Source: an uncultured Bacteroidota bacterium (GTDB taxonomy: Bacteria; Bacteroidota; Bacteroidia; Flavobacteriales_F; PHOS-HE28). Taken from it: a DNA stretch of 64,000 nt. Each line of letters starts with the position of its first letter. Positions within the stretch are counted from its first letter, which is position 1. Below the pieces are notes generated by a model. The model did no database searches and had not been told where the DNA came from. It was given only the letters and a program-made list of their open reading frames with translations. The DNA lies in assembly GCA_902826215.1 (NCBI GenBank), contig CADEDY010000005.1:1-64000 (forward strand). Reading direction: 5' to 3'. The position numbers and the translations under genes are program-made. Positions 1 through 64,000 of the stretch are shown piece by piece.

Positions 1-63
1 GTTCGGGATCCAAGTACGATGGGAAAGCGGGCATGCAGGGCTCTCTGCCTAACTTTGAGGACG

Positions 64-567
64 ATGATCGATCGCAGAAGCAGTGCGGCAAAAGTAGGCG
101 GGGCCATCTTAGTGGTCGACGTGCTGTTTTCGGGCTGCTTGAAAACGGAAGAGTTTCCGGACGAGCCCCGCATCGCGTTCAAGTCATTCGAATTCTTCGG
201 TGATTCCGCATCGCTCACGATCACCTTCACCGATGGCAACGGGGATATCGGCTTGGACGATTCGGACACCACCCCTCCATTCGACACCAGCTCGGCGTAT
301 TACTTCAACTTCTTCTTGGAGGAAAGTGAGCTCATCAACGGGGAGTGGAACACCGTGACCTTTGCACAGCCGATCTACTACCGCATTCCACGCATCACGC
401 CCACAGGACAGAACAAGACCTTGGAAGGGGAGATCGCCGTAGCGATCGATCCGTTCCCCTTGTTCATCACCGGCGATGCCGATACGGTCCGGTTCAGCGT
501 TGAACTCGTGGATCGTGCGCTGAACCGCAGTAATCGGGTGCTGACGGATATTATCGTCGTTCCCTAG
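64..567 (+). CDS. Hypothetical lipoprotein
   Basis: A 167-residue protein of unknown function. The ATG at 64 is preferred over the in-frame upstream one at 19 because it puts a hydrophobic segment at residues 11-22 directly before a lipobox, LFSGC, with the lipidated cysteine at residue 25. The mature part holds a motif TFTDGNGDIGLDDSDT (about residues 54-69) of the acidic, glycine-rich type seen in many Bacteroidota surface lipoproteins; it may bind calcium, but that is inference. No catalytic motif was seen. The stop overlaps the end of the convergent Na/Pi transporter by four bases. The lipoprotein call is good; the function is unknown. Confidence 0.7.
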   Translation: MIDRRSSAAKVGGAILVVDVLFSGCLKTEEFPDEPRIAFKSFEFFGDSASLTITFTDGNGDIGLDDSDTTPPFDTSSAYYFNFFLEESELINGEWNTVTFAQPIYYRIPRITPTGQNKTLEGEIAVAIDPFPLFITGDADTVRFSVELVDRALNRSNRVLTDIIVVP

Positions 568-2249
568 ACTTCTCCGGCGAGCGCTTCGGACACGTTGATC
601 ACGTGGTCGCCGACCTTCTCGCAACTGGAGAAAAAGTCGTTGTACACGAGCCCGCTCTTCACGTTGTAGTCGCCCATCTCCATGCTCTTCAGGTGGGCAC
701 GCCGTAATTGGTCGCGTTTTTGGTTGATGCGCTGTTCTGCCTCGACCGCTTCGTCCAACGCGACCTGGTCCTGGTCCACTTCCATATTACGGCGCATCAC
801 AGTGAAGGCACGTTCCAGAAGGTCCAGCATCTCCATCAATTGCTGGCGCTGCTCTGGCGAGAACCACAGTCGGTCGTCGATCTTCCGCTCCATCGATTTG
901 CTCATCTGGAAGAAGATATCACCGACACGTTCCAGATCACCGGTGATGGCGAGCAAGCCTTGTATCCTGCTCGAAGCTTCTTCGTTGCGGACCTCGGTGC
1001 TCGTCTTCGTCAGGTACTTGCCCACCTCGATCTCCAGACGATCCGTGATCTGTTCGTACTTCGCAAGCCGTGCCATCAAGTGCTCCCGCTGCTTGTTGTC
1101 CTTCACGGTCAGCAGCTCGCGCACCATGCCCAACATGTCATTGGTGATGCGGCCGAAACGGGCGATCTCCTTGCGCGCTTCCATCAATGAGACTTCGGGC
1201 GTTAAGGGAATGTCACTGTCGAGGTACTCCAATCGGTACACTTCGTCCTCATCGGTCTTCGTCGGTACCATCCACGTGACGATGCGCTCAATGAACGGAA
1301 CGAAGCCGATCAGCAGCAAGGTGTTGATCAGATTGAAGGAGATGTGGAGAAAGGTGAGTGCCCACTTCACGGCGGTGGGATCCGCAAAGGGCGAAGCATG
1401 GAAGATCTCTGTCACCAACTTGTCCAAACCGCGGAGATATGGGTGGAAGAGGAGCAGAGCCCACAACACGCCGATCACATTGAAGACGAGGTGGGCGCGC
1501 GCTGTTCGCTTGGCCCAAGCGTTCCCTACCAAGGCCGCAAGGTTCGCCGTGATGGTGGTGCCGATGTTCTCGCCCAACACCAGAGCAGCCGCCATTTCAT
1601 AGCCGATGGTGCCGTTCTCGCAAAGCACGAGCGTCAATGCGATGGAAGCGCTCGAAGATTGGATGAGCATGGTGAGGACCATGCCGATCCCAACGAAAAG
1701 CAGGACCGACCAGAAGCCCATGTCACTGAGGTCGCGGAGGAAGACAAGCGCTTCAGCCGAGGGCCGTGGCAACGATTGCTTCATGAATTCCAGTCCGAGG
1801 AACAGTAACGCCGCACCGATCAGGAATTCCGATAAGGCCTTCGTCTGGGTCGTTCGCAGGAACAAGAGGGGAAAAGCCAAGCCGATGATCGGGATGGCCA
1901 GCTTGGTGATGCTGAAATCGGCAAAGACCGCCCAACTGAACAGCAACACCTTTACCGTGGTGCCGATGTTGGCGCCCATGATCACGCTGATGGCTTGGCG
2001 CACCTGAAGAAGGCCGGCGTTCACGAAACTCACGACCATTACGGTCGCGGCGCTGCTGCTCTGGATCACCGTGGTGCTCACGAACCCGGTGAATACGCCC
2101 ATGAATCGGTTCGCCGTCATGGCCTTCAGTACGCTTCGCATGCGACCACCTGCCACTTTCTGCAAGCCCTCGCTCATCACCTTCATGCCGTAGATGAACA
2201 GGCCCAATGAGCCAGCTAGCGTGAGGAATTCGAGGATGCCGAAGCGCAT
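564..2249 (-). CDS. Na/Pi cotransporter family protein with PhoU-like C-terminal domain
   Basis: A 561-residue inner-membrane protein of the NptA/YjbB type, which couples phosphate movement to sodium. Two inverted halves each carry the family signature QSSSA, the first at residues 63-67 and the second near residue 205, inside hydrophobic helices. From about residue 350 onwards the protein becomes helical, charged and soluble, and resembles the PhoU domain often fused to this family. The start at 2249 (MRFGILEF) is chosen because the open frame continues far upstream only as the antisense of the neighbouring kinase. A -7 type box lies at 2273-2280 on this strand. The divergent neighbour is a histidine kinase, which may tie the pair to phosphate sensing (inference). 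Confidence 0.9.
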   Translation of the reverse strand: MRFGILEFLTLAGSLGLFIYGMKVMSEGLQKVAGGRMRSVLKAMTANRFMGVFTGFVSTTVIQSSSAATVMVVSFVNAGLLQVRQAISVIMGANIGTTVKVLLFSWAVFADFSITKLAIPIIGLAFPLLFLRTTQTKALSEFLIGAALLFLGLEFMKQSLPRPSAEALVFLRDLSDMGFWSVLLFVGIGMVLTMLIQSSSASIALTLVLCENGTIGYEMAAALVLGENIGTTITANLAALVGNAWAKRTARAHLVFNVIGVLWALLLFHPYLRGLDKLVTEIFHASPFADPTAVKWALTFLHISFNLINTLLLIGFVPFIERIVTWMVPTKTDEDEVYRLEYLDSDIPLTPEVSLMEARKEIARFGRITNDMLGMVRELLTVKDNKQREHLMARLAKYEQITDRLEIEVGKYLTKTSTEVRNEEASSRIQGLLAITGDLERVGDIFFQMSKSMERKIDDRLWFSPEQRQQLMEMLDLLERAFTVMRRNMEVDQDQVALDEAVEAEQRINQKRDQLRRAHLKSMEMGDYNVKSGLVYNDFFSSCEKVGDHVINVSEALAGEV

Positions 2250-2272
2250 GTTCGTCGTCTGCAAAAAGCCGA

Positions 2273-2280
2273 CGAAGGTA
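2273..2280 (-). promoter_or_regulatory. Putative -7 promoter box of the Na/Pi transporter
   Basis: Read on the minus strand the box is TACCTTCG, one mismatch from the Bacteroidetes -7 consensus TAnnTTTG. It lies 23 bases before the ATG at 2249. The divergent kinase box is at 2362, so the two genes have separate, back-to-back promoters. Confidence 0.45.
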
Positions 2281-2361
2281 TCATTGGCATGTTTCCGGCA
2301 TGTTAAGAACGTCCGCCTTCTCCCGTCACCATTGACTTTCGTGGCGCGTGGACCGGCCAAG

Positions 2362-2369
2362 TACCTTTG
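2362..2369 (+). promoter_or_regulatory. Putative -7 promoter box of the histidine kinase
   Basis: The sequence TACCTTTG matches the Bacteroidetes -7 consensus TAnnTTTG exactly and lies 36 bases before the kinase ATG at 2406. A TTGACT motif sits 26 bases further upstream, slightly beyond the usual spacing for a -33 element. Confidence 0.5.
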
Positions 2370-2405
2370 CGCGGATCTCAACGCAAGGCAACGCACGAAC
2401 GGACC

Positions 2406-3446
2406 ATGGGACAGTTGACACCTCGCCAAGTGGCCTTGATCGCGGCCCTCGCCGTGAGTCTGGTGGTGGCCGGCTTGTTGCTTGGGCTTGATCGTTTCGG
2501 TCAGGACGGCCCGGACATGCTCTGGTCGTTCCTGATGGTCGTGGTGGTTTTCGGGGTGGCGTATGTTTCGGTGTCCTATGGAATAGACCGCTTCGTGCAC
2601 AGCCGGATCAAGGTGTTGTACCGTACCGTGCATGATCTGAAGCGTTCGCGGAAAGAACCTGATCGGATCGACCTGCGTGGTGATGTGTTGAGCAAGGTGA
2701 GCGATGAGGTGACCGCATGGGCCACGGAACGCCGGACCGAGATCCGCGAGTTGCAAGAGCGGGAGGCCTTTCGACGGGAGTTCATCGGCAACCTGGCGCA
2801 CGAGCTCAAGACCCCCATATTCAACATCCAAGGGTACGTGCTCACCCTGCTCGAAGGGGGATTGGAGGACGATAAGGTGAATCGTGACTTCCTCAACCGG
2901 GCCTCCAACGGAGTGGATCGTCTGATGAAGATCGTGGAGGACCTTGACCTCATTTCGAAACTGGAAAGCGGGGTGATGGATCTGCGCATGAGCCGCATGG
3001 ACCTGACCGAGCTCGTGGATGATACCATGGAGAACATGGAGATCCTGGCCAAGGAGAAGAAGGTGCGATTGGTGAATGAACTCGCGCCCGGCCTGCTCGT
3101 GATGGCTGACCGGAACCGGATGACACAGGTGTTCACGAATCTGTTCAACAACGCCATCAACTACGGCAAGCCGGACGGGCGTTGCGTTGTGCGTAGCTAC
3201 CCGCTCGATGACCAGGTACTCGTGGAAGTCTCCGACGATGGTATCGGTATCAGCGAGGAGCACCTGCCACGCCTGTTCGAACGCTTTTACCGAGTGGGCA
3301 AAAGCCGCGCTCGCAATGAAGGTGGTTCCGGTCTCGGTCTTGCGATCGTGAAGCACATCATCGACGTGCAAGGAGGCACTATCACGGTGAAAAGTGCCGA
3401 AGGCGAAGGCACGACGTTCAGCTTCACACTGAAGCGTGCTGTTTGA
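2406..3446 (+). CDS. Sensor histidine kinase (PhoR-like), no adjacent response regulator
   Basis: A 346-residue membrane histidine kinase. Two hydrophobic helices (about residues 9-28 and 39-58) flank almost no periplasmic loop, so it probably senses a membrane or partner-protein signal. The HisKA domain holds the phospho-acceptor in NLAHELKTP at His132. The ATPase domain follows, with an N box (NLFNNAINYG, about 245-254), a G1 box (DDGIGIS), an FERFYR motif and a G2 box (GSGLGLAIVKHI). The organisation resembles Bacteroidota kinases annotated as PhoR. It is divergent from a Na/Pi cotransporter, which fits phosphate control, but no response regulator gene lies beside it, so it is an orphan here. 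An upstream in-frame start at 2367 would put the promoter box inside the gene. Confidence 0.88.
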   Translation: MGQLTPRQVALIAALAVSLVVAGLLLGLDRFGQDGPDMLWSFLMVVVVFGVAYVSVSYGIDRFVHSRIKVLYRTVHDLKRSRKEPDRIDLRGDVLSKVSDEVTAWATERRTEIRELQEREAFRREFIGNLAHELKTPIFNIQGYVLTLLEGGLEDDKVNRDFLNRASNGVDRLMKIVEDLDLISKLESGVMDLRMSRMDLTELVDDTMENMEILAKEKKVRLVNELAPGLLVMADRNRMTQVFTNLFNNAINYGKPDGRCVVRSYPLDDQVLVEVSDDGIGISEEHLPRLFERFYRVGKSRARNEGGSGLGLAIVKHIIDVQGGTITVKSAEGEGTTFSFTLKRAV

Positions 3447-4691
3447 TCAAGGGGCAGCGATCGCCTCCTCGTACATCTGTACCTCGGTCTCGTTGTTGAT
3501 GCTGATCCGTGGGATCTCGTCGAACATGGTGACCTTACCGGTGACACAGACCTTCTTGTTCAGGAAATGCACCTCCGGGTCGTAGCTGAAATTCACACCG
3601 TTGTTCTGCCATATCGTGGCGTAGAATTCTTCATCCGGGCTCATGGCGTCGAAGTTCAGGTAGATCGCCTTCGCCTTTACGGTCTTGCGCGTGGAGACCA
3701 CTGTGCCACACACCGTCACCGACTTTCCAATGTGGTACTTGGCCTGCACACTGTTGAACATGCCTTTCGGTAAGGGGGCCTTCATCGGAGCTACCTCGCC
3801 GGCTTTCGGGTCATCGCTCGGGTACCAAGCCGCTGTGCCGCTCATGCGCTCGATCCGCTCTTCGGTTGCGTCATCGAGTGCAGGGAAGAAGTCGAAGCCC
3901 GTCAGTTTCTCCACACTGTCCACCGGCACAGCGTAACTGATCACCGGATAGTCCTGCTTGGCGTTGCTCATCACGAAGGCGATCGCTTTCGGGTCGTCGC
4001 CATCCAGATCAGCGAACACTTTCCAGAAGTACTCCGGTATGCTCACCTCGTTCTTCCGATCGGCTTTTTGCATGGTCGGCAGTCCATCGCGCAGCACAGG
4101 CCCGGTGAGCACGAAGACCCGCCGCTTGCTGTAGTAAACGTACCGGCGGCCCCAGTCCTCGAGCTCTGCCCATTTGCCACGGTTCAGGTCGGCCACCTGT
4201 GGGCTGATGTTCGAGTAAAGGTAGGTGCCCTGCAAGGCATCCATATTCCAGCGCATGTCGGCACTGGGCACCATGTGGCCACGGTCATAACCGCTGTACC
4301 AGTAGTCCGCGGTAACCGCAGTCCCCGTCTTCACCAATGGATCCGGAAGAAAGGAATCGATACGTGCCAAGCTGCCAGTTATCAGGTCCGGCGAAGCAAT
4401 GTGTGCAGTCCACTTCGGCTGCTCGTGCTTTTCGTTGTACACCAACATGTGGCCCGGATGCACTATCACCTCGTCGCCAGCTTCGAGTTTCGGAAGGGCG
4501 ATGCGTTGAAGATCACGGCGGATGATCGCAAGTTTCGCACTATCGACCCTGCCAGTGAGCCGCTCCCTTTGAGCATCAAGCGTCGTTCGCTGGTCTTCCA
4601 GGATCTTCAGTTGCTTTTCCAGATCGACCTGCGCATGGGTCGAGGTGCAAAGGAGAACGAGCAGGAACAGAACTGTCGGTCGTATGGTCAT
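3447..4691 (-). CDS. Secreted DNA/RNA non-specific endonuclease with C-terminal OB-like domain
   Basis: A 414-residue protein of the NUC1/Serratia nuclease family, which cuts DNA and RNA using one bound metal. Residues 1-20 are a signal peptide ending in THA|Q, so it is exported. A short charged, coiled-coil-like stretch (about 22-60) precedes the nuclease domain. The family signature DRGH is at residues 136-139 with catalytic His139; Asn170 and Glu178 in DLNRGKWAELED fit the metal-binding Asn and the Glu of the family. After about residue 315 there is an extra all-beta segment (GKSVTVCGTVVS ... KKVCVTGKV) that reads like an OB fold and may grip nucleic acid. It ends one base from the convergent histidine kinase. 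Likely scavenges extracellular nucleic acid (inference). Confidence 0.88.
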   Translation of the reverse strand: MTIRPTVLFLLVLLCTSTHAQVDLEKQLKILEDQRTTLDAQRERLTGRVDSAKLAIIRRDLQRIALPKLEAGDEVIVHPGHMLVYNEKHEQPKWTAHIASPDLITGSLARIDSFLPDPLVKTGTAVTADYWYSGYDRGHMVPSADMRWNMDALQGTYLYSNISPQVADLNRGKWAELEDWGRRYVYYSKRRVFVLTGPVLRDGLPTMQKADRKNEVSIPEYFWKVFADLDGDDPKAIAFVMSNAKQDYPVISYAVPVDSVEKLTGFDFFPALDDATEERIERMSGTAAWYPSDDPKAGEVAPMKAPLPKGMFNSVQAKYHIGKSVTVCGTVVSTRKTVKAKAIYLNFDAMSPDEEFYATIWQNNGVNFSYDPEVHFLNKKVCVTGKVTMFDEIPRISINNETEVQMYEEAIAAP

Positions 4692-4698
4692 TGTTGGC

Positions 4699-4706
4699 TA
4701 AAAGTA
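4699..4706 (-). promoter_or_regulatory. Putative -7 promoter box of the nuclease
   Basis: TACTTTTA on the minus strand, one mismatch from TAnnTTTG, only 7 bases before the ATG at 4691. If used, the transcript would be nearly leaderless. Confidence 0.35.
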
Positions 4707-4712
4707 GGATGT

Positions 4713-5786
4713 TCAACCCAGCAGGGTCCCGAGTTCATCCAAAGCGCGTTCCAAAAGTGGGTGTGTGACGGAGGTTGTGACCCGCCTTTGGATGGTTGCT
4801 GCGCTCATGGCTGCATCCAGGTCGATCTTGTTCTGTCGCTGGACAAGGAAGCGACCGGTCTGCTCGTGCAAAGTGCCGAGGTATTCTTGTTCTGCTTGGC
4901 CGGGTGTTGGAATGACCAATGCGCTGCGGCCAAGTGCCACAAGATCCATCAAGGTCGTATAGCCGCTGCGCGACACGATGAGTTGGGCATTGCTCATGTG
5001 CTCGGCGAGTTCAGCCCCTGGCAAATGCGGAACGCAGGTGAGTCCGCCAAAGCGTTCTGTATGGGATCCGTTCGGCTGACCGCGAACCAACAGGTGTTCA
5101 CCTTCGATGCGTTGCAGTTGGTCCGTCAACAGGTCGTCAAGCAAGGTGCGGTGTGGTTCGGGTCCACTGATCACGGCAACGATCCGGTACGGAGTGCTCC
5201 TCTTCGGAACGGGTCCGCGATCCGTCATGCGGCTTACGGTCCCGATGTAGCGTGTATTCTTCGGCAACGAACCGTGCGACAATTCGCCTGCGAGCCCCGG
5301 TGCCTCGGGTTCATCCATGATCCAGCAGCGGTCGAAGCGCGACAGGTGCCGAAGGTTCAGCTTCCGCAAAGCACCTTGCGCAATGGGTGTGAACGGGTAC
5401 ACCTGGTGGGTGATGACAACGCTTGGTACCGCTGATGAGCGCAACCCGAATCGCTGGTCGCTGATCACTGCGTCGAGACGAAGATCATGACGGATCCGAT
5501 CGAAGAGCGCCGTTTCTGCGCGGACGCTGCGTACCATTTGCGGGAATTGTCGCGCCATGCTCCACAGCTGACTTTCGCCTTTCGCGTATCGAACGGTGAT
5601 CCCGGGGATCCGCACATGTTCCAATTCGGGGAATTCTTTCTGCAGCAGCGCCAGGGGACCCTTATCGGCCCCGATGATCGGTATGGCACCGCGATCGATG
5701 AGCCGCTGGATGATCGGGATGCACCGGGTGCTGTTGCCCAAGCCCCAGTCGAGCGGAGCAACGAGTATGCGCTTGCCTTGGAACAT
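4713..5786 (-). CDS. MurG-like (GT-B, family 28-type) glycosyltransferase
   Basis: A 357-residue cytoplasmic protein with the two-domain layout of GT-B nucleotide-sugar glycosyltransferases. The N-terminal domain opens with a beta strand and a glycine-rich loop (ILVAPLDWGLGNSTRC, residues 7-22), and the C-terminal domain holds the donor-site region (MSNAQLIVSRSGYTTLMDLVALGRSALVIPTPGQ spread over about 268-302), the pattern shared with MurG and related undecaprenyl or lipid glycosyltransferases. It is not MurG itself, which is present at 30980. The acceptor and sugar are unknown. The gene is divergent from trmB and preceded on its own strand by a promoter-like box at 5794. Confidence 0.75.
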   Translation of the reverse strand: MFQGKRILVAPLDWGLGNSTRCIPIIQRLIDRGAIPIIGADKGPLALLQKEFPELEHVRIPGITVRYAKGESQLWSMARQFPQMVRSVRAETALFDRIRHDLRLDAVISDQRFGLRSSAVPSVVITHQVYPFTPIAQGALRKLNLRHLSRFDRCWIMDEPEAPGLAGELSHGSLPKNTRYIGTVSRMTDRGPVPKRSTPYRIVAVISGPEPHRTLLDDLLTDQLQRIEGEHLLVRGQPNGSHTERFGGLTCVPHLPGAELAEHMSNAQLIVSRSGYTTLMDLVALGRSALVIPTPGQAEQEYLGTLHEQTGRFLVQRQNKIDLDAAMSAATIQRRVTTSVTHPLLERALDELGTLLG

Positions 5787-5793
5787 CGGGCGA

Positions 5794-5801
5794 CAAAGGT
5801 G
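5794..5801 (-). promoter_or_regulatory. Putative -7 promoter box of the glycosyltransferase
   Basis: CACCTTTG on the minus strand, one mismatch from TAnnTTTG, 7 bases before the ATG at 5786. It is another example of a box almost touching the start codon. Confidence 0.35.
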
Positions 5802-5882
5802 GCGATGGGACGTGAAGCGGACGTGAAGCAGGAAGCAGCGCCCTATTTTCGCGCCCCGTCACAGCAAGGACCAGATCACCTT

Positions 5883-6569
5883 ATGGGCAAGAACAAGATC
5901 GCACGTTTTGCCGAGAACCTCACCTTCGAGCATGTGGTGCAGCCCACCTTTAACCAGCTCACCACCGAAGGGTTGCAGCAACGCGGCCGTTGGAACGAGT
6001 TGCTCTTCAAACGGGAAGCGCCGTTGGTGCTCGAACTCGGATGCGGCGGGGGCGAATACACCGTGGGCCTGGCACGATCGAACCCCGACCGCAACTACCT
6101 CGGAGTCGACATCAAAGGAGCGCGGTTGTGGCGAGGCGCACGTTCCGCCAAAGAAGAGGGCCTGAACAATGTGGGTTTCCTGCGCACGCACGTTGATCAT
6201 CTCCTGAAGTGCTTCGCGCCAGGTGAGGTGGACGAGATCTGGCTCACCTTCAGCGATCCGCAGCTTGGCAAACCGCGTAAACGTTTGACGAGCCCGCTCT
6301 TTCTTGCGCGCTACAAGGAAGTGCTGAAACAAGGCGGTGTGGTGCATCTGAAGACCGACAGCCCTGACCTGTACGAATACACGTTGGAGATGATCGCAGA
6401 GTACAAGCTTCCGGTCTTCGAGCAGAGTGCGAACGTGTACGCGGATCTTGTGAACCGGGTGTCACCTGAGGAGCAATCGGTGCTCAACATCCGGACCTAT
6501 TACGAGCAGATGTGGCTGCAAGAGGGGAGGACGATCCATTATGTCCGATTCGGGATCGAAGCGAATTGA
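5883..6569 (+). CDS. trmB: tRNA (guanine-N7-)-methyltransferase
   Basis: A 228-residue SAM-dependent enzyme that methylates N7 of G46 in the variable loop of tRNAs. The SAM-binding motif I reads LELGCGGGEYTVGLA (about residues 49-63), followed by the acidic end of strand 2 in YLGVDIKGAR, and by the family signature region EIWLTFSDPQLGKPRKRL (about 119-136) and HLKTDSPDLYEYT. The ATG at 5883 begins the conserved MGKNKIARFAE start; the open frame upstream is only the antisense of the glycosyltransferase. A TATTTTCG box at 5844-5851 may be the promoter. The stop is three bases before the alkyltransferase-like gene, so the two are probably co-transcribed. Confidence 0.93.
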   Translation: MGKNKIARFAENLTFEHVVQPTFNQLTTEGLQQRGRWNELLFKREAPLVLELGCGGGEYTVGLARSNPDRNYLGVDIKGARLWRGARSAKEEGLNNVGFLRTHVDHLLKCFAPGEVDEIWLTFSDPQLGKPRKRLTSPLFLARYKEVLKQGGVVHLKTDSPDLYEYTLEMIAEYKLPVFEQSANVYADLVNRVSPEEQSVLNIRTYYEQMWLQEGRTIHYVRFGIEAN

Positions 6570-6572
6570 TCC

Positions 6573-6938
6573 ATGCCCAAACGCACCATCATCAACGAGG
6601 CCGTACAAGAGCGTGATTTCTTCGCCGATGTCATGGCAGTGGTGCGCCAGATCCCCAAAGGGCGAGTGACGAGCTATGGGGCGATCGCGAAATACTTGGG
6701 CGCCGCGCGCAGTGCTCGCATCGTTGGGTATTGCATGAACAACAGCCATGCTTCGAAACCGGCCGTGCCTGCACATCGGGTGGTGAACCGGAATGGTATG
6801 CTGAGCGGCAAGCACCATTTCGCTACGGAGACCCGTATGGAGGAATTGCTGCGGAAGGAAGGGGTCACGGTGAAGGATGACCAGGTGCTGGACTTCGAGA
6901 AGCGTTTCTGGGACCCAGCCACCGAATTGGAGCTCTGA
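6573..6938 (+). CDS. Alkyltransferase-like protein (MGMT-type DNA-binding domain, PAHR active-site motif)
   Basis: A 121-residue protein with the DNA-binding half of O6-methylguanine-DNA methyltransferase. It carries the helix-turn-helix stretch IPKGRVTSYGAIAKYLG and the arginine-finger region ARSARIVGYCM. In true methyltransferases the acceptor site is PCHRV; here it is PAHRVVN, with Ala in place of the reactive Cys. It therefore should bind alkylated bases and flip them without repairing them, like the ATL proteins that hand lesions to nucleotide excision repair. Bacterial ATLs often carry Trp at this site, so Ala is a variant. It lies in an apparent operon directly after trmB. Confidence 0.87.
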   Translation: MPKRTIINEAVQERDFFADVMAVVRQIPKGRVTSYGAIAKYLGAARSARIVGYCMNNSHASKPAVPAHRVVNRNGMLSGKHHFATETRMEELLRKEGVTVKDDQVLDFEKRFWDPATELEL

Positions 6939-6996
6939 TCGTTGCCAAGTCATCGAGGATATCCCACCTTTGTGGGTTCACGACCTAATTGTCCCG

Positions 6997-7416
6997 ATGG
7001 CGGTACTGACGATACGAGAAGATGATCTGGTGACCGTTTCGGTTGACGAGGAGCGTTCGATGATCTCCACCGTTTGGAAAGGCTACGTTCCTAGTCCCGA
7101 CTACCGGGCTATCCTCCTTCAAACCCTGAATGTGGTGGTCGAACGACGCTTGGTCCTTTGGTTTTCCGATTCCACACGGATGGGTGTGATCCTGCACAGC
7201 GACGAGAAGTGGTCCGTTGAAACGCTCACGCCCATGCTGATCAAAGGCGGCATGCGTCGCGTGGCGGTGGTCCGTAGTTTGGACTTCTTCAGCCAGACCG
7301 CTGCCGAGCGCATGGCGGACTCAACGGCCGGTAAGGTGCCCTACAAGGTGGAGTTCTTCAACAGCGAAGTGCTCGCCACCAATTGGTTGATGCAGGAGTT
7401 GGAGATCCTTGCGTGA
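6997..7416 (+). CDS. Hypothetical protein, SpoIIAA/STAS-like size and layout
   Basis: A 139-residue soluble protein with no motif I can assign firmly. It alternates strands and amphipathic helices, and phrases such as RRLVLWFSDSTRMGVI and MRRVAVVRSLDFFSQTAAERM resemble the small STAS/SpoIIAA-like proteins common in Bacteroidota; that link is weak. The ATG at 6997 is chosen because the open frame upstream overlaps the alkyltransferase-like gene and crosses a possible -7 box (CACCTTTG at 6965-6972). It sits between two Fe-S/DNA-maintenance type genes without obvious functional link. Confidence 0.6.
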   Translation: MAVLTIREDDLVTVSVDEERSMISTVWKGYVPSPDYRAILLQTLNVVVERRLVLWFSDSTRMGVILHSDEKWSVETLTPMLIKGGMRRVAVVRSLDFFSQTAAERMADSTAGKVPYKVEFFNSEVLATNWLMQELEILA

Positions 7417-7457
7417 AACACGGTCCATTGGGCCCCTTGATGGGCACGCTTCAACCC

Positions 7458-7465
7458 TACCTTTG
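7458..7465 (+). promoter_or_regulatory. Putative -7 promoter box of the mrp gene
   Basis: TACCTTTG is an exact match to TAnnTTTG. A TTG at 7437-7439 lies 18 bases upstream as a plausible -33 element. The box ends 9 bases before the ATG at 7475, so any leader must be only a few bases long. Confidence 0.6.
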
Positions 7466-7474
7466 CGATCCTGA

Positions 7475-8569
7475 ATGGCCATCTCCGAAGCTTCCATCCA
7501 AGCTGCGTTAGCGCGCATCATCGAGCCCGATCTCAAGAAGGACATCGTCGAATTGGACCTCGTGCGCGAGGTCACCGTGGACGAGAACACGGTGCACGTG
7601 CACGTGGAGGTCAGCAATCCCGCCATGCACAGCCGTAAACGCATGGAGGAGGCCGTGGTCTTCAACCTGCAACAAGCGCTTGGGAAGGAGGTGAAGGTGA
7701 TCGTGAAGGTGTCGCCTTTGAGCGGCGAACGAGTCGACGTCCGCAAGGTCTTGCCCAAGGTGAAGTACATCGTTGCTGTAGCCTCCGGAAAGGGTGGTGT
7801 CGGAAAGAGCACGGTCACCTCCAACCTCGCTGTGGGTCTCGCCCAGATGGGTTGGAAAGTGGGCTTGGTCGATGCCGATATCCACGGTCCCAGCGTTCCC
7901 ATCATGTTCGATGTCGCATTGGAGAAACCGACGACCATAGAGAAAGATGGCAAGCACTGGATCGTGCCGGTGGAGAGCCACGGTGTGAAGGTGTTGAGCA
8001 TCGGCTTCTTCGCTGCACCGGACCAAGCCATCGCATGGCGCGGACCCATGGCCAGCAAGGCCCTGGAACAACTTTTCAAGGATGCCGACTGGGGCGAACT
8101 CGACATCATGCTCGTGGATCTTCCGCCGGGTACTGGCGACATTCATTTGTCACTTGTGCAGGCCATTCCGCTGAGCGGCGCAGTGGTCGTGAGCACACCC
8201 CAACCCGTCGCCTTGGCCGATGCACGAAAAGGCGTAGGCCTTTTTCGGCTGCCCAGCGTGAACGTGCCTGTGCTCGGCATCGTGGAGAACATGGCTTGGT
8301 TCACCCCAGCTGAATTGCCGGAGAACAAGTACTACATCTTTGGACGCGGTGGAGCTCGCTCCCTGGCCGATGAGCTGCACGTGCCTTTCCTCGGCGAAGT
8401 GCCGTTGATACAGAGCATCCGCGAAGCCGGTGATGTTGGCCGGCCGGCCGTGTTGCAAGATGGCACCGTGGCTTCAGCGGCTTTCCGCGACCTTTGCCAT
8501 GCGCTGCGCGATCGGTTGAGGGAATTAGCGGACGCATCTGTTCCGAATGCAACGGCCACCCATGCCTGA
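7475..8569 (+). CDS. apbC: Mrp/NBP35-family iron-sulfur cluster carrier ATPase
   Basis: A 364-residue P-loop ATPase that carries and transfers Fe-S clusters to apo-proteins in the cytosol. Residues 1-95 form the MIP18/DUF59-type N-terminal domain. The deviant Walker A motif SGKGGVGKST spans residues 104-113, followed by switch motifs VDADIHGPS and LVDLPPGTGD. The C-terminal CxxC that binds the bridging cluster in E. coli Mrp is not present: the equivalent stretch reads ENMAWFTPAELPENKYYIFG. From memory this is usual in Bacteroidota Mrp proteins, but it leaves the cluster ligands open. It is followed, with overlap, by a NifU-type scaffold gene and then by an Fe-S enzyme, korAB. Confidence 0.9.
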   Translation: MAISEASIQAALARIIEPDLKKDIVELDLVREVTVDENTVHVHVEVSNPAMHSRKRMEEAVVFNLQQALGKEVKVIVKVSPLSGERVDVRKVLPKVKYIVAVASGKGGVGKSTVTSNLAVGLAQMGWKVGLVDADIHGPSVPIMFDVALEKPTTIEKDGKHWIVPVESHGVKVLSIGFFAAPDQAIAWRGPMASKALEQLFKDADWGELDIMLVDLPPGTGDIHLSLVQAIPLSGAVVVSTPQPVALADARKGVGLFRLPSVNVPVLGIVENMAWFTPAELPENKYYIFGRGGARSLADELHVPFLGEVPLIQSIREAGDVGRPAVLQDGTVASAAFRDLCHALRDRLRELADASVPNATATHA

Positions 8570-8837
8570 TCCAATGGACGACCTCCAACTCCAACAGTGC
8601 GAAGCCCGCATCCACAAAGCGTTGGATGAGTTGCGCCCTTTCTTGGAGGCCGATGGTGGCGATATCACACTGGAGGAACTGACGCGGGATGGTGTTGCGA
8701 AAGTGCGTTTGCACGGGGCCTGTAGCAGCTGCAGCATGAGCCCCATGACCATGAAGGCCGGCGTAGAGGAATCCATCCGCCGCGTCGCTCCCGAAGTGAA
8801 GCGCGTGGAAGCAGTGAATATGCCGGTGGTGGCCTGA
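8562..8837 (+). CDS. NifU C-terminal domain protein (Fe-S scaffold)
   Basis: A 91-residue protein made of the NifU-like C-terminal (Nfu) domain, which holds a labile [4Fe-4S] cluster and passes it to client enzymes. The characteristic LEADGGDITLEEL start and the cluster-binding CSSC at residues 54-57 (GACSSCSMSPMTMKAGVE) are both visible. Three ATGs are possible: 8547 and 8562 overlap the mrp stop, and 8574 starts just after it; 8562 is chosen as a compromise. Translational coupling to mrp and the following korAB suggests a small Fe-S delivery operon (inference). Confidence 0.9.
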   Translation: MPDPMDDLQLQQCEARIHKALDELRPFLEADGGDITLEELTRDGVAKVRLHGACSSCSMSPMTMKAGVEESIRRVAPEVKRVEAVNMPVVA

Positions 8838-8891
8838 CGAAAGTCAAGTAAAGGGGGGCGTTCACGGCAAGTGTGCCGTATGCGCTACGCT

Positions 8892-8899
8892 TACCTTTG
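8892..8899 (+). promoter_or_regulatory. Putative -7 promoter box of korAB
   Basis: TACCTTTG, an exact match to TAnnTTTG, 12 bases before the korA ATG at 8912. No clear -33 TTG was seen at the usual distance. Confidence 0.5.
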
Positions 8900-8911
8900 C
8901 ACCGCTTTCCA

Positions 8912-10774
8912 ATGACCCAGACCTTGATCAAAAAGCCCGTTGAGGCACGCCAGAACGTCGTCATACTCTTTGCAGGGGATAGCGGTGATGGCATCCAGCT
9001 CACCGGCTCGCAGTTCACCGACACCAATGCGTTGTTCGGTAACGACGTCAGCACCTTCCCGAATTTCCCCGCGGAGATCCGGGCGCCACAGGGCACCTTG
9101 GCCGGTGTTAGCGGATATCAGTTGCACTTCGGAAGTGTCGAGATCTTCACGCCCGGTGACCTGTGCGACGTGCTCGTGGTGATGAACGCTGCGGCGCTCA
9201 AAGCCAACCTCATCAAATTGAAGAAGGGCGGCACCATCATCGCCAACACCGATGGTTTCGATAAGAAGAACCTGCGCTTGGCCGGATACATCGACGAAGC
9301 CGATCCGCTCACGGATGGCTCCTTGGTGAATTTCCACCTGCACAGCGTGGATGTGACCAAGCTGACGCGAACGGCTTTGGAGGGCATGACCCTTGGCATG
9401 AAGGAGAAGGACCGGTGCAAGAACATGTTCGTGCTCGGGTTCATCAACTGGATGTACAGCAGGGAGAATGCGCTCACCGAAGCCTTCCTCGATCGGAAGT
9501 TCGGAAAGAAGCCCGAGCTGTTGGAGGCGAACAGGAAGGCGCTGGTTGCTGGGTACAATTACGGCGAGACCAGCGAGACCTTCACCACCCGTTTCGAGGT
9601 GAAGGCCGCGCCGATGCCAAAAGGCACCTACCGCAGCATCACCGGCAATCAAGGTACCGCACTAGGGCTGGTCGCAGGTGCACAGAAGGCGAAGCTCGAC
9701 CTCTTCTACGGATCCTATCCGATCACACCGGCGAGCGACATCCTGCACGAGCTCAGCAAACACAAGAACTTCGGCGTGATCACCTTCCAGGCGGAAGATG
9801 AGATCGCCGCGATCAGCTCGGCGATCGGTGCGAGCTACGGCGGCGCATTGGGTATCACAGCGAGCAGCGGTCCTGGTATCGCGTTGAAGACCGAAGCCAT
9901 GGGCTTGGCCTTCATGCTCGAGATCCCGTTGGTGATCGTGAACGTGCAGCGCGGCGGACCCAGCACGGGTCTTCCAACAAAAACGGAACAGGCCGATCTC
10001 TGGCAGGCTGTTCACGGTCGCAACGGCGAAGCGCCGATACCGGTGATCGCTGCAAGCACACCCATCGATTGTTTCGACATGGCCTTCGAGGCCGTGCAAC
10101 TCGCGATCGAGCACATGACGCCGGTGATCCTGCTTACCGATGGTTACATCGCGAACGGATCCGAGCCCTGGCGCTTTCCGAATGCGAAGGATCTGCCGGA
10201 GATCAAGCCGCCGTACATCAAGGAGCCGAACGACGGCGAGAAGTTCCTTCCGTACCTGCGCGATGAGCGTGGAGTGCGTCCTTGGGCCTTGCCCGGTCAA
10301 GCAGGTCTGCAGCACCGCATCGGTGGGATCGAGAAACAGGACAGGACAGGGAATATCAGCTACGACCCGGAGAACCACGCCAAGATGGTGCATCTGCGCG
10401 CCGAGAAGGTGGCGCGGATCGCCGATCGGTACAAACCCATTCGGTTGGATAGCGGGCCAACAGAAGGCGAGGTGCTCGTGGTCGGTTGGGGTTCGACGTA
10501 CGGTGCCATTCGCACGGCGGCTTTGCAGTTGCAGGCTGAAGGAATGAGCGTGGCGCATGTACATGTTCGACACATGTTCCCATTCAACAAAGGACTTGGA
10601 CCACTGCTGAAGAAGTACAAGAAAGTGTTGGTGCCGGAAATGAACAGCGGGCAGCTGCGCCAGATGCTGCGTGCCGAGTACCTCGTCGATGCGCAAGGGT
10701 TGAACAAGATCCAAGGCATGCCATTCACGAGCGAAGAGATACGGGCGGGCATTCTCAATCTGTTGAAGTCATGA
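8912..10774 (+). CDS. korA: 2-oxoacid:ferredoxin oxidoreductase, fused gamma-alpha subunit
   Basis: A 620-residue subunit of the 2-oxoglutarate (or related 2-oxoacid):ferredoxin oxidoreductase, which makes acyl-CoA and CO2 while reducing ferredoxin. The N-terminal third is the gamma domain (FAGDSGDGIQLTGSQFTDT near residues 20-38). The alpha domain follows, with YPITPASDILHEL, the substrate-loop region ASSGPGIALKTEAMGLA and QRGGPSTGLPTKTEQADL, and the transketolase-like C-terminal part (VVGWGSTYGAIRTAA). This gamma-alpha fusion is normal for Bacteroidota KorA. The ATG at 8912 follows a strong -7 box; an upstream frame start at 8873 would include that box. It overlaps korB by four bases. Confidence 0.93.
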   Translation: MTQTLIKKPVEARQNVVILFAGDSGDGIQLTGSQFTDTNALFGNDVSTFPNFPAEIRAPQGTLAGVSGYQLHFGSVEIFTPGDLCDVLVVMNAAALKANLIKLKKGGTIIANTDGFDKKNLRLAGYIDEADPLTDGSLVNFHLHSVDVTKLTRTALEGMTLGMKEKDRCKNMFVLGFINWMYSRENALTEAFLDRKFGKKPELLEANRKALVAGYNYGETSETFTTRFEVKAAPMPKGTYRSITGNQGTALGLVAGAQKAKLDLFYGSYPITPASDILHELSKHKNFGVITFQAEDEIAAISSAIGASYGGALGITASSGPGIALKTEAMGLAFMLEIPLVIVNVQRGGPSTGLPTKTEQADLWQAVHGRNGEAPIPVIAASTPIDCFDMAFEAVQLAIEHMTPVILLTDGYIANGSEPWRFPNAKDLPEIKPPYIKEPNDGEKFLPYLRDERGVRPWALPGQAGLQHRIGGIEKQDRTGNISYDPENHAKMVHLRAEKVARIADRYKPIRLDSGPTEGEVLVVGWGSTYGAIRTAALQLQAEGMSVAHVHVRHMFPFNKGLGPLLKKYKKVLVPEMNSGQLRQMLRAEYLVDAQGLNKIQGMPFTSEEIRAGILNLLKS

Positions 10775-11799
10775 GCGAAGTGAACGGAACGGCGACGGTC
10801 GAGAAGATCGACTTTGGCAGCGATCAGGAAGTGCGCTGGTGTCCCGGCTGCGGCGATTACAGCATTCTGAAACAAGTACAGACCTTGTTGGAACAGAGCG
10901 GTAAGAAGAAGGAGGAAGTGGTCTTCATCAGCGGCATCGGCTGCTCGTCACGCTTCCCATATTACCTCGATACGTATGGTCTGCATGGCATCCATGGTCG
11001 CGCGCCGGCCATCGTGAGCGGTCTGCGCAGTGTGCGTCCGGAGTTGAGCGTGTGGATGATCACCGGTGATGGTGACGCGTTGAGTATCGGTGGCAATCAC
11101 ATCATCCACCTGCTGCGCCGCAACGTGGATGTGAATGTCCTCCTCTTCAACAACGAGATCTACGGACTCACCAAAGGGCAGTATTCACCCACCTCGCCAG
11201 AAGGTACCGTGACCCGCAGCACGCCGATGGGCAGCACGGATCATCCGTTCAATCCATTGGCTTTGGTGAAGGGAGCCGATGGCACCTTCATCGCCCGCAG
11301 TATGGATCGTGACCCCAAGCACATGCGTGAAGTGCTGGCCCGTGCCGATGTGCACCGCGGCACCAGCCTCGTCGAGATCTACCAGAACTGCAACGTCTTC
11401 AACGACGGGGCTTTCGAAGTGTTCACGGACAAAGGGTCTAAGCCGACGCACACCCTGTTCGTGGAGCACGGCAAGCCATTGACCTTCGCGGGGGGTACGA
11501 AGGGCATCTGCATCAAGGAGATGAAACCACACATCATCGACATCGGTCCTGAATTCTCCCCGGACGACTGCTGGATCCACGATGAGCGCGACAATTTCAA
11601 AGCCTCGATCCTCGTGCGCTTGTTCGATGACGCCAGTGTTGAAGGTGCGTTCCCACGTCCGTTCGGCGTGTTCTACGTGAACGACCGACCCACGCACGAA
11701 GCGAAGTTGCAGGCCCAAGTGAAGAAGGCCAAGGAGGTGAAAGGCCCCGGTGATCTCGATGCGCTGCTGAAAGGTGCGCATACGTGGACGATCGGGTGA
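10771..11799 (+). CDS. korB: 2-oxoacid:ferredoxin oxidoreductase, beta subunit
   Basis: A 342-residue thiamine-diphosphate-binding beta subunit that pairs with KorA. Near the N-terminus RWCPGCGDYS gives Cys24 and Cys27, and GIGCSSR adds a third cysteine; these are the usual cluster ligands of the small beta subunits. The ThDP/Mg site is visible as TGDGDALSIGGNH (about residues 92-104) and LLFNNEIYGLTKGQ. The gene overlaps korA by four bases and ends two bases before the convergent 872-residue membrane protein. No separate ferredoxin-type delta subunit is present in the window, as expected for the two-subunit Bacteroidota enzyme. Confidence 0.93.
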   Translation: MSEVNGTATVEKIDFGSDQEVRWCPGCGDYSILKQVQTLLEQSGKKKEEVVFISGIGCSSRFPYYLDTYGLHGIHGRAPAIVSGLRSVRPELSVWMITGDGDALSIGGNHIIHLLRRNVDVNVLLFNNEIYGLTKGQYSPTSPEGTVTRSTPMGSTDHPFNPLALVKGADGTFIARSMDRDPKHMREVLARADVHRGTSLVEIYQNCNVFNDGAFEVFTDKGSKPTHTLFVEHGKPLTFAGGTKGICIKEMKPHIIDIGPEFSPDDCWIHDERDNFKASILVRLFDDASVEGAFPRPFGVFYVNDRPTHEAKLQAQVKKAKEVKGPGDLDALLKGAHTWTIG

Positions 11800-11800
11800 T

Positions 11801-14419
11801 CTAGTTCAAACGAGACATCCGAGGAAGGAAAACTACCGGAACGGACATCGGAGCCTGAACTGGACTATCGTTCATCATGGCCGGTTTCCATTTGGGCATT
11901 TTTCCAACTACACGTTCGGCCTCTTCACGACAGCCACCCTCCGGTCCCGCTGTCGCACGAACATCGATGACCGACCCATCGACCGAGACCTGAAAATAGA
12001 CGATCACTGATCCTGTGAGCCCTTCCTTATCCACCGACTCGGGATTCTTCAAGTTGTCATATATGAACTGGCGCATGGCTTGGTCACCGCCTGGGAATGT
12101 TGGTGGTGCGTCAAGTTCATTCAGAATTCCAATGGGGACCTGACCGGATAGTGCTACGCGGGCGGACTCGACGGGAGAAGGATCGACCCTTTCCTTTATC
12201 GTCCGTTGGGATGAACAAGGGAATACGACCGGCTCCACCGCTTGACGTAGACGGATCTTGTCCATGTTGACCTTCTGCCGTGGCGCATCTTCCGCCGTGT
12301 ACGCCATGGCGTTCGAGGCATTCAGGAGGCCAGTTCCGCGAACCCGATCGTATCGCATCAGTTCAGAGGTGAGTTCTGCTTCCGTGATCGGTCGTAGGGA
12401 GGCCGTGAGCTGAGTTACGCCACTCAGGTTGCGCTGCTCATGGTACCAGGAGCGTCCGTCTTTCTGGCCAAGCACCACCAGGTCATAGTTGAACAACGCA
12501 TTCAGCATCTCTTCATAGCGGTTGCCCAGCCCACGTTGCATTCGCTGATAGCCGCTTGTGCCCTGTGGGATCAAGTACACACGGACTTCGCTGAAGGTTG
12601 GAAGGTCACTGATCGTGACGATGCACGGGTCGTATTGGACAGAGGCCCGCTTCGCATTTACGCCATCTGAGATAGTAGTAGTCCGCCGGGTACTTGCGGC
12701 CGAGAGTATTTGATCGATGTTCTTCCAGCCAAGAGTTCGTACCCGCGCATTGAAGACGGTTCGAGGAGGCGGTGGAAGGGCCGGCCGACGGTTCGCATTC
12801 ACGATCGGCGCATTGGTCCGTGCGACTGCGGTTCCTGCGCTTGTGGATGCCGCAGCGAGACCTGAAGTCGTGCTGGAAGGTTGGATCGTGTACCCGAGCT
12901 GGGAATAGACGCTGGCCAGATTCGCATCCGTTTCTTCACGCAACAACTGGTCACGGACAAGTCGTTCGCTCTCCAGGTCGATGCGTTGTCGTTGTTGAAG
13001 CTTGGTGTCCAACTCGCGCTGTCTGTTCCAATAGGCCTCGTGCGCGGACCTAGTGGCAGCAGCGTAGTTCCGACTCCATACAGCATAGAGTTCTTTGAGA
13101 CGTTCAGCGCTGCCTTCGGGAAGCTGCACACGGCCGTCATTCCGGTTGGCGAACGAAGTGAATTCAGCATGACCCATGGCCACGGCTTGTCGATCCAGGG
13201 TGCGGAGGTCTGCGTTCAGCCCACTCACGTACAGGTCGAGCAGCGCGTTGTCACAGCTGCGATGGATAGCTCGCATCCGCTCCTCGAATTCACGGGTAGC
13301 CAAATTCGTTCCGCTGAATCGATCGTTCCAGAAGGCTTTGACCTTTGTTGGAATGATGCCGCATTGTCGACTTTCGTTTGAACCATTCGTAGCCTTGGTT
13401 GCACGACTTCGGTTGCTGGAAGTTACTCGGTATTGGATCGAGTCCGCTGGTAAGTACTCCTGCTCAACAGCCCTAGTCGGTTCGATATCACGCGCGATGG
13501 TCTCGACGGAAAGCTCCTGCTCTTGACAGGTCATGGCGAAGTACAAGCTGTCCTTGAAGCTCTTGGACGAAACGTCTTGACCGAGTTCCTTCAGTTTGGC
13601 TTCGTAGCCCGGCGGATAGAAATTCAACGTGGCCATATCGATCGGCACGAGGGTTCGCGGCAATTCGACCGGGTCTTGCCAATCGATGATGTCTTCAGCG
13701 CCCACCTTGCCGTCGTAGAGCTTCATCCCTTGCTTCACGCCATCCGCGGGAATGAGCACATTCACGCTCTTGTTCGGAGCGATCGTCACCGGCTTACCAT
13801 TGGTCGAAGCATCCAAGTAGAACATGCCTCCGGTTTCCAGTAGTGTATCGCCGCTCATGGTGCTCAATCCGGCCTGCATGATCGTTGCTGCATCGAATGC
13901 TTCGATCATGGTGACCTGCACCGGGGACTTCACTTCGGCACCGTCCTGACCGATGAACACGCCACGGGGTATGTCCATCACAACGCCATTCGGTGTGACC
14001 ATAGAGGTGTCCCGCCCAGGGTCGATGGTCATCATCAAAGGAGCGATCCCAATGTTCGGGGTGTCACTTGAAACTTCGGATGGCAACTCGTCGAGGAACT
14101 CTTCAGCCTCCTGTTCTGAATGTGTGAATGTTGGCCTCTCCATGTATTGCAGGCCGATCAGTAGGAGGATCAACCCAAGTGCACCTCCTCCAAGTCCCGG
14201 AGCCCATTTTCCCCATTTGAATCTTTGATAGGCGTGCTCCACAGATGTCCGCAGCGCAGTGCGTTCCAATCCGCGCATCAGCGCGCGCTGATCCTCCACC
14301 AGATCGCGCAACGCGCTGTTGTCACGCATCCGTTCTTCGAACGCGGCTCGGTCTTCCACATTCATTTCGCCGCGCACGTAGCGGTCGGCGAGTTCCATTC
14401 CTTTCAGTTCATCACGCAT
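11801..14419 (-). CDS. Anti-sigma-factor-like membrane protein with C-terminal TonB domain
   Basis: An 872-residue single-pass membrane protein coded three bases after an ECF sigma factor gene. Residues 1-60 (ELADRYVRGEMNVEDRAAFEERM and on) read like the cytoplasmic domain of an anti-sigma factor. A transmembrane helix follows at about 73-93 (GLGGGALGLILLLIGLQYM). The periplasmic part begins with a beta domain (about 125-215; GVVMDIPRGVFIGQDG ... TGGMFYLDA) of a kind common in Bacteroidota envelope proteins, continues with a long low-complexity and coiled-coil region (about 470-520), and ends with a TonB_C domain (about 775-868; FPGGDQAMRQFIYDNLKNPE, then GSVIVYFQVSVDGSV, then MPKWKPAMM). The combination suggests a signalling protein linking outer-membrane transport to sigma release, but this is inference. 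It could alternatively be a structural energy transducer. Confidence 0.72.
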   Translation of the reverse strand: MRDELKGMELADRYVRGEMNVEDRAAFEERMRDNSALRDLVEDQRALMRGLERTALRTSVEHAYQRFKWGKWAPGLGGGALGLILLLIGLQYMERPTFTHSEQEAEEFLDELPSEVSSDTPNIGIAPLMMTIDPGRDTSMVTPNGVVMDIPRGVFIGQDGAEVKSPVQVTMIEAFDAATIMQAGLSTMSGDTLLETGGMFYLDASTNGKPVTIAPNKSVNVLIPADGVKQGMKLYDGKVGAEDIIDWQDPVELPRTLVPIDMATLNFYPPGYEAKLKELGQDVSSKSFKDSLYFAMTCQEQELSVETIARDIEPTRAVEQEYLPADSIQYRVTSSNRSRATKATNGSNESRQCGIIPTKVKAFWNDRFSGTNLATREFEERMRAIHRSCDNALLDLYVSGLNADLRTLDRQAVAMGHAEFTSFANRNDGRVQLPEGSAERLKELYAVWSRNYAAATRSAHEAYWNRQRELDTKLQQRQRIDLESERLVRDQLLREETDANLASVYSQLGYTIQPSSTTSGLAAASTSAGTAVARTNAPIVNANRRPALPPPPRTVFNARVRTLGWKNIDQILSAASTRRTTTISDGVNAKRASVQYDPCIVTISDLPTFSEVRVYLIPQGTSGYQRMQRGLGNRYEEMLNALFNYDLVVLGQKDGRSWYHEQRNLSGVTQLTASLRPITEAELTSELMRYDRVRGTGLLNASNAMAYTAEDAPRQKVNMDKIRLRQAVEPVVFPCSSQRTIKERVDPSPVESARVALSGQVPIGILNELDAPPTFPGGDQAMRQFIYDNLKNPESVDKEGLTGSVIVYFQVSVDGSVIDVRATAGPEGGCREEAERVVGKMPKWKPAMMNDSPVQAPMSVPVVFLPRMSRLN

Positions 14420-14422
14420 CGC

Positions 14423-14989
14423 TCAGGGGTGTTGAGGTTGAGCGACGGATCCCTTCGCTTGCAGTTCACGGTAGCGCTTGCGGGCTTCTTCCAGGCACTT
14501 GTACTTGCGCGTTTTCGCCGCACCCTCACCAGCCAGCCCGATGGCCTTGGCGATGGTGAGCAGCGGCTCCTTCAGCAGGTAGAAGCGCTTGAGAAGATCG
14601 AGGCAGGTGCTGCCCAGCGAACGCAAAGCGCGTTCGGCCAAGGCGAACCGGCCTTCTTCAGCAAGCAGTCCGGTGAGGTCGGTGGGCTCGTCGGGCGCTG
14701 CTTCCAACTCTTGCGTGAAGCGACCCCTTCTCCGCAACTCCTCCTGCCAGCGGTTGCGGCAAATGGCGAAAAGATAGGTGCCGATGGAGCACGTGAGGGT
14801 GAAGTCAGCGTCCTTGGCCTTGCCGAAGAGAATGATCAACGCGTCCTGGAACAGGTCCTTGGCATCGGCACGTGTGCCGTGGTTGTGACGCACCAACCGT
14901 TCCACTTTGGGCAGATGGGCGTAGAGCTTGACCAGAGCCTTGTGCTCGCGGCCTGTTCGCAGGTGGGTGATGATCTCTTGGTCCGACAT
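14423..14989 (-). CDS. ECF-type RNA polymerase sigma factor
   Basis: A 188-residue sigma-70 family protein of the extracytoplasmic-function class. Region 2 is visible as DLFQDALIILFGKAKD with the preceding LVRHNHGTRADAK, and region 4 as a helix-turn-helix near LKRFYLLKEPLLTIAKAIGLAGEGAAKTRKYKCLEEA (about residues 133-170, read in parts). Region 3 is absent, as expected. The downstream gene, only three bases away, codes for a membrane protein with an anti-sigma-like cytoplasmic domain, so the pair probably forms a signal-transduction unit. No promoter of its own could be assigned with confidence. Confidence 0.85.
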   Translation of the reverse strand: MSDQEIITHLRTGREHKALVKLYAHLPKVERLVRHNHGTRADAKDLFQDALIILFGKAKDADFTLTCSIGTYLFAICRNRWQEELRRRGRFTQELEAAPDEPTDLTGLLAEEGRFALAERALRSLGSTCLDLLKRFYLLKEPLLTIAKAIGLAGEGAAKTRKYKCLEEARKRYRELQAKGSVAQPQHP

Positions 14990-15170
14990 CGGGATCCGTC
15001 TTTACCCTTTATGCAGAAAGAACGGAAAGGTGACCCAAGAAAAATACTACCGCAATTGGCTTAGGTGAACTATCATCAATTCGCTTCTCCCCGTGCTGCT
15101 GGCATGGCTTCGCTTCACAAGTGCACCGGCGTTCTACGGAGGGCGCAGTCCTGCGAATATTCAACGACCT

Positions 15171-16034
15171 TTATAATAGGTAGCCGAACTGCAACCCTCC
15201 ACTCACACAAAGAGGAGAATTCCGACCAAAGAAGGCATGGGAATAGGCATACTCCTTAAATGCGTAATAGCGGTCGTTGGAACCGGTTGGATGTCCGTTC
15301 TGCCATTCTATTCCATAGCCAAGACCGCCATGGATATCGAAAGTGACACGTTCGCCGATCAGGAGCTGGGTGCCCACAACAAGGTTCAGTGCAGCACTGC
15401 TGAAAAAGGTCTTCTTCACCAACGGTGGTCCGTAGCTTGGATAGGATGAGTAGTAGTATTGATCGTGCTCGGCCCAGTAGCTGAACATCAATTCCGGCTC
15501 CAAGTACCAACCCGCAAGCGGGTGATCGGCACGAGCGCTTCGGGAATGGCGCGAGGAATTCGGTAGGATGAATTTCGATCCTGTTCTCGCAACGAATCCT
15601 TTGTTCAGCTCACCCTGCGAATTGCCATCCCGGTCCCAGATGCCGATGTAGCCCAAGCCGCATTTCAAGGACATTCTTCGACCGATCAACCGTTCGTACG
15701 AGATCGTGAAATGGTCCAAGGCCGGGGCGAGCACATCCAGCATGATCTGTTGCTTTCGTGCCATGAACGCCTCGGTCGCTGGTATGTCCGTGGAAGCATC
15801 ATTGAAGATGAACTGCTGCCCACCGCTCAAACGAATACGCGCGAGGTCCCGCTTCTCAGCGACGATGAGTACCGAATTGCCGCCTGAACTCGTCCTGTAT
15901 TTCACTAGATCGACTCCGATCTCGTCCACGTAACCAATGATGCGTTCACCGTTCACATACACAAGTGTGTCCTGCGCTCTCGTTCGACCGAAGAAGATCA
16001 GTAGAAGCATTGCAACTAGGATCCGGTAAGTCAT
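15171..16034 (-). CDS. Hypothetical exported protein, probable outer-membrane barrel
   Basis: A 287-residue protein with a signal peptide at residues 1-20 (MTYRILVAMLLLIFFGRTRA|Q). The first part of the mature chain (LVYVNGERIIGYVDEIGVD) resembles a small SH3-like beta domain often found at the start of Bacteroidota proteins of unknown function. The second part has alternating polar and aromatic residues (GWYLEPELMFSYW, FFSSAALNLVVGTQLLIG, FDIHGGLGYGIEW) and ends in a hydrophobic strand, FGYLL, as in outer-membrane barrels. No function can be given. It lies between the sigma factor locus and nadE on the same strand. Confidence 0.65.
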   Translation of the reverse strand: MTYRILVAMLLLIFFGRTRAQDTLVYVNGERIIGYVDEIGVDLVKYRTSSGGNSVLIVAEKRDLARIRLSGGQQFIFNDASTDIPATEAFMARKQQIMLDVLAPALDHFTISYERLIGRRMSLKCGLGYIGIWDRDGNSQGELNKGFVARTGSKFILPNSSRHSRSARADHPLAGWYLEPELMFSYWAEHDQYYYSSYPSYGPPLVKKTFFSSAALNLVVGTQLLIGERVTFDIHGGLGYGIEWQNGHPTGSNDRYYAFKEYAYSHAFFGRNSPLCVSGGLQFGYLL

Positions 16035-16094
16035 GGACGCTGTGGTGTTGGATCAGGGAACGGATTTCGATGATCAGAATTGCGTGTTCTCTCA

Positions 16095-16892
16095 TCAGTC
16101 CTTCAATTTCGAAGGTATCTCACACACCGGTATCGGATCCATCTTGTGGCGGTTGGCGGCCTGTCGTTGGTCGAAGATGGCAAGCACCTTGCGTTCCCGC
16201 GCGCTCAGGTTCAAGGACCCGATGTCCACCTTGCGTTCGCGCAGGTCCATGGCCCATTCGAGCTCCGGATACGTTGCTCCGATCTGATCCTCGTCCGTGC
16301 GGCTATCACCGAAAAGACCATCCGTTGGCGCGGCTTGCAGGATGCTGGGAATGATGCGCAATTCGCGAGCGACTTCGTACACCTCCGTTTTGGTCAGGTC
16401 CGCGATGGGAGAGAGGTCCACGCCGCCGTCGCCGTATTTGGTGAAGAAACCCACGCCGAAATCCTCCACCTTATTGCCGGTGCCTGCGACCAGGCGGCGA
16501 TGAATGCCAGCGAGGTAGTACAACGTGGTCATTCGCAAACGCGCACGCGTGTTCGCCAGGGAGAGTTGGTGTGCGGCATCATCTTCGCTGTCCGGCAAAG
16601 CGCGCTCCATGGTGTCGAAAGTGGGCGTAAGGTCCACGCGCTCCAAAGTGACGTTCGTGTGGCGGCTTTGTAGGTCCGCCACATGCTCCAGCGCCCGGGT
16701 GACATGGCTGTGCGCTTGGTGAATGGGCATTTCAACGCACAAGGTGGGTAGTCCGGTCCGTGCGCACAATGCGCTCGTCACAGCACTATCGATACCGCCG
16801 CTGACACCGACCACGAAGCCTTGCTGCATATTCCGCTCGCAGTACTCTTTCAGCCAGGCACTGATGTGCTCGATCACCTGCTCGGTCTTCAT
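16095..16892 (-). CDS. nadE: NH3-dependent NAD+ synthetase
   Basis: A 265-residue amidotransferase-superfamily ligase that converts deamido-NAD to NAD+ using ATP and ammonia, the last step of NAD synthesis. The PP-loop signature SGGIDS is at residues 31-36 of the chain starting at the ATG at 16892, and further family stretches are KVEDFGVGFFTKYGDGGVDLSPI and DLTKTEVYEVAREL. The glutaminase domain of long NadE proteins is absent, so the ammonia must come directly or from a partner. An ATG at 16919 would extend it by nine residues but would run into the upstream terminator hairpin. nadE next to gldB/gldC is a known flavobacterial arrangement. Confidence 0.92.
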   Translation of the reverse strand: MKTEQVIEHISAWLKEYCERNMQQGFVVGVSGGIDSAVTSALCARTGLPTLCVEMPIHQAHSHVTRALEHVADLQSRHTNVTLERVDLTPTFDTMERALPDSEDDAAHQLSLANTRARLRMTTLYYLAGIHRRLVAGTGNKVEDFGVGFFTKYGDGGVDLSPIADLTKTEVYEVARELRIIPSILQAAPTDGLFGDSRTDEDQIGATYPELEWAMDLRERKVDIGSLNLSARERKVLAIFDQRQAANRHKMDPIPVCEIPSKLKD

Positions 16893-16897
16893 GGTCA

Positions 16898-16905
16898 CAA
16901 AGGAA
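16898..16905 (-). promoter_or_regulatory. Putative -7 promoter box of nadE
   Basis: TTCCTTTG on the minus strand, one mismatch from TAnnTTTG, ending 5 bases before the nadE ATG. With the usual distance to the start site the transcript would begin at or next to the start codon. Confidence 0.4.
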
Positions 16906-16938
16906 CGAAGCCCGATCACGTTGAGCGATCGGGCTTCG
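16906..16938 (-). terminator. Hairpin terminator after the PorT-like gene
   Basis: A perfect 12-base-pair stem (16906-16917 with 16927-16938) around a 9-base loop. It lies just after the stop of the PorT-like gene and just before the nadE promoter box, so it separates the two transcription units. No long T-run follows. Confidence 0.6.
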
Positions 16939-16958
16939 AGTTTAGGAAGTATGTAGTC

Positions 16959-17672
16959 TCAGAAGAATAGCGCCAAGTTGAGCTCGAGGTAGTTCTGGAG
17001 CAACTTCACACGCTTTCCGTCGATCTCTGTTTTCTTCAGCAAGTTGGTGAAGCCGTTGTTGTAGTTCACGCCGACCTGTACCGTGGTGCTCCCGGAGAAG
17101 TTGTACTCCATACCCGCACCAACGATCAGTGACGCCCGGAAAGGCTGGATATTGTCCTTCACGTCTTCATCCTCGAAACTGCTGAAGCCGCCGATCACAC
17201 CGTTCTGGTCGACCGTTGCCGTCTCAAAATTCGATTTCGCACTAAGGTTGAACGCGGTGCCGAATCCAAGTTGACCGAAGTAGCGCATGTAGCCGATCTC
17301 GTTCGTCATCAACTTCATCGTAAGTGGGAGCTCGATGTATTGCAGCTTCAGGTCGCTCTGGAGGTCTTTGGTCAAAACAGCATTGTTGGCGTCCGTATAG
17401 GTGAAAGCTTGTTTGTATTTGCCACCAGCGTAGTTCAAGAAAAGGCCGGTCGCGAATCGGTATTTGCCCTCTGCTCCGATCGGGAACTCCGTGACCAGAC
17501 CGAAGGTGAAGCCGATCTTGCTGCCATCACTTTCAATGCCCTTCGTATCGGACTTCAACCAGGACAGGTTGGGAGACGCTTTGATGCCCAAGCGGACGCC
17601 TTCGTCGTCTTGTGCATGTAGCGTTGGCGCGCTCATTGCGGCAATTGTCAGGATCAGGAGTGCCTTCTTCAT
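16959..17672 (-). CDS. PorT-family outer-membrane beta-barrel protein
   Basis: A 237-residue exported protein. Residues 1-20 (MKKALLILTIAAMSAPTLHA|Q) are a signal peptide. The rest alternates short turns with amphipathic strands, for example GIKASPNLSWLKSD, YIELPLTMKLMTNEIGYM, FGQLGFGTAFNLSA, FRASLIVGAGMEYNFSGS and the terminal ELNLALFF, the pattern of small eight-strand barrels of the PorT/outer-membrane-protein beta-barrel group. PorT is needed for type IX secretion in Porphyromonas gingivalis, but many relatives are simple barrels, so a T9SS role is only possible. The ATG at 17672 follows a strong promoter box at 17700. It is divergent from gldB. Confidence 0.75.
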   Translation of the reverse strand: MKKALLILTIAAMSAPTLHAQDDEGVRLGIKASPNLSWLKSDTKGIESDGSKIGFTFGLVTEFPIGAEGKYRFATGLFLNYAGGKYKQAFTYTDANNAVLTKDLQSDLKLQYIELPLTMKLMTNEIGYMRYFGQLGFGTAFNLSAKSNFETATVDQNGVIGGFSSFEDEDVKDNIQPFRASLIVGAGMEYNFSGSTTVQVGVNYNNGFTNLLKKTEIDGKRVKLLQNYLELNLALFF

Positions 17673-17699
17673 AGGTTTGTGGCTCGTTATTCGACCGAC

Positions 17700-17707
17700 C
17701 AAAGGTA
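17700..17707 (-). promoter_or_regulatory. Putative -7 promoter box of the PorT-like gene
   Basis: TACCTTTG on the minus strand, an exact TAnnTTTG match, 27 bases before the ATG at 17672. It lies in the 41-base gap shared with the divergent gldB. Confidence 0.55.
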
Positions 17708-17713
17708 TACGCC

Positions 17714-18733
17714 TTGCTTCAACGCCCATCCCTCTTCGCTCTTTTCGGCTTCGTTGCACTTCTGACGAGCTGTGGCACCGGTGGTCACACCGAGGTGCCG
17801 ATCGACGATGTGCCCTTGCAGTTGCGCATCGAGCGTTTGGATCGGACCGTATTCAGAACAGCCCCGGACAGCATGGCTTTCTTGAGCCGAAAGGCCGGTT
17901 CGCTGTACGGCGATTTCTACCGCATCTACATCGAGGACATCCTGCAAGGCGCGCCGTTGGAGGATCCGCAGCTACCCCTGGTGCTGAACCGATTTGTGCA
18001 TGATCCGGATTGGGCCAGCACCCAGCATGCCGTGGATAGCGTGCTCGGAGATATGGAGGAGCAACGCGCGCTGTTCGAGAATGCCTTCAAACGGTTGAAG
18101 GTCCTTTTCCCGGACAGCCTCACGCCGCGCATCATCGCGTTCAACTCAGGCTACAACTTCGGGATCTTCCCCACGGATAGCGTGCTCGGTGTAGGGGTGG
18201 AATGGTTCATCGGCAAGGATCATCCAGTGATCGGGTACTTGGCTCCGGATGCCTTCCCGCAATTCGTGAAGGATCGTATGAAGCCTGCGATGCTCGTTCC
18301 CAGCGCTGTGAAGGGTTGGCTGCTTGTTCACTATACCCGCGACATTTCCGGTGAGGATCTTTTGACCAACCTCGTGGAAACGGGTAAAGTGATGGCCTTG
18401 CTGGACGCCTTGCTTCCGGACACCGATGCCGATCTGAAGTTCGCCTTCTCGAAGGAACAATTGGCGTGGTGTGAAGCCAACGAGTACAACATCTGGAAGG
18501 ACCTCGTCGGGAAGGATCAGCTCTACAGTAAGAACGCGGATGTCATCGGGCGTTTCATGAACGACGGGCCCTTCACTAATGGATTGCCGCGCGAAAGTCC
18601 GGGCCATATCGGTGAATGGATCGGTTACCGGATGGTCAAAACGTACATGGATGACAACCCCGACGTGACCTTCGAACAGTTGATTGCCTTGAATGATCCA
18701 AGAGCGGTGCTGAAGAGCTACAAACCGCGATAG
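17714..18733 (+). CDS. gldB: Gliding motility lipoprotein GldB
   Basis: A 339-residue lipoprotein needed for gliding motility in Flavobacterium. The lipobox LLTSC places the lipidated cysteine at residue 20. The body shows the GldB pattern: LQLRIERLDRTVF near the N-terminus, LPLVLNRFVHDPDW, RIIAFNSGYNFGIF, GVEWFIGKDHPVIGYL, and the C-terminal GPFTNGLPRESPGHIGEWIGYRMV. No ATG is available before the signal peptide, so the start is probably the TTG at 17714, which is unusual. gldC follows 72 bases downstream, and nadE and engB flank the pair as in other gliding Bacteroidota. Its biochemical role is not settled. Confidence 0.9.
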   Translation: MLQRPSLFALFGFVALLTSCGTGGHTEVPIDDVPLQLRIERLDRTVFRTAPDSMAFLSRKAGSLYGDFYRIYIEDILQGAPLEDPQLPLVLNRFVHDPDWASTQHAVDSVLGDMEEQRALFENAFKRLKVLFPDSLTPRIIAFNSGYNFGIFPTDSVLGVGVEWFIGKDHPVIGYLAPDAFPQFVKDRMKPAMLVPSAVKGWLLVHYTRDISGEDLLTNLVETGKVMALLDALLPDTDADLKFAFSKEQLAWCEANEYNIWKDLVGKDQLYSKNADVIGRFMNDGPFTNGLPRESPGHIGEWIGYRMVKTYMDDNPDVTFEQLIALNDPRAVLKSYKPR

Positions 18734-18805
18734 GACCAACGATCCGATGTCTGCACGCGCCTTAAGGCTTTGAGCTTGGGTCTTGATAATTGAATATTAA
18801 CATTG

Positions 18806-19144
18806 ATGAAGACGTCCGATATCCGCCTCTCCGTTCACCTCGACTCGAACAACGTTCCTGAACGCATCGATTGGGAAGCGGAGGACACCGGCACCAAGAG
18901 CAGCAGCAAAGCCGTATTGCTTTCGCTGTGGGACGAGCAGGAGAAGAACACGCTGCGCATCGACCTCTGGACGAAGGAGATGACCGTGGAGGAGATGAAG
19001 GCTTTCTTCCACCAGAACATCCTTACCCTTGCGGACACTTTCGAGCGCGCTACCGGCGAAGGAAAGATGGCGGCACAGATGCGTGATTTCGGGGCCTACT
19101 TCGCAGAGCACATGCTGCCGGAGCTGAAGGAGGGGAAGAAGTAG
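18806..19144 (+). CDS. gldC: Gliding motility protein GldC
   Basis: A 112-residue cytoplasmic protein that assists gliding in Flavobacterium; its loss only lowers motility there. The sequence has the GldC features: SDIRLSVHLDSNNVPERIDWEA at the start (quoted in part), SKAVLLSLWDEQEKNTLRI, DLWTKEMTVEEMK and a C-terminal helix with MRDFGAYFAEHM. The ATG at 18806 is preferred to the TTG one codon before it. It lies 72 bases after gldB in the same orientation and probably belongs to the same transcript. Confidence 0.92.
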   Translation: MKTSDIRLSVHLDSNNVPERIDWEAEDTGTKSSSKAVLLSLWDEQEKNTLRIDLWTKEMTVEEMKAFFHQNILTLADTFERATGEGKMAAQMRDFGAYFAEHMLPELKEGKK

Positions 19145-19197
19145 GATGCACTTGTCAGTTGACACGTGCTACTCCCAACTGCCAACAGCATTCGCAC

Positions 19198-19818
19198 TCA
19201 AGCGTGCCACACGGCGTTCACCTCTTGGATGAAGCCCAACAGCTCATCGCGCCCTTTCGACGTTTCCGAGCTCGTGACGAACATGGTGGGTAGTTCCTCC
19301 CAGGTCTCCTTCAGCTTGCGCTTGAATTGCGCCACGTTGCTGTCCACCTTGGGTGCTTTCAACTTGTCGGTCTTCGTGTACACGATGCAGAAGGGAATGC
19401 CGTTCTCGCCGAGCCATTGCACCATGTCCAGGTCGTTCTGTTGCGGCTCCAAGCGGGAGTCGATCAGCAGGAACACGTTCTGCAGGCTCTCTCGCTCCTT
19501 CAGGTAGGTCTGGATCATCTTCTCCCACACCGCCCGTTCGGCCTTGCTGGCTTTTGCGAAACCGTATCCGGGAAGGTCGGCGAGCATCCACGGCGCTTTG
19601 CTGGTCAGCGTGCCTTCCACCTTGAAGTGCTCCACGTTGCGCGTGCGTCCCGGTGTGTTGCTCACACGAGCCAGCTTGTTGATGTGGCACAGCATGTTGA
19701 TCAACGAACTCTTGCCCACATTGCTGCGACCGATGAACGCATACTCGGGCAAGGATGGCTTCGGCCAGTCCTTCGCTGTGCGACCGCTGGTGAGGTGTTC
19801 CGCTAATAGGGCCTTCAT
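19198..19818 (-). CDS. engB: Ribosome biogenesis GTPase EngB/YsxC/YihA
   Basis: A 206-residue GTPase needed for late assembly of the large ribosomal subunit. All GTP-binding motifs are visible: G1 FIGRSNVGKSSLI (Gly30-Ser38 core), G2 in SNTPGRTRN, G3 DLPGYGFAKAS, G4 YTKTDKLK and G5 VTSSETSKGRDEL. Length is normal for the family. It is convergent with gldC and sits 65 bases downstream of the alpha/beta hydrolase gene on the same strand, with which it may be co-transcribed. The gldB-gldC-engB neighbourhood is conserved in gliding flavobacteria. Confidence 0.94.
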   Translation of the reverse strand: MKALLAEHLTSGRTAKDWPKPSLPEYAFIGRSNVGKSSLINMLCHINKLARVSNTPGRTRNVEHFKVEGTLTSKAPWMLADLPGYGFAKASKAERAVWEKMIQTYLKERESLQNVFLLIDSRLEPQQNDLDMVQWLGENGIPFCIVYTKTDKLKAPKVDSNVAQFKRKLKETWEELPTMFVTSSETSKGRDELLGFIQEVNAVWHA

Positions 19819-19883
19819 GGGAGGAGTGCGGTGTGAAGTGAAGGAGAGGGCGTGTGAAGGGGTATGGCCTCACACCTCAACAT

Positions 19884-20663
19884 TCACTCATCACCTTTTG
19901 AGAGCGTCTTCGCCAGCCATCGATCCACCAGACCATTGAAGGCATCGGGGTGTTCCATCATGGCTGCATGGCCGCATTCGTCGATCCAGAAGAGTTCGCT
20001 CTGCGGGATCAGGGTGTGGAACTCTTCCGCGACATGTGGCGGAGTGATGGTGTCCTGCTTGCCCCAGATCAGGCAAACGGGCATTTTCAGATTCGGGAGG
20101 TCCTTCGCCATGTTGTGGCGGATCGCACTCTTGGCCAGCGAAAGGATCCGGATCAGTTTGGCCTTATCGTTCACCGTTTCATAGCACTCTTCCACCAAAG
20201 CGTCGGTGGCATGCTTCGGGTCGTGGAAGGTGAGGGCGATCTTCTTGCGCAGGTACTCCTTGTCCTCTCGGCGTGGGAAACCGCCGCCGAAAGCATTCTC
20301 ATACAGACCGCTGCTTCCAGTAAGGATCAATGTGCGCACCCTCTCGGCCTGTTTCGTGCAGTAGACCAAGGCTACATGGCCACCGAGGGAGTTGCCCAGC
20401 AGGTTCACCTGGGTAAGGCCCTTGTGCCGAATGAAGCGATCGAGGAAATCCGCCAAAGCCGGCACATTGGTGTTCAGCATCGGCAGCGTGTAAAGGGGTA
20501 GCATCGGCATAAGCACCCGGTAACGGCCACCGAAGTGCTTGATAGGTCCTTCGAAGTTGCTGAGTGCACCGAACAGGCCATGCAGGAAGATCAACGGCGG
20601 CCCATCGCCGACATCGATGTACTTGAACTCTCCCTCTTCCTTCAGTGCGTGTTCGTTGGCCAT
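19884..20663 (-). CDS. Alpha/beta hydrolase
   Basis: A 259-residue alpha/beta-hydrolase-fold enzyme of unknown substrate. The oxyanion-hole region is PLIFLHGLFGALSNF, the nucleophile elbow is GNSLGG with Ser92, the acid is probably the Asp in LIWGKQDTITPP, and the histidine is in IDECGHAAMMEHP. The lipase-like size suggests a small ester, thioester or carbon-carbon bond substrate. The ATG at 20663 gives the natural start; a GTG two codons upstream is possible. It is the last member of the nadE-gldB-gldC-engB neighbourhood and is often found there in other flavobacteria. Confidence 0.85.
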   Translation of the reverse strand: MANEHALKEEGEFKYIDVGDGPPLIFLHGLFGALSNFEGPIKHFGGRYRVLMPMLPLYTLPMLNTNVPALADFLDRFIRHKGLTQVNLLGNSLGGHVALVYCTKQAERVRTLILTGSSGLYENAFGGGFPRREDKEYLRKKIALTFHDPKHATDALVEECYETVNDKAKLIRILSLAKSAIRHNMAKDLPNLKMPVCLIWGKQDTITPPHVAEEFHTLIPQSELFWIDECGHAAMMEHPDAFNGLVDRWLAKTLSKGDE

Positions 20664-21213
20664 GCCCACCTTCTGTTCCGTTCAAAGGTAGACGGATGGA
20701 TCGAACATGAAAAGCGCGCAGATATGGCTTTGCACATCCTGCTGTGCATTGCAGACGTGAGGTCAACTGGATCCTTGATACATGACCATGGGTATCGCGG
20801 TGTGCTGACACATCCCCGACAATGGAGGCCGGAATGGATCGAGGTGTGAGAGGAGTTCGAAGCATGAGCGCATACGCAAGAACTGATCGGCAACCGAAAT
20901 CCAGGAACCGGATAGCCTGAATTCCAGCACCTGATCTGCGAGAAGCACCAAGTACAGCTGGTCGGGCGCTCCACTTCTCCCACATCCCACCACCAAGGCC
21001 TCTTTCGGCCCTTCTTCACAACGGCCTGTTGATCGATCTGCCCAACAGGCGCGCGCATTCCGCATTTCGTGACCGGATCTTTCGGGTCCACCGGATCGAC
21101 CATTCGTGGTGGCCTTGCATTCCGGACTGTTGTTCATAAGCTCCCACATCCTCCCACCGCCTATTTTGTCTCTTTTTCAAGCCTGTAGCGGGCATATGAC
21201 AACTTTTGCGCAC
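20664..21213. other. Gene-free stretch upstream of the dcw operon
   Basis: No gene is supported here. Several open frames of 100-230 codons exist on the minus strand, but they overlap each other, have arginine- and serine-rich shadow composition and no recognisable motif. The part at 20842-21140 could be a decayed gene. The stretch does contain two pairs of TCCCA boxes (20978/20985 and 21143/21153) that are the reverse complement of the MraZ-type TGGGA boxes found further on. Confidence 0.5.
21143..21157 (-). promoter_or_regulatory. Possible distal MraZ box pair (reverse orientation)
   Basis: TCCCA at 21143-21147 and again at 21153-21157, exactly 10 bases apart. On the minus strand this is TGGGA-N5-TGGGA, the spacing typical of MraZ operators, about 110 bases upstream of the main box cluster. 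Confidence 0.35.
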
Positions 21214-21244
21214 CTTCGTCGTTGAAGATTTATCAACAACGAAG
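21214..21244. repeat. Inverted repeat upstream of mraZ
   Basis: A 12-base arm (21214-21225, CTTCGTCGTTGA) and its near-perfect inverse (21233-21244), one mismatch, around a 7-base loop. It lies directly before the MraZ box cluster and may be an operator or a leader hairpin. It is AT-richer than its surroundings. Confidence 0.6.
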
Positions 21245-21252
21245 CAAAAACG

Positions 21253-21277
21253 GGGGAGATCGTGGGAAGAAGTGGGT
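21253..21277 (+). promoter_or_regulatory. Putative MraZ operator (three boxes at 10-base spacing)
   Basis: GGGGA at 21253, TGGGA at 21263 and TGGGT at 21273: three five-base boxes separated by five bases. MraZ proteins of other bacteria bind direct TGGGN repeats spaced this way upstream of their own operon. The cluster ends 9 bases before the -7 box, so bound MraZ would cover the -33 region and repress the dcw promoter (inference). Confidence 0.65.
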
Positions 21278-21286
21278 GAAGGCGCC

Positions 21287-21294
21287 TACTTTCG
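21287..21294 (+). promoter_or_regulatory. Putative -7 promoter box of the dcw operon
   Basis: TACTTTCG, one mismatch from TAnnTTTG, 24 bases before the mraZ ATG at 21319 and directly downstream of the MraZ box cluster. Confidence 0.5.
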
Positions 21295-21318
21295 CGACCA
21301 TTCCTGCGTGAATGCGCT

Positions 21319-21783
21319 ATGCTGAACCTGTTAGGGGAATACCCAAGCACCTTGGACTCCAAGAGCCGCGTGCTCTTGCCTGCCGCGCTGAAGAAGCAGC
21401 TCGGTGGGGAGGAGGCAAAGGGCTTTGTGGTGAACCGCGACGTGTTCAGCGAGTGCCTCGTGCTGTACCCGATGGACGAGTGGAACAAGACCAGCGCCGA
21501 GGTGCGCCGCTTGAACCGCTTCGACCCGGACAACGTGGAGTTCATCCGGCGCTTCCTCAACGGAGCTACACCGGTGGATCTCGACGCCAACGGGCGACTG
21601 CTCATTCCCAAGCCACTGATGGACTACGCCAACATGGCGAAGGACGTGGTGTTCACGGGCATGGGCGATCGCATCGAGCTATGGAGCGAGGAGCATCACA
21701 AGCGCGCTCTGAGCGGGAAAGTGGACTTCAAGTCATTGGCGGCGAAAGTCATGGGCGGTAGCCCGAAAGCCAATGGCGCATGA
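21319..21783 (+). CDS. mraZ: Transcriptional regulator MraZ
   Basis: A 154-residue DNA-binding regulator that opens the division and cell-wall (dcw) operon and represses its own promoter in other bacteria. It contains two AbrB-like domains, each with the family DxxxR motif: STLDSKSRVLLPA (about residues 10-22) and VDLDANGRLLIPK (about 87-99). The start MLNLLGEYPS is the standard one. Direct-repeat boxes of the MraZ type lie at 21253-21277. The gene overlaps rsmH by 11 bases. Confidence 0.95.
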   Translation: MLNLLGEYPSTLDSKSRVLLPAALKKQLGGEEAKGFVVNRDVFSECLVLYPMDEWNKTSAEVRRLNRFDPDNVEFIRRFLNGATPVDLDANGRLLIPKPLMDYANMAKDVVFTGMGDRIELWSEEHHKRALSGKVDFKSLAAKVMGGSPKANGA

Positions 21784-22678
21784 GTATCACGACCCCGTTC
21801 TTTTACAAGCCTGTCTCGAAGGATTGAACATCGATCCGGATGGCGTCTATGTGGACGTGACGTTCGGCGGTGGAGGCCACAGCAAGGCCATCCTCGCACA
21901 ACTGGGTCCGAAGGGCCGATTGATCTCGTTCGACCGGGATCGTGACGCTTGGGGGAATGCACCGGAGGATGACCGCTTCACCTTGGTGAAAGCCGACTTC
22001 CGCTGGATGCGCAACCACTTGCGCTTCCTGCATGCCCTGCCGGTGGATGGATTGCTGGCCGACCTCGGTGTGAGCAGCCACCAGTTCGATACCGGTGCTC
22101 GCGGTTTCAGTTTCCGGTTCGATGGTCCGCTGGATATGCGGATGGATCATCGTGCCAAGCGCACGGCATCACAACTGCTGCGCGATCTGGATGAACCCGC
22201 CCTTACCACGGTGCTGCGCAAGTACGGCGAAGTGGATGCCGCGCATCGTGTCGCGCGCCAGCTGGTAAAGGCCAACTCGGATACCCGGATCGGAACGACC
22301 TATCAATTGGTGGAAGCGCTTCGGCCGGTAACACCACGCGGCAAGGAGAGCAGTTTCCTGGCCCAGGTCTTCCAAGCCCTGCGCATAGCGGTGAACGACG
22401 AACTCGCCGCTTTGGAAGCCATGCTGAAGCAGAGTGAAGAAGTGATCGCACCGGGTGGTCGATTGGTGGTGATGAGCTACCACTCGCTGGAGGATCGCTT
22501 GGTGAAGAACTGGCTCCGCGATGGCAACCTGGAAGGCGAAGAGAAGAAGGACCTCTTCGGCAACCGACTACGACCGTTCACCCCTTCGAGCAACAAGGCG
22601 ATCCAACCAACGGATCTCGAGATAGCCAAGAACCCACGGGCACGAAGTGCTCGACTGCGAATAGGAACACGAACGTGA
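21773..22678 (+). CDS. rsmH: 16S rRNA (cytosine(1402)-N4)-methyltransferase
   Basis: A 301-residue SAM-dependent enzyme that methylates N4 of C1402 in 16S rRNA. The conserved start EYHDPVLLQACLEGL, the SAM-binding motif VDVTFGGGGHSKAIL, the GLLADLGVSSHQFD motif and the C-terminal MSYHSLEDRLVKNW are all present. Length matches the family. It overlaps mraZ by 11 bases and the ftsL-like gene by four, so the three are translated from one message. Confidence 0.96.
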   Translation: MAHEYHDPVLLQACLEGLNIDPDGVYVDVTFGGGGHSKAILAQLGPKGRLISFDRDRDAWGNAPEDDRFTLVKADFRWMRNHLRFLHALPVDGLLADLGVSSHQFDTGARGFSFRFDGPLDMRMDHRAKRTASQLLRDLDEPALTTVLRKYGEVDAAHRVARQLVKANSDTRIGTTYQLVEALRPVTPRGKESSFLAQVFQALRIAVNDELAALEAMLKQSEEVIAPGGRLVVMSYHSLEDRLVKNWLRDGNLEGEEKKDLFGNRLRPFTPSSNKAIQPTDLEIAKNPRARSARLRIGTRT

Positions 22679-23136
22679 ACAAGCTGCGCGATAATCTCCC
22701 AGAGGACACCGGTACGCCGGTGGACAAGGCCAAGCCGGTGAAGCCCAAGAAGGCGGCATCGGCCACCAAGTCCGCCGTGGCCGATCAGGCTGCGCGTGTT
22801 CCGAAGTTGATGATCGGCGTGCTGAATGGCTCCTTCCTCACCCGGGAGAAGCTGCTTGGTAACATGCCCTTCATCCTTTTCTGTGCTGGTTTGATGATCA
22901 CCTACATCGCGTACGGTTACCAGACCGAGCGCATCGTGCGTGACCTCGACAGGACGGATGCCGAGTTGAAGGAACTCCGCAGTGAGTACATCACCGTGCG
23001 TGCACAATTGGAAACGAGGGAGCAGCAGAGCCAAGTGGCATCGGGGATCGGTGAACTGGGCCTGCACGAGAGCCGCGTGCCACCCGTGAAGCTCGATGTG
23101 GACAAGAAGGACCTTAAGAGCACGCACACGCCATGA
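22675..23136 (+). CDS. ftsL: FtsL-like cell division protein
   Basis: A 153-residue bitopic membrane protein at the position of ftsL in the dcw operon. A basic, lysine- and proline-rich cytoplasmic tail (about residues 1-60) is followed by one transmembrane helix (MPFILFCAGLMITYIAYGY, about 64-82) and a periplasmic coiled coil (TERIVRDLDRTDAELKELRSEY, read in parts). Sequence identity to E. coli FtsL is not expected to be visible; the call rests on topology, size and position. FtsL links FtsQ and FtsB to FtsWI and helps activate septal peptidoglycan synthesis. It overlaps both neighbours by four bases. Confidence 0.85.
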   Translation: MNKLRDNLPEDTGTPVDKAKPVKPKKAASATKSAVADQAARVPKLMIGVLNGSFLTREKLLGNMPFILFCAGLMITYIAYGYQTERIVRDLDRTDAELKELRSEYITVRAQLETREQQSQVASGIGELGLHESRVPPVKLDVDKKDLKSTHTP

Positions 23137-25241
23137 CGGATAACCGCCAGTTCCGTGCTCGGGCCAATGTGGTCTATCTGTCCATCGTGGTGTTCGCGGT
23201 GGCGATCGCCGTCAAGCTCTTCACCATCCAGATCGTGGAAGGAGAAAAGTGGCGTGCCAAGGCCGAGACCATTGCCACAGCGTGGCGCATCGTGCAACCC
23301 GATCGCGGACACATCTACAGTGAAGATGGTCGCCTGCTTGCCACCAGTGTGCCGGAGTATGATGTGCGCATGGACATGGTGCCGAACGGCCTGACGAATG
23401 AACTCTTCCTTGCCGAAGTGGATTCGCTCAGCATCTGCTTGGCCAACCTCTTCGGTGATCGCACTGCTGCAGAATACAAGCATGACCTCACCGATGCCCG
23501 CTACCGCAAAGAGCGTTATCACTTGATCAAGCGCCGTGCGGATCACACCCAGGTGCAACAACTGCGCAATTTCCCGCTGTTCCGTCTGGGTCGCTACAAA
23601 GGTGGGTTGGTCACCGAGAAGCGCACCGTGCGTGTTCACCCATTCGGGCGGTTGGCATCCCGCAGCGTGGGTCATGTTCTACGAGATAGTTCCACGCTCG
23701 GCCTCGAAGGTGGGTACGATGGCTGGTTGAAAGGCGTCACCGGTCGCCGCTTGGAACGTCGCCTCACCGGTGGTGTTTGGATGCCGATCGACAACGGTGA
23801 TGGCGTTGATCCCGTGGCCGGTAGCGATATCCACACAACGATCGATATCAATCTCCAGGACGTTGCCGATGCTGCACTGGAGAAGCAGCTCAGGATCCAC
23901 GGCGCGCAGTATGGCACCGTGGTGGTCATGGAGGTCGAGACCGGTTACATCAAAGCGATCAGCAACCTCACACGCCGCAGCGACAGCACCTACGTGGAGG
24001 ATCTGAACTATGCCGTTGCACAGGCTACCGAGCCGGGCTCCACATTCAAGTTGGCCTCGCTGATGGTCGGGTTGGAGGATGGCCTGATCAAGCCGACGGA
24101 CACGGTGGATACGAAGATGGGGCGCGTACGATTCTACGATCGCATCATGCGCGATGCTCACGAGGACCTTTATCGCAAGGTGACGGTTCAACGAGCGTTC
24201 GAACTCTCCTTGAACACCGGTATCAGTCTGGCCGTGCACAAGGCCTACCAGAAAGAGCCCAAACGATTCGTGGAAGGTCTCAAGCGATTGGGGTTGAATG
24301 AACCGACGGGTGTGCTTATACCCGGTGAGGCTATACCAACACTGCGCGGACCGGGCGAAAAGGGTTGGAGCGGCGTGAGTCTGCCGTGGATGAGCATCGG
24401 CTACGAAACGATGTTGACGCCTTTGCAGATCCTCACCTTCTACAACGCCGTAGCGAACAATGGCAAAGCCATGCAACCCCAGTTCGTGGATCATGTCTCC
24501 CGCAACGGAAAGGTGATCGAGTTCATGAAGCCGAAGGTGATGAACCCGAAGATCTGCTCGCAAGGAACCTTGGATGTGGTGCACGCCATGCTGCAAGCAG
24601 TCGTGGATAGCGGCACCGCCAAGAATCTGAAAGCAGCGCACTTCTCGATCGCCGGAAAGACCGGTACAGCGCAGATCGCTCGCAATGGCAGCTACAAGAC
24701 CAGTGGTCTTTCCTACCAAGCTTCGTTCGTTGGCTATTTCCCTGCTGATGCGCCCAAGTACAGTTGCATCGTGGTGGTGAATGGGCCGACGCAGAGCGGT
24801 ATTTATGGAAACGTAGTGGCCGGTCCGGTATTCAAGGAGATCGCCGACAAGATCTACAGCAACCGACTTGAGCTGCAGCAGGAGACACTTTTGGCCGAGG
24901 CCACCGGACCACGCACACCCATCAGCATGAGCGGTCACACCGGTGATCTGCGCATCGCTTTGGAGGGACTGCACGTGCCTTTCCGGATCGAAGGAGAAGG
25001 TGAATGGAGCGCCTCTCAGGCTGGTGATTCCAACGTTGTGTTACAACCTCGAGGTATTCCTGCCGACGCGATGGACCGCGTGCCGAACGTGCTCGGCATG
25101 GGCTTGCGCGATGCCATCTACATCCTCGAGAACAGAGGTCTACGTGTTCGCATCCAAGGCAGCGGCATGGTGAAGCGCCAATCGCTCCAGCCCGGATCGC
25201 GTGCTTTCCAAGGATCGACCATCGTGATCGAACTGACATGA
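23133..25241 (+). CDS. ftsI: Division transpeptidase (PBP3-type) with PASTA domain
   Basis: A 702-residue class B penicillin-binding protein that cross-links septal peptidoglycan. It has one N-terminal membrane helix (about residues 14-34), a PBP dimer domain and a transpeptidase domain with all three active-site motifs: STFK at 303-306, SLN at 359-361 and KTG at 509-511. A single PASTA domain follows near 645-700 (VPNVLGMGLRDAIYILENRG). One C-terminal PASTA domain is the usual Bacteroidota form and is absent from E. coli FtsI. It overlaps ftsL and murE by four bases each. Confidence 0.95.
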   Translation: MTDNRQFRARANVVYLSIVVFAVAIAVKLFTIQIVEGEKWRAKAETIATAWRIVQPDRGHIYSEDGRLLATSVPEYDVRMDMVPNGLTNELFLAEVDSLSICLANLFGDRTAAEYKHDLTDARYRKERYHLIKRRADHTQVQQLRNFPLFRLGRYKGGLVTEKRTVRVHPFGRLASRSVGHVLRDSSTLGLEGGYDGWLKGVTGRRLERRLTGGVWMPIDNGDGVDPVAGSDIHTTIDINLQDVADAALEKQLRIHGAQYGTVVVMEVETGYIKAISNLTRRSDSTYVEDLNYAVAQATEPGSTFKLASLMVGLEDGLIKPTDTVDTKMGRVRFYDRIMRDAHEDLYRKVTVQRAFELSLNTGISLAVHKAYQKEPKRFVEGLKRLGLNEPTGVLIPGEAIPTLRGPGEKGWSGVSLPWMSIGYETMLTPLQILTFYNAVANNGKAMQPQFVDHVSRNGKVIEFMKPKVMNPKICSQGTLDVVHAMLQAVVDSGTAKNLKAAHFSIAGKTGTAQIARNGSYKTSGLSYQASFVGYFPADAPKYSCIVVVNGPTQSGIYGNVVAGPVFKEIADKIYSNRLELQQETLLAEATGPRTPISMSGHTGDLRIALEGLHVPFRIEGEGEWSASQAGDSNVVLQPRGIPADAMDRVPNVLGMGLRDAIYILENRGLRVRIQGSGMVKRQSLQPGSRAFQGSTIVIELT

Positions 25242-26701
25242 AGTTGCTCAAGGACATACTCTATCGCGTCCGCATCGAGCAGGTGGTGGGTTCAACGAAC
25301 ACGGCCATTGAGCAGGTCGCTTTTGATAGCCGCAAGGTGGTGCCATTCACCGCATTCGTTGCCACGCGTGGCACCCAAGTGGATGGTCACGCCTTCATCG
25401 ACAAGGCGATAGAGAGCGGTGCGGGGGCGATCGTTTGCGAGGAACTGCCGGCGGAGTTGAAAGAGGGTATCACCTACGTGCGGGTCGTGGATGCGGCCGC
25501 AACGCTCGGCATCATGGCGGCGAACTTCTTCGATCACCCATCGAAGAAGCTGAAGCTTATCGGCATCACAGGCACCAATGGAAAGACGAGCACGGCAACG
25601 TTGCTCTTCCGCTTGTTCCGTTCGCTTGGCCACAAGTGCGGCTTGATCAGTACGGTGGAGATGCGCATCGGTCAGCGCACCATCCCAAGCACGCACACCA
25701 CACCCGATGCCGTGCGCTTGAATGAACTGCTCGCCGAGATGGCGAGCGAGCGTGTTGCCTATTGCTTCATGGAGGTGAGCAGTCACAGCGTGGTGCAGGA
25801 GCGCATCGCCGGGTTGCACTTCGCTGCGGGCGTGTTCATGAACATCACCCACGACCACTTGGATTACCACGGCACGTTCGCCGAATACATCAAGGCCAAG
25901 AAACGCTTCTTCGATCAGCTTCCGGCCAGCGCCTTCGCTTTGGTGAACGCCGATGATCCGAACAGCGCCGTGATGCTGCAGAACACCAAGGCCACCAAGC
26001 GATCATTCGCGGTGAAGAACATGGCCGATCACCGGGCACGCATCATCGAGAACCAATTGACAGGCCTTCACCTCAACATCGATGGCCACGACATGTACTC
26101 GCGCCTGATCGGCGAGTTCAATGCCAGCAATCTGCTCGCGGTGTACACGGTGGCTACTCTGTTGGGCGAATCCCCGTTGAACGTCCTCACCGCACTAAGC
26201 GATCTACAGCCACCACGAGGTCGGTTCCAGATCGTTCGCAGTACGGGAGGCATCATCGGCATCGTGGATTACGCGCATACGCCGGATGCTTTGAAGAACG
26301 TGCTCTCGACGATCAACGATGTGTGCGGCGAGAACGAGCAGGTGATCACCATCGTGGGTTGCGGTGGCGATCGCGATCGTACCAAACGCCCCGTGATGGC
26401 GCGTATCGCAACGGAGTTGAGCAGTCATGTGGTGCTCACGAGCGACAATCCGCGCAGCGAGGATCCGATGGCGATCCTTTCGGAGATGCGTGAAGGCGTG
26501 CAGCCCAATGATCAGTCACGGGTCTGGGTGAATGTGGATCGCCGCGAGGCCATCCGCCAAGCTGTTGGTATGGCGAAGTCCGGTGACGTGGTGCTGGTGG
26601 CCGGTAAAGGACACGAGACCTACCAGGAGATCGCCGGGGTGAAGCATCCCTTCGATGATGTTGCTGTGCTGAAGGAAACCCTTGACCTCCTCCACAAGTA
26701 A
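25238..26701 (+). CDS. murE: UDP-MurNAc-tripeptide synthetase (meso-diaminopimelate adding)
   Basis: A 487-residue Mur ligase that adds the third residue of the peptidoglycan stem peptide in the cytoplasm. The ATP-binding loop GTNGKTS is at residues 112-118, followed by the carbamoyl-lysine region and a C-terminal domain. The specificity motif is DNPR at residues 403-406, the form typical of meso-diaminopimelate-adding MurE, so the wall is expected to be the meso-DAP type. It overlaps ftsI by four bases and its stop shares one base with the mraY start. Confidence 0.95.
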
Positions 26702-27948
26702 TGTTGTACCACCTCTTCGATTGGCTTGGTGCAGACGTTCCCGGAGCGGGGCTCTTCGGATTCATTTCGTTCCGCGCGGCGATGGCGGTAGTCGTATCGC
26801 TGCTCATCTCACTGTGGTGGGGCAAGGGCATCATCGATCTGCTGCGCCGCATGCAGGTGGGTGAGACCGTTCGTGATCTCGGTCTCGAGGGTCAGATCCA
26901 GAAGGAAGGCACACCGACCATGGGTGGTCTGATCATTCTATCCGCCACGATCATTCCCACGTTGCTCTTCGCAAACCTGAACAACATCTACATCCTGTTG
27001 CTGCTGGTTGCCACGGTGTGGTTGGGCACCATCGGTTTCATCGACGACTACATCAAGGTCTTCAAGAAGGACAAGCGTGGTCTTGCCGGCAAGTTCAAGG
27101 TGGTCGGTCAAGTGGGCGTGGGCATCATCATCGGTGCCACGGTGTACTTCCATCCGGAGATCCGCACACGGGTGGAAGTGCCGGAAGTGCTTGCCTCACA
27201 GCTCGATGAGAGCGAACTGCATACAGTGACCGAAGAGGACGGTACGGTGCACTACCTGCTGAATCGCAAGTCGCCCAACACCACCATCCCGTTCATCAAG
27301 GACAACGAGTTCAACTATTCCTCGGTGCTCGGTCTCTTCGGTCGTAGCGCACGCCAGTACACCTGGGTGATCTACATCCTTGTGGTGATCTTCATCATCA
27401 CCGCCGTCAGCAATGGCGCGAACATCACGGACGGTCTGGATGGCTTGGCAACAGGCACATCCGCGATCATGGTGATGACCCTTGGAATACTCGCCTACGT
27501 GAGCGGTAACGTCATCTTTTCCGACTATCTCAACATCATGTACATCCCGGGCAGCGGCGAGCTCGCGGTGTTCATTGGTGCGCTGCTTGGTGCCTGCATC
27601 GGCTTCCTCTGGTACAATGCGTACCCGGCGCAGGTCTTCATGGGCGATACCGGAAGTCTTGCCTTGGGCGGCATCATCGCCACGCTGGCGATCCTCGTGC
27701 GAAAAGAACTGTTGATCCCAGTGCTCTGTGGGGTCTTCCTCGTGGAGAACCTCAGTGTCATGGTGCAGGTTTCCTACTTCAAGTACACGAAGCGTAAGTA
27801 CGGTGAAGGGCGCCGCGTGCTGAAGATGTCGCCGTTGCATCACCACTATCAGAAGCTCGGCATCCACGAGAGCAAGATCGTTTCGCGCTTCTGGATAGTC
27901 GGTATCATGCTGGCTGTCTTGTCCATCGTAACACTCAAGCTGCGATGA
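26701..27948 (+). CDS. mraY: Phospho-MurNAc-pentapeptide translocase
   Basis: A 415-residue polytopic enzyme that transfers phospho-MurNAc-pentapeptide to undecaprenyl phosphate, making lipid I. Family motifs include EGTPTMGGL near residue 69, [34 protein letters not shown] and the HHHYQ stretch [12 protein letters not shown] in the last loop. It is about 50 residues longer than the E. coli enzyme because of a hydrophilic insert (about residues 145-205, from [13 protein letters not shown] to DNEFNYSS), which is seen in other Bacteroidota MraY as far as I recall. It overlaps murD by four bases. Confidence 0.96.
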
Positions 27949-29279
27949 AGAAGCTTGTGATCCTCGGTGCGCAGGAAAGCGGTGTCGGTGCGGCACGGTT
28001 GGCGAAGCAGCGTGGCTTGGATGTGTTCGTGAGCGACATGGGTGCGGTCAAACCCAACTACCGCGAGGAATTGCGTGCGAACGATATCGCCTTCGAGGAA
28101 GGTGGACACAGTGCAGCACAGGTGCTTTCGGCCGACGAGATCGTGAAGAGCCCAGGCATTCCGGACACGGCTTCCTTGGTGAAGTCGGCACGTGATAAGG
28201 GCATTCCGGTGATCAGTGAGATCGAGTTCGCCTACCGCTATTGCAACGGTCGCATCATCGGCATCACCGGCAGCAACGGCAAGACGACCACCACGCTGTT
28301 GACCCATCATATCCTGCGCAAGGCGGGTATCGATGTGGCCGTGGGCGGCAACGTTGGAACCAGCTTCGCAGGACTCGTCGCGGATGGGGACAACGCGTGG
28401 TACGTGCTTGAGCTGAGCAGTTTCCAGTTGGATGGCATCGACACCTTCCGCCCGGATATCGGGATGTTGCTGAACATCACGCCGGACCACTTGGACCGCT
28501 ATCAATACCGCATGGAGAACTACGTGGCGAGCAAGTTCCGCATCGCCATGAACCAGCGGCCCGAAGATCATTTCATCCACTGCGCCGACGACCAAGAGAC
28601 CAGCGCTTGGATGCGACAGCATGCCTTGAAGGCCCAGCAATGGCCTTTCTCCATTCACCATCAAATGGATCAAGGTGCCTTTCTACAGAACGAGCAACTC
28701 CACATCACCACAAACCGATCCACCTTCAGCATGTCCATCATCGAACTCGCCCTGCAGGGCAAACACAACGTGTACAATTCCATGGCCGCTGGTATCGCCG
28801 CCCGCGTTCTGGATATCCGCAAGGATATCGTGCGCGAGAGCCTGAGCGATTTCCAGAACGTGGAACACCGACTGGAGCATGTTGCCATGGTGCACGGCAT
28901 CGAGTTCATCAACGATTCCAAAGCGACCAACGTGAACTCCACGTGGTACGCCTTGGAGAGCATGGATAAGCCGGTGGTGTGGGTCGTGGGCGGTGTGGAC
29001 AAAGGCAACGATTACAGTACCCTGCGCGAACTGGTGAAGCAGAAGGTGAAGGCGATCGTGTGCATGGGGACCGACAACACGAAGCTGAACGAAGCCTTCG
29101 GTGATGTGGTGCCAATGATGGTGGATACGGCAAGCGCAGAACAAGCGGTGCAGACCGCCTACGAAATGAGCGAGGCTGGGGATGTGGTGCTCTTGAGCCC
29201 TGCCTGCGCCAGCTTCGATCTGTTCGAGAACTACGAGGAACGCGGCCGCAAGTTCAAGGCTGCTGTAAAAGGACTGTGA
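27945..29279 (+). CDS. murD: UDP-N-acetylmuramoylalanine--D-glutamate ligase
   Basis: A 444-residue Mur ligase that adds D-glutamate to UDP-MurNAc-L-Ala. It has the three expected domains: an N-terminal UDP-binding domain ([18 protein letters not shown]), a central ATPase domain with [14 protein letters not shown], and a C-terminal domain with [13 protein letters not shown] (Lys326) and [19 protein letters not shown]. These C-terminal motifs are the ligand- and phosphate-contacting segments of the family. A second, free-standing copy of only this last domain is coded directly downstream with a four-base overlap. Confidence 0.95.
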
Positions 29280-29806
29280 CCATTCAACTGCTTACCATGA
29301 GCAACGACGGATCCCACTTTTCCCTGCGCTTGGCAGGTGGTCAGTTGATGGCTGCACGCCTCGCTGCCCTCTCTGAGCAAGGTCCTGGACCACACCGCAT
29401 GGAGTCGGTGATGTCGGTGAACGGTGTTCCCTACATCAACGATTCGCGCTCCACCTTCCTGGATGCAACGCTCGAGTCGCTGAGCCAAATGGAAGGCAAA
29501 GTGATCTGGATCGTTGGCGACCTCTCCAACGAGATGGAAGAAGGCTACGTGCAGGACATCGTTCGTGAAAAGGTTGCGGCGATGGTGCTCTTCGGGCGAC
29601 CAGCCGATGCTGTGGAGGGTGAAGGCATGGCTCCAGTGGAACAGCTGTACGTGACCCACGAATTGCGCACGGCTGTTTTCCTGGCGAACGAACTCGCACG
29701 ACCCGGTGAGTCGGTGCTGTTCAGTCCGGCATGCCCAAGTGGAAATGGTTTTGCGAACTACGAAGAACGTGGAGCGGAATTCAAACGCGCGGTGCGTGAT
29801 CTCTGA
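29276..29806 (+). CDS. Orphan MurD C-terminal domain protein (truncated Mur ligase paralogue)
   Basis: A 176-residue protein that aligns by eye with only the C-terminal domain of the preceding MurD. Matching segments, MurD first: [21 protein letters not shown] against HRMESVMSVNGVPYINDSRST (read to about residue 60), [11 protein letters not shown] against VIWIVGDLSNE, and [17 protein letters not shown] against SPACPSGNGFANYEERG. The N-terminal UDP-binding and central ATPase domains are absent, so it cannot be a ligase alone. The MurD Lys of NDSKAT is Arg58 here and the loop after SPAC is changed. Start is GTG 29276 (four-base overlap with murD) or ATG 29297. The frame is intact and coupled to the operon, which argues against a decaying pseudogene. 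Function unknown. Confidence 0.8.
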   Translation: MTIQLLTMSNDGSHFSLRLAGGQLMAARLAALSEQGPGPHRMESVMSVNGVPYINDSRSTFLDATLESLSQMEGKVIWIVGDLSNEMEEGYVQDIVREKVAAMVLFGRPADAVEGEGMAPVEQLYVTHELRTAVFLANELARPGESVLFSPACPSGNGFANYEERGAEFKRAVRDL

Positions 29807-29829
29807 GAATGGTGAAGTGAACAGAACGA

Positions 29830-31011
29830 ATGACAACGGTGCTACATAAGCTGAAAGGCGATCGCGTGATCTGGATGACGGTCCTGTTCCTGGGACTGAT
29901 CAGCCTGCTCGCAGTGTATAGCTCGATCAGCTCGCTCGCCTTCAAGCGCGAAGGTGGCGGCACGTTGCATTTCCTCCTGAAGCACGGGTTGATGCTGGTG
30001 ACCGGAGGGGTGATCATGTTCTACGCCTCGCGGCAACAGTTCACGATCTACTCGCGCCTTTCGCAGCTGATGATCGGTGCGGTAGCGGTGTTGTTGCTGT
30101 TGACCTTGTTGCTCGGCTCCAACATCAACGATGCCAGCCGCTGGATCACCATTCCGATCATCAATCAAAGTTTCCAAACGAGTGATCTCGCGAAAGTGGT
30201 GCTTGTTGTTTATCTCGCTCGTGTGTTGGGCAAGCATCAAGGCGAAGAGTGGACCTTCCGAGATGTATTGATCAAACTGATGGTGCCTGTCGGTGTGATC
30301 TGCGGATTGATCCTTCCTGCGAACTTCTCTACAGCAGCACTTCTTTTCATGCTCTGTCTGATCATCATGTTCATCGGTCAGGTGCCGCTGAAATGGCTTG
30401 TAACGACCATCGGCCTTGCGATCGGAGCGTTCCTGGTCTTGGTCATGGTCAACGAGGCGTTCGATCTGAATGTGCTGCCGCGGGTGGAAACCTGGGTCAG
30501 TCGTGTCGAAAGTTTCGGTGTGGAGGACCACGATGCCAACTACCAGGTCGAACACGCCAAGATCGCGATCGCTTCCGGTGGGTTCCTTCCAAATGGACCC
30601 GGCAGCGGTGCGTCCCGCAACTTCCTTCCGCATCCGTATTCCGATATGATCTACGCCTTCATCATCGAGGAGTACGGAAGCATCTTGGGCGGCCTCGGGC
30701 TCTTATTGCTCTACCTCATTCTGCTCTTCCGCGCGGTGAAGATCGGAAGTCAATGCCCGAAGGCATTCGGTTCGCTCGTTGCGGTCGGGCTCAGCCTCAT
30801 GCTCGTGATGCAGGCGATGATCAACATGGCCGTCGCCGTCAATCTCGTCCCCGTTACTGGTCAGCCCTTGCCTTTGGTGAGCATGGGCGGTACCAGTGTT
30901 TGGTTCACCTGTCTCGCTATCGGCATCGTGCTCAGTGTGAGCCGAAGCGTCGAAGATCCGTCCACAACAACCACGACCGATGTCAAACGACCAAGGACAG
31001 CACTCGCTTAG
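29830..31011 (+). CDS. ftsW: Septal peptidoglycan glycosyltransferase FtsW
   Basis: A 393-residue SEDS-family polymerase with about ten membrane helices that builds septal glycan strands from lipid II with FtsI. Family features include the ASRWITIP motif after helix 3, DLAKVVLVVYLAR, the large extracytoplasmic loop with NYQVEHAKIAIASGG, the FLPHPYSDMIYAFIIEEYG motif and GQPLPLVSMGGTS near the C-terminus. It begins 23 bases after the orphan MurD domain gene and overlaps murG by 32 bases. Its position between murD and murG marks it as FtsW and not RodA. Confidence 0.95.
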   Translation: MTTVLHKLKGDRVIWMTVLFLGLISLLAVYSSISSLAFKREGGGTLHFLLKHGLMLVTGGVIMFYASRQQFTIYSRLSQLMIGAVAVLLLLTLLLGSNINDASRWITIPIINQSFQTSDLAKVVLVVYLARVLGKHQGEEWTFRDVLIKLMVPVGVICGLILPANFSTAALLFMLCLIIMFIGQVPLKWLVTTIGLAIGAFLVLVMVNEAFDLNVLPRVETWVSRVESFGVEDHDANYQVEHAKIAIASGGFLPNGPGSGASRNFLPHPYSDMIYAFIIEEYGSILGGLGLLLLYLILLFRAVKIGSQCPKAFGSLVAVGLSLMLVMQAMINMAVAVNLVPVTGQPLPLVSMGGTSVWFTCLAIGIVLSVSRSVEDPSTTTTTDVKRPRTALA

Positions 31012-32101
31012 GGTGATGATCTCCGGTGGAGGCACCGGCGGTCACATCTTTCCGGCCATCGCTATCGCCAACGCGGTGCGCGATCGGGAGGCGACCACCC
31101 AGTTCCTGTTCGTGGGTGCCGAAGGAAAGATGGAGATGGAAAAGGTGCCAGCGGCTGGGTACACCATTGCGGGTCTGCCCATTCGTGGTTTCCAACGCGG
31201 ATCGATCACGCGCAACCTCGCACTGCCTTGGCGAGTGATCCGCAGTATGATGAAGGCCCGGAAACTGGTGCGCGAGTTCAAGCCGAACGTCGCTGTTGGC
31301 GTCGGTGGATACGCAAGCGGGCCTTTGCTCGCTGCGGCACAACGGATGGATGTACCCACCTTGATCCAAGAGCAGAACAGCTTCCCTGGGAAAACGAACA
31401 TCTACCTCGCCAAGCGCGTGGATCGCATCTGCGTGGCGTACGATGGCATGGACAAGTTCTTCCCTAAGTCGAAGATCCTTTTGACCGGCAATCCGGTGCG
31501 GCAGGAGGTGGTCCGTCTTGCGGGGAAGCATCCTCGTGGCCTCGAACACTTCGGCCTTGTTGCTGACAAGCCGATCCTCTTCATCACGGGCGGAAGCCTC
31601 GGTGCACGTGGGGTGAATCGCGGCATTGAAGCTGCGCTCGCTTCATTTCAACAGGAAGGATTGCAGGTCATCTGGCAAACGGGAACGCCATACTTCGCGC
31701 AAGCGAAGGCTGCCGTGGATGCACTCAATTACACGGATTGCAAGGTGACTGAGTTCGTGAACAAGATGGACTACGCCTACGCCGTTGCTGACCTGGTCGT
31801 CGCTCGGGCAGGTGCCATCAGCGTGAGTGAACTGTGCTTGGTGCAGAAGCCAGCGATCCTGGTGCCACTGCCAACAGCTGCTGAGGATCATCAAACGCAC
31901 AATGCGCGCGCTTTGACCGATCGCGGTGCGGCTGTTCTGGTGCACGATGACAAGGCGGTGGCCGAACTCGGTAGCATAGTCATTGCACTGATCAAGGACA
32001 AGGATGCGCTGGAGCGCTTGCGCAACGCGATATCCGGATTAGGAACTCGGAATGCTGCAGAGGCCATTGCAGCTGAAGTCATTCGATTGGGAAGAGGATG
32101 A
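30980..32101 (+). CDS. murG: UDP-N-acetylglucosamine--MurNAc-pentapeptide transferase (lipid II synthesis)
   Basis: A 373-residue GT-B glycosyltransferase that adds GlcNAc to lipid I on the inner face of the membrane. The diagnostic loop ISGGGTGGHIFPA is near residues 14-26, the second glycine-rich loop is ITGGSLGARGVN, and the donor-site motif is VVARAGAISVSELCLVQKP followed by PLPTAAEDHQTHNA. The start MSNDQ lies 32 bases inside ftsW; starting at the ATG by residue 13 (31016) would leave no residues before the first strand, so 30980 is preferred. It overlaps murC by four bases. Confidence 0.95.
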   Translation: MSNDQGQHSLRVMISGGGTGGHIFPAIAIANAVRDREATTQFLFVGAEGKMEMEKVPAAGYTIAGLPIRGFQRGSITRNLALPWRVIRSMMKARKLVREFKPNVAVGVGGYASGPLLAAAQRMDVPTLIQEQNSFPGKTNIYLAKRVDRICVAYDGMDKFFPKSKILLTGNPVRQEVVRLAGKHPRGLEHFGLVADKPILFITGGSLGARGVNRGIEAALASFQQEGLQVIWQTGTPYFAQAKAAVDALNYTDCKVTEFVNKMDYAYAVADLVVARAGAISVSELCLVQKPAILVPLPTAAEDHQTHNARALTDRGAAVLVHDDKAVAELGSIVIALIKDKDALERLRNAISGLGTRNAAEAIAAEVIRLGRG

Positions 32102-33477
32102 AGGGCATGACCGGAAATAAGCTCTACTTCATCGGCGTCGGTGGCATCGGCATGAGCGGTCTTGCGCGGTACTTCCGCCGCCGCGGTGCTGACGTGGCCG
32201 GTTATGACCGCACACCCAGCGAACTCACGAACCAGTTGATGGCTGAAGGTGTGGATGTTCACTTCAACGAGGATCCCTTGGCCATCCCGGATGAATTCCG
32301 CAATGCACCTGCCGGTGAAGTCATGGTCGTACGTACTCCAGCTGTACCTGTGAGCAGTCCGTTGCTCAAGTTTTGGGAGGAACGTGGCGCACGTATCCTG
32401 AAGCGCGCCGACGTGTTGGGAATGATCACGGAGGATCGCCGAACCGTTGCCGTCGCAGGCACCCACGGCAAGACCACGGTGAGCACCATGATCGCACACT
32501 TGCTCACGGTCGGCAAGGTCCGCTGCAATGCCTTCCTAGGGGGTATCGCGGCCAACTACGGAACGAACGTTCTGCTGAATGATGATGCGGTAGTGAACGT
32601 GGTGGAAGCGGATGAATACGATCGCAGTTTCCTTAAGCTCTGTCCCAACGAGTCGGTGATCACCGCGATGGATCCTGATCACTTGGACATCTACGGCACA
32701 GCAGAGTCGATGTTCGATGCGTACACCGAGTTCGCGATCCTTTGTGATGGCCCGTTGCTGGTGCACGAGCGCATTGCAAAGCACTTCGAGGAACGTTCGA
32801 ACGTGGTGACCTACGCACTTGGAAGTACCGGCCTTCCGCGTGCTGAGAACCTGCGAGTTGTGGATGGTGCCTACGTCTTCGACCTGTTCACTGAGAAGCA
32901 CGACCTGCGCGACCTGCGTTTGGGCATGCCCGGTAGACACAATGTGGAGAATGCCATCGCGGCTTCCACCGTTGCTCTTCGTTTGGGCGTTACGCCCGAA
33001 CTCCTTCGCCAGGGGTTGAATTCGTTCCGAGGCGTGGCTCGTCGATTCGAAACCCGGATCCGTAACGAGCGTGTGGTCTACATCGACGATTATGCGCACC
33101 ATCCGAAGGAGTTGGATGCCTGCATCGGTAGTGTCCGTGAAATGTATCCGGGTCGTCGCATCACAGGCATCTTCCAACCGCACTTGTTCACCCGCACTCG
33201 TGATCTGGCTGGCGATTTCGCAAAGAGCTTGGCCGCATTGGATGAACTGATCCTTTTGGACATCTATCCAGCCCGTGAAGAGCCGATCAGCGGTATAGAT
33301 GCGGCGTGGCTGCTGGAGCAGGTTCCGATGCATGCTAAAGTGAATTGCTCGCATAAGGACCTCATCGAGTTCCTCGGTAAGAAGGACCTGGATGTGTTGG
33401 TCACGCTCGGTGCTGGCGATATCGATCGCTTGGTGATGCCCATTGAACGACTCTTGAACGAACGCTTCCGACCATGA
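32098..33477 (+). CDS. murC: UDP-N-acetylmuramate--L-alanine ligase
   Basis: A 459-residue Mur ligase that starts the stem peptide by adding L-alanine to UDP-MurNAc. The N-terminal Rossmann-like motif is FIGVGGIGMSGLARYF, the ATP loop GTHGKTT is at residues 121-127, and the further motifs VVEADEYDRSFL, MDPDHLDIYG and YIDDYAHHPKELDA are all present. Length and domain order are normal. It overlaps murG and ftsQ by four bases each, so it is translated in the chain of coupled dcw genes. Confidence 0.96.
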   Translation: MKGMTGNKLYFIGVGGIGMSGLARYFRRRGADVAGYDRTPSELTNQLMAEGVDVHFNEDPLAIPDEFRNAPAGEVMVVRTPAVPVSSPLLKFWEERGARILKRADVLGMITEDRRTVAVAGTHGKTTVSTMIAHLLTVGKVRCNAFLGGIAANYGTNVLLNDDAVVNVVEADEYDRSFLKLCPNESVITAMDPDHLDIYGTAESMFDAYTEFAILCDGPLLVHERIAKHFEERSNVVTYALGSTGLPRAENLRVVDGAYVFDLFTEKHDLRDLRLGMPGRHNVENAIAASTVALRLGVTPELLRQGLNSFRGVARRFETRIRNERVVYIDDYAHHPKELDACIGSVREMYPGRRITGIFQPHLFTRTRDLAGDFAKSLAALDELILLDIYPAREEPISGIDAAWLLEQVPMHAKVNCSHKDLIEFLGKKDLDVLVTLGAGDIDRLVMPIERLLNERFRP

Positions 33478-34277
33478 AGAAGATCAAGCGCATACTTCGT
33501 CCTGTCGGCATCGCCACTGCTGTGGTGGGGATACTTCTTGCCCTCGGTTTCGTGGAGCGCACCGCGGATCGCGTCCCGATCATGGATCTGCGCGTGACGG
33601 TGGATGGTACCGAAGGCGTTCACTTCATCGATGAGCAGGCCGTTCGTCGTGAGGTACTCGATCAAGGCATCACCGTGATGGGAGCGCCTACTGGTGATGT
33701 GGACGTGACGGGTATCGAAGAGCGACTTCGGAGCATTCCCTGTGTTGCCAAGGCCGAGGTTTACCATACCATGGATGGGGCGCTTCATGCACGCGTGCAA
33801 CAGCGCATACCCATCGTTCGCGTTTTCAATACCGATGGTAGCAGTTTCTATATCGATACGGAAGGCTGGGTGATGCCCATCAACCCGAACTACACCGCAC
33901 GCGTCCTCGTCGTGACAGGTCACCTATCGGAGAACGGTGCTGCGGAAGGGGTGCACTCCGTTTTCGGCAGCGACAGCTTGGAGGAACATTCGCTCTCGGA
34001 TGACATCCATCGCCTCGCCACCTTCATCGCCGCTGATCCGTTCTGGAACGCCATGATCGATCAGGTGGTGGTGACTGCGGACAATGATTTCGAATTGATC
34101 CCTCGGGTCGGTGCACAACGTGTGTTGATCGGCGACGGTAGCGCTCTGGAGCAGCGTTTCAACAAGCTCCGCATCTTCTACGAAAAAGGCATTCCACGCT
34201 CCGATTGGAGACGCTACGCACGCATCGACCTGCGTTATACCGATCAGATCGTCTGCACCAAACGAACAACGCCCTAA
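33474..34277 (+). CDS. ftsQ: Cell division protein FtsQ/DivIB-like
   Basis: A 267-residue bitopic protein with a short basic cytoplasmic tail, one transmembrane helix (about residues 8-28, PVGIATAVVGILLALGF) and a periplasmic part. A POTRA-like domain starts near DLRVTVDGTEGVHFIDEQAV, followed by the FtsQ stretch SIPCVAKAEVYHTMDGALHARVQQR (read in parts) and YIDTEGWVMPINP. FtsQ connects early and late division proteins and FtsBL. The start overlaps murC by four bases; ftsA begins 15 bases after the stop. Confidence 0.9.
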   Translation: MKKIKRILRPVGIATAVVGILLALGFVERTADRVPIMDLRVTVDGTEGVHFIDEQAVRREVLDQGITVMGAPTGDVDVTGIEERLRSIPCVAKAEVYHTMDGALHARVQQRIPIVRVFNTDGSSFYIDTEGWVMPINPNYTARVLVVTGHLSENGAAEGVHSVFGSDSLEEHSLSDDIHRLATFIAADPFWNAMIDQVVVTADNDFELIPRVGAQRVLIGDGSALEQRFNKLRIFYEKGIPRSDWRRYARIDLRYTDQIVCTKRTTP

Positions 34278-34292
34278 CACTCCACCAATACC

Positions 34293-35594
34293 ATGGACAA
34301 TAACCAAGAGATCGTAGCCGGACTCGATATCGGAACGACCAAGATCGCCTGCATCGTCGGGCGCAAGAACGAACAGGGGAAGATCGAGATCCTCGGCATG
34401 GGCAAAGCCAAATCCGATGGGGTGACCCGCGGCGTGGTCGCCAACATCCAGAAGACGGTGGAGAGCATCATGGCCGCTGTACGCGAAGCCGGTGATAGCG
34501 CAGGCGTTGATATCGAGACGGTGAACGTGGGGATCGCCGGTCAGCACATCCGTAGCATGCAGCACCGCGGCATGAAGATGCGCGAAAGCCTGGAAGAGGA
34601 GATCCGCCAGCAGGACATCGATCTGCTGATCGACGAGACCTACCGATTGGTTATGCCTCCTGGTGAAGAGATCATCCACGTGTTGCCACAAGAGTACATC
34701 GTGGACAACGAACAGGGCATCCGCGATCCGATCGGCATGAGCGGTATCCGCATGGAGGCGAACTTCCACATCATCAGTGGACAGGTCACCGCAGCTCGCA
34801 ACATCAACAAGTGCGTGCATCGCGCAGGTCTGAATGTGACCGAGCTCATCCTGGAGCCGCTCGCAAGCGCAGACGCTGTATTGAGCTCCGAAGAGAAGGA
34901 AGCAGGTGTTGTGCTTGTTGATATCGGTGGTGGTACCACGGACATCGCGATCTTCTTCGATAACATCATCCGCCACACCGCTGTGATCCCTTTCGGTGGT
35001 AACGTAGTGACCGAGGACATTCGCCAAGGATGCGGCATCATGCGCGACCAAGCGGAACTGTTGAAGACCAAGTTCGGCAGTGCCCTCGCTGCGGAGAACA
35101 AGGAGAATGAAGTCGTATGCATCCCCGGTCTGCGCGGTCGCGAACCGAAGGAGATCAGCCTACGCACACTCGCCGAAGTGATCCAGAGCCGCATGGAGGA
35201 GATCCTCGAACACGTCTATTTCGAGATCAAGAACAGCGGCATCGAGAAGCAGCTCATCGCAGGTATCGTGCTCACGGGTGGTGGCTCGCAATTGAAGCAC
35301 CTCAAGCAATTGGTGGAGTACATGACCGGCATGACCACCCGCATCGGCTACCCCAATGAGCACCTCGCGAAGAGCAACGTGGAAGCCGTGACCAGTCCGC
35401 TCTATGCAACGGGTGTCGGTCTTGTGATGAAAGGCTTCGACTACCTCGATCGCCGTCGCCCGAAGCAGATCGACACCGTTGTTGAACGCTCCAAGAAGGC
35501 TGCTGTCGCTGGCCACTCCGGCGGTCTCTTCAGCGGTTTCCTTTCGAACATCATCACCGGCGCGTCCGAAATGCTCAAGGACGACGAGAAGTAA
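34293..35594 (+). CDS. ftsA: Cell division protein FtsA
   Basis: A 433-residue actin-like ATPase that ties FtsZ filaments to the membrane and recruits later division proteins. The phosphate-1 motif IVAGLDIGTTKIACIVGR opens the chain, the 1C domain follows, and the phosphate-2 (VLVDIGGGTTDIAIF) and adenosine (GIVLTGGGSQLKHLK) motifs are present. The C-terminus ends with an amphipathic stretch (LFSGFLSNIITGASEMLKD) that fits a membrane-targeting helix. It lies 15 bases after ftsQ and 42 bases before ftsZ. Confidence 0.96.
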   Translation: MDNNQEIVAGLDIGTTKIACIVGRKNEQGKIEILGMGKAKSDGVTRGVVANIQKTVESIMAAVREAGDSAGVDIETVNVGIAGQHIRSMQHRGMKMRESLEEEIRQQDIDLLIDETYRLVMPPGEEIIHVLPQEYIVDNEQGIRDPIGMSGIRMEANFHIISGQVTAARNINKCVHRAGLNVTELILEPLASADAVLSSEEKEAGVVLVDIGGGTTDIAIFFDNIIRHTAVIPFGGNVVTEDIRQGCGIMRDQAELLKTKFGSALAAENKENEVVCIPGLRGREPKEISLRTLAEVIQSRMEEILEHVYFEIKNSGIEKQLIAGIVLTGGGSQLKHLKQLVEYMTGMTTRIGYPNEHLAKSNVEAVTSPLYATGVGLVMKGFDYLDRRRPKQIDTVVERSKKAAVAGHSGGLFSGFLSNIITGASEMLKDDEK

Positions 35595-35636
35595 ACCCAT
35601 CGACCCTTCCACTCACCTTCCAATACCGACAACGAC

Positions 35637-37277
35637 ATGAAATTCGACCTTCCAAAAGAACTCGCCTCGATCATCAAAGTGATCGGCGTAGGTGGTGGTG
35701 GCAGCAATGCCGTCAATCACATGCACGCCCAAGGCATCAAGGGCGTGGACTTCATCATCTGCAACACCGACCGCCAGGCCTTGGACATCAGCCCGGTCCC
35801 GGTGAAGCTCCAACTCGGCATCGGCCTCACCGAAGGCCTTGGTGCAGGTTCCATCCCGGAGCGCGGCAATCAAGCAGCACAGGAGAACATCGACGAGATC
35901 AAACAACTTCTGAGCACGCGCACCAAGATGGTGTTCATCACCGCAGGCATGGGTGGTGGTACCGGAACCGGTGCCGCGCCGGTGATCGCCAAGATCGCCA
36001 GAGAGATGGGTATCCTGACCGTGGGTATCGTTACCAGCCCGTTCCAGTGGGAAGGACGCAAGCGGAAACTGCAAGCATCCGCTGGGATCGATGAGATGCG
36101 CGATGCGGTGGACACCTTGCTGGTGATCAACAACGATCGCCTGCGTGACCTCTTCGGTAACCTGTCGCTTGACAATGCCTTCGAGCATGCAGACAATGTG
36201 TTGACCACTGCGGCCCGTGGTATCGCGGAGATCATCACCATGACCGGTAAAGTGAACGTCGACTTCGAAGATGTGAAGACCGTGATGACCAGCAGCGGCG
36301 TGGCGATCATGGGCATGGCCGAAGCGGAAGGGGAGGACCGCTCGTTGCGCGCAGCTCAAGAAGCACTCGCGTCGCCGTTGTTGAACGACAGCGATATCAA
36401 AGGGGCCAAGTTCGTCCTGCTCAACATCACCCATGGAACACGCGAGGTGCTGATGGACGAGATCGACGAGATCACCGACCACATCCAACAAGCCGCTGGC
36501 AGCAGCGCCGATGTGATCTGGGGCTACTGCAAGGATGAGAGCTTGGGTGACAAGGTCCGTATCACCGTGATAGCAACCGGATTCCAGACCAACCCGGCCG
36601 GAGAGATCGCCACGGATCGGAACACTCGCACCGTTATTCCATTGAGCGCTGACGTGCCGACGATGATCACACAGCCGATCCTGAATCCGGTGGAGACCAG
36701 TGCGCCTGTTGCTCCTGTTGCTCCTCCTGCTCAGGAAGAACCCGCCACGCCCGAGCCGTACTTGAAACCTGCGGCAGCGGCGCCAGTTGAAGAGGCGCGT
36801 CCAGCACCGATCGTCGCAGCGCCTCAACGGACCATCGAGTTCGAAGTGGAACGCGCTGCAGTCGCTCGCGAGCAACAGAACAATGCAACGACATCGGCAC
36901 CAACTCCTGCTGCTCCGGAGAAGAAAGTGTTCGAACTGTACGACAGCACAACGGCGAACCAACCGACGGACGCTGTCGATACAGGACGTACGGAGATCAA
37001 TGAAGCACGTTGGTCCCAGGCGGAACACCAGAGCCGAGTTGAACAGCGGGTGGCCAAGGTGCGCGAGTTGAACCAACGCCTGCGCACTCCCAACGGTCTC
37101 AGTGACCTGGAACGCGAGCCAGCATACAAGCGCAAGAACATCCACATCAGCGAAAGCACCAAGAGCACCGACTCCAATGTGAGCCGGTATACCTTGAGCG
37201 AAGAGACCGATGAGAATGGAGAGCGCCGTGTTGAGCTGAAGCGCAACAACCCGTACTTGCACGACAACGTAGATTGA
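35637..37277 (+). CDS. ftsZ: Cell division protein FtsZ (long linker form)
   Basis: A 546-residue tubulin-like GTPase that forms the division ring. The nucleotide-binding start VIGVGGGGSNAVNHM and the tubulin signature GGGTGTGAAP (residues 106-115) are intact, as is the T7-loop region with the catalytic Asp. The GTPase core ends near residue 325. It is followed by a long Ala/Pro/Glu-rich linker (about 345-400) and a conserved tail with LEREPAYKRKNI, VSRYTLSEE and the very end NPYLHDNVD. The tail is longer than the E. coli one but fits Bacteroidota FtsZ proteins as I remember them. A separate promoter was not obvious in the 42-base gap before it. Confidence 0.96.
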   Translation: MKFDLPKELASIIKVIGVGGGGSNAVNHMHAQGIKGVDFIICNTDRQALDISPVPVKLQLGIGLTEGLGAGSIPERGNQAAQENIDEIKQLLSTRTKMVFITAGMGGGTGTGAAPVIAKIAREMGILTVGIVTSPFQWEGRKRKLQASAGIDEMRDAVDTLLVINNDRLRDLFGNLSLDNAFEHADNVLTTAARGIAEIITMTGKVNVDFEDVKTVMTSSGVAIMGMAEAEGEDRSLRAAQEALASPLLNDSDIKGAKFVLLNITHGTREVLMDEIDEITDHIQQAAGSSADVIWGYCKDESLGDKVRITVIATGFQTNPAGEIATDRNTRTVIPLSADVPTMITQPILNPVETSAPVAPVAPPAQEEPATPEPYLKPAAAAPVEEARPAPIVAAPQRTIEFEVERAAVAREQQNNATTSAPTPAAPEKKVFELYDSTTANQPTDAVDTGRTEINEARWSQAEHQSRVEQRVAKVRELNQRLRTPNGLSDLEREPAYKRKNIHISESTKSTDSNVSRYTLSEETDENGERRVELKRNNPYLHDNVD

Positions 37278-37316
37278 TCCTGAGGATCAGGACCGATCAA
37301 CATTCAACGAGGAACA

Positions 37317-37772
37317 ATGGACCTGCAACAACGTATTGACGCGGACATCAAAGCCGCCATGCTGGCCCGTGAGAAGGACAAGCTGAATGCTCTTCGTGCC
37401 ATCAAGAGTGCGATACTTTTGGAGCTTACCAAGGAAGGGGGCAAGGAGGGATTGGACGAGGCGGTCGGATCGAAGATCCTCCAGAAGTTGCACAAGCAAA
37501 GGATGGAAAGCGCGACGATCTATCACGCCCAGGAACGTCCGGAATTGGCGGCGGAAGAGGAGGCTCAAGCCTTGGTCATTGAAGCCTACATGCCAAAGCG
37601 GATGAGCGATGCCGAGGTGGAGAAGGAAGTGCGAGCCGTGATCGACGCACTAGGTGCCAAGAGCATGGCCGACATGGGCAAGGTGATGGGCGAGGCGAAC
37701 AAACGCCTGGCCGGTAAGGCGGATGGTAGTGCGATCGCTGCCATGGTGAAGCGTGCACTGGCAGGTGGTTGA
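37317..37772 (+). CDS. GatB/YqeY domain-containing protein
   Basis: A 151-residue helical protein of the YqeY family, related to the tail domain of the GatB amidotransferase subunit that contacts tRNA. The typical opening DLQQRIDADIKAAMLAREKDKLNALRAIKSA (read in parts) and the C-terminal ADMGKVMGEANKRLAGKADG are present. YqeY-like proteins are thought to act around tRNA or translation, but their role is not settled. The ATG at 37317 lies 39 bases after ftsZ, and a strong terminator follows 24 bases after the stop, so it probably closes the dcw transcript. Confidence 0.92.
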   Translation: MDLQQRIDADIKAAMLAREKDKLNALRAIKSAILLELTKEGGKEGLDEAVGSKILQKLHKQRMESATIYHAQERPELAAEEEAQALVIEAYMPKRMSDAEVEKEVRAVIDALGAKSMADMGKVMGEANKRLAGKADGSAIAAMVKRALAGG

Positions 37773-37795
37773 ACGGTCGATCCGGATCTGAATTG

Positions 37796-37822
37796 GAAAG
37801 CGCCTCTGATCGGGGCGCTTTC
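37796..37822 (+). terminator. Rho-independent terminator after the dcw operon
   Basis: A perfect 9-base-pair GC-rich stem (GAAAGCGCC at 37796-37804 with GGCGCTTTC at 37814-37822) followed by TTCTTTCC. It ends the transcript that includes the YqeY-like gene. Confidence 0.85.
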
Positions 37823-37825
37823 TTC

Positions 37826-38098
37826 TTTCCGACTTCCGCTACGACCAAGGTCCGCGCTGTGTTTCTGGTGCGGAGTTCAGTACGATCCGTCCTTTTCTTT
37901 CGCCCCAATGGGTTGCTGATCCAACGGTCCAGGAGACTTGCTGAAGATCGATGCGTTCAATGCTTCGTTCGGTCAATTCGGATCGATCCGCACGGTCCTG
38001 CATGAGCGGGCCAATGAATGGTTCTGTTCGTTACGTCGAGCGGATAACGGATCGGAACCCTTCGTCTGGTTGAGCAGGGTAGCTCCTGAAAAAGCGAA
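37826..38098. other. Intergenic stretch, no gene seen
   Basis: Between the dcw terminator and the minus-strand hairpin there are only short open frames without recognisable motifs. The frame on the plus strand that continues to 38348 is the antisense of the small Ala/Lys protein gene and is not credible. Confidence 0.5.
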
Positions 38099-38120
38099 GG
38101 GCCCCGATCGCTCGGGGCCC
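38099..38120 (-). terminator. Terminator of the Ala/Lys/Pro protein gene
   Basis: A perfect 9-base-pair stem (GGGCCCCGA with TCGGGGCCC) around a 4-base loop. On the minus strand it is followed by CTTCGCTTTTT, a usable U-run. It lies 24 bases after the stop of the small gene at 38145. Confidence 0.8.
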
Positions 38121-38144
38121 TCCACGCGTTCTGAAGAACGCTGC

Positions 38145-38279
38145 TTACTTCTTCTTCGCAGCTTTCTTAGCGGCCTTCTTAGGGGCTGCTTTTTTAGCGG
38201 CCTTCTTAGGAGCTGCTTTTTTTGCTGCTTTCTTCGGGGCTGCTTTTTTAGCGGCCTTCTTTGCTGCCTTCTTTGCCAT
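38145..38279 (-). CDS. Histone H1-like Ala/Lys/Pro-rich small protein
   Basis: A 44-residue protein made almost only of Lys, Ala and Pro. After the initiating Met-Ala it consists of AAKK and AAPKK units and ends in KKK. The composition is that of the C-terminal tail of eukaryotic histone H1 and of bacterial H1-like proteins such as Hc1, which bind and condense DNA without sequence choice; that role here is inference. Support for a real gene: an exact -7 box TACGTTTG 22 bases before the ATG, a clean terminator 24 bases after the stop, and synonymous codon variation (GCA/GCC/GCT, AAA/AAG) among the repeats. It is too short for most gene finders. Confidence 0.82.
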   Translation of the reverse strand: MAKKAAKKAAKKAAPKKAAKKAAPKKAAKKAAPKKAAKKAAKKK

Positions 38280-38301
38280 GGCGAAATGGGTTTGTTTGCG
38301 T

Positions 38302-38309
38302 CAAACGTA
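38302..38309 (-). promoter_or_regulatory. Putative -7 promoter box of the Ala/Lys/Pro protein
   Basis: TACGTTTG on the minus strand matches TAnnTTTG exactly and lies 22 bases before the ATG at 38279. Confidence 0.6.
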
Positions 38310-38586
38310 ATCGTGTGCGCGCACAGTTGTACGCGAAAGGCAAAATAAAGTTCACACCGATGATTGTTCATATCGTCGAACTGCTACTTCTCGTCGCCGT
38401 TCGAATGCGAGATGATGAGCATGAGAAGTGTTGATCACGATCGATGCGTTGATCACTTCTTCTTGCACATCGATCCATCATCGATGCGCTATTGTTCTTT
38501 GATACCAACGTATTCAGAGCATCAAGCGAACTTCATGATGAAGATGTGCATGGCATCACCGTCGATGATTGCACATGTTACTTCGA
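38310..38586. other. Intergenic stretch, no gene seen
   Basis: Gene-free region between the small basic protein and the response regulator. It is rich in GATC-containing short palindromes (for example TTGATCA at 38432 and again near 38451), but no larger structure or coding frame was convincing. Confidence 0.4.
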
Positions 38587-39285
38587 TCACTCCACTTGCA
38601 ATTTGAAACCTACGCCGTGCACGTTCACGATGCGTACTGTAGGATCCAACTTCAGGTATTTCCGCAATCGACTGATGAAGACATCGAGGCTTCGGCCGAG
38701 GAAGTACGTGTCGTCACCCCACACCATGTTCAAGACCAACTCGCGTGGCAATACTTGATCCTGATGCATGCACAACAAACGAAGTACCTCAGCTTCTTTC
38801 TTGGTGAGCTTGCGTTCTTCTGTTGGATGGCTCAACATCAAGTTGCGATGATCGAAGGTGTACGCACCAAGTTCGAAACGCTCGCGACTTTTCGGATCCT
38901 CCGTGCGTCCATGTGTTCGACGGAGGATGGCCTCGATCCGAAGGGCGAGCTCCTCGTGGCTGAATGGTTTCGTCAAGTAGTCATCACCGCCTGCTTTGAA
39001 TCCTGCGATGCGATCCTCCGTCTGGCTCTTGGCCGTGAGGAAGACGATGGGGATCTCGGCATTCGTGAGTCGGATGTCCTCCGCCAGACTGAATCCATCC
39101 TTGTGGGGTAACATCACATCCAGCACGCACAGGTCGTATGGATGCTCGTTGAATTGGTGCAGCCCTTCCTTGCCATCACGGCACAGATGGACGGCATAGC
39201 CCATGCGTTTCAACGTGTCCTGGATCACGAAACCCAGGTTCTGGTCGTCCTCCACGAGCAGGATATTCGCTTTGATCTCGATCAT
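38587..39285 (-). CDS. OmpR-family response regulator
   Basis: A 232-residue transcription factor with an N-terminal receiver domain and a C-terminal winged helix. The acidic pair EDD is at residues 12-14, the phospho-acceptor is Asp56 in DLCVLDVMLPHKDG, and the conserved Thr/Lys are in IVFLTAKSQ and DDYLTKPFS. The DNA-binding domain ends with FISRLRKYLKLDPTVRIVNVHGVGFKLQ (read in parts). It follows the histidine kinase gene by 20 bases on the same strand and surely pairs with it. The pair resembles the RprX/RprY type of Bacteroides; the stimulus is unknown. Confidence 0.93.
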   Translation of the reverse strand: MIEIKANILLVEDDQNLGFVIQDTLKRMGYAVHLCRDGKEGLHQFNEHPYDLCVLDVMLPHKDGFSLAEDIRLTNAEIPIVFLTAKSQTEDRIAGFKAGGDDYLTKPFSHEELALRIEAILRRTHGRTEDPKSRERFELGAYTFDHRNLMLSHPTEERKLTKKEAEVLRLLCMHQDQVLPRELVLNMVWGDDTYFLGRSLDVFISRLRKYLKLDPTVRIVNVHGVGFKLQVE

Positions 39286-39305
39286 GACTGGTCAAGTTGA
39301 ACTGT

Positions 39306-40631
39306 TCACGAGCGGGCAAGGGGCAGCGTCAGTGTGAAGGTGCTGCCCTTGTCCACCTCGCTACTGACCTGGATCCTGCCGCCGTGCGCCTGCGCGATGT
39401 GCTGCACATAGTGGAGTCCCAGTCCGAATCCTTTTACGTTGTGGACATTCCCGGTGTGTACTCGGTAGAAGCGTTCGAAGATGTGCTTGAGGTCCTCCTT
39501 CCGAATACCGATCCCCCGATCGATCACCGATATGGAAAGCTCGTTCGTATCGTTCTTGGTGACCAAACGAATGGTGCTCCCATCCGGTCCGTACTTCAAA
39601 GCGTTGTCGACCAGGTTCGTCAGTGCATTGGTCAAGTGCACGCGATCACCACGCACCATGGCTTTTTCAGCTTGCAGGTCCAATTGAAGTGTCGCATTCC
39701 TTTCCTGCAACGGGATCCGGAAATGCTCCGCCACTTTCTGCGCAACGACATGGAGGTCGATCGACTCGGTCTTCAGATCAACGGTATCCTTCTCCAAGGT
39801 GGAAAGTTGGAGCACACGCTCCACTTGGATACGCAAGCGTTCATTCTCACTGCGGATGATCTTGGCGTATTCACGAAGTCGGTCCGGTTCTTCGATGATG
39901 TGCGGGTCGCTCAGTACCTCGCTGCTCAGTGCAATGGTGCTGATGGGTGTCTTCAGTTCATGCGTCATGTTCCCGATGAAGTCGTTCTTCATCTCGCTCA
40001 GCTTCTTCTGCTTCAGGATGATCCAAACACTGTATGCGAAGAAGCCGAAGACGATCAGGGTGACAACGGCAGGAAAGATCCATGTCCAAGCGCTCTGGTG
40101 CTCTTCCCAAAGCGTGCTCTCGCGGTTCGGGAAGTACACGCCGAAGTAATGGCCATCCTTATCCAACTTCTGCAATCGCGTGTGCTCCACGGTATCGGTG
40201 TTCACACTGTCCGCTGCCACATAGTTGCCGTATACGATGCTGTCCGTGAAGCAATCGTAGATGCCATACTCGAAGTCCTCCTGGATGTTCCGCCGACTGA
40301 ATTCCTTCTTCAGGAGCGACTCCAATAGATAAGGGTGAAGCGTGTCGTTGATCGTGACGGCGAAGTAGTTCGGTCGCTCTTGCTTCACCGCATCGTAGAG
40401 GTCCGATGGATCCTTGGTGATGGAGAGGATCTGTTCGGTCACGTCGGTGAGTGCGATCACCACGCGGTCATTGAACTGTTTCTCCAGTTGGATGGCCTGC
40501 TCTTGATTGAGTTCCACCTGCTCGCTGCGATAGCGGGATGCTTCTCGTAACCACAGGAGCTGGATCACCACCACGCCGATCACGCTCAAGGTGGCGAGCA
40601 ACATAAGGGTCCCAATTGCGCGTCGTCCCAT
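39306..40631 (-). CDS. Sensor histidine kinase (partner of the adjacent response regulator)
   Basis: A 441-residue membrane kinase with a transmembrane helix near residues 9-27, a periplasmic or extracytoplasmic sensor of about 155 residues, and a second helix near 184-205. The HisKA motif is NMTHELKTP with phospho-acceptor His224, followed by N box (NLVDNALKYG), G1 (DRGIGIRKED), FERFYR and G2 (GFGLGLHYVQHI). No HAMP domain is visible between helix 2 and the kinase core. The response regulator follows by 20 bases. A weak box TAACATTG lies about 8 bases before the ATG on the minus strand. Confidence 0.92.
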   Translation of the reverse strand: MGRRAIGTLMLLATLSVIGVVVIQLLWLREASRYRSEQVELNQEQAIQLEKQFNDRVVIALTDVTEQILSITKDPSDLYDAVKQERPNYFAVTINDTLHPYLLESLLKKEFSRRNIQEDFEYGIYDCFTDSIVYGNYVAADSVNTDTVEHTRLQKLDKDGHYFGVYFPNRESTLWEEHQSAWTWIFPAVVTLIVFGFFAYSVWIILKQKKLSEMKNDFIGNMTHELKTPISTIALSSEVLSDPHIIEEPDRLREYAKIIRSENERLRIQVERVLQLSTLEKDTVDLKTESIDLHVVAQKVAEHFRIPLQERNATLQLDLQAEKAMVRGDRVHLTNALTNLVDNALKYGPDGSTIRLVTKNDTNELSISVIDRGIGIRKEDLKHIFERFYRVHTGNVHNVKGFGLGLHYVQHIAQAHGGRIQVSSEVDKGSTFTLTLPLARS

Positions 40632-40688
40632 GGTCGTGTTGCAATGTTACACTCTACGAGGCATGCAGGTGATGCATTAACAAGCCTT

Positions 40689-40696
40689 TACTTTCG
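40689..40696 (+). promoter_or_regulatory. Putative -7 promoter box of the GT39 gene
   Basis: TACTTTCG, the same variant as before mraZ, ending 5 bases before the GTG start at 40702. If used, the message is leaderless or nearly so. Confidence 0.4.
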
Positions 40697-40701
40697 CCGC
40701 C

Positions 40702-42291
40702 GTGTCGCCCCGCTCATTCCACATCGTACTGGCAGCCATTGGTATGGTCGTGCTTCTTGGAATGGGTCTGGATGTGATGGAGGTGGATGCAGCCCAGTAT
40801 GCGAGCATGTCCCGCGATATGATGTTGCGCGGCGATGTACTACACCTTTTCTTCCGGGATGCCGACTATTTGGACAAGCCCCCTTTGCTTTTCTGGCTTT
40901 CTGCCCTTTCCTTCAAATTGTTCGGGGTGCATGATTGGAGCTACCGACTGCCGAGTGTGCTCTTTGCTTGCCTTGGCGTCTTCTCCACCTTTCGATTCGC
41001 TGCCTTGTATCATGATCGGTCAGTGGCCCGAATGGCCGCCATCATGTTCGCGGGTTCAGCGGCGTTCTTCGTCATGACCAACGACATTCGATGTGATACC
41101 ATACTAACTGGTGCGGTCATAACGGCGATCTGGTTGGGATGCGCATGGCTTGAAAGTGGTCGGATCTGGCAGTTGTCGGGGTGCGCCATGGCCGTGTCCG
41201 CCGCGCTTCTCGCAAAGGGTCCGATCGGTGCCGTCGCACCGCTCCTTGCAATTGGTGGTCAGGTGATCTTCGCACGAAAGTGGTCCGAGCTCAAGGATCC
41301 GAAATTGCTCGTCGTTCCCATCATCATCGCGGCTTTGCTCTTGCCGATGTGCATTGGGCTTTACCAACAACACGGCGCACATGGTTTGCGGTTCTTTTTC
41401 TGGGAACAGAGTTTCGGTCGCATCACGGGTGAGAATCGATGGAAGGATGATTCGACGCTGTTCTACTTCACGCACGAGCTGCTCTGGCAGATGCTTCCGT
41501 GGACGGTGGTCATACTTCTAGGATCGTGGCGCAATGTTCGATCCTTGTTCCGGGGGGATCGCCTGCCCGAGTATGCGAGCACGGTTGGTGCGCTCTTGGT
41601 ATTCGCCGCGCTCTCACTATCCCAGTTCAAGCTGCCGCATTACCTCTTTGTTACCCTACCGCTCTTCGCAGTGATCGGTGCTTCGGCATGGGCAGAATTC
41701 TCCGGGAGGCGATCACTGTTCAAGGTGCAGATTGGACTTCTGGTCATTCTTTTCGTATTGGCCTTGTTGATCACATTCTTGGCCTTTCCGGCTGGTCATT
41801 GGCCGTTCGTCCTTGCTCTATGTCTGGCTTTCGGGATCAGTGCCCATCAGTTGCGTTGGTCGAACGGTCGGCAATGCCTTTTCCTCAGCTCAGCGTGGTT
41901 GATGGTTGCTGTGGGAGTCGTCATGAACGGGCACTTCTATCCCAACGTTCTGCGCTATCAGGCCAATGCGACTGCGGGTCGCTGGGCTGCTGAGAACGAG
42001 AAGGAGAGAGGGAGGTTCTTCGAACTTCAAACGAGCGGCAGCGCCATCGATTACTATGCTGGGTATCCTGTTCCATGGATCGGTAACGCGGATGACGCCC
42101 GAAAAGTGATCAGGCCCGGCGTCGTGATCTACACGGATGAGCCACATCGGCGGGATCTGATCGAGGCTGGTCTGGTGCCATTGGAAGTCATGGAACTCGC
42201 GAATCACCCGGCGCAACGACTTTCCGTTCCTTTTCTCTTGCCTGTGCACCGTCCAAGCACATTGGAGCAGCGATATCTCTTGATCTATTGA
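40702..42291 (+). CDS. ArnT/GT39-type membrane glycosyltransferase
   Basis: A 529-residue polytopic membrane protein of the GT-C (dolichyl-phosphate-mannose mannosyltransferase/ArnT) kind, which transfers a sugar from a polyprenyl-phosphate carrier on the periplasmic side. The first extracytoplasmic loop carries acidic residues in MEVDAAQYASMSRDM, and the DKPP motif in DYLDKPPLLFWL is typical. About eleven hydrophobic helices follow, then a soluble C-terminal domain (from about residue 430). The start is a GTG. No neighbouring glycan genes hint at the acceptor; lipid A, a surface polysaccharide or protein glycans are all possible. Confidence 0.85.
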   Translation: MSPRSFHIVLAAIGMVVLLGMGLDVMEVDAAQYASMSRDMMLRGDVLHLFFRDADYLDKPPLLFWLSALSFKLFGVHDWSYRLPSVLFACLGVFSTFRFAALYHDRSVARMAAIMFAGSAAFFVMTNDIRCDTILTGAVITAIWLGCAWLESGRIWQLSGCAMAVSAALLAKGPIGAVAPLLAIGGQVIFARKWSELKDPKLLVVPIIIAALLLPMCIGLYQQHGAHGLRFFFWEQSFGRITGENRWKDDSTLFYFTHELLWQMLPWTVVILLGSWRNVRSLFRGDRLPEYASTVGALLVFAALSLSQFKLPHYLFVTLPLFAVIGASAWAEFSGRRSLFKVQIGLLVILFVLALLITFLAFPAGHWPFVLALCLAFGISAHQLRWSNGRQCLFLSSAWLMVAVGVVMNGHFYPNVLRYQANATAGRWAAENEKERGRFFELQTSGSAIDYYAGYPVPWIGNADDARKVIRPGVVIYTDEPHRRDLIEAGLVPLEVMELANHPAQRLSVPFLLPVHRPSTLEQRYLLIY

Positions 42292-42455
42292 ACGGGTATG
42301 GTCGCGTAGATGTGCCCTACCGATCAGGGGGGCTGGCTACGCTTACTGCCCCTTGTTGCACTACCGTGACGGAACTGAGTTGATACCCACGATCATGCTA
42401 TTGAGTGCCGGCGACTTCTGTGGTTGCTTTGCAGTCCCAGACAAGAACACATCCC

Positions 42456-43700
42456 ATGAAGCTCTATACGCTGCTCTGCGCATCTCTTATTTCCACGGCA
42501 CTTTCCGCCCAGACCTCAGTAACGGTTTCCACCGGTCCGGGGAATGCCGCCCAGACCTATTATAGTCTGGCCAACGGCGAACAAGGCTCGGCAGAACTTG
42601 CTAGTTGGGACCTGGCATTCGAGATCAGCGGCTTCACTTCGGCGATCCGGGTGAACACCGCCAAAGGGGTACAGGCATTCGAAACACCGGCCGCTATTTC
42701 GGAATGGAGCACTGTGAGTGCGCCCGACGAAGCGAACTGGCAAGCCTTGTACGATTCGGAAACCTACTGGTCCGAAAGCGCCCTCTCCAATGGGAACAAC
42801 CTCTCGGAGCCGGATGGCTTCAATGTGGGCTGGGGTACATACAACATCATCACCCATACCATCGCCGGTTCCAAAGTATACGTGGTGGTGCTGCTCGACG
42901 GAACCTATCGCAAACTGCGGATCAATTCGCTCGCTAGCGGAACCTACTCCTTCACTCATTCCCTTTTGGATGGTACGGATGAACAGACGGTCGCCTTGTC
43001 GAAGTCGAACTACACGGGGAAGAACTTCGGGTACTACAGCTTCGATATGGGTGTTATGGATCTCGAGCCAGCATCGGCCACCTGGGATCTGGTCTTCACG
43101 AAGTACACCTCGATCATTCCATTTCCGGCACCTACGGCCTACCCTGTAGCGGGCGTTCTCCAGAACAAGACCGTGGATGCGCTGCAAGTGGATGGCGTGG
43201 ATCCGATGGTCGCCGATTGGAACAGTGCGCCATTCGACTCGTCCATGAACATCATCGGCTATGATTGGAAGACCTTCAACATGGAGACCTTCGTGTACGA
43301 GTACCCCACCGACCGCACCTACTTCGTGGCGGACAGGACCGGCAACATCTGGAAGTTGATCTTCATTGAATATGGGGGAAGTGCGAATGGTGATATGACC
43401 TTCACGCAGGAATTGGTCAGTTCTGTGGGCATGAACGAAAGTGCGCCGCAACGGGACCTGGTGATCTATCCCAATCCAAGCTCCGACGGTCGTCTGAACA
43501 TCGTCCTCGATACCGATGTACGAAACGGTGTCATCTCGATCTTTGATATGAACGGGAAACGGGTCGGTCAGCAACAAGTGAATGGCACTGGTTCCATGGC
43601 ACTTCTGCCTCTCGAGCTGAATGGCCTCGAGCACGGCATCTACCTCGTGCGTCTCGTAGCCAATGGTGTGCAGTACACGTCAAGGGTGGTGCTCCAGTAA
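42456..43700 (+). CDS. HmuY-like secreted protein with T9SS sorting domain
   Basis: A 414-residue protein with a signal peptide (MKLYTLLCASLISTALSA|Q) and two repeats of the WDL motif that marks HmuY-type haem-binding folds: ASWDLAFEISG near residue 50 and ATWDLVFTKYT near 210. A linker leads to a type A T9SS sorting domain at about 340-414 (VIYPNPSSDGRLNIVL, ISIFDMNGKRV, GIYLVRLVANG). It should be exported across the outer membrane and attached to or released from the surface. Its body is paralogous to the lipoprotein at 46124, sharing WDLVFT.YT and GY.WKT...ET. A TonB-dependent receptor gene lies between them. Haem as ligand is inference. Confidence 0.82.
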   Translation: MKLYTLLCASLISTALSAQTSVTVSTGPGNAAQTYYSLANGEQGSAELASWDLAFEISGFTSAIRVNTAKGVQAFETPAAISEWSTVSAPDEANWQALYDSETYWSESALSNGNNLSEPDGFNVGWGTYNIITHTIAGSKVYVVVLLDGTYRKLRINSLASGTYSFTHSLLDGTDEQTVALSKSNYTGKNFGYYSFDMGVMDLEPASATWDLVFTKYTSIIPFPAPTAYPVAGVLQNKTVDALQVDGVDPMVADWNSAPFDSSMNIIGYDWKTFNMETFVYEYPTDRTYFVADRTGNIWKLIFIEYGGSANGDMTFTQELVSSVGMNESAPQRDLVIYPNPSSDGRLNIVLDTDVRNGVISIFDMNGKRVGQQQVNGTGSMALLPLELNGLEHGIYLVRLVANGVQYTSRVVLQ

Positions 43701-43715
43701 CAAAGAGTTCAAGGT

Positions 43716-43752
43716 GATATCCCCGGTCTGGACGCTCCATTCCGGGGATATC
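43716..43752 (+). terminator. Terminator after the T9SS HmuY-like gene
   Basis: A perfect 11-base-pair stem (GATATCCCCGG with its inverse at 43742-43752) with a 15-base loop, followed by GCTTTCTTG. It separates the first HmuY-like gene from the receptor gene. Confidence 0.8.
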
Positions 43753-43874
43753 GCTTTCTTGATAGGTCGTGATCGAACGCTTGACCCTGTCATGACGATC
43801 CGACGGCCTTCGGAGCGGTCCTTTGCAAAGTGAAGGGAATGACCGTCCAAGTTGACTTTCGACCGCGTTCGGTC

Positions 43875-46127
43875 ATGCGGTTCGCGCACCTCGTTATCGC
43901 CGTTCTTTTCGTGGGTGGTGGTTTGCGAGCGCAGCTTTCCTTTTCGGTCGTGGACAGTGCTGGGTCCGGTGTGCCCTATGCGCATGTGGCTTGGCAACCG
44001 ATCGAGGGAGCTGGTGGTCTGATCGTGGCCGATGCCTTAGGTCAGGGTGTCATTCCGGTTGATGCAACGAGCACTTCCAAAGGCCTTGCCGTTCGGGTCT
44101 CCTTCGTAGGTTTCGAAAGCGTCATCGATACGGTCTACGATTCCGATCCGGTCCGGTTCATCTTGAAGCCTTCTTCCCAACAACTTCGGGAGGTGGTGAT
44201 CACCGGTCAGTATGCGCCGTCTTCTCCGGAAAAGGCCGTGCAACGCGTGCGAATCATCGATAGCAAACAGTTCCAGCGCATGGCCGCCAACAATCTGGGC
44301 GATGCGTTGCGCAACGAATTGAACATCCAACTTTCCCAGGACAATATCCTTGGTACATCGCTTTCCATGCAAGGCCTCGGTGGGCAGAATGTCAAGCTCT
44401 TGATCGATGGTGTCCCGGTCATCGGTCGCCAAGATGGAAACATCGACCTGGCACAGATCGACCTCACGAGCATTGAACGCGCCGAGATCATTCAAGGACC
44501 GCTCAGCGTGAACTATGGTACCAATGCACTTGCGGGCACCATCAACCTGATCACCCGGAAAGGTGCGGGTCAGCCAGCGACCCTGAAAGCCGTGGCCTAC
44601 GCCGAGCATATCGGGCGTTTGAACACAGCGGTCACTGCTACCCGACACTGGCGGAACAACGACATGGTGATCACCGCTGGTCGGAATTTCTTCGATGGAT
44701 GGGATCCGCGCGAAAAGGGGCTTCCGACGTATGTGCCGGAGCTTGCCGACAGTTCACGTTTCCAGCAGTGGAAGCCACGCGAACAGTACTTCGGAAGGCT
44801 GAACTACCGCTGGACGAAGGACCGCTGGAGCCTTGGCTACAAGGGTGAAGGCATGCACGATCGGATCACGAACCGAGGACGCCCACGTCAACCATATAAT
44901 GAAACCGCCTTCGACGAAGTGTATACGACCATCCGGTTCGATAACGCGGTGTTCGCTGAAGGCAAGTTCGCCAAGGGCCGACGCCTGAACGCCTTGGCCG
45001 CTTACAACAAGTATTCGCGGAGCCGCAACACGTGGTTCCGAGATCTCACCACCTTGGATGGCTTGATGGTGGGTGCGGCAGGTGCGCAGGATACTTCGCG
45101 ATTCGCACTCGCCAACGTGCGTGCTGTATTCTCCAGCGCCCCGGACAGCGTTCGGTTGAGCTATGAACTTGGCATCGATCTGAACCACGAAGCTGGTCGC
45201 GGCCAACGCATCGGTGATGGGGAGGAGAGCATCGGCGACTATGCCCTTTTCGCCAGTGCGGAGTACCGCCCGACAGGAACTGTTGTCGTTCGTCCTGGAT
45301 TGCGTTACGCGTACAATACCCGCTATGGCGCGCCAGTGATCCCTTCGCTGAACGTGCGCTGGCAATTGAACCAAGGCTTCACCGTCCGCGCTTCCTATGC
45401 GCAAGGCTTCCGCGCTCCTTCGTTGAAGGAGCTCTACTTCTACTTCGTGGATGTGAACCACGACATCGTTGGGAATGAGGACCTCGCTGCTGAGCGATCA
45501 CATTCCTTGAATGCAGCACTGTCCTATCGGCATGCGAAAGAGAAGGGCGTGTACACCAGTGAACTCTCCATGTTCTACAACACGGTGAACGACCTGATCT
45601 CCCTTGCACAGCTTTCCGGGACCAGCTACACGTACATCAATGTGGGGCAATACACAACGCTGGGAGGAAGCATCGGTGCTGGCTGGGACAACGGACACTG
45701 GATGATCTCCACCGGGGCAGCAATAACAGGCCGGCACGATGATCTGGCGGTTGCCAATGACGAGCCGTATCTCTTTTCACCCGAAGTGCGGGCTTCGGTC
45801 ACCAAGCAGTGGTTGCGCAAAGGATGGAGCGGAACGGTGTTCTGGAAGTGGCAAGGACGCGTGAGCAATTACGTGACGACCAACAACATCGATGTGCAAC
45901 GTGCCTTCATAGCACCGTATTCCATGGCCGATGCCTCGTTGACGAAGCGCATATGGAAGAACAAACTGGGGATCACGGCGGGCTGCAAGGACCTGTTCAA
46001 TGTTCGCAATGTCAATGCATCCTTGGCTGGTGGTGCACATACCGCAGGTGGGAACAGTGTTCCGATGACCACTGGACGGACCGCGTTCCTTCGCATCGAA
46101 CTTGAACTCCAACGCGCCGCTCGATGA
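43875..46127 (+). CDS. TonB-dependent outer-membrane receptor (HmuR/haem-type)
   Basis: A 750-residue receptor with signal peptide (MRFAHLVIAVLFVGGGLRA|Q), an N-terminal carboxypeptidase-like beta domain (to about residue 100), a plug domain (near 125-230; RIIDSKQFQRMAANNLGDAL, LLIDGVPVIGRQDGNIDL) and a 22-strand-type barrel. The barrel includes GFRAPSLKELYFYF followed by NEDLAAERSHS, the FRAP and NxxL motif pair characteristic of haem receptors such as HmuR, although cobalamin and siderophore receptors can share it. The C-terminus ends in an aromatic-rich strand (AFLRIELELQ). The ATG at 43875 fits the signal peptide; a GTG at 43830 is possible. It overlaps the following lipoprotein gene by four bases. 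Confidence 0.88.
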   Translation: MRFAHLVIAVLFVGGGLRAQLSFSVVDSAGSGVPYAHVAWQPIEGAGGLIVADALGQGVIPVDATSTSKGLAVRVSFVGFESVIDTVYDSDPVRFILKPSSQQLREVVITGQYAPSSPEKAVQRVRIIDSKQFQRMAANNLGDALRNELNIQLSQDNILGTSLSMQGLGGQNVKLLIDGVPVIGRQDGNIDLAQIDLTSIERAEIIQGPLSVNYGTNALAGTINLITRKGAGQPATLKAVAYAEHIGRLNTAVTATRHWRNNDMVITAGRNFFDGWDPREKGLPTYVPELADSSRFQQWKPREQYFGRLNYRWTKDRWSLGYKGEGMHDRITNRGRPRQPYNETAFDEVYTTIRFDNAVFAEGKFAKGRRLNALAAYNKYSRSRNTWFRDLTTLDGLMVGAAGAQDTSRFALANVRAVFSSAPDSVRLSYELGIDLNHEAGRGQRIGDGEESIGDYALFASAEYRPTGTVVVRPGLRYAYNTRYGAPVIPSLNVRWQLNQGFTVRASYAQGFRAPSLKELYFYFVDVNHDIVGNEDLAAERSHSLNAALSYRHAKEKGVYTSELSMFYNTVNDLISLAQLSGTSYTYINVGQYTTLGGSIGAGWDNGHWMISTGAAITGRHDDLAVANDEPYLFSPEVRASVTKQWLRKGWSGTVFWKWQGRVSNYVTTNNIDVQRAFIAPYSMADASLTKRIWKNKLGITAGCKDLFNVRNVNASLAGGAHTAGGNSVPMTTGRTAFLRIELELQRAAR

Positions 46128-47086
46128 ATCGCTTGCTTCTACTTGCCCTGGTGGTGCTCCTGGCCAGCGCTTGCATGAAGGATGAATTGCCTGTGCCAGC
46201 GCACACACCGGGAGCGGGGCGTATCTCGGAAGTGTGCATGGGTGCCGCCTATCAGGATCAGTTGTGGATGGATATCGCCACGGGCACAGTGGTCTCCACG
46301 AACCTGAAGACGGCTTGGGACCTTGCTTTCGAGAGCACCCCAGAAGGTTGGCATGTCTTCGTGAACGGCTCGCGGTTGATGACCGCATGGAACCGTGGGG
46401 CGATCGACATCACACAACCCATGGATACGAGCGGCAACTTCGCAGGCAGGCACATCGATGCCCCTAGTGGTGTGATGGATAGCACGGCCTTCGGCGATTG
46501 GCGTGGAACCAATAACGTTTACATCGTGGATCTCGGTTACACGCCCTTGGGCGAGTGGTTGGGGATGCGGAAGATCCGTTTCAACGGCGTGGATGCAACA
46601 AGCTTCACCTTCGACCTGGCGCAATTGGATGGTTCCGGGCTCGTGCAGATCACGGTGCCGAAGGATCCGACAAGGGAGTTCACCTGTTATCACCTTACCG
46701 ATGGTGTGGTGAATGTGGAGCCACCCGCGACAGCGTGGGATCTGGTCTTCACGCAATACACGCACCAGTTCTACGAGCCTTTCCTTCCGTACATCGTTTC
46801 AGGCGTGCTTACGTCGAAGCACACCCGTGTGGCGGTTCTGCGCGGGGCGACCTTCGGTACGTTGTCCTTGGCAGACACTGCTCAGTTCCCGTTCTCTGAT
46901 CATCGGGATGCGATCGGCTACTTATGGAAGACCTACTCCTTCGAGACATCCTCCTACACGATCGATGATGAACTCTCGTATATCATCCAGGACGGTGAGG
47001 GTTATTTCCACAAGCTGCGTTTCCTCGATTTCTACAGCGAGCAAGGCCAAGTGGGTTGCCCGCGTTTCGAGGTGGAGCCGCTCTAG
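46124..47086 (+). CDS. HmuY-like lipoprotein
   Basis: A 320-residue lipoprotein (lipobox LASAC, lipidated Cys17) with the same two-domain layout as the T9SS protein at 42456: TAWDLAFESTPEG near residue 63 and TAWDLVFTQYT near 205, then GYLWKTYSFETSSY near 265. In Porphyromonas gingivalis, HmuY is a surface lipoprotein that takes haem and passes it to HmuR; the translational coupling of this gene to a HmuR-like receptor fits that model. The axial haem ligands cannot be placed by eye. It overlaps the convergent receptor gene on the minus strand by four bases. Confidence 0.82.
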   Translation: MNRLLLLALVVLLASACMKDELPVPAHTPGAGRISEVCMGAAYQDQLWMDIATGTVVSTNLKTAWDLAFESTPEGWHVFVNGSRLMTAWNRGAIDITQPMDTSGNFAGRHIDAPSGVMDSTAFGDWRGTNNVYIVDLGYTPLGEWLGMRKIRFNGVDATSFTFDLAQLDGSGLVQITVPKDPTREFTCYHLTDGVVNVEPPATAWDLVFTQYTHQFYEPFLPYIVSGVLTSKHTRVAVLRGATFGTLSLADTAQFPFSDHRDAIGYLWKTYSFETSSYTIDDELSYIIQDGEGYFHKLRFLDFYSEQGQVGCPRFEVEPL

Positions 47087-49584
47087 AAATCCTGGTCCCC
47101 TCCACCGGTGCCGGGTTCAGGTCGGGCTTGGTTGGAGCGCTTTCGGAACAGGGAGGTATTCTGTTCGCCGAACTTCCAGGTCAGTGTAAAGCGCACGAAG
47201 CGCATCTCGCGGCGGCGGAAACTCTCTTGATAGAGGTAGGGCGTGTCCACGATATTTCCCCATCGACGTGTGTAGAATACGTCATTCACAGAGACGACAC
47301 CGGTCAACTTCTTCGTGAAGTCGCGGCTGACGCTGGCGTCAAGTCCGTACTGCGCGAGGCTGCGGCCTTGGGCCTGAATGTTCGGACTTTCGTACTCGCC
47401 GTTCAATTGCACCGACCAGACCTTCTTGATCCGATAGTTCACCACGGCTTTCGCTTCCCAATTGGAGCCCTTGTTGCGCACATCGTCTTGACTGTTCCGC
47501 AAGGCGATGTCCGTGAATTGCAACGTGCCGCTCAGGGTCACTTGCATGCCTTCCATGGGCGATAGCTTGAGGATGTTCTCCCAGCCACCGGTGGCACTGT
47601 AGCTGCCATTGATGAAGGTGTTCAGCAGGATCGTCGTGTCACTCGGTAGAGGTGTTGCGTAGCCGGTGATCACATCCGTGGTATACCGCCCGAAAACGGA
47701 AGTGAGCCATGTGGCCTTGCCCTTCAGAAAGGGAAGGAGGTGATTCACTTCAGCAAGGTTGCTCATCTCGGGAGCGAGGGTCGGGTTGCCGATCCGCAGA
47801 TTCCGCGCATCGCTGAACATGATGAACGGAATGATCTGCCAGTGGTTGGGTCGTTGGATCTTCCGGGAGAAATTGACCTGCAGTTCGCGCTCGCTATCGG
47901 CCCAGCGACGAACGAAGAAGACCGACGGGAAGATCGCACGACCCAGGTTCTTGGTGCCGTCGGGATAGATGTAGCTGAACTCCTCATCGGTGTCCTTCAA
48001 CTTGGTCTTGAACCAGGTCTGCTCGAAGCGGAGCCCTGCCATCAGCGACCAGCGATCCGTGAGACGTTGGGACCAATTGAAATATGCTGCATTGATCAGG
48101 TCGGTGATGTCGTAATCGTTGGAAAGCGAGGTGTCCAGCACCGAAGTCCCGATCGTGGGCGAGCTCACATACACATCGAGGTACGTATTGTCCAAGCGGG
48201 TGTTGCTCTTGACCCCATACTCGAATTTGGTTCCGTCCTTCACCGGGTTCACGAAGTCCAACTGATAGGTGAGCGTGCCATAGCGACTGCCTCCAAGATT
48301 GTCCTGCAGCCGAGGACTTGTAGAAACCGGGTTCCCCGCTGCATCGAAGGTGTAAAGATCCTGACCGCCGTCGCTCGACCGAGTACCACCGTTGTAGGAG
48401 AGGTCGGTGCTCCATTCCTTGCCTTCCTTCGGCGACTTGTGGCGGAAGGAAAGTTGCGTGCTGGTATTGAAGCGATCGCTGATGCTGGTGTTGATCTGCT
48501 TGCCGGTTCCCAATAGCTCCCGCCCGGCGCCATAGGTGCTCGAGGTCTGCGCATCCTCACCATCTGACACGTATGCTCGAATGGACTGCGAGAAACTGAG
48601 TGTGCTCCGATTGCTCACCTGCCAGTCCACGCCGAAGCGACCACCATTCATTTGACGGCTGGAATTGTTCTTCGAATCCTGGTCGAAGTAACCCGTCGTT
48701 TCGCCGAGAAAGCGATCGGTTCGACGGGTGTCTCCGTTGGTAGCGTTGTTGCTCGTGTTGAAGTTGTAGGAGAGATTGAAGCCCCATCGTCCGTCCTTCG
48801 CATTGATGTTGCCACCTGCTTGGTATCGATCATTCGTTCCGATGCCTGCCTGAAGTTGGCCACTATATCCCGGTTTAGTATTCTTCTTCAGCACCACGTT
48901 CAGGATGCCTCCAGTAGTGTTCGCGTCGAACGCTACGGACGGATTGGTGATGAGTTCCACGCGTTCGATCTCTTCCGCAGGGATCTGATCCAAGGTCATC
49001 GAGGTCGGTCGGCCGTCGATCAACAATTGCGGATTTGATCCACGCATCTGCACGTTGCCATCAACATCGACACTGAGTCCGGGTATGTTCTTCATCACAT
49101 CCACCCCGCTTCCTCCCTGAGTGGTCAGATCCTTGTCCACATTGAAAACACGCCGATCAACTTGGAGAACGCTGGTGCTCTTTTCACCCGTGACCTCGAA
49201 TTCCTTCAGTAGCTCAGCATCCTGCTCCAACAGCAGATCCCCAAGGTCCTGTTCCATGTTTTCTCGAGTTAGCAGAACCTCCTTCTCCAAGGTCCGATAT
49301 CCGATGAAGCTGATGGTGAGCTTGAGCGGTCCGAATGGGAGGTTCTCTAAAGTGAAGTCGCCGTTGGGTCGCACGATGGTGCCCGTGATGAGGCTATCGT
49401 TACGCACCGTGTAGATGGCGACAGTGGCATATTCCGCCGGTTTCTTCGTGGTGGCATCCAAGGCTTTGCCGAACACCTTACCGATGGCAGGACGAGCCGT
49501 TGGGCGCTGGGCAGTGACCACGGACACCGGAAGAAGTGTCGCACACATGAGGGTCACGTAAGTGAGGCGTAGGGCTTTCCACAT
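47083..49584 (-). CDS. TonB-dependent receptor-like outer-membrane protein
   Basis: An 833-residue outer-membrane protein with signal peptide (MWKALRLTYVTLMCATLLPVSVVTA|Q, read in parts), an N-terminal carboxypeptidase-regulatory-like domain (about 35-120), a plug domain (DVMKNIPGLSVDVDGNVQMRG read in parts, LLIDGRPTSM, IERVELITNPSVAFDANTTGGI read in parts) and a large barrel with the outer-membrane-protein beta-barrel family feel (FFVRRWADSERELQVNFSRK in parts). It differs from the SusC type and from the receptor at 43875. Ligand unknown. An earlier in-frame start at 49656 would precede the signal peptide with a basic tail, so 49584 is preferred. Confidence 0.85.
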   Translation of the reverse strand: MWKALRLTYVTLMCATLLPVSVVTAQRPTARPAIGKVFGKALDATTKKPAEYATVAIYTVRNDSLITGTIVRPNGDFTLENLPFGPLKLTISFIGYRTLEKEVLLTRENMEQDLGDLLLEQDAELLKEFEVTGEKSTSVLQVDRRVFNVDKDLTTQGGSGVDVMKNIPGLSVDVDGNVQMRGSNPQLLIDGRPTSMTLDQIPAEEIERVELITNPSVAFDANTTGGILNVVLKKNTKPGYSGQLQAGIGTNDRYQAGGNINAKDGRWGFNLSYNFNTSNNATNGDTRRTDRFLGETTGYFDQDSKNNSSRQMNGGRFGVDWQVSNRSTLSFSQSIRAYVSDGEDAQTSSTYGAGRELLGTGKQINTSISDRFNTSTQLSFRHKSPKEGKEWSTDLSYNGGTRSSDGGQDLYTFDAAGNPVSTSPRLQDNLGGSRYGTLTYQLDFVNPVKDGTKFEYGVKSNTRLDNTYLDVYVSSPTIGTSVLDTSLSNDYDITDLINAAYFNWSQRLTDRWSLMAGLRFEQTWFKTKLKDTDEEFSYIYPDGTKNLGRAIFPSVFFVRRWADSERELQVNFSRKIQRPNHWQIIPFIMFSDARNLRIGNPTLAPEMSNLAEVNHLLPFLKGKATWLTSVFGRYTTDVITGYATPLPSDTTILLNTFINGSYSATGGWENILKLSPMEGMQVTLSGTLQFTDIALRNSQDDVRNKGSNWEAKAVVNYRIKKVWSVQLNGEYESPNIQAQGRSLAQYGLDASVSRDFTKKLTGVVSVNDVFYTRRWGNIVDTPYLYQESFRRREMRFVRFTLTWKFGEQNTSLFRKRSNQARPEPGTGGGDQDF

Positions 49585-49614
49585 GGAACGTGCGCGAATG
49601 CGCGCAGCAGGCGA

Positions 49615-49622
49615 TAAAGGTA
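49615..49622 (-). promoter_or_regulatory. Putative -7 promoter box of the second receptor
   Basis: TACCTTTA on the minus strand, one mismatch from TAnnTTTG, 30 bases before the ATG at 49584. Confidence 0.4.
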
Positions 49623-49727
49623 CCCGGATCGGTTCTGGCATGGATGGATAGGACAACTCACACGTGCAGAGGTTGGGTCGATCAACATCTTTTCACAGAT
49701 CCAATGCGAACGCACCCGGAAAAGAAA

Positions 49728-49756
49728 AAGCCCTCCCCGGTCAACGGGGAGGGCTT
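49728..49756 (-). terminator. Terminator of the RRM protein gene
   Basis: A perfect 12-base-pair stem (49728-49739 with 49745-49756) around a 5-base loop; on the minus strand it is followed by TTTCTTTTCC. It lies 19 bases after the stop of the RRM gene. Confidence 0.88.
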
Positions 49757-49775
49757 CGAAAGGCAATTCAGTTGC

Positions 49776-50189
49776 TCAGTACTCGTCACGACGAGGACGC
49801 TCGCTGCGGTAACCACCACGGTCGCCGCCACGGTCACCGCCGCCGCCGCCGTATCCACCGCGATCGCCGCCACGGCCACCGCCGCCGCCGTATCCACCGC
49901 GATCACCACCACGGCTTCCGCCGCCGAAACCACCACGATCACCTTCGGTACGAGGACGCGCCTCGTTCACCACCAGGTCACGGCCGTGGAAATTCTTGCC
50001 ATTGGTTCCTTCAATGGCAGCACGACCTGCATCATCGTTGGCCATTTCCACGAATCCGAAGCCGCGGCTACGGTTGGTGGCCTTGTCCATGATGATCTTG
50101 GCCGAGGTCACTTCTCCGAAGGGGGAGAAGAGCTCGTGGAGATCCTGGTCCTTCACTGAGTAAGGCACGTTGGCGACGTAAATGTTCAT
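49776..50189 (-). CDS. Glycine-rich RNA-binding protein (RRM domain)
   Basis: A 137-residue RNA-binding protein. The RRM has RNP2 IYVANVP at residues 3-9 and RNP1 RGFGFVEM at 42-49, the normal spacing. From about residue 85 the chain is an RGG/GGY tail (EGDRGGFGGGSRGG, GGYGGGGGRGGDRGG, then SERPRRDEY). This is the layout of cyanobacterial Rbp and plant glycine-rich RNA-binding proteins, which are often cold-induced RNA chaperones; cold induction here is inference from neighbours and from the likely long leader. The ATG at 50189 (MNIYVANVP) is the domain start; the longer open frame upstream has no family match. Confidence 0.93.
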   Translation of the reverse strand: MNIYVANVPYSVKDQDLHELFSPFGEVTSAKIIMDKATNRSRGFGFVEMANDDAGRAAIEGTNGKNFHGRDLVVNEARPRTEGDRGGFGGGSRGGDRGGYGGGGGRGGDRGGYGGGGGDRGGDRGGYRSERPRRDEY

Positions 50190-50269
50190 GAGTTCTACTG
50201 ACGGTTTATGTTGTTCTGTGCCTGTACCCCCATGGTCTCGCCAAAGCACAAGGGGGCCTTTGGGCGGGA

Positions 50270-50277
50270 CGAATGTA
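50270..50277 (-). promoter_or_regulatory. Putative promoter of the RRM gene with long leader
   Basis: TACATTCG on the minus strand (one mismatch to TAnnTTTG) with a TTG 19 bases upstream as -33 element. The distance to the ATG at 50189 predicts a leader of roughly 75 bases, unusually long in this window. Confidence 0.5.
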
Positions 50278-50434
50278 TAGAGGATCTGCGTTCTGTCAAT
50301 AACCCTTCGGTCACTGACCGGTCGATCGGCTGATCCAAGGATGTGCCGCATTCACGTTCCTTAACACCTGTGCCACACAAAGTGCCGATCTGGCGGCGTT
50401 GTTCCGCTGGCACGGATCATGTTCCGGATGCCAC

Positions 50435-50917
50435 ATGTCGATGAAACCGATGGACCCAGAAACGAACATCTTCCGCACATTGCTGGTGGATGCTTCCCCA
50501 GTGGCTGTTTGGAAGGCCTTGACCGAACCGGAATTGACCAAGTTGTACATGGGCGCCATGATCCAAGGGGATCTGGAGCCCGGCAAGAAGATCGAGTGGA
50601 TCTTCCGGGAGGAGCGCAACGAACCGGTATTGGTGGCCAAAGGCACTTTGCTTGCCGTGCAACCCGGTGAGCGGCTGCGGTACACCACGTACAGCCCTTC
50701 AAGTAAGCTGCCCGATGAGCCCGCTAGCCACACCACAGTGGATCTGCACCTGATCTCCGATGAGGAAGGCCGCACGCGCGTCGAGCTTTGGCAAGGTGAT
50801 TTCGCCGGCCTGCCTTTGGCTGTTCGACGTACCCGTGAGGTGGGTAAGTTGTGGGTGGAGAAGCTCGTCGGACTGAAGCGCGTTGCCGAGGAACTGGCAC
50901 AAGCAAAAGCTGCCTGA
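50435..50917 (+). CDS. SRPBCC/AHSA1-family protein
   Basis: A 160-residue soluble protein of the START-like SRPBCC fold, AHSA1 branch. Typical features are IFRTLLVDASPVAVWKALTEPELTKLYMG (about residues 13-41, read in parts), the central GDLEPGKKIEWIF and the amphipathic C-terminal helix. Members bind small hydrophobic ligands; the substrate is unknown. The ATG at 50435 (MSMKPMDPETN) is preferred; the frame opens 36 bases earlier. It is convergent with the first desaturase, with only 25 bases between their ends. Confidence 0.85.
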   Translation: MSMKPMDPETNIFRTLLVDASPVAVWKALTEPELTKLYMGAMIQGDLEPGKKIEWIFREERNEPVLVAKGTLLAVQPGERLRYTTYSPSSKLPDEPASHTTVDLHLISDEEGRTRVELWQGDFAGLPLAVRRTREVGKLWVEKLVGLKRVAEELAQAKAA

Positions 50918-50942
50918 TCCGGAATTTTCCGAATTCCGCCGT

Positions 50943-52031
50943 TCAGGCTGCGCGACCGAGCTGTTGCAATCGCCGCACGTGTGAACGCACCGCCGACCGC
51001 GTAGTGCTCTTCACATTGTACGGCACGCCGAATTCCGCCGCCACCTGCTGCACAATGGGTGCGATGGCAGGGTAATGCAGGTGCGATACATAGGGGAAGA
51101 GGTGGTGCTCGATCTGGAAGTTGAGACCACCGGTATACCATGTGATCAACTTGTTATGCGGAGCGAAGTTCGCCGTGGTCAACAGTTCGTGCACCGCCCA
51201 ATCCGTGTTGATGATGCCAGCCTCGTCAGGAATGGGCTGGTGTGCGCCCTCTACCACGTGGGCCAATTGGAACACGGTGCCGAGGATCACACCTGTAGTG
51301 AAGTGCATGATCACGAAGCCTAGCAATACCTGCCACCACGTGAAAGGGGTCAACCACAGCGGCAAGACGATGAACATCAGGACGTGCGCGAGCTTCACAC
51401 CCACCATCGCTGCGAAGGCCAAGCGGAAATTGTAGTTCTTGTATTGCGGTTCTTTACGCCGTTTCACCTTGGCAAGCGAGAAGAAGTCGTTGCCCAGCTT
51501 CACGATGGTGAGCAGACCGTAGAAGAAGAACGCATAAATGAACTGGAACCGGTGAACACGCCAAAGCGGTGCATGCTCCGAAAAGCGCAATAGATCCGGT
51601 GGGTCGATGTCCTGATCCACTTCGTCCACATTGGTGTGGGTGTGATGGGCGCCGTTGTGCTGCACCTTCCACGTGAAGGCATCGCTTCCGAGCAGGTACA
51701 TGGTGCCACCAAGCAGGTCGTTCACCCAGCCTTTGCTGGAACTGGCACCGTGGAGGCCATCGTGCATCACACCCATACCAACGCCCGCCATGCCAGCACC
51801 CATCAGGATCACCAGCAACAAGGCCGTCCAAGCGGACATGGGTACGGTCAGTATCACCGCCAACGGTACCAAGAAGAGCGCCAACATGGCGATCACCTTG
51901 AAGATCAAGCGACCATCGGCTTTCGGCGCGATACCCGCTTCCTTGAAATAGGCATTGACCTTGGAGCGGACCGTGGAACCGAAGTTCTTGGTCGGGCCGC
52001 TGCCGACATATCGTGGAATGGGTTGCACCAT
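50943..52031 (-). CDS. Membrane fatty acid desaturase (acyl-lipid type), copy 1
   Basis: A 362-residue integral membrane di-iron desaturase that would introduce a double bond into acyl chains, with ferredoxin or a similar donor. The three histidine boxes are HDGLH (90-94), HNGAHH (125-130) and QIEHH near residue 305 ([17 protein letters not shown]); the Q in the third box is typical of front-end (delta-5/6 type) desaturases, but no cytochrome b5 domain is fused. It is a clear paralogue of the gene at 53400. A promoter box far upstream (52185) predicts a 150-base leader. It is divergent from a cold shock gene. Confidence 0.9.
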
Positions 52032-52184
52032 GCTGGTGGAGAGCCGGTTCGGTCTTGTTTGGTCAGCGAGGATCCGCTCCTCATTACTCGGTAGGTGGCT
52101 CGAAACAAGCCTCTGGGACTTCCAAGGCCCCGGTGGAGGTCACCTACAGACTTTTCAGGAATTGCGCACTGTGCAGTCGTGGCA

Positions 52185-52192
52185 CAAAGGTA
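52185..52192 (-). promoter_or_regulatory. Putative -7 promoter box of desaturase 1
   Basis: TACCTTTG on the minus strand, an exact consensus match, 153 bases before the ATG at 52031. It is the only exact match in the region on that strand. Confidence 0.45.
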
Positions 52193-52320
52193 CGGTTCGG
52201 TCCAAGGATCCCCGAACAGGACAGGCGTTGGAGGAACATTATTCTTGCAGCCATGTCGGAGTATACCCACAAGGGACCTACCTTGCACCCGATACCCCGG
52301 TGATTTTACCGGATCCTAAG

Positions 52321-52338
52321 CCTCGGCGAGAGCCGAGG
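52321..52338 (+). promoter_or_regulatory. Hairpin in the cspA leader
   Basis: A perfect 7-base-pair stem closed by a GAGA tetraloop, ending 15 bases before the cspA ATG. Cold shock messages often carry leader structures that change with temperature; whether this one does is unknown. Confidence 0.55.
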
Positions 52339-52353
52339 GCAATACAAGCAGTA

Positions 52354-52545
52354 ATGTCAACAGGTACAGTTAAGTTCTTCAACACGGAGAAAGGTTTTGG
52401 TTTCATCACCCCTGACGAAGGCGGCAAAGACGTCTTCGTTCACAAGACCGGCACCCGTGGCCCGATCTTCGAAGGTGACAAAGTCACTTTCGATGTTGAG
52501 CAAAGCCCAAAAGGCCTCAACGCAGTGAACGTGGAGAAGGCCTAA
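52354..52545 (+). CDS. Cold shock protein (CspA family)
   Basis: A 63-residue single cold-shock domain that binds single-stranded nucleic acid and acts as an RNA chaperone. The motifs [19 protein letters not shown] (RNP1 KGFGFI) and DVFVHKTG (RNP2) are intact. The start MSTGTVKFF is standard; the longer open frame that begins at 51955 is not coding. A terminator with a GAAA loop follows 22 bases after the stop. The neighbours are two desaturases and an RNA-binding RRM protein, so a shared low-temperature response is likely (inference). Confidence 0.96.
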
Positions 52546-52567
52546 GTTCCTCCCTCGATCAAGTTTC

Positions 52568-52593
52568 GAAGCCCTGGCGAAAGCCGGGGCTTC
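52568..52593 (+). terminator. Terminator after cspA
   Basis: An 11-base-pair stem with one G-T pair (52568-52578 with 52583-52593) and a stable GAAA tetraloop, 22 bases after the cspA stop. The following bases (GTCGTTCC) are only weakly T-rich. Confidence 0.75.
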
Positions 52594-52631
52594 GTCGTTC
52601 CGGTGCATGGATCGGGCACGTGTGGAACGCT

Positions 52632-53192
52632 TCACCCCATCGCAGGTTCGGGGGGAAAGACGATCAGCGGGCCTTGGGGATCGCTGCTCTTGGTGTACTT
52701 CGGGTAGAGCCTCCGGTACAGCACCAAGGTGAGTATCCCGGTGCTGAGCAGAAGGCACCATTGCAGCAAGGGTATCACCGTCATGCCACCGCTCAGCACC
52801 TTCGTTAGTCGCGCTGCGCTTCCGATCAACGCCAGTACGGCAACCCCTTCGTATACATCGCCTCGATGTTGATACACGGCGATCCCCAACATGATGGAGG
52901 AGAATGGAGTCAACTTGATGAGCGCGCGGAACATGGAGCGCCCATCCATCGTAGCGGGTATGTTCACGTAGATCTGCAGTGCAGCAGAAAGCACGATCAA
53001 CACCAAGAGGAACCGTTGTAAGCTGGCGTAGCGTGAACGAGCGGCGTTGGAGGCCAAGTGCCGCACCACATCCGCGATCTTCTTCTCCTTCACCAGGGGC
53101 CACTCCATCCGCAGCAGGTCGTATACCCCTTGTTTGGGATAGTCCAACGCGAGCAGCTCCTCCGCCTTTTCGCGTATGACCTTCTTCTTCAT
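52632..53192 (-). CDS. Hypothetical membrane protein
   Basis: A 186-residue protein of unknown function. The N-terminal 50 residues are charged and helical (KKKVIREKAEELLALDYPKQ, ADVVRHLASNAARSR). Four hydrophobic helices follow: about 59-77 (FLLVLIVLSAALQIYVN), 87-105, 114-130 and 140-158 (LLQWCLLLSTGILTLVLY). It ends in a short proline-rich tail. It lies on the minus strand between cspA and the second desaturase; a link to cold adaptation of membranes is only suggested by position. Confidence 0.7.
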   Translation of the reverse strand: MKKKVIREKAEELLALDYPKQGVYDLLRMEWPLVKEKKIADVVRHLASNAARSRYASLQRFLLVLIVLSAALQIYVNIPATMDGRSMFRALIKLTPFSSIMLGIAVYQHRGDVYEGVAVLALIGSAARLTKVLSGGMTVIPLLQWCLLLSTGILTLVLYRRLYPKYTKSSDPQGPLIVFPPEPAMG

Positions 53193-53370
53193 GTCGACAA
53201 AGTACCGCAGCTGCCGGGAATGTGGATGCTCCGCTCAGCCGCACGGTTTGCCGCTCGTGGATCTTGAACGACAGACCATGAACGTAGATTGGATTGCAAG
53301 CGACCTGAGTTGGACGTTGTGCTGTTCACAACCGGCCTATTGCGCCATCGGGGCTACTTGCACCATCGGT

Positions 53371-53378
53371 TACCTTTG
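53371..53378 (+). promoter_or_regulatory. Putative -7 promoter box of desaturase 2
   Basis: TACCTTTG, an exact consensus match, 21 bases before the ATG at 53400. Confidence 0.55.
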
Positions 53379-53399
53379 TGCCGCTACGGCACATTGCTC

Positions 53400-54473
53400 A
53401 TGTCACAACCCACTTTCGCAAAGACCGCCCCTGTCTTCTTTCAACGCCTCCGTGAAGTGACCGAGGCCTATTTCAAGGAGAACGACCTGAAGAAGACCGG
53501 TGACGCCCGCCTCTATTGGAAGACCGCCATCCTGCTCACCGCGCTGGTCGGGCTCTACGTGGTGCTGGTCTTCTTCACACCGGCCAACGTGTTGCTTGCC
53601 CTCGGGCTGTGCGCGCTGCTGGGCCTAGTGGTGGCGAGCATCGGCTTCAATGTGATGCATGATGGTGCGCACGGCAGCTACAGCAGCCGCAAGTGGGTGA
53701 ACGAGCTCATGGGCCACTCCCTCAACCTGCTCGGTGGCAGCGTTTACCTGTGGAAGTTGAAGCACAATGAGAACCATCACACCTTCACCAATGTGGAGGG
53801 CATGGACGATGACATCGATATCAAGCCATGGGTGCGCGTGCACGAGGGACAACCCAAGCATTGGTTCCACCGTTTCCAGCACATCTACGGATTGCTGCTC
53901 TACGGTCTTACCTATCTCTTCTGGGTCTTCTACAACGACCTCAAGAAGTACTTCAGCGGCAAGATCGCGGACCATACGAAGATGAAGCCGATGCACCTGA
54001 AGGAGCACATCATCTTTTGGATGACGAAGGTCTCCTACGTGGCCGTCTTCATCGTGCTGCCCATGTTCTTCGCGGGTGTGGTGCCCACGTTGATCGGTTA
54101 TGGCGTGATGGTCTTCGTCACAGGCGTGTTCATCGCTGTCGTGTTCCAATTGGCACATGTCGTGGAGCACGCTGATTTCGTGCATCCTCCCACGGACGGC
54201 CACCACATCGAGAGCGAGTGGGCCATCCACCAAGTGAACACCACGGTGAACTTCGCCACGCACAACAAGCTGTGGAACTGGCTCTTCGGTGGCCTGAACT
54301 TCCAGGTGGAGCATCACCTTTTCCCGCGCATCAGCCACGTACACTACCCGGAGATCAACAAGCGGCTGAAGCAGGTGTGCGCGGAGTTCGGGGTCAAGTA
54401 CCGCGAGTTCCCGAGCCTGCGCAGCGCGCTGTGGTCGCACCTGGTGTACCTGCGCCAGGTGGGCATGGCCTAA
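53400..54473 (+). CDS. Membrane fatty acid desaturase (acyl-lipid type), copy 2
   Basis: A 357-residue di-iron membrane desaturase, paralogous to the one at 50943. Histidine boxes: HDGAH at 87-91, HNENHH at 122-127 and QVEHH near residue 300 (FQVEHHLFPRISHVHYPEIN). Again the third box begins with Q, and no cytochrome b5 domain is fused. Shared phrases with copy 1 include VNELMGHSLNLLGG against [14 protein letters not shown]. The start at 53400 (MSQPTFAKTA) follows an exact promoter box; the open frame upstream from 53289 is not credible. Having two copies suggests different double-bond positions or different regulation. Confidence 0.92.
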   Translation: MSQPTFAKTAPVFFQRLREVTEAYFKENDLKKTGDARLYWKTAILLTALVGLYVVLVFFTPANVLLALGLCALLGLVVASIGFNVMHDGAHGSYSSRKWVNELMGHSLNLLGGSVYLWKLKHNENHHTFTNVEGMDDDIDIKPWVRVHEGQPKHWFHRFQHIYGLLLYGLTYLFWVFYNDLKKYFSGKIADHTKMKPMHLKEHIIFWMTKVSYVAVFIVLPMFFAGVVPTLIGYGVMVFVTGVFIAVVFQLAHVVEHADFVHPPTDGHHIESEWAIHQVNTTVNFATHNKLWNWLFGGLNFQVEHHLFPRISHVHYPEINKRLKQVCAEFGVKYREFPSLRSALWSHLVYLRQVGMA

Positions 54474-54482
54474 TTAGGACGG

Positions 54483-55931
54483 TCACTCCTTGATGAAGGT
54501 CGATCGGAAGGTCGTCGATCCTGCCGTCACCCGAATGGCATGGATGCCGGGCTTCAGCGCTGCGATCCCGATCGTCGCGGTGCCCTGTTGACCAAGTGTT
54601 GTCCTGCGCGTGATGATCGTCCGTCCCCGGGCATCCACGATGTCCAGCTCGACCAACCCGCCCGGAGCCGGGTCCAAGGTGATCCGCAACTGATCGGTCG
54701 CCGGGTTCGGTTGGATGCGGACAGCGTGATCCAGGCCATCCATCCCCAGCATGGCCGAAACCCGATCCACCTCCCATCGGAACAGGACCGCCCCGCCGAA
54801 ACGCGAGTAGTAGGGCTGGGGCGGGAATACAATGAAGCTGTTGTTGAGGTAGCAGACCGCGACGAGGTCACCGAACACATCCACGCCCCAAGCCGCCGCC
54901 GTGTCGTTCGGCAGGATGTGACCACCGACGAGGGTCGGTTCATCCGGGACGCTCACGTCGTAGATCAACACCTCACTGTCACCACCGCTCAGGAAGAGCA
55001 GGCTGTCACCCTGTGCCAGTACCGCTTCGTTCGTATGCCCATCACTCCCGAACCACGAGGCGCCGATACAGTTCCAAGGGTTCGTCCAGTTCACCTGGCT
55101 CATCGCGGAAGGGTCGGTGATGTCCACCACCTCGAAGCCGCAGAAGTCCGTCGTGATGATCGCACGATCACCTTTGATCACGACGTTGTTGTATGCGCAT
55201 GGGGTCAAGGCCGGCTGCTGCGGGTTGAGGTAACGCCCCACTTCTTGCATGTCCGCGGGATCGCTGATGTCGATCGCGCGCAGCGCACCGGCGTCGTAGC
55301 AGAGCACCAGCAGGTCATTCTGCACCGCCATGCCGCGGGCGTTCGGTGCATAGGCAACGAGACCCGGCCACTCCGGATCGGGAAGGAAGGAGCCGAGGTA
55401 GGTGATGTTCGCTGGATCCGCGATGTCGAACGCCACCACGCCGTCCTCCATAGCACCTAGGAATGCCCGATCATCCTGCAGGAGGATGATAGCCGCGCCG
55501 GTGGTGAAAGCGCTGCCGCCGTCCCAACGGTCCAACAGCGCGGGTGTCGTCGGATCGCTGATGTCCACCGTCGCGAAGGCCGTTCCCTGCGTGTCATCAT
55601 TGAAGCCGCCGAGCGCCAGGTACAGCACTTCGCCGCGCTGTTCCAGGTTCATGGCGTTGGTGCCTCCCAGTTCGGCCCGGGTGAGCGTATCCACCGCAAT
55701 GGGCTGCGACGGATCACTGATGTCGAGCGTCACCAGACCGAGGTTCCAACACGCCATGTACAGGTAGTCCCTGCCCATTCGGTCCATCCGGCACGAATAG
55801 GAACTGTTGGAGATGGTGCCGATGGAATACGCATGCTGGTAACGCCCGAGTTCCGTGATCAGGACCGTATCCACCTGTGCGCACAAGGACATGCTTGAGC
55901 ACAGGACAAGAAGCGCGAGGGTGCGAAGCAT
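54483..55931 (-). CDS. LVIVD-repeat secreted protein with T9SS sorting domain
   Basis: A 482-residue exported protein (signal peptide MLRTLALLVLCSSMSLCA|Q). The body is built of repeats of the LVIVD type, which fold as beta-propeller blades: GLVTLDISDPSQPIAVDTL, FATVDISDPTTPALLDRW, VVAFDIADPANITYLGSF, LRAIDISDPADMQEVGRY, FEVVDITDPSAMSQV and VLIYDVSVPDEPTLVGGH. About six or seven blades span residues 60-360. The C-terminus is a type A T9SS domain (RIQPNPATDQLRITL, LVELDIVDARGRTI, GIHAIRVTAGSTTF). Probably a surface protein of unknown ligand. It ends ten bases from desaturase 2 and starts ten bases after the MuiA gene. Confidence 0.9.
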   Translation of the reverse strand: MLRTLALLVLCSSMSLCAQVDTVLITELGRYQHAYSIGTISNSSYSCRMDRMGRDYLYMACWNLGLVTLDISDPSQPIAVDTLTRAELGGTNAMNLEQRGEVLYLALGGFNDDTQGTAFATVDISDPTTPALLDRWDGGSAFTTGAAIILLQDDRAFLGAMEDGVVAFDIADPANITYLGSFLPDPEWPGLVAYAPNARGMAVQNDLLVLCYDAGALRAIDISDPADMQEVGRYLNPQQPALTPCAYNNVVIKGDRAIITTDFCGFEVVDITDPSAMSQVNWTNPWNCIGASWFGSDGHTNEAVLAQGDSLLFLSGGDSEVLIYDVSVPDEPTLVGGHILPNDTAAAWGVDVFGDLVAVCYLNNSFIVFPPQPYYSRFGGAVLFRWEVDRVSAMLGMDGLDHAVRIQPNPATDQLRITLDPAPGGLVELDIVDARGRTIITRRTTLGQQGTATIGIAALKPGIHAIRVTAGSTTFRSTFIKE

Positions 55932-55940
55932 GGTTGGAAG

Positions 55941-57557
55941 TTACTCCAACACCACCGGCATCTCCTTCGGGTGCTTCACGGTGTAACTGAACCCGAGTTT
56001 CTTGCTCTCCTTTGGAGCCATGGTGACGTTCCAGGTCAGCAGGCCTGTTTGTTCGTTCACATTTGCTCCCCCTTTCTCTTCCAACTTCACTTCGATCTCG
56101 CCTTGTGGGCTCAGCGGGTATTGATCGCGCACCTCCAGGTCGATCGCCGTGCTCTTCGTGTTCCGCACAGTGATATCCCAACCGATGGTGACCGTGCGCT
56201 TGCTGCCGATCGTTGCCTTCTCGTTGGTGCTTTTCCGACGGACACGCTCCACGGCCACGCCCTTGTCGCGGCCTAGCGAGATCTCCAAGGTGTCCTTCGG
56301 GATGTCCAATTGAAGGAAGCTCTGTCCGACGTAGGTGCCTTCGAAGAATACGTTCGCTTGGCCGGGTAACAGGTTGAGGTCTTCCCAACCCGTGGTGCGC
56401 GCATAGAGGAAGGCGTCCTTGTCGTACTTCGGTGTGGTGTAGTGCTTATAGGTAGCTGCTACTTCATGGCTCTTCACTCCGATCATGTGTGGTGTGCCAT
56501 CGCTGGGTACACTGAACGGGGTTTGGATCTCGAATTCGATGGTGGTCGTTCGGTTGGCGACCGTATTCCAGACGATGCCGGATGCTTCTTTATCCTCCAT
56601 CAGCTGAACGCTTTCTCCTGATGTGGCGCTGGGGGCCATATCGAACTGCGCCCTCTGTTTCGGAGCCCTGCTGCTTATGGCTTCTGTTCGCAGGATCTGC
56701 GGCATGTACAAGACCCAAGGGTTCATCGTCGGCATCACACCACCAAGTGTCGGGTTGCCACTGCTCAGGCTCAGGTCCACCTTGTCCCAATCCTCACCGG
56801 TATTGTTCGTCACCTGAGCCTTCATCAACAGTTCGATGGGTTTGCCCACACCCGTGGCGCGCAGGTCGTAGGCAGGTGTCCAACCCGCATTGCCAACGAA
56901 GTAGCTGACCGTGAAACTCGCGCTCACCTCAACGGTGCTGCTGATCTCCACCACCACTTCACTGGTCGGCCGTGGAGCTTGGGCTTGGAGCTGTTGCACC
57001 TGTTGGCGCAGCTTCTCAGCCTCTTCGTGCAGGCCGGTCAATTTCTCCTGCTGAGCCAGCCAATTGGTCTTCGTCACCTTCAGGCGTTCCCGCACATAGT
57101 CGTTCACGGCGGTGAGCTGGCCGGCAGTGAGGCCGTTCTGCTGGCCTCCGATACTGGCGTTCTTCTGGAGCAATTGTTCCTCGTTCACCCATACATCCTG
57201 CATGGCTTTTTCGTAGGCGTAGTCCTTTTCCAATTTCTTTATCCGGGTCTGCAGGTCTTCCAGTTCCTTCTTCTGCGGACTTTCACTCAGGTAGTTGATC
57301 CGATGGTTCACGCTGAGGATGGTGTATCCTCCTTTTCCGGTCACTTGGATGCTCTGGGGATCGACTCCTTGTGCCAGCCCCGTGAAAACGAACGTGCTGG
57401 TCCCGATCGGGACGCGGGCATTCGCCGTTCGGGAAACCTGAGCCCCGCTTAGGAAAACCTTGGCATCGCTGATCCGACTGGTGATGGGCTTTTCGCCTTC
57501 CGCGCTGAACGCTGAAAGGAAGAGCGTGGTGAAGAGAAGGGTGATCGACGTACGCAT
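55941..57557 (-). CDS. Mucoidy inhibitor MuiA-family protein (DUF4140/DUF4139)
   Basis: A 538-residue exported protein with a signal peptide ending near FSAEGEKP (residues 1-20). An N-terminal DUF4140-like domain (about 25-125; ITSRISDAKVFLSGAQVSRTA in parts, TSTFVFTGLAQGVDPQSIQV) is followed by a coiled coil (about 150-190; QEKLTGLHEEAEKLRQQVQQLQ) and a DUF4139 domain (about 205-538; SYFVGNAGWTPAYDLRATGV, TNNTGEDWDKVDLSLSSGNP). The family name comes from a protein that represses mucoid growth when overexpressed; the molecular role is unknown. It starts a probable two-gene unit with the LVIVD protein. Confidence 0.88.
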   Translation of the reverse strand: MRTSITLLFTTLFLSAFSAEGEKPITSRISDAKVFLSGAQVSRTANARVPIGTSTFVFTGLAQGVDPQSIQVTGKGGYTILSVNHRINYLSESPQKKELEDLQTRIKKLEKDYAYEKAMQDVWVNEEQLLQKNASIGGQQNGLTAGQLTAVNDYVRERLKVTKTNWLAQQEKLTGLHEEAEKLRQQVQQLQAQAPRPTSEVVVEISSTVEVSASFTVSYFVGNAGWTPAYDLRATGVGKPIELLMKAQVTNNTGEDWDKVDLSLSSGNPTLGGVMPTMNPWVLYMPQILRTEAISSRAPKQRAQFDMAPSATSGESVQLMEDKEASGIVWNTVANRTTTIEFEIQTPFSVPSDGTPHMIGVKSHEVAATYKHYTTPKYDKDAFLYARTTGWEDLNLLPGQANVFFEGTYVGQSFLQLDIPKDTLEISLGRDKGVAVERVRRKSTNEKATIGSKRTVTIGWDITVRNTKSTAIDLEVRDQYPLSPQGEIEVKLEEKGGANVNEQTGLLTWNVTMAPKESKKLGFSYTVKHPKEMPVVLE

Positions 57558-57685
57558 GGAATGAAGTTGTGGTGAAGGTAGCGGCTCGTGCCGCTACCGA
57601 TCAGTAGTACACGCGATCATCGTGCCGGTTCGATCGGTTCCGGTTCGGATAGGTTCCTGACCGGTCATGGCTGGTCCAGAATGCA

Positions 57686-57715
57686 GAACCCCCGCCCTGG
57701 AAGGGGCGGGGGTTC
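57686..57715 (-). terminator. Hairpin terminator after the cysteine-rich repeat protein
   Basis: A perfect 12-base-pair GC-rich stem (57686-57697 with 57704-57715) 34 bases after the stop of the 1236-residue gene. No U-run follows on the minus strand, so termination may need another factor. Confidence 0.6.
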
Positions 57716-57748
57716 GCTTAGAATGGCCTTTCGGCGATCCGAGGGTGC

Positions 57749-60700
57749 TTACGGCTGCACCACAAGGCGCTCCGTGTAGGTCTTATCACCAGCGGTGATG
57801 TTGACCATGTACAGACCTCCGCTGAGGTCACCGTTGAGTTCTACTACGCTGTTCAAGAAACCGTCCTGTACAGCGATCGAGCGGGCGGCAACGCGCTTAC
57901 CCGTCATGTCGAAGATGTCCATCGTCACCGTGCGCACATCAGCACCCACCTCGCTGAGGGAGATGAAGACCTGGTCGCCACGGTTCGGGTTCGGATACAT
58001 CGTCAGTCGAGCTTCGCCGGATGCGATGTTGCTGGTCGACTGTGGTGCGAGCGTTGCGCCACTGCAAGGAGCGATGGTCACGGTGCAAACCTCACCCCAT
58101 GGTGCGTAAGGCACGGCAGGGGCCGGTGTATCGATGCACCATGTGGCACCGTTGTCCTTGCTCACTCGTACATCCACGCTATAGGTAACGCCGCACTCCA
58201 GGGCAGGGGCATCGGTCCAGTAGAGTGGCATCACGTAGGTGTTACGCTCGCGGATCACTTCGTAACCCAACGATTCGTTGCGGAAGCGGAACTGGTAGCG
58301 GAGCAAGCTGGCGTTCACCGCAGGGATGAACTGTGGCGGCGTCGCATAGATCGTGTTTCCGTTGCCGAAGTTGCGGGTTACGCCGCAGCTGAACTTGGAA
58401 CCAGCGGCATCCTGCAACTTGATCAATGGGCATGCAGCACGCGCTGGATCCAATTGGAAGCGGCATGCTGGGCCGAACTCCTGGTTCACACCGGCCACAC
58501 GGTTCCGTACACGCACGTTCAAAAGCACGTTTGCAGGAATGTGCGGGGTCGTTGGGGTGTTCACCCATCCGTTGATCTGGAAGTGGCAAGCGCGCGTTGC
58601 ACCGCTGCCGTAACCATCGCTGGTAGCGTGGCTGCGGAAACGACGGTAGCTGTACGTTCCGTTCGGATCGAAGAACCAGAAGACGTAACCGCTAGTGGCA
58701 TTGCTCACCCCGAATTGTGCGCTCACGGCCGCATCGGCAGAAGCGACCACGAAACGGTTCGGCGCCCAATCCTCCTTATCGCAACTGGAGTCGATCAAAC
58801 GACCGGTTCCCAGTGGCAAGCAGAAGCCTTGTGCAGCATTCACAGCACTGACCGAACCGGTGGAGAAGTTGTTGCTGTTGTCGATGATGCGGAGTCCGGA
58901 TGCTTCTTCACGCAGGATGTAGCCACCGTTGGAGATACCATCTCCAGCGGAATCCAACACGCGCAGTGCGTAGCAACCTTGTGCCAAGCAGCAGTTCTCA
59001 GAAACATTGCTGTTCGCTGGATAGCTGCCTGCGCCGGTGCACAGCGCAGCTCCACCACCTTGTGGGATGATCTCCCAGCTGGTCTGTGCAGGCTGTCCGT
59101 CGGTCTCGATCTCGATGGTCACGATCTCCGTGCAGTTGCCGATCGGCGTGCCAACGCACAGGCAGTTCGTGTCGTACGCATCGTTGATGGTCGTAGCAAG
59201 TCCGTCGTTGCAGGAGGTGCCTGGCAATGCAGTGCCGCCAACAACTCCGAGGCAATCGATCAACTGACCAGCGCACATGCAATCCACACCATATACATCG
59301 CTACCGGTCGTGGCAAGTCCGTCATCGCAAGGCGTGCCAGGAAGAGCCGTTCCACCAGGGGTTCCAGCGCAATCCAAAGGCAGCCCAGCACAAACGCAAT
59401 CCACACCGTAAACGTCGTTGCCGGTTCCGCTGTTACCGTCGTCACAAGGTGATCCCGGTACAGCTGGGCCGTCGAGAACGCCCTCGCAATCCAAGGTGCC
59501 AACAGGTGTTCCAGCGCAAACGCAACCGGTCAACCAGATGTCGTTCACGGTCGACGCGTTCAAGTCATTGCAAGCCGTTCCCACCACTGCGGTGCCATTC
59601 ACCACGCCAAGACAGTCGGTGCAGCTTGCATCTGGTACAAGGCCGGTCGTGCCTCCAGCGCAAACACCGCATGCATCAACGGCAGCTGTTCCGTTCACTA
59701 CGCCTGCACAGTCCGTGCAAGAAGCGTCGGGGATCAGGCCGGTCGTTCCACCTGCGCAAACGCCGCAAGCATCGACAGCGGCCGTTCCGTTCACCACGCC
59801 AGCACAGTCCGTGCAGCTTGCGTCAGGCACGAGTCCTGTTGTTCCACCAGCGCAAACACCGCAGGCATCGATAGCAGCTGTTCCATTTGGAACGCCCGCG
59901 CAATCAACACCTACTGGGGTTCCTTGACAAACGCAACCGGTCAACCAGATGTCGTTCTCAGTCAATGCGTTCAAGTCATCACATGCGGTTCCGACCACTG
60001 CGGTTCCGTTCACCACACCTAGGCAGTCGGTGCAGGAAGCATCAGGTGTGATCCCGGTGTTTCCACCAGCGCAAACTCCGCAGGCATCCACAGCAGCGGT
60101 ACCGTTCACTACACCAGCACAGTCCGTGCATGGAGCATCAGGAACGATCCCGGTGTTTCCACCAGCGCAAACTCCGCAAGCATCCACAGCCGCGGTACCG
60201 TTCACTACACCAGCACAGTCCGTGCATGAAGCATCAGGAACGATCCCGGTGTTACCACCGGCGCAAACTCCGCAAGCATCCACAGCCGCGGTACCGTTCA
60301 CTACACCAGCGCAGTCGGTGCAGGAAGCATCAGGAACGATCCCCGTGGTACCACCGGCGCAAACTCCGCAAGCATCCACAGCGGCTGTTCCGTTCACGAC
60401 ACCAGCACAGTCGGTGCAGGAAGCATCAGGAACGATCCCTGTGTTACCACCGGCGCAAACTCCGCAAGCATCCACAGCGGCTGTACCGTTCACGACTCCA
60501 GCACAATCCGTGCAGGAGGCATCAGGAACGATCCCTGTCGTACCGCCCGCACAAACACCACAAGCATCAATGGCTGCTGTTCCACCAGGAACGCCAGCGC
60601 AGTCGTTGACCTGTGCTTGAGGGTAAGTGAGAAAAGGCGAAACCACCTCGGTCTGGATCGGGTTGGACCAAACGTAGAATTCGTTCTCACCGGTCGGGCT

Positions 60701-61459
60701 TTGGATCACCACGTTGATGTTGAAGGAGAATACACCGTCCGTGGTGAACTGTCCGATCAACACAAGATTGGTGTTGGCAGGATCAACCCCCGTGTTGGCA
60801 GGCAGGGTGGCATAGGAGTCACCCGTGTTCCCTCCGATCACGAAGCTGCTCGCGCTTCCCGTCAGGGCTGTGAAGTCGATCAGGCCGGAAAGGTTGGTGG
60901 TCAGCGCAGGTACCGTACCTGGAATGCTGCCGTCATTTCCAGTGAAGCTGGGAAATACGCCGCAAGAGGTCAGATCACCATTGGTGTCCGCCGTGCGAAG
61001 TATGCCCAACTGGGCCAAGTTCGAACCGAGCGCACCGCAAGGAGACGCACCACCAGCAGTACCTGTGGACCCGAAGGTGATGTAGCTATCGAACAACGTA
61101 CCGGTAGAGGCACGACGCGTTTGAACCGGGAATTCCGATCCAAAGTTGTCGTCGTTCCAGAATGTTGTTGTCGTCGAGAAATCCAACGGATGAACTCCAT
61201 TTCCATCGTCAGGGGCACTTCCACCGACCGTGAGGAGCTTGTAGTTGGGAGCCATGTCGACATAGACACGGTACACTTTGGATCCCGCAACAATGGGGAA
61301 TGAGCTGTTGCCGAGATCATTGTTGATGAAGTCCGCGTCGGCCTGTGAGACCGTGTGGAATTCTTCGACGATGATGCCCTCGAGGCCTTGCGCCGATGCG
61401 GTGAGACCGCCCAGCGCCAGCGTACAGCCCAAGAGGAACTTGCTGATAGTTGTTTTCAT
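57749..61459 (-). CDS. Large cysteine-rich repeat protein with T9SS sorting domain
   Basis: A 1236-residue secreted protein. After a signal peptide (residues 1-23, ending in ASA|Q) comes a roughly 260-residue domain starting GLEGIIVEEFH, which is shared with the partial protein at 63330. Residues about 285-630 are nine copies of a 32-residue unit with the core DACGVCAGG and PDASCTDCAGVVNG, in blocks of six and three, followed by related CDDG...DVYGVDCVCAG units (about 640-780). A proprotein-like domain (TSWEIIPQGGG ... CYALRVLDSAGDGI) follows, then a beta domain, and the last 80 residues are a type A T9SS sorting domain (MYPNPNRGDQVFISL, MDIFDMTGKRV, GLYMVNITAGDKTYTERL). The repeats give even-numbered cysteines per unit, so disulphides are likely. 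Confidence 0.9.
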   Translation of the reverse strand: MKTTISKFLLGCTLALGGLTASAQGLEGIIVEEFHTVSQADADFINNDLGNSSFPIVAGSKVYRVYVDMAPNYKLLTVGGSAPDDGNGVHPLDFSTTTTFWNDDNFGSEFPVQTRRASTGTLFDSYITFGSTGTAGGASPCGALGSNLAQLGILRTADTNGDLTSCGVFPSFTGNDGSIPGTVPALTTNLSGLIDFTALTGSASSFVIGGNTGDSYATLPANTGVDPANTNLVLIGQFTTDGVFSFNINVVIQSPTGENEFYVWSNPIQTEVVSPFLTYPQAQVNDCAGVPGGTAAIDACGVCAGGTTGIVPDASCTDCAGVVNGTAAVDACGVCAGGNTGIVPDASCTDCAGVVNGTAAVDACGVCAGGTTGIVPDASCTDCAGVVNGTAAVDACGVCAGGNTGIVPDASCTDCAGVVNGTAAVDACGVCAGGNTGIVPDAPCTDCAGVVNGTAAVDACGVCAGGNTGITPDASCTDCLGVVNGTAVVGTACDDLNALTENDIWLTGCVCQGTPVGVDCAGVPNGTAAIDACGVCAGGTTGLVPDASCTDCAGVVNGTAAVDACGVCAGGTTGLIPDASCTDCAGVVNGTAAVDACGVCAGGTTGLVPDASCTDCLGVVNGTAVVGTACNDLNASTVNDIWLTGCVCAGTPVGTLDCEGVLDGPAVPGSPCDDGNSGTGNDVYGVDCVCAGLPLDCAGTPGGTALPGTPCDDGLATTGSDVYGVDCMCAGQLIDCLGVVGGTALPGTSCNDGLATTINDAYDTNCLCVGTPIGNCTEIVTIEIETDGQPAQTSWEIIPQGGGAALCTGAGSYPANSNVSENCCLAQGCYALRVLDSAGDGISNGGYILREEASGLRIIDNSNNFSTGSVSAVNAAQGFCLPLGTGRLIDSSCDKEDWAPNRFVVASADAAVSAQFGVSNATSGYVFWFFDPNGTYSYRRFRSHATSDGYGSGATRACHFQINGWVNTPTTPHIPANVLLNVRVRNRVAGVNQEFGPACRFQLDPARAACPLIKLQDAAGSKFSCGVTRNFGNGNTIYATPPQFIPAVNASLLRYQFRFRNESLGYEVIRERNTYVMPLYWTDAPALECGVTYSVDVRVSKDNGATWCIDTPAPAVPYAPWGEVCTVTIAPCSGATLAPQSTSNIASGEARLTMYPNPNRGDQVFISLSEVGADVRTVTMDIFDMTGKRVAARSIAVQDGFLNSVVELNGDLSGGLYMVNITAGDKTYTERLVVQP
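59582..59869 (-). repeat. Three tandem 96-base repeats (block 2)
   Basis: Three exact-period units starting (minus strand) at 59869, 59773 and 59677, each coding for DACGVCAGGTTG followed by PDASCTDC.GVVNG. They are closed by a segment coding LNASTVNDIWLTGCVC that also closes block 1, so the whole block plus closing segment seems to have been duplicated. Confidence 0.92.
59993..60568 (-). repeat. Six tandem 96-base repeats (block 1)
   Basis: Six units with D codons starting (minus strand) at 60568, 60472, 60376, 60280, 60184 and 60088, an exact 96-base period coding 32 residues with few differences. High nucleotide identity between neighbouring units points to recent expansion or ongoing homogenisation. 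This is protein-coding repetition and not a CRISPR array. Confidence 0.95.
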
Positions 61460-61520
61460 GTGTTTGTTCTTTTCAGGCGGACTGTCGCTTTTTCAAGCGG
61501 CACCTCACCCGGTTGTTTTC

Positions 61521-63080
61521 TTAGAAGCAGTTGCCGCCGAAGGCACCTACGAAGAGGCTGAAATCAGTTGCGTTGATCAACCCGTCACGGTTCAGGTCAC
61601 CTGGGCAACCAGCGGCCGCGCTGATGTCGGTTCCCAATTGCGAAGCCAGTGTCCATCCGCTGGTCCATGGCTCTGCTCCTGGCTCGAAGGCGCCACGGTA
61701 CTTGGCACCGCTGAAGAAGCCATCAACAGGAGGCGTCAAGGTCGTGGTCGCGGTACCCGCTGCTGGAACAGGGTTCACTCGGTCGGTCACTGTGTTGTTG
61801 GTCAAGCTCATCGCGTAGACGTTGTCGATGAGGCCGGAGGCGATCGACACGTTTCCATCGGTCAAGGTGAACTTATCCCAATCGGTACCCGAGGTGGTGT
61901 TCACGCCGTTGATGCGCAATGGGTTCGTGCAGGCTTGGAAGGTGCAGTTCTTCACATTGAACTGACCACCTTGCCAGAAGCCCGTGACGTTCGACGCCAG
62001 ATTGAGGCCGGAGCGGAAGCCGGCGAACACGCTGTTCACGATGGTTCCTTGCGTACGCTCTTTCGCTTCGATGGCTTCATCGACCGGAGTGATAGAACCC
62101 GTGCGTGAAATGACCGTTGCATTGTAGATGACACCGGTGGAACGCAGGCCGTTGTTCGTAGCCGCGTCATCGCTGTCCAATTCGAAGCCGTTGTCGCCTT
62201 GGTTCAAGGAACCACCGCTGTTATCAGGACCTTGGAGGCCGTAGATGAACTGGAGTTTCCCGCTGAAGCCTTGGTCCCAATCGATGTAGTCATCGTCGCA
62301 ATGCATCGCAACGAGGTGGCTGGCATTCACGGTTCCGCCGAAGAATTCGAAAGCATCATCCAAGTTGGATGTCACCTCGACGTACTCGATGGTGGTGCCG
62401 TGACCCACGGAGCCCATGGTCAGGCCGTTGATCTCGTTGTTGGTGCCGAGCAGCTCGCCACCGTGGCGCAAGCTCACGTACCGCAGGATACCCGAGTTAT
62501 CGTCGTTCATTTCTTGACCGATCGGCATGCCATAGAAATGCCGGGAATCACCACCGGCCAGACCTTCGATGAGACCAACACCGTCGGTTCCGGTAACAGA
62601 TACCGACGCATCCGCATTCCGTACGTTGTTGTAGGCGCGTCCAAGGAGGATCAAGCCACCCCACTTACCACGGTTGGTAACTGAGTAGGAGCCGTCCAAT
62701 GGATCTGCGCTCGAGGTGAAGATGATGGGACAGCTCTCCGAGCCGTTCGCCCAGATCTGGCCACCGCGAGTAACGATCAATGCATTCGCGTTCACACCGG
62801 CGTTATCGTTGCACTTCACAACGGTTCCGGGTTCAACGTACAGGTCGCCTCCGTCCGGTACGTAGATCTTGCTGTTCAGCACGTACAGGTTGTTGCAGGT
62901 CAGTGTGGTAGCGCCGACAGGCAGGTTCCCGTTCGCATCAGCGAGGGTGGATAAGTTGACCGTCGTGCGCACTGACACGTTCGGACAACCACAAGCAGAC
63001 CCGATGGATTGGGCCGTGCCACTTACCGCAGCTAGGGAGGCCAAGGCCGCCGTTAGCGTCAGTTTCGTCAAGTTCTTCAT
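61521..63080 (-). CDS. Secreted protein with probable beta-helix and dockerin-like C-terminus
   Basis: A 519-residue exported protein (signal peptide MKNLTKLTLTAALASLAAVS in residues 1-20, cleaved near TAQ). The body (about 30-470) has short repeating strands with small and polar residues (LYVEPGTVVKCND, ALIVTRGGQIWANG, PIIFTSSADPLDG, GGLILLGRAYN, LRYVSLRHGG, IEYVEVTSNLDDAFEFFGG), the look of a right-handed beta-helix. The last 27 residues, CPGDLNRDGLINATDFSLF and on, form one dockerin/EF-hand-like calcium motif framed by two cysteines; no T9SS sorting domain is present. How it is held on the cell is unknown. It lies 61 bases upstream of the repeat protein on the same strand. Confidence 0.85.
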   Translation of the reverse strand: MKNLTKLTLTAALASLAAVSGTAQSIGSACGCPNVSVRTTVNLSTLADANGNLPVGATTLTCNNLYVLNSKIYVPDGGDLYVEPGTVVKCNDNAGVNANALIVTRGGQIWANGSESCPIIFTSSADPLDGSYSVTNRGKWGGLILLGRAYNNVRNADASVSVTGTDGVGLIEGLAGGDSRHFYGMPIGQEMNDDNSGILRYVSLRHGGELLGTNNEINGLTMGSVGHGTTIEYVEVTSNLDDAFEFFGGTVNASHLVAMHCDDDYIDWDQGFSGKLQFIYGLQGPDNSGGSLNQGDNGFELDSDDAATNNGLRSTGVIYNATVISRTGSITPVDEAIEAKERTQGTIVNSVFAGFRSGLNLASNVTGFWQGGQFNVKNCTFQACTNPLRINGVNTTSGTDWDKFTLTDGNVSIASGLIDNVYAMSLTNNTVTDRVNPVPAAGTATTTLTPPVDGFFSGAKYRGAFEPGAEPWTSGWTLASQLGTDISAAAGCPGDLNRDGLINATDFSLFVGAFGGNCF

Positions 63081-63329
63081 GGTACTTAACAGTTAGGGGT
63101 TTGGGATCTCCACACATGATCGTGTGGTGCCGCAAAACTCCTTGCTCCTTGTACCCCAGTGATTACGGGTAGCCTATGATTGCATGAACCAATTCCGCTC
63201 CGTGCGTTATGGATACGGGACTATGGCGATGTTCGGTTAACGGAAGCGAAACAACCGACCACCGAGGATCTAATACGGCATTGCGCGACGTGCACCGTGG
63301 ACGTTTTCGGGCGCAATGGGGTCGGACGA

Positions 63330-64000
63330 TCAATGCAGCGGGGTACAGGTGCCTCCTTGGCAAAGGGGCGCGAAGATGATCTCACCTTCACGCGCGTTCC
63401 GGGCAACATACTTCTCTATGCTGCCATCCGGGGCGGCCAACTGAACGTTGATCTCGAACGAGAGTTCGCCAGCGGTGGTGAGTTGGGCAATGAGTATGGT
63501 ATTCTCTTCCGTAGCGCCTTTCATGCCACCGAGCACCGCCCAGCCTCCATTGTTCGTTTCGATGATGTTGCCTCGTATGTCTCCAAGATAGCCAGGAAGG
63601 AAATTGAAATTGACCACTTCACGTGAAGAGCTTGCCGGCATCAGGCCATCCGTTCGAACGGGATCCTTCCGTTTCTTCTGGTTCAAGCTACCGTCCGTGT
63701 CCAGTTCGCGAAGGACTCCCCAGTGATCGCTTCCTACCATTCCCAACGTGAACCACGAATCCCGTTCCGCAACTTCGGATGGCACCTCAGTGATACGGTC
63801 GCCGTATCTCACACTGTTCGTGGTATTCAGGAATTCGCTCGTGCTGGCAAACCGCAGGTTGTGGGCGTCATCGCCATAGACGAGTTGCAATTGGTAACCC
63901 GCTGCCAGATCCAAGTGGACCCGATAGGTGACCAAAACTGATCCATCCGTTGCATTCGGTTCGGCATGGAAACGTTCCAGGATCACGCCCTCGATACCCT
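63330..64000 (-). CDS. Partial secreted-type protein, paralogue of the repeat protein's N-terminal domain
   Basis: The gene runs off the right edge of the window, so its 5' end is missing; about 222 residues are visible and end at a stop at 63330. The visible start, GIEGVILERFH, corresponds to GLEGIIVEEFH just after the signal peptide of the 1236-residue protein, and a later stretch, NTILIAQLTTAGELSFEINV, corresponds to TNLVLIGQFTTDGVFSFNIN there. A signal peptide is therefore expected just beyond the edge. The protein consists of this domain only and ends in FAPLCQGGTCTPLH. Function unknown; the domain may be a new Bacteroidota surface module. Confidence 0.8.
   Translation of the reverse strand, partial: GIEGVILERFHAEPNATDGSVLVTYRVHLDLAAGYQLQLVYGDDAHNLRFASTSEFLNTTNSVRYGDRITEVPSEVAERDSWFTLGMVGSDHWGVLRELDTDGSLNQKKRKDPVRTDGLMPASSSREVVNFNFLPGYLGDIRGNIIETNNGGWAVLGGMKGATEENTILIAQLTTAGELSFEINVQLAAPDGSIEKYVARNAREGEIIFAPLCQGGTCTPLH

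Follow-up and report, generated by a model that had tools for sequence, protein, structure and literature searches.

Introduction

Bacteroidota have many ECF sigma factors with unknown signals. The nearest described system to the locus analyzed here is the Dma family. Dma1-3 of Bacteroides thetaiotaomicron are anti-sigma proteins that are encoded with ECF21-type Das sigma factors and span to the outer membrane, and in each a disordered tether leads to a C-terminal beta-barrel (PMC13088901). ECF sigma factors also control the type of secretion genes known as T9SS genes, as described for PorXY-SigP and the SM6 promoters of Flavobacterium psychrophilum (PMC7712824, PMC9723704). Two further protein groups bear on the comparison. 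Some ZU5-superfamily domains of bacterial toxins and surface proteins are autopeptidases with a CxH active-site motif (PMC3482391), and PorE has been proposed to tether the outer membrane to peptidoglycan, perhaps with the help of a TonB-like protein (PMC12204202).

We analyzed a window of 64,000 nucleotides from an uncultured Bacteroidota bacterium, in which an ECF sigma factor gene is followed by a gene for an 872-aa protein with an anti-sigma-like N-terminus and a TonB C-terminal-domain fold. As in the Dma family, a Bacteroidota ECF sigma gene stands beside a gene for a large anti-sigma protein with a putative N-terminal sigma-binding domain, one membrane helix, and a long periplasmic part extending toward the outer membrane, and there is a link to envelope biology. 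In contrast to the Dma proteins, the modeled 872-aa protein consists of folded domains of ZU5-like, helical, and Ig-like type together with a TonB fold, and it has no barrel. It was therefore not classed as a Dma protein; by analogy, it may work like one. The N-terminal fold and the operon with an ECF sigma gene are shared with RskA, RslA, and RsiW, whereas the periplasmic part is much larger and modular, and no zinc ligands were seen in the N-terminal domain. An ECF sigma factor, a membrane anti-sigma factor, and a possible outer-membrane input are likewise found in FecIR-FecA; however, the present pair has neither a FecR domain nor an adjacent receptor gene. As in the PorXY-SigP and SM6 systems, ECF control appears to reach T9SS genes such as gldN, but the main predicted targets here are ZU5-like proteins, and SM6 is described with a CGT box instead of GGTnACCTTTy-N11-CATnAA. 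A ZU5 fold, assigned at the fold level only, would lie on the outer side of the membrane as in the ZU5 autopeptidases, but it occurs here in an anti-sigma sensor and in its predicted regulon products. In the literature searched, no description of an anti-sigma/TonB_C fusion or of a ZU5-like anti-sigma sensor was found, and a toxin paper alone was retrieved for ZU5 together with anti-sigma; a prior description elsewhere is possible.

Organization of the sigma/anti-sigma locus

The initial annotation described a sigma factor gene followed by a giant anti-sigma-like protein ending in a TonB domain, with no receptor gene adjacent. Both open reading frames were found in this order on the minus strand, the sigma gene (14423..14989) upstream of the 872-aa gene (11801..14419) and 3 nt apart from it, and the latter has orthologues at the same locus. 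"Giant" is apt for a length of 872 aa only in a relative sense, as homologues range from about 220 to 960 aa. The sigma factor (188 aa) matched Pfam Sigma70_r2 (PF04542) with an E value of 8.7e-10, and its residues 19-171 matched TIGR02937 with an E value of 8e-11 and a score of 41.8 bits, just below the cut-off of 42.9. The region-4-like stretch AKTRKYKCLEEAR is conserved, and orthologues show 33-85% identity. With regions 2 and 4 and no other sigma-70 region, the 188-aa protein has the composition of an ECF sigma factor.

On the same strand upstream, a gene for a 287-aa protein with a signal peptide-like start (15171..16034, minus strand) has orthologues of 43-58% identity in three relatives (L053, L104, and L109) and adjoins the sigma gene in some relatives. 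A Pfam search with this protein gave no match; it is an envelope protein with no assigned function. Downstream, korB, encoding a 2-oxoacid:acceptor oxidoreductase beta subunit (10771..11799, plus strand), is convergent and served as a synteny anchor outside the sigma system. Throughout the genus, the pair lies beside convergent korB/korA, with nadE upstream of it in most genomes. No gene for a Plug-domain receptor was found next to the pair, in agreement with the initial annotation; the nearest are about 30 kb away, at positions 44229 and 48904 of the window, and the genome encodes 20 such receptors in total. A relation to FecR was rejected, as a Pfam search of the 872-aa protein detected no FecR domain. 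The genome encodes a single FecR, at C7:106146, with a Plug receptor gene 3 kb away.

Anti-sigma domain and membrane helix

An AlphaFold model of the N-terminal part was built from 41 homologues. It contains helices at residues 2-16, 21-33, and 35-93, with pLDDT above 90 across residues 11-50. Residues 1-70 (14210..14419, minus strand) form a three-helix domain, and a single membrane helix was located at approximately residues 72-92 (14144..14206, minus strand) by hydropathy and by a continuous helix in both the N-terminal and full-length models.

In a Foldseek search of 350,542 PDB chains, the top neighbors of the N-terminal model were the anti-sigma factors RskA (4nqw_B) and RslA (3hug), and RsiW (5wuq) was at rank 15. 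The matched chains were RskA bound to SigK, RslA bound to part of SigL, and RsiW bound to SigW. Taken singly, these fold matches are weak, with a best Foldseek E value of 0.53. VIA-align gave Z scores of 6.5 for RslA, 5.8 for RsiW, and 5.6 for RskA; with helical bundles, scores around 6 may reflect a common arrangement. The profile search suggested by the initial annotation had a divided outcome: neither Pfam nor NCBIfam named the N-terminus, but profile matches to RslA (E 0.039) and RsrA (E 0.6) agreed with the fold matches. The zf-HC2 family was rejected as the N-terminal family, as its matches in relatives were weak (E 0.008-0.075).

A class-wide profile survey detected the N-terminal domain in 79 of 395 genomes. 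In 38 of the 40 class-level loci fetched, an ECF sigma gene lies directly upstream; the remaining two begin at a contig edge. The specificity of the modeled domain for ECF anti-sigma factors among the fold matches is striking. The model thus assigns the N-terminal domain to the anti-sigma fold, and from it we infer sigma binding. In addition, the operon with an ECF sigma gene and the one membrane helix are the features of a membrane-bound ECF anti-sigma factor. The anti-sigma-like N-terminus and the one membrane helix proposed initially were both retained.

Predicted periplasmic domains

The full-length model was built from 22 homologues and had a mean pLDDT of 72. It divides the long periplasmic part that had been noted initially into ZU5-like, helical, Ig-like, and TonB-fold domains, all encoded on the minus strand. 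The main part of a ZU5/GAIN-like beta-sandwich (residues 126-300, 13520..14044), identified by VIA-align, is conserved in homologues. It is followed by a helical region (residues 355-510, 12890..13357) with predicted helices at 357-507, which is conserved across the long forms of the protein. The last ZU5-like strand (residues 554-569, 12713..12760) was recognized by superposition and carries an invariant G-W-x-N-x-D motif. An Ig/transthyretin-like domain (residues 594-678, 12386..12640; VIA-align Z 6-8) precedes the TonB C-terminal-domain fold (residues 770-868, 11816..12112), which was identified by PF03544 at residues 793-864 and by VIA-align.

A Foldseek search with the whole 872-aa model returned nothing below an E value of 0.001, and when the complete sequence was searched against the PDB, TonB2 alone was returned (E 0.7). 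The domain-level fold calls come from the second comparison with VIA-align. The ZU5-like part gave Z 9.4 to the ZU5 domain of ankyrin (3ud1, 3kbu), 8.5 to the GAIN domain of BAI3, and, for FIIND, 7.7 to NLRP1 and 7.2 to CARD8. Because Pfam ZU5 did not match the 872-aa protein, the ZU5 assignment holds at the fold level only. The ZU5 superposition covers residues 126 to 569 and so takes in the last strand, in which G564, W565, N567, and D569 are invariant among the 22 homologues.

These matches raise the possibility of proteolytic activation, in which a periplasmic cut could initiate regulated intramembrane proteolysis of the anti-sigma protein. Folds of this kind, matched here with Z 7-9, self-cleave in other proteins, and in more distant anti-sigma relatives a trypsin-like domain replaces the sensor. 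However, the ZU5 active-site motif CxH was not seen at the C-terminal strand of the ZU5-like part, where the invariant GWxNxD stands instead, nor was H-x-S/T seen at the last strand. We consider this route rather unlikely here; it is a variant of the preferred reading (see Discussion) that specifies how release would occur.

Exchange of sensor modules among relatives

The genus set comprised 18 sigma/anti-sigma pairs in 16 genomes. At the same syntenic locus, the TonB end was present in 10 of the 18 pairs and missing in 8, close relatives included. Long forms with the TonB end are found in the window, G018, G066, and G060, and long forms without it in G029, G003, G061, and the distal copies of G021 and G064. 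Short forms consisting of the anti-sigma domain, helix, linker, and TonB end are found in G007, G015, G020, G034, and the proximal copies of G021 and G064; short forms without the TonB end occur in G009, G062, and G059, and the G059 protein ends in a CHU_C/FlgD-Ig-like domain. In some members, a cytochrome c domain is inserted. Behind one anti-sigma domain, ZU5-like, TonB-fold, cytochrome c, CHU_C, and trypsin modules are thus found.

A tree of the sigma factor and the anti-sigma domain (40 rows) requires a minimum of 7 changes of the TonB end and 8 of the large domain. The initial annotation had called for a survey of Bacteroidota for the same domain order next to an ECF sigma gene. TonB-tailed forms indeed recur outside the genus, in Kordia (L110, L111) and in several uncultured Bacteroidota families; L134, L138, L154, L233, L235, L239, and L242 also carry such forms. 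From its presence and absence among relatives, it is apparent that the TonB end is real, recurrent, and dispensable.

Promoter element and predicted regulon

The consensus GGTnACCTTTy-N11-CATnAA was found just before the start codon of the sigma gene, and the rest of the sigma upstream regions was unalignable. In the window, the predicted autoregulatory ECF promoter is GGTCACCTTTC-N11-CATAAA (15008..15035, minus strand), approximately 18 nt upstream of the sigma start codon. The element is kept in the genus and in far relatives; with at most 2 mismatches, it was present at 26 of 39 class-level sigma loci, compared with 0 of 3,900 shuffles. In 45 genus genomes, 25 exact sites were found, compared with none for the reversed control. 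These were restricted to genomes holding the sigma gene (one of them truncated), and 15 of the 25 precede the sigma gene itself. Across 395 class genomes, the site was 4-5 times commoner than the control (59 versus 13) and its presence was correlated with that of the anti-sigma domain (Fisher p 8.8e-15). The sequence pattern predicts that the element acts as the promoter of an autoregulated sigma operon.

The organism's own genome contains exactly two exact sites, that of the sigma operon and one at C15:45794. Sites with 2 mismatches in this genome were discarded as chance, since the control was equally frequent. The site at C15:45794 lies 36 nt before a gene for a 587-aa lipoprotein (L262:3859-5622), which has the ZU5-like domain of the anti-sigma protein itself (BLASTP E 3e-13, profile E 2.5e-22). 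In this genome it is the one predicted non-self target, and its lipoprotein signal and the shared domain are what link it to the envelope; the GldN and PorE targets were predicted in relatives. All 10 non-self sites in the genus precede envelope genes: six for OmpA proteins with the ZU5-like domain, one for a ZU5-like lipoprotein, two for GldN, and one for a PorE-like protein, so that 7 products share the ZU5-like domain of the anti-sigma protein. Both GldN targets lie within the gld cluster, where each is the third GldN paralogue, and both score above the TIGR03523 cut-off. Outside the genus, a ZU5-like lipoprotein and GldN are also found behind the site, together with other targets, and some of these class-level sites are probably due to chance. 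No receptor genes were found among the predicted targets in the organism's own genome, the genus, or beyond.

Nature of the TonB end

The TonB C-terminal domain proposed in the initial annotation is well founded. PF03544 (TonB_C) matched with an E value of 4.3e-10 and 40.3 bits, above the cut-off of 24.6, and VIA-align gave Z 8.4 to the TonB of the FoxA complex (6i97_D), 8.4 to 5lw8, and 6.9 to 2gsk_B. A sequence test found an AFEW-type motif in the membrane helix of most classic TonBs of relatives, and the same test found none in the membrane helix of the 872-aa fusion. By inspection, most TonB_C proteins of the genome have signal peptide-like starts and appear to be secreted; one (L002) is a classic TonB, and another (L003) resembles a BlaR1-type protein with an M56-like part. 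Therefore, TonB_C in this genome need not mean TonB, and by itself it is no argument for energized contact with a receptor.

The TonB end of the short forms shows greater conservation than the linker (identity of 0.31-0.69 versus 0.14-0.35) and is therefore probably functional there. Codon-position ratios were near saturation and support only the greater conservation of the short-form TonB end over the linker. In the long forms, the TonB end is the least conserved and fastest-changing part.

The initial annotation suggested a one-protein version of FecR plus TonB. In this model, the TonB fold would engage the TonB box of a receptor encoded elsewhere, pull on the anti-sigma domain, and free the sigma factor. 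Its parts, their order, and their recurrence stand, the matched structures include receptor-bound TonBs (6i97_D and 2gsk_B), the genome encodes Plug-domain receptors, and the short forms display the domain order of a TonB with a conserved end. A function of the TonB end as an energized TonB that reads receptor engagement is not supported, although the TonB fold may bind a receptor. The TonB end is lacking in 8 of the 18 same-locus pairs and changes repeatedly on the tree, the fusion helix is devoid of the motif by which the true TonBs of the genus are marked, no receptor is among the predicted targets, and most TonB_C proteins of the genome appear secreted. We regard this model as unlikely. 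That the protein is a TonB-type energy transducer with a merely anti-sigma-like N-terminus and a sigma gene as chance neighbor is highly improbable: a real TonB fold and one N-proximal membrane helix would suit it, but nearly all members are paired with an ECF sigma gene whereas only some have the TonB end, the fold of the N-terminus is matched by anti-sigma factors, and the TonB membrane motif is missing. The TonB fold is best read as a contact module that the sensor may or may not carry at its outer end, and not as an energized TonB.

Discussion

We consider it probable that the locus is an autoregulated ECF sigma/anti-sigma operon for envelope homeostasis, with a multi-domain periplasmic sensor that monitors the envelope and has an optional TonB contact module. 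The gene pair, domain order, folds, synteny, module exchange, promoter element, and targets were computed; from these we infer, besides sigma binding, the signal, the release step, the feedback, and the partner of the TonB fold. In the proposed working, the N-terminal helical domain would hold the sigma factor at the inner membrane, and the periplasmic domains would read the state of the outer membrane or peptidoglycan, or of proteins anchored there. A signal would release the sigma factor, which would then transcribe its own operon and very few envelope genes from GGTnACCTTTy-N11-CATnAA promoters. As the regulon product has a domain in common with the sensor, it probably either competes for the input of the sensor or restores it, and this would close a feedback loop. 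It may be speculated that the TonB fold contacts the outer membrane or the OmpA/PorE-type tethers of the regulon. A more specific version, which we hold to be rather unlikely, is that more of the ZU5-sharing product, anchored to the outer membrane or peptidoglycan, is made until the sensor is outcompeted or satisfied, while the TonB fold clasps this outer-membrane partner and the loss of contact between the inner and outer membranes is the signal.

These results have three consequences. A TonB_C annotation in this group is no proof of a TonB. One locus with swapped sensor modules and a conserved anti-sigma domain constitutes a natural swap experiment on what each module senses. Finally, the computed promoter, with its strong control, leads to a short, testable regulon, the targets of which point to the biology of the envelope and the T9SS.

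Predicted promoter copies and other genes of the source genome

A gene for a ZU5-like lipoprotein (L262:3859-5622, equivalent to C15:45858-47621 of the source genome) is preceded, 36 nt upstream, by a copy of the predicted sigma promoter. This copy was the only exact one found in the source genome besides that of the sigma operon. In two genus members, a third GldN paralogue lies within the gld gene cluster (L313:8666-9532 and L314:9220-10062), and a predicted promoter copy was located immediately ahead of it in both; a GldN on contig C399 of genome G265 is likewise directly preceded by one.

The 287-aa protein encoded upstream of the sigma gene, in the source genome as in three relatives (window 15171-16034, minus strand), has a signal peptide-like start and showed no family match. 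A second ECF sigma gene of the source genome, with a partner gene for a 240-aa anti-sigma-like protein ending in TPR-like repeats, lies beyond the window (the two at C5:71743-73070; L178:7744-9071).

Variation of the locus and of the sensor

Sigma/anti-sigma pairs occur in tandem at L043 and L109/L187, where the TonB end is present only on the proximal anti-sigma protein and the large ZU5-like domain only on the distal one. In genome G044 (L047:4645-8097), the sigma gene is flanked by two separate genes, one for the anti-sigma protein and the other for a large ZU5-like protein lacking an anti-sigma domain. A lipoprotein at L057:4427-5851 also lacks the anti-sigma domain and joins ZU5-like and TonB_C domains. 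At L106:6001-6468, a truncated sigma gene adjoins korB and retains the predicted promoter, and the anti-sigma gene is gone; this is a decaying copy of the locus.

In some orthologues (L105/L185, L182, L044, L115, L220, L253, and L254), a cytochrome c-like insert (CxxCH) was observed inside the periplasmic sensor. This insert suggests that, where it is present, the sensor is a redox-sensing variant.
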